Positions 1 through 37,867 of a DNA stretch of 37,867 nucleotides are shown here, piece by piece (position 1 is the first letter of the stretch; each line of letters begins with the position of its first letter). The notes below the pieces were generated by a model. It saw only the letters and a program-made list of their open reading frames with translations. It had not been told where the DNA came from and did no database searches. Origin of the DNA: Flavobacteriales bacterium (GTDB taxonomy: Bacteria > Bacteroidota > Bacteroidia > Flavobacteriales > BACL11); the NCBI GenBank assembly GCA_018645865.1, contig JABGVU010000001.1, forward strand, positions 1 through 37,867, given 5' to 3'. The position numbers were made by a program, and so were the translations under genes.

Positions 1-292
1 CTATTACATCAAAGGTTGCTGAATTACCAACAGATGTTGTTGTTCCTCCACCTATAATGGCTGTAAACAAACCATAATCGTTAGTAGTTACTGTGTGGGT
101 TTCTTGCCAACTTACAGCTGAAGTAGTTATATCTGATATAACAGAAAACTGAATCGTTAAAGCTTGATTCATCAGTACATTACCAGAAGCATCTCTTGCA
201 ACTGCTTGGTAATTGATTCCTTGTGGTACACTTTGAGCAAAGGTAATGGCACAAAATATTAGGCTTAGTAAAGTTAGAAGTGTTTTTTTCAT
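1..292 (-). CDS. Secreted Bacteroidota protein, N-terminal fragment
   Basis: This is the 5' part of a minus-strand gene that runs off the left edge; 97 codons are visible. My translation begins MKKTLLTLLSLIFCAITFAQ, a signal peptide ending in FAQ, as is common in this phylum. The next stretch, PQGINYQAVARDASGNVL, is a recurrent N-terminal module of large secreted Bacteroidota proteins, often followed by beta-rich or coiled repeats and a T9SS or tail-fibre-like end. Here it continues into a beta-sandwich-like region (FSVISDITTSAVSWQETHTV). The function cannot be decided from this part. A TAACTTTG promoter element lies 20 bases upstream of the ATG. Confidence 0.8.
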   Translation of the reverse strand, partial: MKKTLLTLLSLIFCAITFAQSVPQGINYQAVARDASGNVLMNQALTIQFSVISDITTSAVSWQETHTVTTNDYGLFTAIIGGGTTTSVGNSATFDVI

Positions 293-312
293 TTGTTTGT
301 ATTTTAAAAAAT

Positions 313-320
313 CAAAGTTA
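313..320 (-). promoter_or_regulatory. TAnnTTTG -7 element (TAACTTTG) of the partial secreted gene
   Basis: Exact match to the Bacteroidota sigma-A -7 consensus TAnnTTTG on the minus strand, 20 bases before the ATG at 292. I see no clear -33 TTTG at the usual spacing. Confidence 0.5.
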
Positions 321-344
321 AACAAAATATATTAAAATTGCACG

Positions 345-2768
345 CTACCTAATCTCTGCTCCTGCTTTATCAGTAAAAGATTTCATCAATTTTTCCATTA
401 CCTTATCAACATGTATGTCAGTTAAAGTTCTAGTATCATCTGCCATAGTAAAGGATAAAGCATAGGATTTTTTATCCTCTGGTAATTTATCACCTTCATA
501 AACATCAAACAAGTTTACTGATTTTAATATTTTATTCTCAGTAGCTACTGCTATTTTTTTTAACTCATCAAAAGAAACTGATTTATTAACCAATAATGAT
601 AAATCTCTACGCATTTCAGGGAATTTTGAGACTTCTTGATATTTTATTTTCGTATATCCTGTTAATTCTAGGATTAAATCCCAGTTAAAATCAGCAGCAT
701 AAACAGTTGATTTTACACCAAATGCTTTAACTAATTTAGGATCCAATCTTCCAAAGCAAACCAATCTTTTTTTCTTAGAAGTATACATCAATCCTTGAGA
801 AAAACCATGGGTGTTTATTGCTTCAGGTTTTATTTTTTTCACCCCTAACCTATTTAAAATATGCTCTACTTTCTCTTTTATAAAATAGAAATCCACTTTA
901 TTATCACTTGTGTTCCAATTCTCACCTTGCATTCTCCCACTAACCAAAATCTGTAAATGCTGATTTTCAATATTTCCTTCTTCAGCTTTATGATATGTTT
1001 TACCAAATTCATAAAACTTAATGTCAGCATTTTTTCTATTCTGATTATATGCAATGTTTTCCAAACCACTAAACAAAAGCGATTGACGCATTACATTCAA
1101 ATCCTGCGATAAAGGATTTAATAGAGTTATATTCTGTTCTTTGTTTAACTCAGGAATCAAAGCAGTAAACTCCTCCTTTGTCAGGGAATTATTCATAGCC
1201 TCATTAAAACCTGTATTTGAAAGTAAATCAGAAATCATATTCCTAACTTGTTCAGGATTTACACCTTCACTGTTAGTAATAGTAGTATTCAGTTTTGATG
1301 ATATCGCAATTGTATTAAACCCATAAATTCTTAAAACCTCCTCAATTACATCCACCTCTCTTTGTACGTCAGAACGGAATGGAGGAACCAATAAACTTAA
1401 ACCATCAGAATTTTCATTTGAAATTTCAATTTCTAAATCAATTAGAATGTTTTTCACTACTTGCCTATTAATCACCTCTCCTATTAAGCTATCCATCTTT
1501 GCATAGGTTAGTTCCACTGCAAAATGAGCAATAGGATTAGGGTAAATATCAATCACATTTGATGAGATTTTACCTCCACAAATTTCTTGAATTAATAAAG
1601 CTGCTCGCTTTAAAGCATATACAGTACTGTTAGGGTCGCATCCTCTTTCAAAACGGAAAGATGCGTCAGTATTTAAATGATGACGCTTAGCCGATTTACG
1701 AACGCTTACTGGGTTAAAATAAGCTGATTCTAAAAATACATCTGTTGTGCTTTCACTTACTCCAGATTCTAAACCTCCAAAAACTCCAGCAATACAAAGC
1801 GGTTTTTTAGCGTCAGATATCATTAAATCAGCAGCAGAAAGTTCTCTTTCCTGCCCATCCAAAGTTGTGAACTTTGTTTTTTCTTTAACACTAGCAACAA
1901 CTATTTTATCTCCTTCAATTTTATTTGCATCAAAAGCATGTAATGGCTGACCCATTTCATGCAACACATAATTGGTGATATCCACTACATTATTAGTCGG
2001 TGCTATCCCAATTGCCTTTAATTTATTCTGTAACCATTCTGGAGAAGTAGTAACCTTAATCCCACTAATACTTAGCCCAGAATATCTTGGGCATATTTTA
2101 TGATCTGCTACTTCAACTTCAATAATTTTGTTTGTATTATCAATCTTAAAATCCTTAGTAGATGGCTTACACATTTGTAACTTATTTCCTTTATGATTAA
2201 GTACCGTCAACAAATCACGCGCAACTCCGATATGCCCCATAGCATCCGATCGGTTTGGTGTTAAGCCAATCTCAAATACTATGTCAGATTCTAACTTAAA
2301 ATATTCACTAGCAGGAGTACCTACTTGTGCAATAGCATCCAAAACCATAATCCCATCAGTTTTTTTTCCAAGGCCTATTTCATCTGCTCCACAAACCATA
2401 CCTACTGAATCCTCTCCTCTTATTTTCCCTTTTTTAATTTTGAATTTATTATCGCCATCATAAAGCCAAGTCCCCACTGTAGCTACAGGAACTTTTTGAC
2501 CAACATTAATGTTAGGTGCACCACAAACTATTTGTAATAACTCATCTTTTCCAATATCAACAGTGGTAAGGCTCAATCTATCTGCATTCGGGTGCTGAAT
2601 TTTTGTGATAACTTCACCAACTACAATTCCTTTTAGCCCTCCTTTTATACTTTCTACTTCCTTTACTCCCTCTACTTCTAATCCTGTATCAGTTAATAAT
2701 TGAGAAATTTCTTCTGCAGGAAGATTAAGGTTTAGGTAGTTTTTAAGCCAGCTGTATGATATGTTCAT
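345..2768 (-). CDS. pheT: Phenylalanine--tRNA ligase beta subunit
   Basis: This is the beta subunit of the heterotetrameric class II enzyme that charges tRNA-Phe in the cytoplasm. At 807 residues it has the usual bacterial length and all family modules in order. They are an EMAP-like tRNA-binding OB domain (about 43-155, with HPNADRLS), the B3/B4 editing domain (about 215-395), B5 (about 405-480), the catalytic-like core (about 490-695), and a C-terminal FDX-ACB anticodon-binding domain (about 713-806, with FPEMRRDLSLLV). The alpha subunit gene pheS is not adjacent, so the two are unlinked here. The ATG is the first in frame, and a TATTTTTG promoter element lies 19 bases upstream. Confidence 0.97.
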   Translation of the reverse strand: MNISYSWLKNYLNLNLPAEEISQLLTDTGLEVEGVKEVESIKGGLKGIVVGEVITKIQHPNADRLSLTTVDIGKDELLQIVCGAPNINVGQKVPVATVGTWLYDGDNKFKIKKGKIRGEDSVGMVCGADEIGLGKKTDGIMVLDAIAQVGTPASEYFKLESDIVFEIGLTPNRSDAMGHIGVARDLLTVLNHKGNKLQMCKPSTKDFKIDNTNKIIEVEVADHKICPRYSGLSISGIKVTTSPEWLQNKLKAIGIAPTNNVVDITNYVLHEMGQPLHAFDANKIEGDKIVVASVKEKTKFTTLDGQERELSAADLMISDAKKPLCIAGVFGGLESGVSESTTDVFLESAYFNPVSVRKSAKRHHLNTDASFRFERGCDPNSTVYALKRAALLIQEICGGKISSNVIDIYPNPIAHFAVELTYAKMDSLIGEVINRQVVKNILIDLEIEISNENSDGLSLLVPPFRSDVQREVDVIEEVLRIYGFNTIAISSKLNTTITNSEGVNPEQVRNMISDLLSNTGFNEAMNNSLTKEEFTALIPELNKEQNITLLNPLSQDLNVMRQSLLFSGLENIAYNQNRKNADIKFYEFGKTYHKAEEGNIENQHLQILVSGRMQGENWNTSDNKVDFYFIKEKVEHILNRLGVKKIKPEAINTHGFSQGLMYTSKKKRLVCFGRLDPKLVKAFGVKSTVYAADFNWDLILELTGYTKIKYQEVSKFPEMRRDLSLLVNKSVSFDELKKIAVATENKILKSVNLFDVYEGDKLPEDKKSYALSFTMADDTRTLTDIHVDKVMEKLMKSFTDKAGAEIR

Positions 2769-2787
2769 AGAGTAAATTGAATTTTAG

Positions 2788-2795
2788 CAAAAATA
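2788..2795 (-). promoter_or_regulatory. TAnnTTTG -7 element (TATTTTTG) of pheT
   Basis: Exact TAnnTTTG match on the minus strand, in the 50-base gap between the substrate-binding lipoprotein gene and pheT, 19 bases before the pheT ATG. Confidence 0.5.
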
Positions 2796-2818
2796 GTAAT
2801 TGTATTAATATTTATAGA

Positions 2819-4393
2819 TTACTTCCTCACTCTTTTTAAATCAAGTAAATTCATTGCATTACTTTCAAAACCTGTAATATTCTTATTCATAAAACGCAAT
2901 ACCCTGTCATAATACAAAGGAACTACAACTGCACTTTCAATAATCAGCTTATCCATTTGTTGATAATAAGCATGTCTAGTTTTAATATTGGTTTCTGATA
3001 AAGATCTTTCATACAAAAGATCAAACGCTTCATTATCAAAGTGCGTATAATTTGGTCCGTTTGGGCAAAAATTCTTGCTATAAAAAAGAGAAAGATAATT
3101 TTCTGCATCTGGATAGTCCGCGATCCAACTACCTCTAAAGAAATTAAGTTTAGATGTGGCAACCATCTGCCTATGGGTAGATGCAGGATTTACTTCTACT
3201 CTAACCTTTAAACCAATATCTTGCAATTGATTTTGAATATACTCACACAAATCTAAATATGAAGAAGTGGTTGATAATATAATTTCATAATCAGCATCAA
3301 AACCATTCTCAATTTCAGCCGCTAAAACTAATTGCCTTGCCTTTTCAGGATTATAACTATATCCATTCAATTTCTCAGAAAATGAAGGCAATCCCATAGG
3401 AATAAACCCTTGATTAGCTGGAGTGCCGATATTATTTCTGAGGTATTTAAGCATTTTCATTCTATTAAAACCATAATTAATGGCTTGCCTAATTTTTAAA
3501 GGCAAAGGAGTTTCCATTAAAAACCCTAGGTATTCAGTATTCAGATATGGCTGAGATTGCAAAATAACTTTGTCTTTATATTTTTCTTGCAACTCTCCCC
3601 TATTAGTTAAAATTTCATCTTTATAACTAGCGTCAATTCCTGAAATAAAATCCAACCTTCCTTGAATAAATTGTAAAAATGCTGATTGCTTATCTTTAAT
3701 AAATGTAATAGCTACTGCATCCAAAAAAGGCAATTGCTTTCCTGCTTCTTTTTCAAAATAGTTAGGGTTCTTTCTAAGTACTAATTTCACACCATCCTTC
3801 CATAATTGAAACTTAAAAGGGCCTGTTCCAATAGGTTGCCTATTAAAATCTCTTGCTTCTATGATTTCCCTTGGAACAACTGAGCAGTATTGCATACTCA
3901 GTAAGGATAAAAATGCAGGAAAAGGAGTTGTTAACTCAATTTTAAATACAGAATCGTTTTCAGCCTTAAAACTACTTGCATTTGACAATACCCAAGCACC
4001 AGGAGCTGCTAATTTTTTATCTAGTAACCTATTAAATGAATACTCAAAATCTTGAGCTATCACTCTCCTGCCTTTTCCATTTTTAAATAGTTTATCCTCA
4101 TGAAAAAGCACATCATCCCTAAGCAAAAAAGTATATACTAAAGCATCTTTAGAAATATGCCAATTTTTTGCAATTGAAGGCTTAATGTTTAAATCATTAT
4201 CAAGTTGCACTAAACCATTGAATAATTGATTAGTTGCCCAAATTGTAGCTTGATCTCTTGCAAAAGCAGGATCCAAAGTTGCTATTCCTGCTGATTCATT
4301 GTACTTAAAAATCGCCAATTCATCATTATTGTACTGCTCAGAACAAGCAGTAAAAAAAAGAGAAACAATAAAAAAGCCGACTTTCCACTTCAT
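2819..4393 (-). CDS. ABC transporter substrate-binding lipoprotein (SBP_bac_5, oligopeptide type)
   Basis: A 524-residue extracytoplasmic solute-binding protein of family 5 (DppA/OppA-like). The N-terminus MKWKVGFFIVSLFFTAC is a lipoprotein signal with acceptor Cys17. The following sequence has family 5 features: SAGIATLDPAFARDQATIWATNQLFNGLVQLD near the start, then IGTGPFKFQLWKDGVKLVLRKNPNY. The WIADYPDAENYLSLFYSKN stretch near residue 425 is typical of peptide binders. No permease or ATPase gene is adjacent, so the ligand and partner transporter are unknown. The start codon lies in the loop of a terminator-like hairpin whose 3' arm and U-tract are the first codons of the signal peptide (separate entry). 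Confidence 0.9.
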   Translation of the reverse strand: MKWKVGFFIVSLFFTACSEQYNNDELAIFKYNESAGIATLDPAFARDQATIWATNQLFNGLVQLDNDLNIKPSIAKNWHISKDALVYTFLLRDDVLFHEDKLFKNGKGRRVIAQDFEYSFNRLLDKKLAAPGAWVLSNASSFKAENDSVFKIELTTPFPAFLSLLSMQYCSVVPREIIEARDFNRQPIGTGPFKFQLWKDGVKLVLRKNPNYFEKEAGKQLPFLDAVAITFIKDKQSAFLQFIQGRLDFISGIDASYKDEILTNRGELQEKYKDKVILQSQPYLNTEYLGFLMETPLPLKIRQAINYGFNRMKMLKYLRNNIGTPANQGFIPMGLPSFSEKLNGYSYNPEKARQLVLAAEIENGFDADYEIILSTTSSYLDLCEYIQNQLQDIGLKVRVEVNPASTHRQMVATSKLNFFRGSWIADYPDAENYLSLFYSKNFCPNGPNYTHFDNEAFDLLYERSLSETNIKTRHAYYQQMDKLIIESAVVVPLYYDRVLRFMNKNITGFESNAMNLLDLKRVRK

Positions 4394-4413
4394 AATTAAG
4401 TTTTAAGTCGGCT
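4370..4413 (-). terminator. Terminator-like hairpin enclosing a start codon
   Basis: On the minus strand AGCCGACTT (4413-4405) pairs perfectly with AAGTCGGCT (4383-4375), followed at once by a run of T (six counting the last stem base). The 21-base loop holds the ATG (4393-4391) of the substrate-binding lipoprotein gene. It has the form of an intrinsic terminator. It could end transcripts from the remnant gene upstream, act as an attenuator for the lipoprotein gene, or hide its start site. Confidence 0.55.
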
Positions 4414-4455
4414 AATTTAAGGATTTAAAATTACCTCATAAGGTTAATTTATTCA

Positions 4456-4716
4456 TTATAAATTAGAAGTAATTCTATCTCCAAAATCCCATTGCCAATT
4501 TACTATTGAATTATTTGTAAAAGAATAATCTACAAAATAAAACACTAATGATCCAGATCCAGTATTGACTGAGAATGTCGTAAAATCAGCAATTACTTGT
4601 GGGCTTGCACTACAGGATATTAGCATGGCTTCAAGGATTATAAAAAAGTATGTTAGCTTATTTTTTATCAGGATTAATCTATTTTTGAATAAAAAGGTAA
4701 GTAAGAGTAATATCAT
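4456..4716 (-). pseudogene. Remnant of a PKD-domain secreted protein
   Basis: An 86-codon ORF whose second half reads as the front of a PKD domain: ADFTTFSVNTGSGSLVFYF followed by WQWDFGD. It stops a few residues after the WDFGD motif, where an intact PKD domain would continue for about 30 more residues. The N-terminus is odd: ten or so leading residues precede KNKLTYFFIILEAMLISC, which itself looks like a lipoprotein signal whose expected ATG has become ATA (ATA AAA AAT AAG). Further stops follow the end in frame. A truncated, decaying relative of the PKD proteins common in this phylum is the best reading; a short functional peptide is less likely. Confidence 0.5.
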
Positions 4717-4807
4717 GGTTTTGAGTATTGATTAATAGACTAATCCTATTTGATAAAACGACTGAAAAAATATTAAGTTACAATTCTTATAAACCCTTTT
4801 GATTTTC

Positions 4808-4815
4808 TACTTTTG
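4808..4815 (+). promoter_or_regulatory. TAnnTTTG -7 element (TACTTTTG) of mtaB
   Basis: Exact TAnnTTTG match only four bases before the ATG at 4820. Transcription from here would begin at or next to the start codon, giving a leaderless or nearly leaderless mRNA. Confidence 0.5.
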
Positions 4816-4819
4816 CATC

Positions 4820-6118
4820 ATGTTTGATAATAAAAAAGTTGCCTTTTATACATTAGGCTGTAAGCTCAACTTTTCAGAGACTTCAACTATTGGAAGACAA
4901 TTAGCTGATATTGGTTTTATTAAAACTGAATTTGAAAATAAAGCAGACTTATATGTAATCAATACTTGCTCTGTTACCGAAAATGCCAATAGAGAATGCC
5001 GAAGAATAATTAGGAAAGCAAAAAAAAATTCACCAAAAGCATTTATTGTAGTGACAGGTTGTTTTGCACAATTAAAACCTAAAGAAATAAGTGACATTGA
5101 AGGTGTTGATATGGTACTTGGAGCTAATGAAAAATTCAATTTACCAAAGCTGCTTACTGACTTAAAAACGCATGAAACCACTCAGATTCATGGTTGTGAA
5201 ATTAATGGATTAGACTATTTTTCATCCTATTCGCTTACTGATCGCACCCGTTCTTTCATGAAAATACAAGATGGTTGCAACTATCCTTGTACTTATTGTA
5301 CCATACCTTTAGCAAGAGGAAAAAGTAGATGTGACAGCATAGATAACATTATAAAAAATGCAAATGACATTGCAGATAAAGGGATAAAAGAAATTGTAAT
5401 TACTGGAGTAAATATTGGCGAGTTTAAAGATAAAAATGACAACAGAAATTTTTCTGATTTAGTAAAAGAATTAGATAATGTAGAACAAATTGAGCGTTAT
5501 AGAATTTCATCTATTGAACCAAATCTAATTAATGATGAAGTAATAAAATTAGTGAGAAAATCTAAAAAATTTATGCCTCACTTTCATATTCCAATGCAAT
5601 CAGGTTCGGACATAGTGCTAGGTAAAATGAAAAGACGTTACCAAACAAAACTATACAGAACTAAGATTGAGAAAATTGTTCGGGAAGTGAAAGATGTATG
5701 TATTGGAGCTGATGTAATTGTAGGCTTTCCTGGGGAAACTAATGAAGAGTTTGATAAGACACTTAATTTCATTAAAGATTTACCTCTATCCTATTTACAT
5801 GTATTTACTTATTCAGAAAGAGAAAATACTCCAGCAATAGATATGGATGGAGTTGTTTCAAAATCAGATAGAGCTGAAAGAAGTAAACAATTGAGAATCC
5901 TTTCTAATAAATTACAACGAGCATTTTATGAAAAATACCTAGACACAGAACATACAGCACTTTTTGAGCAAGAAAATAAGGAGGGATATTTATTTGGATT
6001 TACAGACAACTATATTAAAATAAAGATTCCTTTTCAATCTACTATTTGCAGAACTAAAAAACAAGCTAGGCTAATAGCAATAGATGATGACGGAATAATG
6101 AAAGCAGAGATTGCATAA
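4820..6118 (+). CDS. mtaB: tRNA (N6-threonylcarbamoyladenosine(37)-C2)-methylthiotransferase
   Basis: A radical-SAM methylthiotransferase expected to convert t6A37 to ms2t6A37 in tRNAs that read ANN codons. The N-terminal UPF0004 domain carries its three cluster cysteines in TLGCKLNFSE, INTCSVTEN and VTGCFAQ. The radical-SAM motif is DGCNYPCTYCTIP (CxxxCxxC), and a TRAM-like tail follows. The TLGCKLN signature and the overall length point to MtaB rather than MiaB or RimO. I start at the ATG of MFDNKKVAFY. The ORF-track start (a TTG at 4799) would add seven residues and would place the promoter element inside the gene. lgt follows after 15 bases in the same direction. Confidence 0.9.
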   Translation: MFDNKKVAFYTLGCKLNFSETSTIGRQLADIGFIKTEFENKADLYVINTCSVTENANRECRRIIRKAKKNSPKAFIVVTGCFAQLKPKEISDIEGVDMVLGANEKFNLPKLLTDLKTHETTQIHGCEINGLDYFSSYSLTDRTRSFMKIQDGCNYPCTYCTIPLARGKSRCDSIDNIIKNANDIADKGIKEIVITGVNIGEFKDKNDNRNFSDLVKELDNVEQIERYRISSIEPNLINDEVIKLVRKSKKFMPHFHIPMQSGSDIVLGKMKRRYQTKLYRTKIEKIVREVKDVCIGADVIVGFPGETNEEFDKTLNFIKDLPLSYLHVFTYSERENTPAIDMDGVVSKSDRAERSKQLRILSNKLQRAFYEKYLDTEHTALFEQENKEGYLFGFTDNYIKIKIPFQSTICRTKKQARLIAIDDDGIMKAEIA

Positions 6119-6133
6119 AGAAACAACCATTAC

Positions 6134-7291
6134 ATGTATCCAACAATAAGCCACTTACTTTTTGATCTATTTGGGATAAACATCCCTCTTCCTATCCAAA
6201 CTTTTGGGTTTTGGGTTGCCATTGCTTTTTTAGCAGCGTCCTATGTAATCACTAAAGAATTAAAACGAAAAGAAAATGAAGGACAACTTAACGTAAGTAT
6301 TATTAAAAAAACTATTGGAAAATCATTAAGCATTTACGAAATACTAAGCAATCTTATTACTGGCTTTTTTATTGGATTTAAGTTAATTGAAGCTATCTTT
6401 CATTATTCTGATTTAGTTGCAAACCCTCAGGATTTCATCCTTTCAACAAGAGGTAGTTTTATTGGCGGTATTTTTATTGCAGGCTTATCCATTTATTTAA
6501 AATGGGATGAAAACAAAAAAACAAGATTAGCTACACCTAAGGAAATTGAAAAAACGATTCATCCTTATGAACTAGTAGGAAATATGACCATGATTGCTGC
6601 TGTTTCAGGGATTATAGGAGCTAAAGTTTTCCATAATTTAGAAAATATGGGAGCATTCATAGCTGATCCTATCGGACAACTTATGGCTTTTAGTGGCCTT
6701 ACCTTTTATGGAGGATTAATTGCTGGAGCATTTTCTGTAATTTGGTATACAAGAAGATATAAGATAAATATTTTACATTTGATTGATGCTGCTGCCCCAG
6801 CCCTAATGCTTGCTTATGGAGTTGGACGCATTGGCTGTCAAATGTCAGGTGATGGGGATTGGGGAATTGATAACTTAGCTCCAAAACCAGAATGGATGGT
6901 TTATCTTCCAGATTGGATGTGGAGCTATACTTTTCCACATAATGTCATTCGTTCTGGAATTCCTATGGAGGATTGTGGCGCTCAGTTTTGGCAACCATAC
7001 TGTTATCAACTAGCGAACCCCGTATGGCCAACAGCCTTTTATGAAGTAATAATGTGTTTACTTATTTTTAGCTTCTTATGGGCTATTCGTAAACAAATCC
7101 GTGTTCCAGGGATATTGTTTTGTATTTATCTTGGATTAAATGGAGTTGAGCGTTTTTTCATTGAAAAAATAAGAATTAATACAGAATACGATATATTAGG
7201 AGGAATTACACAAGCTGAGATTATTTCCTCATGTCTAGTACTTGTTGCTGTTTTAGGAATTTATTTATTAAACAGAAGAAGTAAAAAATAA
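6134..7291 (+). CDS. lgt: Prolipoprotein diacylglyceryl transferase
   Basis: An inner-membrane enzyme that moves the diacylglyceryl group of phosphatidylglycerol onto the lipobox Cys of prolipoproteins, the first step of lipoprotein maturation. At 385 residues it is longer than the roughly 290-residue E. coli protein, as is common in Bacteroidota; extra sequence lies between the first membrane segments and again after the signature. Several hydrophobic helices are visible. The GRLGNFINGE-type signature appears as GRIGCQMSGDGDWG, and the GGxxFHGG motif as SGLTFYGG. The late Arg is kept in GVERFFIEKIR. It probably shares a transcript with mtaB, 15 bases upstream. Several likely substrates are encoded in this window. 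Confidence 0.9.
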   Translation: MYPTISHLLFDLFGINIPLPIQTFGFWVAIAFLAASYVITKELKRKENEGQLNVSIIKKTIGKSLSIYEILSNLITGFFIGFKLIEAIFHYSDLVANPQDFILSTRGSFIGGIFIAGLSIYLKWDENKKTRLATPKEIEKTIHPYELVGNMTMIAAVSGIIGAKVFHNLENMGAFIADPIGQLMAFSGLTFYGGLIAGAFSVIWYTRRYKINILHLIDAAAPALMLAYGVGRIGCQMSGDGDWGIDNLAPKPEWMVYLPDWMWSYTFPHNVIRSGIPMEDCGAQFWQPYCYQLANPVWPTAFYEVIMCLLIFSFLWAIRKQIRVPGILFCIYLGLNGVERFFIEKIRINTEYDILGGITQAEIISSCLVLVAVLGIYLLNRRSKK

Positions 7292-7319
7292 ACTATCCAA
7301 TTTAGTTTGACAGACACCA

Positions 7320-7337
7320 TCTACATGCTTTTGTAGA
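7320..7337. repeat. Inverted repeat TCTACA-N6-TGTAGA over the -33 element
   Basis: Perfect 6-base arms with a 6-base spacer. The right half overlaps the TTTTG -33 element of the next gene. It may be an operator or a weak hairpin after lgt; no T-tract follows, so it is not a convincing terminator. Confidence 0.35.
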
Positions 7338-7361
7338 GTAATAGAAAAATTACTAAATTTG
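7329..7361 (+). promoter_or_regulatory. Bacteroidota sigma-A promoter (TTTTG-N20-TAAATTTG)
   Basis: The most complete promoter in the window: TTTTG at 7329-7333 and TAAATTTG at 7354-7361, 20 bases apart, as expected for the -33/-7 consensus of this phylum. The ATG follows at 7379. Confidence 0.7.
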
Positions 7362-7378
7362 TAGAAAATAAAATTACT

Positions 7379-8137
7379 ATGAAAAAATCTTTACTGCTTT
7401 TCCCTATCACTATTGCACTAGCAATATTCTTTTACCCGACAACTTCTAATTCTAATGGAACAGGATCTCCTGGAGCAAAAACTAATTCCCCAATAGATGG
7501 AGGCAATTGCACAGGCTGCCATTCGGGCACATTAAATTCAGGAGTAGGTACAGCAACTATTACTAGTGATATACCTGCTAATGGTTATGTAATAGGTAAT
7601 ACTTACACAATTACACTTACAGGTGTAAAAGCTAACTGCATAAAATTTGGCTTTGAATTAACAGCTGAAAATGGAAATTCTAAATCAGGAGATTTTATGA
7701 TTACTGACAACACCACAAAATTAGTAAATGCAAATAATGCAGTATCTCATAAATCATCAGGAACAAGTGGGAGCACAACTAAAAGTTGGACTATGGACTG
7801 GACACCAACAGCTAATAGTAATGGGAATACTACTTTTTATGCTTCTCTTCTCTTCTCTAATGCAAACTCTAACAATAATGGGGACAATGCATTCACAGCA
7901 TCACTTTCAGTAAATGAAGAAGTTGTAAATGCGATTTCAGATAATAATCTTCAAACTCCTTTCACATATAATTCTATAACTAAAACCATTAAAACAACAC
8001 AGGCTATTTCAGTTTATGATAGCAGTGGGAAATTAGTTTTATCAACTAAAGAAGAGTCTACAACTATTTCTCATTTAAAGAGTGGAATCTATATTCTTAA
8101 ATCAGAAAATAAAACGCAAAAAATTATATTGAATTAA
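7379..8137 (+). CDS. Secreted protein with a single CxxCH motif and T9SS type A sorting domain (choice-of-anchor V type)
   Basis: A 252-residue exported protein. After a signal peptide comes GGNCTGCHSG (C44, C47, H48), a c-type heme motif, followed by a beta-rich region (TYTITLTGVKANCIKFGFELTAEN). This layout matches the choice-of-anchor V family as I know it. A third Cys (NCIKF) may form a disulfide, so heme attachment is not certain. The last 60 or so residues (ISVYDSSGKLVLSTKEE ... LKSGIYILKSENKTQKIILN) are a T9SS type A C-terminal sorting domain, so the protein is expected on the cell surface or outside. It has its own promoter. Its stop codon overlaps that of the convergent PorE-like gene within TTAA. 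Confidence 0.8.
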   Translation: MKKSLLLFPITIALAIFFYPTTSNSNGTGSPGAKTNSPIDGGNCTGCHSGTLNSGVGTATITSDIPANGYVIGNTYTITLTGVKANCIKFGFELTAENGNSKSGDFMITDNTTKLVNANNAVSHKSSGTSGSTTKSWTMDWTPTANSNGNTTFYASLLFSNANSNNNGDNAFTASLSVNEEVVNAISDNNLQTPFTYNSITKTIKTTQAISVYDSSGKLVLSTKEESTTISHLKSGIYILKSENKTQKIILN

Positions 8138-11100
8138 TTTTCAATAATTTCAAATTCGGTTCTTCTGTTGGATGCCCTCCCTTCAGCGGAATCATTAGAA
8201 TCTACAGGGTCAGATTGTCCGTAACCTTTTGCGGATAATCTATTTTTGTCTACTCCATTTTCTACTAGATAATTTACTACTGCATCAGCTCGCCTTTGTG
8301 AAAGCAACTCATTAAAAGATTCTGCACCTACATTATCTGTATGTCCTGAAATTTCGATTTTTAGGCTAGGCACATCATTCAAAAGCAAAACTAAACGCGC
8401 TAACTCAGCATAAGAATCATTTTTTACCTCCCATTTTCCTGTATTAAAAAATACATTTCTAAGAGCAATATTACTTCCTATTTTTATATTTTTTAATTCA
8501 ACATCCTTAGTTACACTATTGAATCCATCCCCCTTAGGTAAGTCAAAATTTTCCGAATGAAATAAATACCCATCAGCAGATACAGATATTCCATAGTTAT
8601 TGCCAGCAGGCAAGGATAACAGAAATTTACCTGTAGCACTATTAGAGAAAAAGGAAGTATACACCTTCCCAGTTTCATTTAAGATGATTTCAATTGCCGC
8701 TTTAATAGGTTTTTTGGTAATAGCATCTAATACTTTACCCTTGAAAACAGTTAAGGATTTTTCTTCCACAAGAATAGGCTTGGCAATCGTGTTATCACTC
8801 ACAGGCTTGGCAATACTAGCGATTAACTGATCCTGTACGTCAGTACTCATAGGTTTATCCGTCCCCCAATAAGTTACCTTATAAATGTCTAAACCTCCAA
8901 TTCCACCCGCTCTATTTGAAGCAATATAAGCATATCTCCCACTAGCAGTAGCGCTATAAAATAAATCATCATAAGGAGTGTTAATAGGGTATCCTAGGTT
9001 AATTGGATCTCCCCAATGTCCTAAATCATCAACATAAGAAACAAAAATATCATAGCCACCAAGTGAGTTATGTCCTTGAGATGAAAAATACATAGTTTTC
9101 GCATCAGGATGAATATAAACTGAACCTTCCTGAAATTTTGTATTTATCTCATGGCCCGCACTTTGACCTTTACCCCAAAGATTGCGTTCTCTATTCATTA
9201 CGCCTGAAAAATAAATATTTTTATTACGGCTATACCCACCATCAGTAATATAATAGATCTTAACATCTGGCGGATCAAATGAAGCAAAAGTTTCGTTCCC
9301 ATCTGTATTTCCCCCTCTTAACTTCTCTCCCATTTTCCTTGAAGGAATACCCCATTTTAAACCATTTAATTTAGATTCAAAAACATCTGCATTATCATCC
9401 TCCTGCTTAAAGATAAGCAACCTTTGCCCATCATAGGAAAGCCCTCCTGAAACATCATCATTTTCTGTATTTAATTCAGAAATAGGTAATACTTCTGAAA
9501 ATTTACGAGCATTTAAATTAGAATAATAAATATCCTGATCATACGCTCCAAATTTATCTGGTTGATTTTCATTTGGCTGATTAGAAGTAAAAATCAATAA
9601 TTCTCCATCAGCACTCAAGCAAGGACTCCATTCATCATGATTAGTATTTATCGGCAAATTATCTACCCAAATTCTATGCTCAGTAGCTAAAACTTCATCT
9701 GCACCTTGGCATTCCTTAATATACTTTTTAGTAAACACTTCATAAAGCGCATATACTTTACTTTTAGCAGTCTCCTTAAACTGTTCAAACTGCTTAATTG
9801 CACTAGTATAATCTCCATTTAACTGCAGAGCCATAGCATAGTAAAATAAAAATTCAGCAGGTAAATCTCCTTTCAGATCCTTTGCTTTTACTAGGTAGGA
9901 ATAAGCTTTTTCTTTTTGATTAGTAAACAATAAACTACTCCCAATTTTATAATTTAATTCTGCATTGTTTGAATTAAAAGCTTGTGCTTTATTATAATGA
10001 AAAATTGCCTGACTAAAAATAATGCTTGCATCTTGCATAAGCAATGTTTTTTCAATCCCCTTTTCACGCATTTCATCTGCAGTTTCTATATCTTCCTTTG
10101 CAGATTTCAATCCTTGTTTATCCTCTTTAAAATTAGTATTTTTAAATGCTATGTCTTGCGAAAAAGCAATGCTCGTCAAAAACAACATACATACCAGCAA
10201 CAAACTTTTCCTAAATCTACTATTCACAGTCATAGCTAAATATTTTTTTACCATCATAATTCCTAATTCTTTCGCTTTTCCCCAATCTAAGCAAGCTCCA
10301 TCCTCATCTCTAATCATTTGCTTAGATATCCCTCTATTTAAATAGGCTTTCGCATAATATACATCTAATTGAATTGCTTTATCAAAAGCTGCAATAGCTT
10401 CCTTATATTTTTTCATTTGATGATGAATTACTCCTTTATTGTTGTATGCAGGAGCATATTTGGAATCTGCAACTAAGGCTCTATCAATCTCAATATTTGC
10501 TTTTTCAAATTCTTTTTCATCCAATAAGACACTTGCCTTGTTATTATAGGCTAAAGCATAATGAGCATCTTTTGAAATTGCTAAATCATAATAACTCAAA
10601 GCCTTATCAATTTCACCTTGTTTACTATACACACTTGCCAAGTTACTATATATAAATGCCAGATTAGTATTCAAATCAATAGCAGCCAAATAATCGTTTA
10701 TAGCCAAGTCTAATTTCTCTAGTTTACGATAGCAACTTCCCCTGTCATTTAAAACATATGCATTAATGTTAACTGCTAAGGATTGTGTAAATAATTGCTC
10801 GGCATCTTCATATTTTCCATCCATAAAAGCAATAATTCCAAGTTGACTCATAGCCTTATACTCATCATTCTTTAAGGACAAAATAGTTGTGTACATTCCT
10901 TCAGCCAAAGTTTTATCCGACTTTAAGTGCAAGATTGCAACTGCATATAAAGGATATAAATTAGTAGAATCAAGCTCAAAAGTTTTTAAATAATCAGCAA
11001 TCGCTAAGTTATTATCTGACTTTTCATAGCATTTTGCTCTACTCAAATAGGCTTGAAAGAAAATAGAATCCATACTTAATGCCTTAGTAAAGCAAGGTAT

Positions 11101-11313
11101 TGCCTCATTATAACTTTCATTTTTCAATAAAATTAATCCCTCATTATAAGCATCTCGAGATGCTTTTAGATGTTCATTTTGTTCATTTATTTGAGCGATA
11201 GAATCACTAAATTGTTGTTCCAAAAAATTACCCTTTGTACTGTCTGAAATTTGAGATTCTGCACTTATAGTTAACAAAAAAGTAAAACAGAAAAGGAAAA
11301 ATAGTTTATCCAT
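8134..11313 (-). CDS. TPR protein joined in frame to a PorE-like (TPR / PD40 propeller / CRD / OmpA) protein
   Basis: This 1059-residue ORF looks like two proteins. Residues 1-360 have their own signal peptide (MDKLFFLFCFTFLLTISAESQ) and about eight TPR repeats, and end like a complete TPR protein (GACLDWGKAKELG). Residue 361 is Met, and RKSLLLVCMLFLTSIAFSQ is a second, typical signal peptide. Residues 361-1059 are a full PorE-like protein (compare P. gingivalis PG1058). They hold TPRs to about 550, a PD40 beta-propeller (about 560-815, LSADGELLIFTSN), a carboxypeptidase-regulatory-like domain (about 840-930), and an OmpA C-terminal peptidoglycan-binding domain (about 945-1059, ISGHTDNVG ... 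SNRRTEFEI). PorE proteins anchor T9SS parts to the cell wall. The join lies beside a seven-base homopolymer, so it could be a real fusion, a frameshift, or a sequence error. Confidence 0.85.
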   Translation of the reverse strand: MDKLFFLFCFTFLLTISAESQISDSTKGNFLEQQFSDSIAQINEQNEHLKASRDAYNEGLILLKNESYNEAIPCFTKALSMDSIFFQAYLSRAKCYEKSDNNLAIADYLKTFELDSTNLYPLYAVAILHLKSDKTLAEGMYTTILSLKNDEYKAMSQLGIIAFMDGKYEDAEQLFTQSLAVNINAYVLNDRGSCYRKLEKLDLAINDYLAAIDLNTNLAFIYSNLASVYSKQGEIDKALSYYDLAISKDAHYALAYNNKASVLLDEKEFEKANIEIDRALVADSKYAPAYNNKGVIHHQMKKYKEAIAAFDKAIQLDVYYAKAYLNRGISKQMIRDEDGACLDWGKAKELGIMMVKKYLAMTVNSRFRKSLLLVCMLFLTSIAFSQDIAFKNTNFKEDKQGLKSAKEDIETADEMREKGIEKTLLMQDASIIFSQAIFHYNKAQAFNSNNAELNYKIGSSLLFTNQKEKAYSYLVKAKDLKGDLPAEFLFYYAMALQLNGDYTSAIKQFEQFKETAKSKVYALYEVFTKKYIKECQGADEVLATEHRIWVDNLPINTNHDEWSPCLSADGELLIFTSNQPNENQPDKFGAYDQDIYYSNLNARKFSEVLPISELNTENDDVSGGLSYDGQRLLIFKQEDDNADVFESKLNGLKWGIPSRKMGEKLRGGNTDGNETFASFDPPDVKIYYITDGGYSRNKNIYFSGVMNRERNLWGKGQSAGHEINTKFQEGSVYIHPDAKTMYFSSQGHNSLGGYDIFVSYVDDLGHWGDPINLGYPINTPYDDLFYSATASGRYAYIASNRAGGIGGLDIYKVTYWGTDKPMSTDVQDQLIASIAKPVSDNTIAKPILVEEKSLTVFKGKVLDAITKKPIKAAIEIILNETGKVYTSFFSNSATGKFLLSLPAGNNYGISVSADGYLFHSENFDLPKGDGFNSVTKDVELKNIKIGSNIALRNVFFNTGKWEVKNDSYAELARLVLLLNDVPSLKIEISGHTDNVGAESFNELLSQRRADAVVNYLVENGVDKNRLSAKGYGQSDPVDSNDSAEGRASNRRTEFEIIEN
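10231..10249 (-). other. Fusion joint: A7 run and internal ATG before a second signal peptide
   Basis: On the coding strand: GTAAAAAAATATTTAGCTATGACT. One A fewer gives VKNI and a TAG stop two bases before the ATG at 10233. One A more gives VKKIFSYDCE and a stop 14 bases into the second gene. Either would leave two normally spaced or overlapping genes. Confidence 0.6.
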
Positions 11314-11524
11314 ATATCTTTATTTTAGAAGGTTGAAAGTATAAAAATTACATGTATATTACACATTCTTACTTTAAATAAATATCAACAATTGTTAGCA
11401 ATTTTCGCATATTATTACAAAAAAACACTTCCTACAAATTATTTTTTACATCAAAATCATATACTTAATTAATTATATAGATTAAGTAAGTTAATTGTCT
11501 GATTAAAAGAACTTTAAATAATAC

Positions 11525-11543
11525 ATATGACAGCATGTCATAT
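11525..11543. promoter_or_regulatory. Palindrome ATATGACA-GCA-TGTCATAT, likely operator
   Basis: Perfect 8-base arms with a 3-base centre, 49 bases upstream of the trmD -7 element and about 210 bases from the divergent gene. The size and form suit a dimeric transcription factor. No T-tract follows. Confidence 0.5.
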
Positions 11544-11591
11544 CTATTTTAAAGCAAAAATATACATGAAATATAAACCATTTTGATTTTG

Positions 11592-11599
11592 TAAGTTTG
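11592..11599 (+). promoter_or_regulatory. TAnnTTTG -7 element (TAAGTTTG) of trmD
   Basis: Exact match ending four bases before the ATG at 11604; predicts a leaderless trmD transcript. Confidence 0.55.
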
Positions 11600-11603
11600 C
11601 CAA

Positions 11604-12278
11604 ATGAGAATTGACATCATAACATTATTTCCTGAATTTTTTAACACTTATTTTGAATACTCAATTTTAAAGCGAGCAAAAGAAAATGGAAAGGCAAAAA
11701 TCATAATTCATAATTTACGAGACTACTCCACCAACAAACAAAAAAGTGTTGACGACTATCAGTTTGGTGGTGGTGCTGGAATGGTCATATGCATACAGCC
11801 TATTGACGATTGTATAGGTAAGCTAAAAAGCGAAAGAAACTATAATGAAATAATCTATCTATCTCCTGACGGAGAGACGCTAAATCAACAAATTTGCAAC
11901 ACACTATCCACACATACAAACTTAATTTTATTGTGTGGACACTATAAAGGAATTGATCAAAGAGTAAGAGAACACATCATCACCAAAGAAATATCTATTG
12001 GGGATTATGTACTAACTGGCGGTGAAGCAGCGGCAGCTATACTTTCTGATTCCATTATACGCTTAATTCCTGGTGTGATTTCTGACGAGACATCTGCGCT
12101 TACCGATTCTTTTCAAGATAATTTACTAGCACCACCTATATACACTCGCCCATCCAACTATAAAGGATGGAGAGTTCCTGAAGTGCTACTGTCTGGTAAT
12201 CAGAAACTTATAACAGAATGGAGAGCACAAGAAGCAATAAAAAGAACAGAAGAAAGAAGACCAGATTTATTTGAGTAA
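11604..12278 (+). CDS. trmD: tRNA (guanine(37)-N1)-methyltransferase
   Basis: A SPOUT-class (trefoil-knot) enzyme that uses S-adenosylmethionine to make m1G37 in tRNAs with G at 36, preventing +1 frameshifting. It works as a dimer in the cytoplasm. At 224 residues it has family length. Visible motifs are [13 protein letters not shown] at the start, [12 protein letters not shown], and the knot and cofactor region [36 protein letters not shown]. The C-terminal helical region ends with [14 protein letters not shown]. It is followed after 79 bases by rplS, a common neighbour, but a possible separate promoter (TAATATTG at 12319, one mismatch) lies in the gap. Confidence 0.97.
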
Positions 12279-12357
12279 AATTGTTTGTTTCTTAAGATAA
12301 TTAAATAAAAAATATGCGTAATATTGCAAACCGATTTCAAAACCTAATATTAGAAAA

Positions 12358-12702
12358 ATGAACATTACTGAAACTATAGCAAAAGAGCTTACTCCAGGAA
12401 ACAATTTACCAAGTTTCAAAGCAGGAGATAATATTACTGTCTACTACACAATTAAGGAGGGGGACAAACAAAGAACTCAGTTCTTCAAAGGAGATGTTAT
12501 CCAAAGAAAAGGTAGTGGAGCAACTGAAACATTTACAATCAGAAAAATTTCTCATTCAATAGGTGTTGAAAGAATCTTCCCGATCAACACTCCTTTAATT
12601 GAAAAAATTGAAGTAAACAAAAAAGGTAAAGTTAGAAGAGCAAGAATTTATTACTTAAGAGAACTAACTGGCAAGAAAGCTAGAATTAGAGAAGCCAGAT
12701 AA
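12358..12702 (+). CDS. rplS: 50S ribosomal protein L19
   Basis: A 114-residue ribosomal protein at the 30S-50S interface. Family motifs are FKAGDNITVYYTIKEGDKQRTQFFKGDVIQRKG, TFTIRKISHSIGVERIFPINTPLIEKIEV and the basic tail KVRRARIYYLRELTGKKARI. The length is as expected. The start is the first ATG after a 79-base gap from trmD and has only a run of A just before it, no Shine-Dalgarno sequence. An intrinsic terminator lies 24 bases after the stop. Confidence 0.98.
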   Translation: MNITETIAKELTPGNNLPSFKAGDNITVYYTIKEGDKQRTQFFKGDVIQRKGSGATETFTIRKISHSIGVERIFPINTPLIEKIEVNKKGKVRRARIYYLRELTGKKARIREAR

Positions 12703-12725
12703 TCTCTTTTACATATATAATAAGG

Positions 12726-12757
12726 AATCCTGCAATGCAATAGCAGGATTTTTTATT
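12726..12757 (+). terminator. Intrinsic terminator of trmD-rplS
   Basis: AATCCTGC (12726-12733), a 9-base loop, GCAGGATT (12743-12750), then TTTTATT. Perfect 8-base stem. Its T-tract overlaps the stop codon of the convergent PorE-like gene. Confidence 0.85.
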
Positions 12758-14657
12758 GGCTAATAATTCGGAATTCAGTTCTTCTATTTATAGCCCTATT
12801 TTTATCAGAAATATTATTTAATCTAGGAAATTGCTCACCATAACCATTATAACTTAATCTATTTATCGCCAGTCCATTAGCAACTAACAGGTCATAAACT
12901 GCCTTAGCCCTATTTTCTGACAAAAGCTGATTAGCAATATCATTACCAATATCATCCGTAAAACCATTTATTTCAATTTCCATATTTTTATTCAAATTAA
13001 GATAAGCAGTAAATTCAAAAAGCACATTCTTAGCTATTGAACTTATTTGAAAGGAATTCGTTTCAAAATAAATATCACTTAAATCAAACGATCTTCCTTC
13101 TTCTAAAGAATTTAATTTAAAATCCAAATTAGCAGGAGATGAAAAAGAAGTATCATTAGCTGAAATATAAGTTGAATTAAAAGCAAACCCTTCTTTTTTA
13201 ATAGTAATCAACACATCATCATCTTTAGCCAATGTTAAAGAAGAAACATAAGCTCCTGCATCAACTTTTACAATAATAACTTCATTGGTATTTATATTTT
13301 TTATTTCCAACTCTACATCCTCCAAAACTCTCCCATTTTCATCCATTAATTCTCCTTTTAAAAATAGTACTCTCTCAGGCTTAGCATCATTATGTAAAGG
13401 GAAAGAATAAATATCCCAACCTCCTACTCCATTCAATTGATTTGAAGCAAAATAAGCCTTATTTCCATCTGTACTAACAAAAAGAGAAATTTCATCAGCT
13501 ACTGTATTAACAGGATAACCAATATTCTGAGGTTCTTGCCAATTTCCTAAACTATCCTTTCTAGAGTAAAAAACATCAAATCCACCCAGACTAGGAAAAT
13601 TTGTTGAGGAAAAAAACAAGGTTTCTCCATCTGTATGCAAATAAGGAGATTTTTCATACTCATTACTATTAATAGCTGAACCTAAATTTATAGGATCTGT
13701 CCATTTTTCATTTTGCCAATTAATTTCATATAAATCAATTTTACCATAACCTCCAAGCCTATCACTAGCAAAGATTATTTTTTTACCATCAGAAGAAACA
13801 GTAGGTTGCGATTCCCAAGAATCTGATTTTGAAATTTTATCAGAAAAAGTTTGTACTGCTGACCAACTATTACCCTCTCTGTTCACATAATAAATATCAC
13901 AATTATTATAACCCTTTTTGTTCTTGATACATTTTGTGAAATACAGTATTCTATTATCAATCGTAATAGATGCCCCACCCTCATTGCTTTCTAAGTTAAA
14001 AGGGGAAGGTAAAGCTTGTCCAACCTCAAATTTACCCTTTATTTTTTTACTAGAAACAAACTCTTCAATACTAGTATTTGTAATTGAATTCAAACTGATT
14101 TTATCCGACCTTCTTGTAAAGAATGATAATTCCTGATCAGGAGAAATTATAGGTAGATACTCATCAAATATAGTAGAAATACCACTTACAACTTCAGGAT
14201 TAAAAGGAACAGGATTAGCAATGATTTCGGCAAGAATTTTTGCTTTTCCATATATATTCATTGCATCAGAATAATACGGGTCTGAAATTCCTAAATCTAT
14301 ACTCCGTTTCAAATACAAATCCGCACTCACATAGTCCTTTCTATTAAAAGCAATTTCACCTAAGAAATAATAAACTTTTGGAAAATCATCAGGACAATTA
14401 GCTATTACTTTCAACCCTTCAGTTTCAGCATTAAAAAAGTCAGCTTTACGCCATAATATCTCTGACTTAAATGCATTAAATATAGTAATATCATTAGTGA
14501 AACGCAATTCATCTAAGGCTGCATAATATGCCTTTTTTTCAATTAGCTTAACTATTTTTTTAACTAGTCTTTTATCTTTTGATTTTTCAGGAAAGCATTC
14601 TTGTGGAAAAACAGAATTAAGTAAAAAGAAGAAAGAAAAAAGGAATAGTATACGCAT
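12753..14657 (-). CDS. PorE-like protein: TPR, PD40 beta-propeller, CRD and OmpA domains
   Basis: A 634-residue exported protein with the same domain order as the second half of the fused ORF at 8134-11313. After a signal peptide (MRILFLFSFFFLLNSVFPQ) come TPR-like helices (about 20-135, YYFLGEIAFNRKDYVSADLYLKRSI). A beta-propeller with PD40 repeats follows (about 165-440, TVSSDGKKIIFASDRLGGYGKIDLYEI, LGGFDVFYS). Next are a carboxypeptidase-regulatory-like fold (about 450-520) and an OmpA C-terminal domain (about 525-634, EINGFTDDIGN ... NRRTEFRI) expected to bind peptidoglycan. It is a paralogue of the PorE-like half at 8134-10233. It is the last gene of a minus-strand operon, one base after the symporter gene. 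Which of the two copies serves the T9SS cannot be told from the sequence. Confidence 0.9.
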   Translation of the reverse strand: MRILFLFSFFFLLNSVFPQECFPEKSKDKRLVKKIVKLIEKKAYYAALDELRFTNDITIFNAFKSEILWRKADFFNAETEGLKVIANCPDDFPKVYYFLGEIAFNRKDYVSADLYLKRSIDLGISDPYYSDAMNIYGKAKILAEIIANPVPFNPEVVSGISTIFDEYLPIISPDQELSFFTRRSDKISLNSITNTSIEEFVSSKKIKGKFEVGQALPSPFNLESNEGGASITIDNRILYFTKCIKNKKGYNNCDIYYVNREGNSWSAVQTFSDKISKSDSWESQPTVSSDGKKIIFASDRLGGYGKIDLYEINWQNEKWTDPINLGSAINSNEYEKSPYLHTDGETLFFSSTNFPSLGGFDVFYSRKDSLGNWQEPQNIGYPVNTVADEISLFVSTDGNKAYFASNQLNGVGGWDIYSFPLHNDAKPERVLFLKGELMDENGRVLEDVELEIKNINTNEVIIVKVDAGAYVSSLTLAKDDDVLITIKKEGFAFNSTYISANDTSFSSPANLDFKLNSLEEGRSFDLSDIYFETNSFQISSIAKNVLFEFTAYLNLNKNMEIEINGFTDDIGNDIANQLLSENRAKAVYDLLVANGLAINRLSYNGYGEQFPRLNNISDKNRAINRRTEFRIISQ

Positions 14658-14658
14658 A

Positions 14659-15948
14659 CTAATTCATTAATTCTTCTTCAGTAACTTGGCGTAATTCTCC
14701 CTCAGTTGAAGCCACAATAGTAGCTACAGTAGCATCACCCGTTACATTTACAATTGTACGCATCATATCTAATATTCTATCCACTCCAAAGATAAGTGCT
14801 AAGCCCTCCGCAGGAACATTAATTGCTCCAAGAACAATAACCAACATTACCATGCCAGCTCCTGGGACAGCAGCCGCTCCAATAGATGCTAAAGTTGCAG
14901 TAAGCACAATAGTTAATTGTTGGCTTAAGTCCAATTCAATACCAAAGGCTTGTGCAATAAATACAGCTGCAACCGCTTGATAAAGAGAGGTTCCATCCAT
15001 ATTAATAGTAGCCCCCAAAGGCAAAACAAATGAAGAAATTTCTTCTGAAACTCCTAAATGATCCTCACATCTTTCCATAGTAACTGGTAAAGTTGCCGCA
15101 CTTGAACTAGTGGAAAATGCCAACATTTGTGCAGGAGAAATTGCTTTAAAAAAATCCAAATACTTTACTTTAGTAAATATTCTTAATATTAACGGATAGA
15201 CTACGAATACCATTATCAATAAACCTGCAATAACGGTTAGGGAATATTTTCCTAAAGCAATAAACAAAGTAGAACTTGCTCCAAAATCAACGACCAAGCC
15301 TCCTAAGAGTGCAAATACACCATAAGGAGCAGCAAGCATGATTAAATCTACTATTTGTAAAATAATATCATTTATGCCATCAAAAAAGCCTTTTACATAC
15401 AACGTTTTTTCACTCGGCAACATGACCATTGCTATTCCAAATAGAATAGCAATGAAAATAACCTGCAACATGTTAGAATTATCGCTTGATGCTGAAAAAA
15501 TATTAGTCGGCACTATATCTACTGCAAATTGAAGAGGACCTGCCTGCTTCACATTTCCTGCAGCTGCTATTTTTTTATCTGCTCCTGATCGATAATTTTC
15601 AGTCAACTGAATAGAATTTTTATCAAAATTAGATCCAGGATTTACCATATTCACTAAGAACAAACCAATGCTTACCGAAACAACGGTTGACAGCAAGTAA
15701 ATAATAATAGTTTTTCCCCCTATTCTACTTAATCTTGAAATATCAGAAAGTGATGCCACCCCTTTTATGAGGGATGCAAATACTAAAGGCACTGCAATTA
15801 ATTTTAATAGATTAACAAAGATAACACCCCAGGGCTTTATCCATGCATTCGTGAAATCTACCCAACCTAATTTATTAGCGATTAGGCCATAAACGATACC
15901 TAATACCATTCCAATTATAATTTTCCAGTGCAGTGCTAGTTTTTTCAT
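14659..15948 (-). CDS. Dicarboxylate/amino acid:cation symporter (DAACS family)
   Basis: A 429-residue inner-membrane secondary transporter of the GltP/GltT/DctA family, which imports glutamate, aspartate or C4-dicarboxylates with H+ or Na+. It has the family transport core: the serine-rich hairpin FSTSSSAATLPVTMERC, LPLGATINMDGTSLYQAVAAVFIAQ (helix 7, NMDGT), the second hairpin GAAAVPGAGMVML, and DRILDMMRTIVNVTGDA in helix 8, with its substrate-contacting Asp and Asn. NMDGT suggests Na+ coupling, but the substrate is not decided. It starts three bases after aroC and ends one base before the PorE-like gene, so the three genes probably share a transcript. Confidence 0.9.
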   Translation of the reverse strand: MKKLALHWKIIIGMVLGIVYGLIANKLGWVDFTNAWIKPWGVIFVNLLKLIAVPLVFASLIKGVASLSDISRLSRIGGKTIIIYLLSTVVSVSIGLFLVNMVNPGSNFDKNSIQLTENYRSGADKKIAAAGNVKQAGPLQFAVDIVPTNIFSASSDNSNMLQVIFIAILFGIAMVMLPSEKTLYVKGFFDGINDIILQIVDLIMLAAPYGVFALLGGLVVDFGASSTLFIALGKYSLTVIAGLLIMVFVVYPLILRIFTKVKYLDFFKAISPAQMLAFSTSSSAATLPVTMERCEDHLGVSEEISSFVLPLGATINMDGTSLYQAVAAVFIAQAFGIELDLSQQLTIVLTATLASIGAAAVPGAGMVMLVIVLGAINVPAEGLALIFGVDRILDMMRTIVNVTGDATVATIVASTEGELRQVTEEELMN

Positions 15949-15951
15949 ATT

Positions 15952-17025
15952 TTATATTCTATTTGTTTTACTTCTTAAATAAGCATCCACCAAAGTGAGT
16001 GCCATCATGCATTCTACAATAGGTACTGCCCTTGGTACCACACAAGCATCATGCCTTCCTTTACCTTTAATATCTATTTTATTTCCATCTATATCAATCG
16101 TATTCTGCTTTTGCATAATAGTAGCTACTGGCTTAAAGGCTACTTCACAATAAATATCATTCCCATTGCTTATTCCTCCTTGTATTCCTCCAGAAAAATT
16201 TGTTTTAGTTTTTCCACTTTCATCTATCATTCTATCATTAACTTCACTTCCTTTACTTGCAGCAATATGAACTGAATCAAAACCGTATTTGAAACCATGC
16301 ACTGCATTAATGGAAAGCATTCCTTTGCCTATGTCAGCATGTAACTTATCAAATACAGGCTCTCCCCAGCCGGCAGGAACTCCAGTCGCTAAAGCCGTAA
16401 TCTCTCCACCGACAGTATCGCCCTCTTTTTTTGTTTTTTCAATTGCTAAAATCATTTGATCAGCAATAGCATTATCAGGACACCTAACTAAATTATCATC
16501 TATCAAGGATAAATCCAAATCAGCATAACATTTATTAAGCTTAACATTCCCTACAACTGAAACATAAGCAGAAATATTTACTCCAACTTTATTTAAAATT
16601 TGTTGAGCAATTGCTCCAGCTACTACCCTGCATGCAGTCTCACGAGCAGAAGATCTTCCTCCTCCTCTATAATCTCTAATCCCATATTTGGTCGTATAAG
16701 TAAAATCAGCATGGGATGGACGAAAAGCATCTTTTATAGAAGAATAATCTTTACTCTTAACATCTTCATTTTTAATGACAAATCCTATAGGAGTACCCGT
16801 AGTTTTACCTTCAAAAATACCAGATAAAAATTGAACTTCATCACTCTCTTTCCTTTGAGTTGTAATCTTAGACTGTCCTGGCCTCCTTCTATCCAATTGC
16901 TTTTGTATAATCAGAAAATCTAATTCTATCCCTGATGGACAACCATCAATTATCCCGCCAATTGCAACACCATGCGACTCACCAAAAGTAGTTAGTTTAA
17001 AGAATTTTCCGATAGAATTTCCCAT
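15952..17025 (-). CDS. aroC: Chorismate synthase
   Basis: The last enzyme of the shikimate pathway, which makes chorismate from 5-enolpyruvylshikimate 3-phosphate with reduced FMN. I start at [19 protein letters not shown] (357 residues), the typical beginning. The ORF-track start adds 15 residues and would put the promoter element inside the gene. Signatures include GESHG, the RRPGQSK region, and [21 protein letters not shown]. An ATG is present 5 bases after a TACATTTG promoter element, which predicts a leaderless mRNA. hutI diverges from it with 59 bases between the two starts. The symporter and PorE-like genes follow in the same operon, with no obvious metabolic link. Confidence 0.97.
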
Positions 17026-17030
17026 AATGG

Positions 17031-17038
17031 CAAATGTA
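17031..17038 (-). promoter_or_regulatory. TAnnTTTG -7 element (TACATTTG) of the aroC operon
   Basis: Exact match on the minus strand ending five bases before the aroC ATG at 17025. It is inside the longer ORF-track version of aroC, which supports the shorter start. Confidence 0.55.
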
Positions 17039-17084
17039 AGGTATTTAGAGTGAATTGTGTATTTTCGCATCAGAATATATAGCC

Positions 17085-18329
17085 ATGAAAATAGTAATCA
17101 AAAATATAGCTGAACTTATACAAACAGAAGAATCTCCAAGAAAATGGGTTGCAGGAAAGGATATGTCACATATCAACACCATAAAAGATGCCTTTGTAGA
17201 AGTTGAAAATGGAATTATCACCTTATTTGGAAGTATGGAGGATTGGGCAGGAATTGAAGATTGGAACAATACTGAAATAATTGATGCTGAAGGAGGAATG
17301 GTTTTTCCTACTTATTGCGATAGCCATACACACCTAGTATTTGCAGCTAGCCGTGAAGGAGAATTTGTTGACAGAATAAATGGACTTAGTTATGCTGAAA
17401 TAGCACAAAGAGGCGGAGGAATTTTAAATTCTGCTGAAAAATTACAAAAAACTTCTGAAGATATACTTTTTGAAGATGCATTGGCTCGCTTAAACAAATT
17501 AATAGAAATGGGAACTGGAGCCATTGAAATAAAAAGTGGTTATGGTTTAACTTTAGATGCTGAACTTAAAATGTTAAGAGTAATCAAGCGCTTAAAAGAA
17601 AATACAGATGTAACGATAAAAGCTACTTTTCTTGGCGCTCATGCCTTACCAATAGAATACAAAGACAATAAAGAGGGGTACATGAATTTGATAATCAATA
17701 AAATGTTACCAATAGTAGCAAAAGAAGGATTGGCTGACTATGTAGATATTTTTTGTGAGGACGAATACTTTACAGTTGAAGACACAAAAAACCTACTTAC
17801 TGCAGCCAATAAATTAGGTATCCCTTCAAAAACACATGTCAATCAATTTAATGCTATTGGCGGTATAAAGGCTTCAGTGGATTTAGGAGCATTATCAGTT
17901 GACCACTTGGAAGAAATGGTAGAAGAAGATTATGAAGCTTTAAAAGGAAGTAATTGTATGCCTACCGCTTTACCTTCTTGCTCGTTCTTTTTGGGGATAC
18001 CCTATAGCCCAGCAGTTAAAATGATAAATAAAGGGTTGCCTATAGCTTTAGCTTCAGACTATAACCCTGGATCTACACCAAGCGGAAATATGAATTTCGT
18101 AGCATCACTTGGCTGCATACAATTAAAAATGACTCCTGAGCAAGTAATAAATGCTACAACTATCAACACGGCTTATGCAATGGGAATTGAAAAAGAATTA
18201 GGAAGTATCTGTGTTGGGAAGAAAGCTAATCTGTTCATAACAAAACCAATTTCTTCTTACGCTTACTTACCTTACAGCTTTGGTGAAAAGCTTATTAGTA
18301 AGGTTATGATTAACGGGAAATTACAATAA
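17085..18329 (+). CDS. hutI: Imidazolonepropionase
   Basis: A metal-dependent amidohydrolase that opens imidazolone-5-propionate to N-formimino-L-glutamate, the third step of histidine breakdown. At 414 residues it has family length. The metal-binding DSHTHLVFA (HxH) lies near residue 80, with [37 protein letters not shown], and [16 protein letters not shown] bearing the late catalytic Asp. I start at [13 protein letters not shown]. The ORF-track start at 17055 (a TTG) adds ten residues and overlaps a near-match promoter TATTTTCG at 17060. No hutH, hutU or hutG is nearby, so the rest of the pathway must lie elsewhere. Confidence 0.93.
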
Positions 18330-18361
18330 AAAAAGCCCTGCCTTTCAGTAAAACTTTTTTT
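18328..18361. terminator. Possible weak bidirectional terminator
   Basis: AAAAAAAG and CTTTTTTT frame an 18-base loop (with an inner CTG/CAG pair) between the convergent hutI and the small secreted gene. The stem is almost all A-T, so function is uncertain. Confidence 0.3.
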
Positions 18362-18380
18362 AATTATTCATCAAAACAAA

Positions 18381-18839
18381 TTACTTGTTTCTTTTCATAT
18401 AATAGTAATGAGTAATACCTGCTTTACCATTTACTATATTAGCAGAAACAAATTCCCATCCATTTACAGCAGCAGCATTAGCAGCAGCTGACATAGAACG
18501 AAATCTACTTGAAGCACGCATCATTTCAGATACTTCTTTAGTTCTTTCATTTCCAAAATCAAAAGCAATTATTAACCTAACTTGAGGCTTTAACAATCTT
18601 TTTATCTCGATTTCTGAACGAACATCTTCACCATCAGAAATATCTTTTGAATTTTCAATAATATCAACACCTTGGATATCCATAGGAATTTCAACACCTT
18701 TTATTACCATATATTCAACAGTAGCTTTCGAACTTTTAATTTGCTCAACAGCTTGCTTTTCCTTTTTCTTACTTCTTTTCTGTGCCATAGTTAAAAACGG
18801 AATCATAGCTACTAATAACATTATCGTAATCTTTTTCAT
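18381..18839 (-). CDS. Small secreted protein of unknown function
   Basis: A 152-residue protein if started at MKKITIMLLVAMIPFLTMAQ, a clear signal peptide. The ORF-track start adds 17 residues with no signal-like character. The mature part begins with a very basic stretch (KRSKKKEKQAVEQ). It ends with AANAAAVNGWEFVSANIVNGKAGITHYYYMKR, which resembles the GWELV ... FYLKR end of DUF4177-type proteins; this is a weak resemblance. It is the last gene of the fabG-to-prohibitin run, 55 bases after the prohibitin gene. The gap is long enough for its own promoter, but no exact TAnnTTTG is present (TATTATTG at about 18880 is the closest). Confidence 0.75.
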   Translation of the reverse strand: MKKITIMLLVAMIPFLTMAQKRSKKKEKQAVEQIKSSKATVEYMVIKGVEIPMDIQGVDIIENSKDISDGEDVRSEIEIKRLLKPQVRLIIAFDFGNERTKEVSEMMRASSRFRSMSAAANAAAVNGWEFVSANIVNGKAGITHYYYMKRNK

Positions 18840-18894
18840 TTGTTCTTTTTTAAAATTAATTAATATATTTTTTCTAATGCAATAATACAAAATA

Positions 18895-19713
18895 TTATTG
18901 TCCTCCTAAAATAATAGGTAAATCTCCATCTCCATTACCAATTACAATTACTTTTGCATTCGGTGATTTTGCAATTTCTTGTGTTGTTTCCACCCCTTTC
19001 CATTTTAGCAGTTGAGGTGTAATAGTTCGATTCACAATTTGTTGAAATTTTGCAATACCATTCGCCTCAATTTCTTTTCTTTCTGCCTCTTTTCTGGCTT
19101 TATCGATTTTAAATTCATATTCTAAAGATTCTTGTTCTTGAACTAATTTTTTTTCTATACCAGTTCTAAGAGTTAGTGGTAATGTAACATCTCTAATTAA
19201 AATCGCATCTAAAGTTAAATACTTAGACTCAACCTTAGCTCTAGTAAGAGCTTCAATTTCATCTTCAATTGCTTCTCTTTTTGTAGAATACAATTCCTCT
19301 GGCAAATAATTACCAATAACCTCACGAGTGACCGATCTGATCTCAGGTTTGATTATGCGTTCTAGATAATTTCTCCCAATTTCATCATGTAGGTATCCTA
19401 TTTTATCTTCAACAGGCATATATCTAAATGACAAATCAATCTTGATTGAAAGTCCATTCTTTGATAGCACCTCCATTTTTTCAAATGTTTCATGTATTTT
19501 TACATCATATACAAACATATCATTCCATGGAGCTATGACCTGAAAACCCTGTCCATAAACGACTTCCTTCTCCAATCCTCCTCCAAATTTTCTAAATAGC
19601 ACTCCTTTTTCTCCTGAATCTATCGTTAAAAACATACTTGAACCAAACATGACTACAAATATTAGTCCTACTATTCCCATTACCATTGCCTTAGGCAATC
19701 CCTGATTTTCCAT
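18895..19713 (-). CDS. Prohibitin family (SPFH/Band 7) membrane protein
   Basis: A 272-residue protein with one N-terminal membrane helix (about 10-30), then an SPFH domain (about 35-220). The motifs are GEKGVLFRKFGG, GQGFQVIAPWNDMFVYDVKI, LSFRYMPVEDKIGYLHDEIGRNYLERIIKPEIRSVTREVIG and LIRDVTLPLTLRTGIEKKLVQEQESLEYEF. A charged coiled-coil region (about 185-235, KIDKARKEAERKEIEANGIAKFQ) follows, then a tail rich in Gly (IGNGDGDLPIILGG). This is the layout of prohibitins, which form large rings on membranes and often regulate proteases such as FtsH. No protease gene is adjacent. It lies 20 bases after the DUF6340-like gene and probably shares its transcript. Confidence 0.93.
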   Translation of the reverse strand: MENQGLPKAMVMGIVGLIFVVMFGSSMFLTIDSGEKGVLFRKFGGGLEKEVVYGQGFQVIAPWNDMFVYDVKIHETFEKMEVLSKNGLSIKIDLSFRYMPVEDKIGYLHDEIGRNYLERIIKPEIRSVTREVIGNYLPEELYSTKREAIEDEIEALTRAKVESKYLTLDAILIRDVTLPLTLRTGIEKKLVQEQESLEYEFKIDKARKEAERKEIEANGIAKFQQIVNRTITPQLLKWKGVETTQEIAKSPNAKVIVIGNGDGDLPIILGGQ

Positions 19714-19733
19714 AATTTATTTATTTTAGTTAT

Positions 19734-20765
19734 TTAATTTAGTTGTTTTTTTAATTTTTCTTCATCCATCACCCTATTGGTTAATACGTTTATATAATTA
19801 TATGCTTTCTTATTTCCCATTTTTTGAGCCTTTTTAGCCCAATCTATTGCAGTTTTTAAACTCCCTTTTATTTCACTTACAAGCGCCATATTGAATGTGG
19901 CTCTATTTGCAATTTTTAAGTCTTCATCCTCAGTTAAAGGAAGCCAAATTTCTATTGCTGCATCCCAGTCTTCTCTTTTTACATATTGCCTAGCATTTTT
20001 AAGATCTTCATGCTTACCAATATAATAAGTTCTATTCACTTTTAACCATATTGGAGAAATACGAAAACCATATTTCTCCCCAGCATGAATTCCTGCTTGC
20101 TTAATCGCTATTCTTTTAGAAGGTAAATTAAACTGTGCCTGCTCAGGAGAATCTCCCCAAGCATTAAATTCTTTAATTTCTATATATTTATTTTCATCAA
20201 TTATTCTTTCTTTATTAACGTCATAAATTCTCCATCCTGATTCCACCTCCATAATTAAAGTAGCAGGATAACGTAATTCTTTCACTTTTATTCCTTTTAC
20301 TTTTCGTGTTCTAGCAACGGGAGGACCAACTAGAACTCGAGAATCTGAATCAAAAGTCTCTAACACTAACAAAGCATCTCCATCATAAGAGCCACAAATA
20401 CTTTTCACTTCATTCCAAGCTAAGGGAATTGGGAAAGAAGATGTACCCGTTCCCTTCAACTCAATTCCTCCTCCATTTTTCAAACTAAATCGTTCTGAAT
20501 TATTAAGCATCCCTGCAAGTCCTTCAACACAATATTCCGCTCCTTTTCTATCAGCACCAATACCTTCTCCACTAATTAAACCTTCAACAATATTTTCTGC
20601 TAAATTATCTTTTGATGGTCTAGACCTATTCACAACAACAACATTTTGTATATCTTTATTAATTGTAATGTCAGCTGGCCTTTGCACATTAACCAATACT
20701 GATGAAGTAACACATGAACTTATACTCGTAATAATTAACGCTATGTAAACTATTTGTTTAATCAT
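19734..20765 (-). CDS. DUF6340-like lipoprotein
   Basis: A 343-residue predicted lipoprotein; MIKQIVYIALIITSISSC gives acceptor Cys18. The sequence VLVNVQRPADITINKDIQNVVVVNRSRPSKDN matches what I know of the DUF6340 family, which has no assigned function. The middle part is a beta-rich domain (LLVLETFDSDSRVLV, LRYPATLIMEVESGWRIYD). The last 90 or so residues are helical and TPR/Sel1-like (WDAAIEIWLPLTE ... ATFNMALVSEIKGSLKTAIDWAKKAQKMGNKKAYNYINVL). It begins one base after the VWA membrane gene and precedes prohibitin by 20 bases, so these genes are very likely co-transcribed and may act together at the envelope. Confidence 0.75.
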   Translation of the reverse strand: MIKQIVYIALIITSISSCVTSSVLVNVQRPADITINKDIQNVVVVNRSRPSKDNLAENIVEGLISGEGIGADRKGAEYCVEGLAGMLNNSERFSLKNGGGIELKGTGTSSFPIPLAWNEVKSICGSYDGDALLVLETFDSDSRVLVGPPVARTRKVKGIKVKELRYPATLIMEVESGWRIYDVNKERIIDENKYIEIKEFNAWGDSPEQAQFNLPSKRIAIKQAGIHAGEKYGFRISPIWLKVNRTYYIGKHEDLKNARQYVKREDWDAAIEIWLPLTEDEDLKIANRATFNMALVSEIKGSLKTAIDWAKKAQKMGNKKAYNYINVLTNRVMDEEKLKKQLN

Positions 20766-20766
20766 G

Positions 20767-22785
20767 TTATATTAGTCCATTATATTTTCTCAAAAACCAT
20801 TCTAAAGAAATAAGAATAAGCAAACTTAATAAAATCAAAGAGATATTTATCATTCCTTTTAACTTTTCTTTACTGGAAACACTTATAAAATTATTCTTGC
20901 TTTTTTTAATAGCTGTAATAATCTTATTCGACTGATTTGGATAAAATAATTTACCCCCACTACTATTAGCTAATTGAAACAACAGCTTATGGTTAGCAAC
21001 AGTATATAATTGTTCTAATTGAATTGCCCGAACATCAAAACTACCCTTCCTAATTAATTTACTACCTTTTGCTTTAGCTAGAAAAGTGTATTTTCCAACA
21101 TCAAGCACACCTACATTTAAATTGTATCTTTCAGGTGATTTAGAAAACTCATAGTCAAATTCATCTCCTTTTTCATTTTGGATAACAATTGAAATTTCTT
21201 TATCATTTATTAACTCATAACTCTCGTTATATAATGAAGCCTCAAAATAAATATTTGAATTTTCTGCGAACTGTTTTTTATAATCTATTCTGAACTTACT
21301 TTTATCCTCTTGCAATACTAAGTACTGAGTTAGTTTTGAAAACAATTCGTCAAATGCTACATTATTTTTTGCATTTGCATAATTATACAATTTCCATTTC
21401 CAGAAACCTTCAGCCGTTATAAAAGCCAATTTTCTACCATTCGTTTCATTTATAAGAATAATTGGCTTAGAAGTCACTTGCATCCCTATCTGTTGAGCAA
21501 TAACCACCTCTGAACCTATTTGCAAAGTATATTTACCAAAAGGAGTTTGTAATGGAGGAGCATACTGAATTAAGTTTAGTAATTCAGGTGAAAAAGTAAA
21601 CTTTGAAAAAAATTCACTTTTCACAGCCTTAACTTCCTCCAAGCCACCTCTACTTTTAAAATTAAAGAATGATGTAAATTCTAAATTTGAGTTTTGCTGT
21701 ATATCAAAAACAAGTAGAGGAACCTTAGCTTTTTCAAGTTGAGTTAACAAAATATTATTTTTTTGAATTCCAAAAATAACGATCAATTGATAAGCTTCAA
21801 AGCTGCCATTGAAATCAATAATATTAACTTGTTCAACAGTATAATTCTTATTTTTTTCTATCGCATTTTTATAGGCAGCTACATCAGGATGAGTTTTTTC
21901 TGTTAACAACAAGATTTTATAACGAGAATCTATCACCTCAACATAGATAGTATAGTTATTGTTTCTACTATTTTTTTCATTAAAAAGCTGAGATACTGCA
22001 ATCGTATAATGCTGTAAACCTACATCTTCAGCAAGTAGATTAATTTTTACCTTCTGATATTCATCATCAGTAGATATAATTCTACTTTGAGCATGAATTT
22101 TCTTTCCTTTATTCCAGATTTCAACTTGAATATTTTCTCCTTTACATTGCTGAGCTGATAAAGTAATTTCTAAAGGAAAAATATTTCCTAAAAAAGCAAT
22201 TTCATTTTTCAATACTTTAGTAATACTAAGATCTCTTTTAATTAATGTATCGCCTTGGGCAATAGGGTAAATAGGAAAGTTTATCCTATTATCATAAAGT
22301 GGATTACTTCCTGAATTGTACAAGCCATCAGTAGCTAAAACCAACCCTGCAATATTCTGATTAGCAAATCGATTATTCATGTCCTGAAAAAGGTTACTAT
22401 AATCAGTTGTTAAACCATTATTACTACTAGAGAAACCTTTGCTCACGTTATCCGAGAATGAAAATTCATGTACTTCAAAATCAGTAAGTTGTTTACTAAT
22501 TTGAGTTAAAAATTGTAACGCAAAAGAGTCAGTAATAGATTCAGAAATATCTTGAGCTAGAATTACAATCGGTTTATGTTTGGTTTTGTAGATTGATTTA
22601 ACAACAGGATTAAGCAACAAAACAGCCAAAAGAGTAATAAAAAATGTTCGGATTATAAAAAGAAACTGCTTTAGTTTTTTTGCTGTCAGCAAAAATTCTT
22701 TTCTATATAAAAAATAAGCATAGCTTAAGCCTAAAAAAAGACAAGCTATGCTATACATTATTGGAAAATCAGAATTTATCTCCAT
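20767..22785 (-). CDS. VWA-like membrane protein
   Basis: A 672-residue protein with two N-terminal membrane helices (about 10-28 and 40-62) and one at the C-terminus (about 645-663). Between them is a von Willebrand A-like region with a MIDAS-type DISES (about residue 80) and LATDGLYNSGSN (about 147). A beta-sandwich and a flavodoxin- or glutamine-amidotransferase-like segment (YQLIVIFGIQKNNILL) follow. The layout resembles large Bacteroidota VWA proteins distantly akin to the BatA/BatB group. Residues before the last helix carry another beta domain (NDKEISIVIQNEKGDEFDYEF). The gene starts directly after the fabG stop codon with no spacer, so translation of the two is probably coupled. The function is unknown. 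Confidence 0.75.
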   Translation of the reverse strand: MEINSDFPIMYSIACLFLGLSYAYFLYRKEFLLTAKKLKQFLFIIRTFFITLLAVLLLNPVVKSIYKTKHKPIVILAQDISESITDSFALQFLTQISKQLTDFEVHEFSFSDNVSKGFSSSNNGLTTDYSNLFQDMNNRFANQNIAGLVLATDGLYNSGSNPLYDNRINFPIYPIAQGDTLIKRDLSITKVLKNEIAFLGNIFPLEITLSAQQCKGENIQVEIWNKGKKIHAQSRIISTDDEYQKVKINLLAEDVGLQHYTIAVSQLFNEKNSRNNNYTIYVEVIDSRYKILLLTEKTHPDVAAYKNAIEKNKNYTVEQVNIIDFNGSFEAYQLIVIFGIQKNNILLTQLEKAKVPLLVFDIQQNSNLEFTSFFNFKSRGGLEEVKAVKSEFFSKFTFSPELLNLIQYAPPLQTPFGKYTLQIGSEVVIAQQIGMQVTSKPIILINETNGRKLAFITAEGFWKWKLYNYANAKNNVAFDELFSKLTQYLVLQEDKSKFRIDYKKQFAENSNIYFEASLYNESYELINDKEISIVIQNEKGDEFDYEFSKSPERYNLNVGVLDVGKYTFLAKAKGSKLIRKGSFDVRAIQLEQLYTVANHKLLFQLANSSGGKLFYPNQSNKIITAIKKSKNNFISVSSKEKLKGMINISLILLSLLILISLEWFLRKYNGLI

Positions 22786-23532
22786 CTAGGTAAGCATACC
22801 TCCACAAACATGAAGTACTTGCCCAGTTACATAAGCTGACATATCAGAAGCTAAAAACAAAGTAGCATTTGCAATATCTTCAGTAGTACCTCCTCTTTTT
22901 AAAGGAATAGAATCTCTCCAATCTTTAATTTGATGTTCTCCTAAAGATTCTGTCATTTCAGTTTCAATGAAACCTGGTGCGATAGAATTACACCTGATGT
23001 TACGCGAACCTACTTCCAATGCTGTTGATTTTGTAAAACCATTAATAGCCGCTTTAGATGCCGAGTAATTCGCTTGACCTGAATTTCCTTTCACGCCAAC
23101 TACTGAACTCATATTAATAATAGACCCCTTTCTTTGCCCTAACATTGGACGCAAAACTGCTTTTGTCATATTGAAAACTGATTTCATATTAATATCCATT
23201 ACCTTATCAAAATCATCTTCTGACATACGTATTAACAAGCCATCTTTTGTAATTCCTGCATTATTCACTAATACATCAATACTCCCAAACTCCTCTAATA
23301 CATCAGCTGCTAATTGCTGGGCAGCATCAAAATTAGATGCATCTGACTTATATCCTTTCACTTTACAGCCATTAGTTGAAAGTTCATCTTCCAAGGCCTT
23401 TGCTTTTTCATCAGATGAACGGTAAGTAAATGCAATATTTGCACCTTGTTTTGCAAATACTTCAGCAATTCCTCTACCAATACCCCTACTAGCACCTGTA
23501 ATAATAACAGTCTTATCTTCTAATAATTTCAT
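22786..23532 (-). CDS. fabG: 3-oxoacyl-[acyl-carrier-protein] reductase
   Basis: An NADPH-dependent short-chain dehydrogenase of fatty acid elongation, reducing 3-oxoacyl-ACP. At 248 residues it has the full set of motifs: the cofactor loop TGASRGIGRGIAEVF (about 12-26), NNAG (about 89), the catalytic Ser in NMSSVVG (about 139), and YSASK (about 155-159). VNNAGITKDGLLIRM and the C-terminal VTGQVLHVCGGM are typical of FabG rather than other SDRs. There is no fab operon around it. It heads the VWA/DUF6340/prohibitin operon. A TATCTTTG promoter element lies 20 bases upstream, just after the terminator of the preceding gene. Confidence 0.92.
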   Translation of the reverse strand: MKLLEDKTVIITGASRGIGRGIAEVFAKQGANIAFTYRSSDEKAKALEDELSTNGCKVKGYKSDASNFDAAQQLAADVLEEFGSIDVLVNNAGITKDGLLIRMSEDDFDKVMDINMKSVFNMTKAVLRPMLGQRKGSIINMSSVVGVKGNSGQANYSASKAAINGFTKSTALEVGSRNIRCNSIAPGFIETEMTESLGEHQIKDWRDSIPLKRGGTTEDIANATLFLASDMSAYVTGQVLHVCGGMLT

Positions 23533-23551
23533 ACATTTAAATTTTAAAAAT

Positions 23552-23559
23552 CAAAGATA
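23552..23559 (-). promoter_or_regulatory. TAnnTTTG -7 element (TATCTTTG) of the fabG operon
   Basis: Exact match on the minus strand, one base past the T-tract of the terminator at 23561-23587 and 19 bases before the fabG ATG. Confidence 0.5.
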
Positions 23560-23560
23560 G

Positions 23561-23587
23561 AAAAAGCCATTAAAGTGAGGGCTTTTT
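23561..23587 (-). terminator. Intrinsic terminator of the type B T9SS cargo gene
   Basis: AAAAAGCC and GGCTTTTT form an 8-base stem around an 11-base loop, 33 bases after the stop of the gene at 23621-24508. Only three G-C pairs, so moderate strength. Confidence 0.6.
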
Positions 23588-23620
23588 ATCCATTTATAGT
23601 AACAAGTTTACAACAATGAT

Positions 23621-24508
23621 CTATCTAATTAAGATAATAGATCCATACTCATTATGTTTCCAGCCCTCAAAATCTTGATAATAGATTTCATACATATAAG
23701 TATCTGAAGGTAAATCATTCTGAGTTTTATAATTTTTTCCATCCCAGCCAGCTTCCATTTTACAGTTTAATTCGTTAGGATTAGTTGTTTGATATATTAA
23801 CTCTCCTAATAAAGTATAAACCTTAAATAAAAATGTCTGCTCACGTATAGCATGATAATCAATACAAAACTTATCGTTTGTATTATTCCCATCAGGAGTA
23901 AAAGCATTAGGAATATATATATAGTATTCTTCCTTAACCCAAACTTGATGTTTAGTAGTATCCAAGCAACCCATATCATCAGTGACAATTAAACTGCTTT
24001 CATACATTGCAGAAATACCGATACCAAACTGATCAACAGGAAAAATATGATGAGGATTAGATTCAATTAACTCATCTGAGTTATCTCCGAAATTCCATTT
24101 CTCCTCAATAATACTTCCTAAGGATTGACTAATGAAATCTGCCTGAGGGTACAACACCGATAAAGTATCACTAAGTAAATGAATAATAGCCGTAGGAGAT
24201 GAGAAAACTGTTACTATGCCACTTCCATTCATATCTCCTTGATGGAAAGCATCACTAAAACTTTTTAGCGTATAAATTCCATCTATTTTAGTTGATATAT
24301 AATACAATTTATCATGAGTAGTAATTGAAGCCTGATCCACCCCATTAATAGCATAAATGAAAGTAAAAGGGGCATTACCCTGAAAATTAACTTTCACAAT
24401 TGCAAAACCAGTATTATCACATATTCTTTCATCAGCAGATATAAATGCTGCAGGTTGAGCATTTATTAGTAAAGGAAAAAATAGCAATATGACTATGTTT
24501 TTAAACAT
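23621..24508 (-). CDS. Secreted PKD-domain protein with T9SS type B (gliding-motility type) sorting domain
   Basis: A 295-residue exported protein. After the signal peptide (MFKNIVILLFFPLLINAQ) comes an Ig/PKD-like region (ADERICDNTGFAIVKVNFQGNAPFTFIYAINGVDQ), then a PKD domain with EEKWNFGDNSDELIESNPHHIFP. The last 95 or so residues, starting IYIPNAFTPDGNNTNDKF, are the gliding-motility-associated C-terminal (CHU_C) domain, which targets proteins to the T9SS as type B cargo. Its partner or ligand is unknown. Proteins of this form are often adhesins, but this one is short. The gene starts four bases after a TATATTTG element that abuts the dnaK terminator. Confidence 0.88.
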   Translation of the reverse strand: MFKNIVILLFFPLLINAQPAAFISADERICDNTGFAIVKVNFQGNAPFTFIYAINGVDQASITTHDKLYYISTKIDGIYTLKSFSDAFHQGDMNGSGIVTVFSSPTAIIHLLSDTLSVLYPQADFISQSLGSIIEEKWNFGDNSDELIESNPHHIFPVDQFGIGISAMYESSLIVTDDMGCLDTTKHQVWVKEEYYIYIPNAFTPDGNNTNDKFCIDYHAIREQTFLFKVYTLLGELIYQTTNPNELNCKMEAGWDGKNYKTQNDLPSDTYMYEIYYQDFEGWKHNEYGSIILIR

Positions 24509-24512
24509 GGGT

Positions 24513-24520
24513 CAAATATA
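24513..24520 (-). promoter_or_regulatory. TAnnTTTG -7 element (TATATTTG) of the type B cargo gene
   Basis: Exact match four bases before the ATG at 24508; predicts a leaderless mRNA. Its first T is the last T of the dnaK terminator tract. Confidence 0.55.
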
Positions 24521-24546
24521 AAAAAAGCCCTGCAATATGCAGGGCT
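24519..24546 (-). terminator. Intrinsic terminator of dnaK
   Basis: Perfect 9-base stem AGCCCTGCA/TGCAGGGCT with a 3-base loop, then seven T on the minus strand. It lies 25 bases after the dnaK stop codon. Confidence 0.9.
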
Positions 24547-24571
24547 ATTTTCGGTATTATGGATACATCTA

Positions 24572-26482
24572 TTATTTTTCCTCTTTTACTTCTTCTTCTT
24601 TTACTTCTTCAAACTCAACATCTGTTACATCATCAGTTACTGCTTCACCCTGATCACCTTGTGGTGCAGCCCCTTCTTCTTGTGATGCTTTATACATTTC
24701 TTCTGATGCAGCTGTCCAAGCAGTATTAATTTTTTCCATTGCAGTATCAATAGCAGCTAAATCTTTGCTTTCATGCGCTGCTTTTAACTCTACTAGAGAT
24801 TCTTCAATTGGCGCTTTTTTATCATCCGATAATTTTTCACCAAATTCTTTTAATTGCTTTTCTGTTTGGAAAATCATTCCGTCAGCTCCATTAATTTTAT
24901 CAGCCGTCTCTTTTGCTTTATTATCTGATTCAGCATTTGCTTCAGCTTCTTGCTTCATTTTTTCAATTTCCTCATCAGACAAACCAGAAGAAGCTTCAAT
25001 CTTAATATTCTGCTCTTTTCCTGTTGCCTTATCTTTTGCTGATACATTTAAGATTCCATTTGCATCAATATCAAAAGTTACTTCAATTTGAGGAATCCCT
25101 CTTGGTGCTGGAGGAATATCTGCTAATTGAAATCTACCGATTGATTTATTATCTGTAGCCATTGGTCTTTCTCCTTGCAACACATGAATATCAACAGCAG
25201 GTTGGTTATCAGCTGCAGTTGAGAATACTTCTGATTTCTTTGAAGGAATAGTTGTATTCGATTCAATTAATTTAGTCATTACACTTCCCATAGTTTCAAT
25301 TCCTAATGAAAGTGGAGTAACATCTAACAACAACACATCAGTAACATCACCTGAGAGTACACCTCCTTGAATAGCGGCTCCAACTGCGACAACCTCATCA
25401 GGGTTTACTCCTTTTGATGGAGATTTCCCAAAGTACTTTTCTACTACACTCTGTATAGCTGGAATACGAGTTGACCCTCCAACTAAAATAACTTCATTAA
25501 TATCAGCAATAGTCATTTTCGCATCCTTCATTGCCTTCTTACAAGGAACAATAGTCGCTTGAATTAATTTGTCAGCTAATTGCTCAAATTGTGCTCTTGT
25601 TAAAGTCCGAACTAAGTGTTTAGGCCCTGAAGCTGTAGCCGTAACATAAGGTAAGTTAATTTCAGTTTGAGTAGACGAAGAAAGCTCAACTTTGGCTTTT
25701 TCAGCAGCTTCTTTTAATCTCTGCAAAGCCATAGGATCTTCTCTTAGATCCATTTTCTCGTCTTTTTTAAATTCTTCAGCTAACCAATCAATAATTACTT
25801 GGTCAAAATCATCTCCTCCTAAGTGCGTATCTCCATTAGTTGATTTTACTTCAAATACTCCATCTCCTAACTCAAGGATAGAAATATCAAAAGTACCCCC
25901 TCCTAAATCAAAAACAGCAATTGTTTTATCTTCATCCGATTTATCAAACCCATAAGCTAATGCTGCAGCAGTTGGTTCATTAATAATTCTTTTTACAGTA
26001 AGGCCTGCAATTTCTCCTGCCTCTTTAGTTGCTTGTCTTTGTGCGTCATTAAAATAAGCAGGTACTGTAACAACAGCATCATTTACAGTTGTTCCTAAAT
26101 AATCCTCAGCTGTTTTCTTCATTTTTTGTAATACCATAGCAGCTATCTCTTGTGGAGTATATAGCCTACCATCAATATCAACTCTTGGTGTATTGTTATC
26201 TCCCTTCACTACTTTATAAGAAACATTCTTAATTTCCTTAGCCATTGCTGTGAAGCTTTCACCCATAAATCTTTTTATAGAAGCTATAGTTTTTGTTGGG
26301 TTAGTAATTGCTTGACGCTTTGCACTGTCTCCTACCTTACGCTCACCACCTTCAATAAAAGCAACAATTGAAGGAGTTGTTCTGGCTCCTTCCGCATTTG
26401 GGATAACCACCGGTTCATTCCCTTCCATTACAGAAACACATGAATTTGTTGTTCCTAAATCAATTCCAATAATTTTACTCAT
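24572..26482 (-). CDS. dnaK: Molecular chaperone DnaK (Hsp70)
   Basis: The cytoplasmic ATP-driven chaperone that works with DnaJ and GrpE. At 636 residues it is full length. The nucleotide-binding domain (about 1-380) has [41 protein letters not shown] and [11 protein letters not shown]. The substrate-binding domain (about 390-505) begins at [15 protein letters not shown] after the linker, and the helical lid follows. The C-terminus is acidic, as in other bacteria ([13 protein letters not shown]). It stands alone here, without grpE or dnaJ. Upstream is a sigma-54-like -24/-12 element rather than a TAnnTTTG element, with two inverted repeats further up. An intrinsic terminator follows. Confidence 0.98.
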
Positions 26483-26530
26483 TTTATTATGTTTTAAATT
26501 TAAATAATTTGTTTTCTGTTTGATAATAAT

Positions 26531-26546
26531 TGCAATTATAATGCCA
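26531..26546 (-). promoter_or_regulatory. Sigma-54-type -24/-12 promoter of dnaK
   Basis: On the minus strand TGGCA-N6-TTGCA, with the exact spacing of the RpoN consensus TGGCACG-N4-TTGCA. The -24 GG and -12 GC are both present; the CG after TGGCA is TT here. The predicted start is near 26520, leaving a leader of about 38 bases before the ATG. Confidence 0.6.
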
Positions 26547-26559
26547 CAACAATTTATAC

Positions 26560-26571
26560 GTCAAAACTGAC
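26560..26571. promoter_or_regulatory. Inverted repeat GTCA-N4-TGAC upstream of dnaK
   Basis: Short perfect arms (GTCAAAACTGAC on the plus strand), 13 bases upstream of the -24 element. It shares TGTCAG with the next repeat. Confidence 0.35.
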
Positions 26572-26609
26572 ACAAAAACAAAACCCTAGAGAAAATTAAA
26601 AGTGATTTA

Positions 26610-26624
26610 CTGACAGATCGTCAG
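26610..26624. promoter_or_regulatory. Inverted repeat CTGAC-N5-GTCAG upstream of dnaK
   Basis: Perfect 5-base arms, directly after the stop codon of the DUF4249-like gene and about 95 bases upstream of the predicted dnaK start. It could be an activator site or a weak hairpin at the end of the previous gene; no T-tract follows. Confidence 0.35.
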
Positions 26625-26625
26625 A

Positions 26626-27606
26626 TTATTGAAAATTTCTATCCAAGCCATCAATTGAAATTAAATAATCAATTGTTCTATCTGCAAAATCAAAACCTTT
26701 CTTAGTTTTAGTAAATCTTGATGAAAACAAACCTATACCATTATTAATATTGGTAAATTGAGGACGTTCTTGTACTATACCAGTAATTTCTTCATTAATT
26801 ATTCTATACGTTTTTAAATCCTTTGAACCAACTGTCATCACTAAATCAATGCTGAGAAATTTTCTTTCAATTAATGGATCTTTAATCAATTCATTTTTTA
26901 AAAAATTAAAAAACTTATCCCCTTCAAATTCAAAAATTTCTGTTTCTTCTAAAACTGAAGTAGTATAAATAAGATTTTTAGCAATATCATTTTCATTATA
27001 ATTAAAAATTAAATCTATTTGATACTGCACTCCATTATCTGAAGAATTTCCCCATGTTACTAATGTAGAGCTAAATTTTGTTGCACTTGGGTTTCCAGGA
27101 ATCCAAGTTTCTATAAATCCGAAAGGAAAACCTGCGCCCATATCAAAATCAAAGTTTGAAACTATATTAGTTCTTGCACTCACTTGATTATTAGTAATGT
27201 TATTTTTTATTAGTAATTCATACTCAGAATCTGAATTCAAAAAATTATTATTCACAAAAGTATACATCATAATTGAATCATTAAAAACACCTGAATCTCT
27301 TAATGTTGGCACCTCATCCAAAGCAATGGTATCCGTAATTCCATTATTTTTTATTCTAATCACTTTAACAACTAACTCACCTTCATCAAAATTAATTGAA
27401 TCAGCATATTGAGCCATTTGCAATGCATCCATTTTACCTAGAAAAGCTTTATTTATCTTAATTTGCTGCGTTTCTTCATCTATTCCAGAATTTAAAAGCC
27501 CGTACACAACTGTCACTTCCTCCCAATTAGCGTTCACATCAAAATCAGTCTCACAGGAAGTAAATATGAATACAAAAAGACTAAGTAATAAATATATTTT
27601 TTTCAT
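26626..27606 (-). CDS. DUF4249-like lipoprotein
   Basis: A 326-residue predicted lipoprotein; MKKIYLLLSLFVFIFTSC gives acceptor Cys18. The mature start ETDFDVNANWEEVTVVYGLL, the beta-strand pattern through IKINKAFLGK, and the repeated receptor-like strands (SEYELLIKNN) match my knowledge of DUF4249, a Bacteroidota family often next to TonB-dependent receptors. No receptor gene is adjacent here. The role is unknown; a surface- or periplasm-facing accessory protein is an inference. The gene starts five bases after a TAACTTTG element, so its mRNA is likely leaderless. It ends just upstream of the dnaK regulatory region, with no strong terminator between. Confidence 0.72.
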   Translation of the reverse strand: MKKIYLLLSLFVFIFTSCETDFDVNANWEEVTVVYGLLNSGIDEETQQIKINKAFLGKMDALQMAQYADSINFDEGELVVKVIRIKNNGITDTIALDEVPTLRDSGVFNDSIMMYTFVNNNFLNSDSEYELLIKNNITNNQVSARTNIVSNFDFDMGAGFPFGFIETWIPGNPSATKFSSTLVTWGNSSDNGVQYQIDLIFNYNENDIAKNLIYTTSVLEETEIFEFEGDKFFNFLKNELIKDPLIERKFLSIDLVMTVGSKDLKTYRIINEEITGIVQERPQFTNINNGIGLFSSRFTKTKKGFDFADRTIDYLISIDGLDRNFQ

Positions 27607-27611
27607 GTTTG

Positions 27612-27619
27612 CAAAGTTA
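27612..27619 (-). promoter_or_regulatory. TAnnTTTG -7 element (TAACTTTG) of the DUF4249-like gene
   Basis: Exact match ending five bases before the ATG at 27606 on the minus strand. Confidence 0.55.
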
Positions 27620-27652
27620 TCCTTTTATATGAAATGATGAACGCATAATTTG

Positions 27653-27660
27653 TAAATTTG
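27653..27660 (+). promoter_or_regulatory. TAnnTTTG -7 element (TAAATTTG) of panB
   Basis: Exact match 47 bases upstream of the panB ATG, giving a leader of about 40 bases, longer than for most genes here. Confidence 0.5.
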
Positions 27661-27707
27661 CCACACTCTGAATTAAAAATAAAGTTATAACCCTAACAAA
27701 ATAAAAA

Positions 27708-28526
27708 ATGTCAGTAGCTAAAAAAGATTATAAAAGAGTCACCACTAATACTCTTGATGAAATGAAGCAAAATGGAGAAAAAATATCTATGCTTACCGCT
27801 TACGATTACACTCTTGCCAAAATTATTGATAGAGCAGGAATTGATGTTATTTTAGTTGGTGATTCAGCCTCAAATGTTATGGCTGGGTATGAGACCACTT
27901 TACCCATTACCCTTGAGCAAATGATTTATCATGCTACTTCAGTTGTGCGTGCAGTTGACAGAGCTTTAGTAGTGGTGGACATGCCATTTGGTTCTTATCA
28001 AGGAAATTCATTAGAAGCCCTTTCATCAGCAATTAGAATAATGAAAGAAAGTGGTGGGCATTCAGTAAAACTTGAAGGTGGAAGTGAGATTATTGATTCA
28101 ATCGAAAGAATATTAACCGCTGGAATACCTGTAATGGGCCATTTAGGCCTGACACCACAATCCATCTACAAATTTGGAACTTATACTGTACGGGCAAAGG
28201 AACAAGAGGAAGCAGATAAATTGTTAGCTGAGGCTAAACTATTAGAAGAAGTAGGATGTTTTGCTTTAGTATTAGAAAAAGTACCTGCACAATTAGCTAA
28301 GAAAGTAGCGGAAAGCATCAATATTCCTGTCATTGGAATTGGAGCTGGATCAGGAGTTGACGGTCAAGTACTAGTGCTACACGATATGCTAGGAATGAAT
28401 CATGAGTTTAATCCAAGGTTTTTAAGAAGATACTTAAACTTATATGATGAAATTACAGGGGCAGTGCAAAGCTATGTTTCTAATGTAAAATCTGCAGATT
28501 TCCCTAACGAGAAAGAGCAGTACTAA
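27708..28526 (+). CDS. panB: 3-methyl-2-oxobutanoate hydroxymethyltransferase
   Basis: The first committed enzyme of pantothenate (coenzyme A) synthesis; it adds a hydroxymethyl group from 5,10-methylenetetrahydrofolate to 2-oxoisovalerate to give ketopantoate. At 272 residues it is a typical PanB TIM barrel. Motifs are [68 protein letters not shown] and [24 protein letters not shown]. The ATG at 27708 ([16 protein letters not shown]) is the first usable start. Its TAA overlaps the ATG of the pseudouridine synthase gene (TAATG). panC and panD are not in the window. Confidence 0.97.
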
Positions 28527-29188
28527 TGCTAGAAGTACTCTATGAGGACAATCACCTGATTGCTATCAATAAAAAATCAGGCGATATTGTACAAGGCGAT
28601 AAAACAGGTGATGCTCCATTATCAGATTTTGTAAAAGCTTATATCAAGAAGAAATACAACAAACCTGGAGAAGTTTTTTTAGGCACTATTCATAGATTGG
28701 ATCGCCCTACTTCAGGTGTTGTTTTATATGCCAGAACAAGTAAGGCACTCGCCCGTATGAACGAGCAATTTCGAAAAAAAAAAGTACAAAAAACATATTG
28801 GGCAGTAGTAGAGAATTCTCCTCCTAATATTTCAGGAACGCTTGAGAATTATTTACAGAAAAACCAAAAGCAAAATAAATCTTATATAACAAAAGGGTCA
28901 GACGGAAAACATGCCGTATTGGATTTTAAGTTGCTTAAAGAATTAGATAATTTTTATCATTTAGAAATAAAACCAAAAACGGGAAGACACCATCAAATAA
29001 GAGTGCAATTAGCAAATATAGGATGTATTATTAAAGGCGATTTAAAATATGGTGCTAGAAGAAGTAACAAAGATGCTAGCATTCATTTATTAGCTCAAAA
29101 GCTAGAATTTTTGCACCCTGTAAAAAAAGAACCCATAACTATAGTTGCTCCTACTCCCAAGGATAGCGTTTGGGATGCTTGCAAATAA
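28526..29188 (+). CDS. RluA-family pseudouridine synthase
   Basis: A 220-residue enzyme that isomerises specific uridines in rRNA or tRNA. It has the catalytic HRLDRPTSGVVLYART (Asp near residue 59), YWAVVE, and the late GRHHQIRVQLANIGCIIKGDLKYGA. It has no N-terminal S4 domain, so it is a short RluA/TruC-like member; the target site cannot be named. The start ATG shares a base with the panB stop. An unbroken run of ten A lies in the coding sequence (encoding RKKK). A bidirectional terminator follows two bases after the stop. Confidence 0.92.
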   Translation: MLEVLYEDNHLIAINKKSGDIVQGDKTGDAPLSDFVKAYIKKKYNKPGEVFLGTIHRLDRPTSGVVLYARTSKALARMNEQFRKKKVQKTYWAVVENSPPNISGTLENYLQKNQKQNKSYITKGSDGKHAVLDFKLLKELDNFYHLEIKPKTGRHHQIRVQLANIGCIIKGDLKYGARRSNKDASIHLLAQKLEFLHPVKKEPITIVAPTPKDSVWDACK

Positions 29189-29190
29189 AA

Positions 29191-29218
29191 GCCCCACCAA
29201 AATTGGCGGGGTTTTATC
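29191..29218. terminator. Bidirectional terminator between the convergent rluA-type gene and priA
   Basis: CCCCACCAA/TTGGCGGGG stem with one mismatch and a 2-base loop; TTTTAT follows on the plus strand and CTTTTATTT on the minus strand. Strong G-C content. Confidence 0.88.
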
Positions 29219-29230
29219 TTTTGTAGAGAA

Positions 29231-31675
29231 TTAAATTGGATCAACATCCATAATAAAACGAACCGATTTATAATCAGAATGAGTTCTCATCTTCTCTATA
29301 ATAGTATGTAAGATACTTTTAGCTTCAGAGATTGAAGCTTCATTCTCAATTTTTAATAATACATTCTTATAGTAATAATTCCGTATCCTAGAAATAGCAG
29401 GATATTCAGGACCTAAAACTCTAGCACCAAAACTCTTGCGCATTAATCCCACTAAAGCGGTAGCCGTTTCATCCAATTTTCTTTGGTTTTTATGTTTTAA
29501 TGTAATGCCTATAAGGCGGTTGTAAGGCGGGTAAGAAAACAGCTTTCTTTCCTGAACTTGCTGACAAATAAAACTAGTATAATCATTTGTTTTTAGCAAC
29601 CCAAACATTTCATGCTCTTCATCATAAGTTTGTACTAATACCTGTCCTTGTTTTCCTTTTCGCCCTGCCCTACCTGCAACTTGCATTATTAGCTGAAAAG
29701 CCCTTTCGTAAGCTCTAAAATCAGGAAAATGTAACATGCTATCAGCATTTAAAATACCAACCAAAGCAACATTATCAAAATCCAAACCTTTAGTAACCAT
29801 TTGTGTTCCTACCAATATATCAATCCTACCCTGTTCAAAGTCAGTAATTATTTGCTGATGTGTATTTTTCCCTCTCGTGGTATCATAATCCATACGCTTT
29901 GTCACATAAGTGGGTAGTAATTCCTTCAAACTTTCTTCAATTTGCTCAGTACCAAAGCCCTTGTCATTAAAATCCTTAGCGCTACAACTTGGACAAAACT
30001 CTGGCACTTGTTCCGTATACCCACAATAATGGCATTTTAACTGATTGTTCCATTTATGATAAGTCAGACTCACATCACAAGAATTACAGTTAGGTGTGTA
30101 AGCGCAAGTACCACAACTAATTACTGGCGAATACCCTCTCCTATTTTGAAATAAAATTACTTGCTTTCCTGCCACTAAAGTTTCGGTAATAGCACTTATC
30201 ATTTTCGGTGCAAACTGCTGAGTCATCTGTTTTTTAATATGGGCTTCTCGTATATCTATCGTTTGGATTTTTGGCAGAGCAATACCTTTGTAGCGCGTAT
30301 GCATTTCCACCAAAGCATATTTTCCTGTTTTGGCGTTATAATAACTTTCCACACATGGAGTTGCTGAACCCAATAACACTTTTGCTTTATGCAAGTAAGC
30401 CAAATAAATAGCGGAATCCCTAGCATGATATCTTGGTGCAGGTTGGTGTTGTTTAAAAGAAGGATCATGCTCCTCATCTACAATTATCAGTCCTAAATTA
30501 TTGAAGGGTAAGAATAATGCTGACCTAGCTCCCAACATAATAGGATATTGTGTCATTTCTTTATCCTGATCCTGTACTGCTTTCCAAACCTCTACACGCT
30601 CTGCATTGTTCAAATGAGAATGAGAAATCCCCACTTTGTTCCCAAAATGTTTTTGCAAACGCTTAATAATTTGGGTCGTCAAAGCAATTTCAGGTAACAA
30701 ATACAATACTTGTTTCCCTTGTTTCAATTGCTGTTCAATTAACTTTATATATAATTCTGTTTTTCCTGAGGAAGTAACCCCATGCAAAAGACATACTTCC
30801 TTTTCTTTAAACGCTAACTCTATTTCCTCTAAAGCTTTTTCCTGAAAACCCGCCAACTGCTTATCTTCAATTAATTCCTGGCTTGACTTTAACAAACGAC
30901 TTATCCTTTCTTGTTCAATTATAAAGATTTCTTTTCTCACTAAAGCATTAAAAATTGCTCTACTCAATCCTACTTGTTTTAACAAATCCGCAACTATCCA
31001 TTTTTTAGTAGGACTTTTTGCGTTTAACTGCTGATAAGCTTTAACAAATTCCAACTGCTTAGCACTTAACTTTATATTTTCTAATAATTCATCCCTCGTA
31101 TTAAAGCGAACTATTTTAATTACTTTTTCTTTGTACTTATCGTGTAAATCCTCTTTTATCTGCACCACTTCCCTGCGAATAAGTTCATTAATAAAGGGAA
31201 AAATATTTTTAATAGGTATCAGTTTAGCTATTTCAGCTATGCTTAATTCTTCTTGGTTAATAAGCGCATTCAACAGCAAATTTTCTTCTGTTTTCAAGCA
31301 CTCAATATCTCCATCAAAATCAGGATGCACTATCACCTTGGATTCACTAGCCAACTTTAAGGAAGAAGGTAAGGCTACATGCATGACATCCCCTAAGTTA
31401 CACATATAATAGTAAGCTATCCAATCCCAAAATTGTAACTGAATACTATTTACAACAGGAGGTTCATCCAAAACAGCTAAAAGAGGCTTTGCTTCATATT
31501 CACTTGGCTTTCTATCGTGCACCTCTTTAATAATAGCAGCATACAATTTTCGCACCCCAAACTGAACCACTACCCTTTGCCCAATTAATAAGTTTTCTTG
31601 GTCAGTACTATATGTAAATGTACCTTTTAGTGATAAAGGCAAAATAACATCAATGTATTTTAAAGGACGAAACAT
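29231..31675 (-). CDS. priA: Primosomal protein N' (replication restart helicase)
   Basis: A 3'-to-5' superfamily 2 helicase that reloads the replisome at stalled forks. At 814 residues it is full length for this phylum. The N-terminal 3'-DNA-binding region is followed by Walker A GVTSSGKTELY, the DEEH box in VDEEHDPSFKQHQ, YHARDSAIYLA and GSATPCVESYYNA. The zinc-binding block has paired cysteines (CGTCAYTPNCNSCDVSLTYH, CHYCGYTEQVPEFCPSC). The C-terminal helicase half has GTQMVTKGLDFDNV and QVAGRAGRKGKQG. I start at MFRPLKYIDVILPL; the ORF-track start adds three residues from a TTG. Only a near-match promoter (CATCTTTG) precedes it. It converges with the rluA-type gene and diverges from mbnP. 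Confidence 0.96.
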   Translation of the reverse strand: MFRPLKYIDVILPLSLKGTFTYSTDQENLLIGQRVVVQFGVRKLYAAIIKEVHDRKPSEYEAKPLLAVLDEPPVVNSIQLQFWDWIAYYYMCNLGDVMHVALPSSLKLASESKVIVHPDFDGDIECLKTEENLLLNALINQEELSIAEIAKLIPIKNIFPFINELIRREVVQIKEDLHDKYKEKVIKIVRFNTRDELLENIKLSAKQLEFVKAYQQLNAKSPTKKWIVADLLKQVGLSRAIFNALVRKEIFIIEQERISRLLKSSQELIEDKQLAGFQEKALEEIELAFKEKEVCLLHGVTSSGKTELYIKLIEQQLKQGKQVLYLLPEIALTTQIIKRLQKHFGNKVGISHSHLNNAERVEVWKAVQDQDKEMTQYPIMLGARSALFLPFNNLGLIIVDEEHDPSFKQHQPAPRYHARDSAIYLAYLHKAKVLLGSATPCVESYYNAKTGKYALVEMHTRYKGIALPKIQTIDIREAHIKKQMTQQFAPKMISAITETLVAGKQVILFQNRRGYSPVISCGTCAYTPNCNSCDVSLTYHKWNNQLKCHYCGYTEQVPEFCPSCSAKDFNDKGFGTEQIEESLKELLPTYVTKRMDYDTTRGKNTHQQIITDFEQGRIDILVGTQMVTKGLDFDNVALVGILNADSMLHFPDFRAYERAFQLIMQVAGRAGRKGKQGQVLVQTYDEEHEMFGLLKTNDYTSFICQQVQERKLFSYPPYNRLIGITLKHKNQRKLDETATALVGLMRKSFGARVLGPEYPAISRIRNYYYKNVLLKIENEASISEAKSILHTIIEKMRTHSDYKSVRFIMDVDPI

Positions 31676-31805
31676 GAAAAGCAAAGATGAATATTTAGTT
31701 TTAAAAACAACAATACTGGCGCATGGAATTTACCATCAATATTTGAATACATAAGATTAGTATTTATTGAACAGTGGAAAACATATAAAAGGCTAATAAA
31801 ATTCC
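31676..31805. other. Divergent spacer between priA and the MbnP-type gene
   Basis: AT-rich; besides the near-match CATCTTTG for priA at about 31681 and the MbnP-type promoter starting at 31806, I see nothing specific. The minus-strand ORF across it (31660-31932) is a shadow. Confidence 0.4.
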
Positions 31806-31813
31806 TAAGTTTG
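31806..31813 (+). promoter_or_regulatory. TAnnTTTG -7 element (TAAGTTTG) of the MbnP/MbnH pair
   Basis: Exact match, followed directly by the (AAT)9 tract that leads to the ATG at 31841. Predicted transcription start lies inside the repeat. Confidence 0.55.
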
Positions 31814-31815
31814 CA

Positions 31816-31842
31816 AATAATAATAATAATAATAATAATAAT
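31816..31842 (+). repeat. (AAT)9 microsatellite running into a start codon
   Basis: Nine perfect AAT units; the last supplies the A and T of the ATG at 31841-31843. The tract fills the whole leader between the -7 element and the start codon. Confidence 0.9.
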
Positions 31843-32569
31843 GAAAAAGAAACTTATACTTATTTCCATAATAGCATTCCTATTTACAGCATGTGATAAA
31901 GACAAACCTATAACAACAGACATAACTATCAATTTTACTCATACAGTTGATAGTTTTGACTTAATTACTAATAGTATGATTTACACCAATGATGCTGTGG
32001 AACATTATGATGTCCAGACTTTAAAATATTTTATATCTAATATTACATTACATGATGATCTAGGATATACAGTATTAAAAGATATTCATTTTATTGATAT
32101 CTCTGATGAATCAACCTTTAGTTTTACATATGATAATCTTCCTAATAATAATTACTATGCTATTTCATATACAATGGGATTAGATACCATTAAGAATATA
32201 AGTAATGCATATATAAATGAAGATTTTCATGCAACAATGTTTTGGCCTGACATGATGGGGGGAGGATATCATTATATGAAATTAGAAGGTGATTTTAATG
32301 ATAGCTTAAGTGGCTACGCAACTCATACAGGAGGAACAATGGGAATGGACTATTCATTTAATCATTTAGACAACATTTCACTAACGATAGATGATGATTT
32401 AGGAGACGTATATATAAATATAAATATGGAAATAAACAATTGGTATAATTCCCCAAATCAGATAGAATTTTCTAGTTACGGAATGGGGATAATGGGAGAT
32501 ATGCAGATGCAAATGGATATTCAAAAGAATGGAATAACAGATGTCTTCTCTGTAACTATAGATAAATAA
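31841..32569 (+). CDS. MbnP-type copper-binding lipoprotein
   Basis: A 242-residue predicted lipoprotein (MKKKLILISIIAFLFTAC, Cys18). I start at the ATG at 31841; the ORF-track start at 31811 reads the AAT repeat as a run of Ile. The beta-rich core contains FTHTVDSFDL, VQTLKYFISNITL and DFHATMFWPDMMGGGYHYMKLEGDF; the last stretch matches the W-G-Y-x-x-x-K-x-E-G pattern of MbnP proteins. In studied cases a Trp of MbnP is oxidised to kynurenine by the di-heme partner MbnH, making a copper site. Trp135 in MFWPDM is the likely candidate here; NNWYNS is the only other Trp. The tail is Met-rich (GMGIMGDMQMQMD), which fits copper. The MbnH-type gene follows after five bases. Confidence 0.8.
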   Translation: MKKKLILISIIAFLFTACDKDKPITTDITINFTHTVDSFDLITNSMIYTNDAVEHYDVQTLKYFISNITLHDDLGYTVLKDIHFIDISDESTFSFTYDNLPNNNYYAISYTMGLDTIKNISNAYINEDFHATMFWPDMMGGGYHYMKLEGDFNDSLSGYATHTGGTMGMDYSFNHLDNISLTIDDDLGDVYININMEINNWYNSPNQIEFSSYGMGIMGDMQMQMDIQKNGITDVFSVTIDK

Positions 32570-32574
32570 GAAAT

Positions 32575-33663
32575 ATGAAAAACCTGATGTATCTTTTGTT
32601 AGGTATAATTTTACTTATTTCTTGCAAAAAAGATTTAGCTCCAATTAGTGGATGTACAGATTCTACTGCAACAAATTATAATCCAAGTGCGATAACTGAA
32701 GATCAGAGTTGTATCTATTTTAGTACTACTCCATTTGTCATTGAAACTCCATACGAATTTCCTGAAATGAAAATTCCATCTGATAATCCAATGACAATTG
32801 AAGGAGTTGCTTTAGGGGAAAAACTATTTAAAGACCCTATCCTTAGCGCTAACAATACTCAGGCATGTATTGATTGCCATAAACAAAATTCTTCTTTTTC
32901 TGATCCTAATCAATTTAGTACAGGCATTGATGACATTCAAGGGAATAGAAACGCCTCTGCATTAATAAATCTAGGTTGGAATACAAGTTTTTTTTGGGAT
33001 GGCAGATCTTTAACTTTAGAAGAACAAGCATTTGAACCAGTTACAAACACTATTGAAATGCATAATACTTGGATGAATGTAGAAATAGCATTAAACTCTG
33101 ACAAAGAATATCCTTTTCTTTTCAAAGAGGCTTTTAACATTAATTATATTGATTCAATTCATGTTGTAAAGGCAATTGCTCAATTTGAAAGAAGTCTTAT
33201 CTCTACAAATAGTAAACTTGATAGATACCTAAGAAATGAAGAACAACTTACTATTTCTGAATTAAATGGGTATGTAATATTTAATACAGAAAAAGGAGAT
33301 TGCTTTCATTGTCATGGCACAAATATGTTTATGGATAATCAATTTCATAATAACGGATTGGATACCGAGCCTTTTATTGACCTTGGACGAGCAAAAGTCA
33401 CATTAGATGTTTCTGACAATGGTAAATTTAAAACCCCAACATTGCGTAATATTGAGATGTCCGCACCCTATATGCATGACGGCAGATTTGCTACTTTAGA
33501 AGAAGTTGTTGAACATTATGATTCTGGAGGAAAATATTCAACAACTGTAGATCCATTAATGAAAAAATTAGGTGTTGGTTTGCAATTGTCAAACCAAGAA
33601 AAAATAGATTTAGTTGCCTATTTAAAAACCCTAACTGATAATGAATTTATTGATAGTGAATAA
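32575..33663 (+). CDS. Di-heme cytochrome c peroxidase / MbnH-type enzyme
   Basis: A 362-residue predicted lipoprotein (MKNLMYLLLGIILLISC). Residues 27-48 (GCTDSTATNYNPSAITEDQSC) form a short Cys-bounded module frequent in Bacteroidota secreted proteins. The rest is a MauG/CcpA-type peroxidase with two heme c motifs, C98-IDCH and C243-FHCH, and family stretches NRNASALINLGWNTSFFWDGRSLTLEEQA, KFKTPTLRNIEMSAPYMHDGRFATLEEVVEHYD and EKIDLVAYLKTLTD. Such enzymes form a high-valent di-heme state that oxidises protein Trp or reduces H2O2. Direct pairing with the MbnP-type gene makes MbnH the better reading than a plain peroxidase. It is expected in the periplasm or on the outer membrane. Confidence 0.88.
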   Translation: MKNLMYLLLGIILLISCKKDLAPISGCTDSTATNYNPSAITEDQSCIYFSTTPFVIETPYEFPEMKIPSDNPMTIEGVALGEKLFKDPILSANNTQACIDCHKQNSSFSDPNQFSTGIDDIQGNRNASALINLGWNTSFFWDGRSLTLEEQAFEPVTNTIEMHNTWMNVEIALNSDKEYPFLFKEAFNINYIDSIHVVKAIAQFERSLISTNSKLDRYLRNEEQLTISELNGYVIFNTEKGDCFHCHGTNMFMDNQFHNNGLDTEPFIDLGRAKVTLDVSDNGKFKTPTLRNIEMSAPYMHDGRFATLEEVVEHYDSGGKYSTTVDPLMKKLGVGLQLSNQEKIDLVAYLKTLTDNEFIDSE

Positions 33664-33678
33664 TTAATGATTTTTCAG

Positions 33679-33686
33679 TAAATTTG
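33679..33686 (+). promoter_or_regulatory. TAnnTTTG -7 element (TAAATTTG) of the protease/mqnE run
   Basis: Exact match 18 bases before the TTG start at 33705, in the 41-base gap after the MbnH-type gene. Confidence 0.5.
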
Positions 33687-33704
33687 CAATCCTAAATCTT
33701 AATC

Positions 33705-35546
33705 TTGAAACAACTATTTCTTTTATTTCTTTTCACAAGTACAATTCTTTTTTCACAAGAAAAGAATTGCGGAAGTAATTTGCGTCTCAACAAGTACCTT
33801 AAGACAAGCGATGAAGCAAAAATAAATCGTTCAAAACTAGAAGATAAAACTACTAGATTCCAAATTCAAAAAGGAGTAAACACTACTATTCCAGTTGTAA
33901 TACATGTAGTTTATAAAAATGGAAACGAAAATATTTCAAATGCTCAAATCCAAAGTCAACTAGATGTACTGAATAAGGATTTTACACGCACCAATACTGA
34001 TGCTTTTAATACCCCTGTTGATTTTTTACCAATAGTATCTAACACTCAAATTAACTTTTGTTTAGCACAACAATCTCCTGATGGAAACCCAACAAATGGG
34101 ATTATAAGAAAACAAACTACTACTAATCTATTTCCACTTTTCGGAGATGCAATTTATTATGATTCACTAGGAGGAAGTACTGCATGGAATACTGAAGAAT
34201 ACTTAAATATTTGGGTAGCCGAAATAGAAAGTGGAGTACTCGGTTGGGCACAATTTCCTGCAGCAGGAGATACTAATACAGATGGAGTAGTTATTGATTT
34301 TGAACATTTCGGAACAATAGGAACTGCAATATACCCTTATAATTTAGGACGTACAGCCACCCATGAAGTTGGACATTGGTTTAATCTGTATCATATTTGG
34401 GGAGATAACAGTTGTGGAAATGATTATGTAAACGATACTCCAATACAAGAACAAGGAAACTTTGGTTGTAAAATACATCCTAACATAAGCTGTAGTAACG
34501 CAGGTGATATGTTCATGAACTTTATGGACTACACTAATGATGCCTGCATGAATTCATTTACTGAGGGACAGAAAGATAGAATTTGGTCAAGTATCAGTAA
34601 TTGGCGAACTAGCTTGCTTACTTCTAATGGTTGTCTTCCTACAACTATCCCTAACAGTGATGCGGGAATTATGTCTATTATTGAACCAAATAACCAAAAT
34701 TCAAATTGCGCAAGCCCTATTTATCCAAAAGTAGTTCTTAAAAACTATGGACTTACTAACTTAAATTCTGTTATTATTGAATACAATATCAATAATAACA
34801 ATAATACTTACTATAGCTGGAATGGAAACCTTCAACCTAATGAAAAAGATACTATTCTACTTTCAGTATTAAGCAGTACAGGTACTTCTCACTTATTAAA
34901 TGTTAGTACCCTAAACCCAAACAACTCAACTGATATAAATCCAAGCAATGATAAGGAATCAATAATTTTTTCCTCTATTAATGGAGAACAAGTTCAACTT
35001 AATGTAATGACTGATAATTACGCTTTAGAGACTTCCTGGATATTGCTTGATGAAAACAATAATATTATTGATAGTGGCGATAGTTTAACAAATAACACGC
35101 TTTATCAAAATAACTATTGCTTAACTTACCAGTGTTATAAATTTGTAATTAATGATAGTAATGGAGATGGTTTTTGTTGCAATTTTGGTAACGGGAATTT
35201 TACAATCAACTCTAGCATTGACAATAATCAGTATGTGCAAAGCGCACCATTTACTTTTACTGATACATCTTATTTTTGTATTGGCAATACAGAAATAATT
35301 GAAAAGAACGAACCTTTTAAAACACATCCAAATCCAACTAATGGAGATTTATGGATAAATGCTAATTTAATATTCAACAATACTCCTATATTCGCACGCA
35401 TCTTAAATAACTTAGGTCAGACTGTCTTAACTGCCAAAATAGTAAACAACAAAATAGATTTAAATCGTTTAAATAATGGTGTTTACCAGATGTTAATTGA
35501 AACCAACAAAAAACAATATACTCATAAAATAATAATTCAAAAATGA
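33705..35546 (+). CDS. M43-family metalloprotease with T9SS type A sorting domain
   Basis: A 613-residue secreted zinc protease. The start is TTG; a TAA lies four codons upstream in frame and no ATG is available. MKQLFLLFLFTSTILFSQ is a signal peptide, which supports that start. After a short propeptide comes the pappalysin-like M43 domain (about 65-310), with zinc motif THEVGHWFNLYHIWGD (H220, E221, H224, H230) and the Met-turn MNFMDYTNDACMN. The usual Gly of HExxHxxGxxH is Asn here, a variant I know from related proteins. A beta-rich region (about 320-525) precedes the T9SS type A domain (HPNPTNGDLWIN ... NNGVYQMLIETNKKQYTHKIIIQK). It overlaps the next protease gene by four bases (ATGA). 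Confidence 0.9.
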   Translation: MKQLFLLFLFTSTILFSQEKNCGSNLRLNKYLKTSDEAKINRSKLEDKTTRFQIQKGVNTTIPVVIHVVYKNGNENISNAQIQSQLDVLNKDFTRTNTDAFNTPVDFLPIVSNTQINFCLAQQSPDGNPTNGIIRKQTTTNLFPLFGDAIYYDSLGGSTAWNTEEYLNIWVAEIESGVLGWAQFPAAGDTNTDGVVIDFEHFGTIGTAIYPYNLGRTATHEVGHWFNLYHIWGDNSCGNDYVNDTPIQEQGNFGCKIHPNISCSNAGDMFMNFMDYTNDACMNSFTEGQKDRIWSSISNWRTSLLTSNGCLPTTIPNSDAGIMSIIEPNNQNSNCASPIYPKVVLKNYGLTNLNSVIIEYNINNNNNTYYSWNGNLQPNEKDTILLSVLSSTGTSHLLNVSTLNPNNSTDINPSNDKESIIFSSINGEQVQLNVMTDNYALETSWILLDENNNIIDSGDSLTNNTLYQNNYCLTYQCYKFVINDSNGDGFCCNFGNGNFTINSSIDNNQYVQSAPFTFTDTSYFCIGNTEIIEKNEPFKTHPNPTNGDLWINANLIFNNTPIFARILNNLGQTVLTAKIVNNKIDLNRLNNGVYQMLIETNKKQYTHKIIIQK

Positions 35547-36898
35547 AAAAAATAGCAATTCTTACTTTCTCTATAATTTTAAATTTACAAATTACAGCTC
35601 AAGAAAATTCTAAAAAATGTATAACTACTTCATTGGTCATAAAAGAACTTATTAGCAACCCTGATTATGCAAAAACAAGAGCAAATGTAATTTCTGAAAA
35701 TAAAATCTGGATAAAAAATAATTCAAAAGAAAAAAACACAATTAATATTCCTGTAGTCATTCACATTATACATAGAAATACTTATACACAAATTGGTCAA
35801 GGAAACAATATCTCTAATGAACAGGTTGAAGATGCATTAAGGATTTTAAATGAAGATTATAGTAAGACTAATCCTGAATACCCAAATCCACCAAGAAATA
35901 CATTCTTAAATTATTGGGGAAATCCTGACATAAAATTTTGCCTAGCAACTATTGATCCTGATGGAAATCCTACAAATGGAATCACAAGAACTTCAACTAT
36001 AAAATTATCTTTTGATGCCGATACTGAAACTAATGACATGAAGCGTACTTGGTCTGGAGGTATAGATGCTTGGGATCAATCAAATTACTTAAATATTTGG
36101 GTATGTAATCTTTCAAATTCAAGTGGTGGCGGCATGACATTAGGTTATGCATACCTACCAGGACTTCAAGGAAGTCAACTTTATAAAGATGGATTAGTAA
36201 TTGATTATCAGTATTTTGGAACTATTGGAGGTGCATCATCAAATAGTGATGGAAGAACTGCAACACATGAAATAGGTCATTATTTGGGACTTAACCACAC
36301 TTTTGCTGAAGCTTCTTGGAATGGTCAAGGACCCTGCGATGGCCCGCAAGGAGCCTTGCAATGTTGTGATAGTGATAATGGTAATGTTGATGACACTCCA
36401 GCAACTGATGGCATTTACTTTGGAAGTGTTACATCAAGCACTAACAACAATACATGTAATGATTTAAACTACGCTAACACATTTAATACTGATGTTTTAG
36501 ATATGGATGAAAACTTTATGGCATATTCTAATACTTCATGGATGTTTACTATTGACCAAGTTAATGTTATGAATGCTACACTAAATGGTTACCGTTCTTC
36601 TCTAAAAAATTCAACTGTAAGTGTGAATTGTGATGGATCAGTTGGAACAGGTTTAAATAATTATCAGATAGAAAATTTACATATTTACCCTAATCCAACA
36701 TTTGGAAAATTATATATTGCCTCAGCTGATGAAATTAACACCTTAAGTATTACAAATATTATTGGTAAAGAAATTTTATTTACAAAAGATCTTTCAATAA
36801 ATACTATTGATTTATCATCTTTTGAAAATGGCGTGTATTTCATCAATATCAGTACTAACAAAGGAACCCATATTGAAAAAATTATTCTTAGCAGATAA
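35543..36898 (+). CDS. Second M43-family metalloprotease with T9SS type A sorting domain
   Basis: A 451-residue secreted zinc protease and neighbour paralogue of the preceding gene, without the long middle beta region. Signal peptide: MKKIAILTFSIILNLQITAQ. The M43 domain has IPVVIHIIHRN, the zinc motif THEIGHYLGLNHTF (H242, E243, H246, H252, with the usual Gly), a Cys-rich loop with CDGPQGALQCCDSDNGNVDDTPATDG, and the Met-turn ENFMAYSNTSWMF. The C-terminal T9SS type A domain starts YPNPTFGKLYIA and ends ENGVYFINISTNKGTHIEKIILSR. The start codon is inside the end of the first protease gene (ATGA), and its stop overlaps mqnE (TAATG), so translation is probably coupled along the run. Confidence 0.9.
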   Translation: MKKIAILTFSIILNLQITAQENSKKCITTSLVIKELISNPDYAKTRANVISENKIWIKNNSKEKNTINIPVVIHIIHRNTYTQIGQGNNISNEQVEDALRILNEDYSKTNPEYPNPPRNTFLNYWGNPDIKFCLATIDPDGNPTNGITRTSTIKLSFDADTETNDMKRTWSGGIDAWDQSNYLNIWVCNLSNSSGGGMTLGYAYLPGLQGSQLYKDGLVIDYQYFGTIGGASSNSDGRTATHEIGHYLGLNHTFAEASWNGQGPCDGPQGALQCCDSDNGNVDDTPATDGIYFGSVTSSTNNNTCNDLNYANTFNTDVLDMDENFMAYSNTSWMFTIDQVNVMNATLNGYRSSLKNSTVSVNCDGSVGTGLNNYQIENLHIYPNPTFGKLYIASADEINTLSITNIIGKEILFTKDLSINTIDLSSFENGVYFINISTNKGTHIEKIILSR

Positions 36899-37867
36899 TG
36901 CTACAGACTAACCTAGTAATTAGCCAATTGTCTAATGGATTAAAACCCATTGTCCAAAAAGTAATCCAGCAAGAAAGGATAACAGAAAAAGAAGGGATAC
37001 AACTTTATACTGAAGCTCCCCTTTCCCTATTAGGAACGCTAGCAAATACTATTCGTGAAGAGAAAAATGGCAACAAAACTTTCTTCAATAAAAACATACA
37101 TATTGAACCTACTAATATTTGTGTTTTTGATTGCAAATTTTGTGCCTATTCTATCAAAATAAGTAAAAAAGAAGATGCATGGGAATCTACCATTGATGAG
37201 ATGGCGGATAAATTAAAAGAATATGAAGGAAAAGAAATAACAGAAGTACATTTAGTTGGTGGGGTTCATCCAAAAATGGGATTACATTATTTTATTGAAC
37301 TTATCAAAAAGATAAAAACCTTACGCCCTGATATTCATGTAAAAGCATTTACAGCAGTTGAACTTGAATATATGTGTAGGAAAGCAAAAGTAAGCTACAA
37401 AGAAGGATTACAAATGCTAAAAGATGCGGGACAAGATTCACTACCAGGAGGTGGAGCTGAAATATTTGCAACAGAAGTTAGAGATGAAATTTGCAAGGAT
37501 AAATGCTCGGCACAGCAATGGCTTGAAATACATGCAACTGCACATAGTTTGAATATGCCATCCAATGCTACTATCCTATATGGTCATATTGAAAAACCAG
37601 AACATATTGTAGATCACATGAGTAGATTAAGGAAATTGCAAGACGAAACTAATGGCTTCAACACGTTTATTCCTTTAAAATACCGTAATGGAAATAACCA
37701 AATGTCCCACATAAAGGAAGTTAATGTTGTTGATGACATGAGGCTATATGCTTTTGCAAGAGTTTTTATGGACAATTTTGATCACTTAAAGGCCTATTGG
37801 CCTATGATCGGAAAAAAAACTACACAAAATTTATTGGCTTTTGGGGTAAATGATATTGATGGAACAA
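36898..37867 (+). CDS. mqnE: Aminofutalosine synthase, 3' end cut by the window
   Basis: A radical-SAM enzyme of the futalosine route to menaquinone; it joins the enolpyruvyl carbon skeleton of 3-[(1-carboxyvinyl)oxy]benzoate with S-adenosylmethionine to give aminofutalosine. My translation gives 323 codons before the edge, most of the usual length of about 370-400. The cluster motif is TNICVFDCKFCAYSI (CxxxCxxC). LPGGGAEIFATEVRDEICKDK and FIPLKYRNGNNQMSHI ... LYAFARVFMDNFDHLKAYWPMIG ... FGVNDIDGT distinguish MqnE from the related MqnC. The ATG shares one base with the stop of the protease gene upstream. This ORF is absent from the supplied track because it lacks a stop codon. Confidence 0.92.
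   Translation, partial: MLQTNLVISQLSNGLKPIVQKVIQQERITEKEGIQLYTEAPLSLLGTLANTIREEKNGNKTFFNKNIHIEPTNICVFDCKFCAYSIKISKKEDAWESTIDEMADKLKEYEGKEITEVHLVGGVHPKMGLHYFIELIKKIKTLRPDIHVKAFTAVELEYMCRKAKVSYKEGLQMLKDAGQDSLPGGGAEIFATEVRDEICKDKCSAQQWLEIHATAHSLNMPSNATILYGHIEKPEHIVDHMSRLRKLQDETNGFNTFIPLKYRNGNNQMSHIKEVNVVDDMRLYAFARVFMDNFDHLKAYWPMIGKKTTQNLLAFGVNDIDGT

Follow-up and report, generated by a model that had tools for sequence, protein, structure and literature searches.

Three kinds of element come closest to the one described here: intrinsic (Rho-independent) terminators, transcription attenuators together with riboswitch platforms, and terminator–promoter fusions of the same bacterial lineage. The hairpin at the start of a lipoprotein gene in the window (the whole stretch of DNA analysed, 37,867 nt of a Flavobacteriales genome) resembles an intrinsic terminator in its G-C-rich stem, its immediate T-tract, its position 17–22 nt past the upstream stop codon and its compensatory changes among relatives. 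It differs from the terminators of its own genome, whose loops are mostly 3–8 bases, in having a 21-base loop, and from usual intrinsic terminators in that the loop and 3′ half double as the beginning of the next gene's coding sequence, ATG included. Like attenuators and riboswitch platforms, it is a terminator-like hairpin 5′ of a transport gene and could fold up the start region; unlike them, it is accompanied by no leader peptide, antiterminator or known riboswitch that we could find, and its presence follows the upstream gene, not the gene that would be controlled. The fusions (window positions 24546–24508, minus strand, and four hairpins of the sister genome G013) share with it a short stretch that would end one transcript and start the next. 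They carry a canonical TAnnTTTG box in the hairpin or T-tract, whereas at the lipoprotein locus the loop contains the start codon, and the candidate box, TAAATTAG, is non-consensus and overlaps the 5′ arm. In the literature searched, in which subscription journals are thinly covered, we found no description of a terminator whose loop holds the start codon of the following gene.

The hairpin and the gene that it enters are composed of the following features.

2819–4393, minus strand: gene for a peptide-type ABC substrate-binding lipoprotein, SBP_bac_5 (PF00496), 524 aa
4413–4405, minus strand: hairpin 5′ arm, AGCCGACTT, noncoding, covarying with the 3′ arm across five genera
4404–4384, minus strand: loop of 21 bases, AAAACTTAATTATGAAGTGGA, with the ATG and an inner helix, ACTT/AAGT, inside it
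4393–4391, minus strand: lipoprotein ATG, with no other ATG in frame from the upstream TAA to the lipobox
4383–4375, minus strand: hairpin 3′ arm, AAGTCGGCT, spanning the end of codon 4, codons 5 and 6 and the opening base of codon 7
4375–4370, minus strand: T-tract TTTTTT, the Phe-Phe codons 7–8, invariant in 20 aligned relatives

The stem consists of nine perfect pairs, five of them G-C, with the T-tract directly after it and a hairpin energy of −15.6 kcal/mol; sequence and coordinates thus agree with the stem and T-tract of the preliminary description, as they do with its 21-base loop containing the ATG. The same description placed the 3′ arm and T-tract within signal-peptide codons 4–8, which we confirmed: the 3′ arm begins at the second base of codon 4 (Lys), runs through codons 5 (Val) and 6 (Gly) and stops after one base of codon 7 (Phe), and the T-tract covers codons 7–8. 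Because an in-frame TAA lies just 5′ of the ATG at 4393–4391 and no alternative ATG precedes the lipobox, this is the only ATG usable as a start. The whole element extends from −20 to +19 relative to the ATG, and its exact sequence is unique in the genome, a small MAG of 1.46 Mb.

An RNA spanning −60 to +60 folds at −28.3 kcal/mol, compared with −16.4 ± 3.1 kcal/mol for shuffled sequences (z = −3.8), and is therefore far more stable than expected, a comparison that the preliminary description had proposed. We counted a hairpin as matching if its stem had 9 bp or more without a mismatch, included five or more G-C pairs, straddled the ATG and led into T's. No such hairpin arose in 20,000 shuffles of the window's lipoprotein start, in 24,560 shuffled starts from G013 or among the 614 real starts of that genome. 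Genome statistics were drawn from 800 kb of G013, which belongs to the same genus and has 27% G+C. With relaxed limits (one wobble, four G-C pairs), one of the 614 real starts qualifies, and the G013 orthologue satisfies these limits. The −30 to +30 region of the window gene (−18.7 kcal/mol) is more structured than all 614 G013 start regions, and the combination of a start codon in the loop with a coding T-tract occurs once in the 800 kb of G013, at the lipoprotein locus. A generic terminator scan missed the hairpin, whose loop exceeds the length that the scan allows, and Rfam at a relaxed threshold returned sub-threshold noise with no family even near threshold.

The nearest named relatives of the window genome are marine-type Flavobacteriales MAGs, and a scan of public genomes returned four close relatives only, all Flavobacteriales or Cryomorphaceae MAGs. 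We read the lipoprotein start regions of family orthologues in 52 genomes and judged stem conservation from folding energies and alignment columns. Pairing around the ATG is found in genera g1, g6, g7, g10 and g12, at lipoprotein identities down to ~60%. The stem is AGCCGACTT/AAGTCGGCT in most of g1, AGCCAACTT/GAGTTGGCT in G019 and G002, AGCCAGATT/AATCTGGCT in G044 and AGCCGGATT/GGTCCGGTT in G050. Among 20 aligned sequences, 95% of cells are paired, and pairs 5, 6 and 7 are altered on both sides. Double-change cells number 17 as against 7.8 ± 2.1 in shuffles, a count inflated by relatedness, though the changes reappear in different genera; covariation scores 0.377, and slid partners reach at most 0.142. 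The compensatory stem changes that the preliminary description had suggested seeking by alignment are thus seen across five genera, for example as a synonymous Val change from GTC to GTT in the coding arm that tracks a G-to-A change in the noncoding arm. It had also named a contrary pattern, pairing lost while the amino acids stay. In most relatives this check favours the hairpin, since the Val codons GTC/GTT go with G/A in the noncoding arm; the clear exceptions are G003, G001 and G024, which carry mismatches or deletions in the hairpin and all have a decayed upstream gene. Where relatives lack the hairpin, their signal peptides are quite different and do not start with G-F-F, so it appears to be the hairpin, rather than the protein, that sets this signal-peptide start.

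In nine hairpin-bearing genomes, an intact gene of ~1,780 aa lies upstream on the same strand, with its stop codon 37–43 nt before the lipoprotein ATG; where the contig covers that part, this gene is divergent from mtaB. Two of the proteins, from g1 and g12, contain ~17 PKD domains and, at the C-terminus, a CHU_C type IX secretion domain. Close orthologues occur at the lipoprotein locus only; a search for the gene beside another downstream neighbour returned just shorter paralogues elsewhere. The gene is reduced to a remnant in twelve genomes, the window's among them. In the window, three features of the former gene can be recognized.

4456–4716, minus strand: 86-aa N-terminal remnant of the ~1,780-aa PKD/CHU_C gene, with 60% identity over 86 aa to the intact N-terminus in G004
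4445–4431, minus strand: relic of the 3′ end of the former upstream gene, its final codons with the stop, AAC CTT ATG AGG TAA, with the stem 17 nt later
4783–4757, minus strand: ECF-sigma-like promoter of the former upstream gene, TTGTAAC-N16-CGTT, conserved in most relatives

By this sequence comparison, the window's upstream ORF is a deletion remnant of the gene that is intact in relatives. This reduction of the PKD/CHU_C gene to its first and last few codons is seen in roughly a dozen genomes from several genera (window 4431–4716; L040, L042, L045, L046, L048, L049, L051, L053, L055, L070 and L076), while the flanking mtaB and lipoprotein genes stay. The close sisters G004 and G009 differ in this respect, the gene being intact in one and deleted in the other. 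The TTGTAAC-N16-CGTT promoter is retained in most genomes whose PKD/CHU_C gene body is deleted. In F. psychrophilum, T9SS genes are expressed from a similar CGT-box ECF motif (PMC9723704).

Within the family, the hairpin is seen only 3′ of the ~1,780-aa gene or its remnant, and it is absent from all 11 genomes (g8, g2, g9 and g3) in which that gene is wholly gone. Six genomes (g5, g11, g13 and g15) have no strong hairpin despite an intact ~1,780-aa gene. In g15 (L057 in G036 and L068 in G027), which lacks the strong hairpin, a long and conserved A/T palindrome, TTATTAAATTA..TAATTTAATAA, lies directly 5′ of the lipoprotein ATG and has no T-tract. With an intact neighbour, the hairpin energy is −9.2 to −19.4 kcal/mol in 9/9 genomes; with a decayed neighbour, it is −5.5 to −8.1 kcal/mol in 5/12 genomes (rank test of energy against neighbour integrity, p = 0.19). 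Weakening is thus suggestively tied to decay of the neighbour (5/12 as against 0/9 intact), a tie that partly reflects shared ancestry because the hairpin bearers are essentially one lineage. The gap from stop codon to stem is 17 nt in the window and in G013 and up to 22 nt in the other genomes checked, and terminators across the 800 kb of G013 peak 15–29 nt past stop codons.

The dependence on the neighbour, the energy trend and a gap that matches the terminator position of the genus together point to the upstream gene's own terminator. We consider it most likely that the hairpin is an ordinary intrinsic terminator in an extraordinary position. The full reading, to which we assign a probability of about 0.65, is that the lipoprotein gene has invaded the intrinsic terminator of the upstream PKD/CHU_C gene and that a lipoprotein mRNA starting inside the 5′ arm would escape it. 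By growing into the terminator, the lipoprotein gene would have acquired a start codon in the loop and signal-peptide codons from the 3′ arm and T-tract. RNA arriving from upstream would carry both arms and end at the T-tract, and any read-through RNA would have its start region folded into the hairpin. The terminator part of this explanation is well supported by the comparisons above, and from them we infer that the hairpin probably terminates transcription in the cell. One of the two roles offered in the preliminary description, in which the lipoprotein gene has extended into the terminator of a decaying upstream gene, accords with the remnant ORF, the stop codon 17 nt before the stem, the neighbour-limited occurrence and the covariation of the arms.

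The escape of the lipoprotein mRNA depends on where its promoter lies. The −7 box of the genus, TAnnTTTG, occurs 59 times near starts in G013 compared with 13 in background, and in 34 cases it lies exactly 4 nt before an ATG; this placement implies that many mRNAs of the lineage would be leaderless. In the window's own genome, the same placement is found 18 times, compared with four for the reversed pattern. Window examples are at 4808 (plus strand, mtaB), 11592 (plus strand) and 24520 (minus strand). With the spacing of TAnnTTTG seen in these two genomes, transcription would start 5 nt past the G, which agrees with the −12 to −5 position mapped in F. psychrophilum (PMC9723704). Leaders shorter than 10 nt are rare in B. 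thetaiotaomicron, at ~3.7% (PMC7366714). Close to the lipoprotein gene, no canonical TAnnTTTG was found in most hairpin bearers. A related box is present.

4419–4412, minus strand: TAAATTAG box, conserved as TAnnTTAG or TAnnTTTAG, a candidate −7 element from which transcription would start near 4407

This box has one mismatch to TAnnTTTG. As TAnnTTAG (TAnnTTTAG in g10), ending 17–21 nt before the ATG, it is conserved among hairpin bearers, even in genomes with a broken hairpin, and a like box is present in g5, g11, g13 and g15, genera without a strong hairpin. TAnnTTAG shows no enrichment at promoter positions or near starts in G013, and it was dropped as a genome-wide promoter type for that reason. 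An RNA with its 5′ end near 4407 would lack AGCCG from the 5′ arm, and its start region relaxes from −18.7 to −5.6 kcal/mol. The lipoprotein mRNA would then begin ~15 nt 5′ of the ATG, within the 5′ arm; having left behind the G-C-rich half of that arm, it would form no hairpin and could be transcribed and translated normally. We put a transcription start inside the 5′ arm at about even odds. In g8 and g2, where the ~1,780-aa gene is wholly gone, the lipoprotein genes have a TAnnTTTG box of their own.

The same observations bear on a second explanation, in which both genes form an operon under a shared ECF-type promoter and partial passage through a leaky terminator sets the ratio of the two products. 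The missing canonical box beside most of the lipoprotein genes is consistent with such an arrangement, as are the short intergenic gap (37–43 nt) and the ECF-like promoter kept in most genomes with a deleted ~1,780-aa gene. On read-through RNA, however, ribosomes would meet a start region more structured than any other in the sample, and in this phylum start-region structure tunes translation initiation (PMC6847099); the independent boxes of g8 and g2 likewise argue against a shared promoter. On balance, we regard a leaky operon as unlikely.

More doubtful still is the other role put forward in the preliminary description, a leader-free attenuator in which a 30S subunit initiating on the nascent start codon acts as the antiterminator and, if initiation fails, transcription stops at the T-tract. 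The geometry would suit it, with the hairpin reaching from −20 to +19 around the ATG and thus covering about one 30S footprint, and the hairpin is conserved across genera. An attenuator should, however, stay with the gene that it controls whatever the neighbour, and the hairpin does not: lipoprotein genes with a different neighbour lack it, and several genomes without the ~1,780-aa gene have a weakened form. No leader ORF was seen in the 37 nt between the genes, nor was a leader peptide or known riboswitch found, and we obtained no positive support for competition between initiating ribosomes and termination. A chance inverted repeat in an AT-rich genome is very improbable, as the preliminary description had supposed: 400 kb of reversed sister genome does yield 23 terminator-like hairpins at −9 kcal/mol or better, but the compensatory changes across genera and the absence of a match in 20,000 shuffles stand against it, and we rejected a chance origin because the covariation of the arms refutes it.

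The hairpin at the lipoprotein start looks like an exceptionally tight packing of ordinary signals and not a new kind of switch. Compact arrangements of a related kind occur elsewhere in the lineage. In the window, a terminator at 24546–24526 (minus strand) has a T-tract running into TATATTTG-N4-ATG, and four terminator-like hairpins of G013 contain a −7 box. In these terminators fused to the next promoter (window 24546–24508, minus strand; G013, e.g. AAAGGGATTTCATATTTTTGGAATCCCTTT), there are two layouts, a T-tract that continues into the −7 box and ATG and a −7 box within the hairpin, so the 5′ arm would be missing from the next transcript.

At the lipoprotein locus, ~40 bases would combine three roles, ending one transcript, starting translation and encoding part of a signal peptide, and their noncoding and coding arms co-evolve across genera. 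Synonymous choice and even amino-acid choice (Val or Ser before Gly-Phe-Phe) appear to track the hairpin rather than the protein, and such sites could mislead gene finders and dN/dS analyses. The arrangement fits a habit of compaction in small-genome marine Flavobacteriales, in which terminators would be merged with the next promoter or start.
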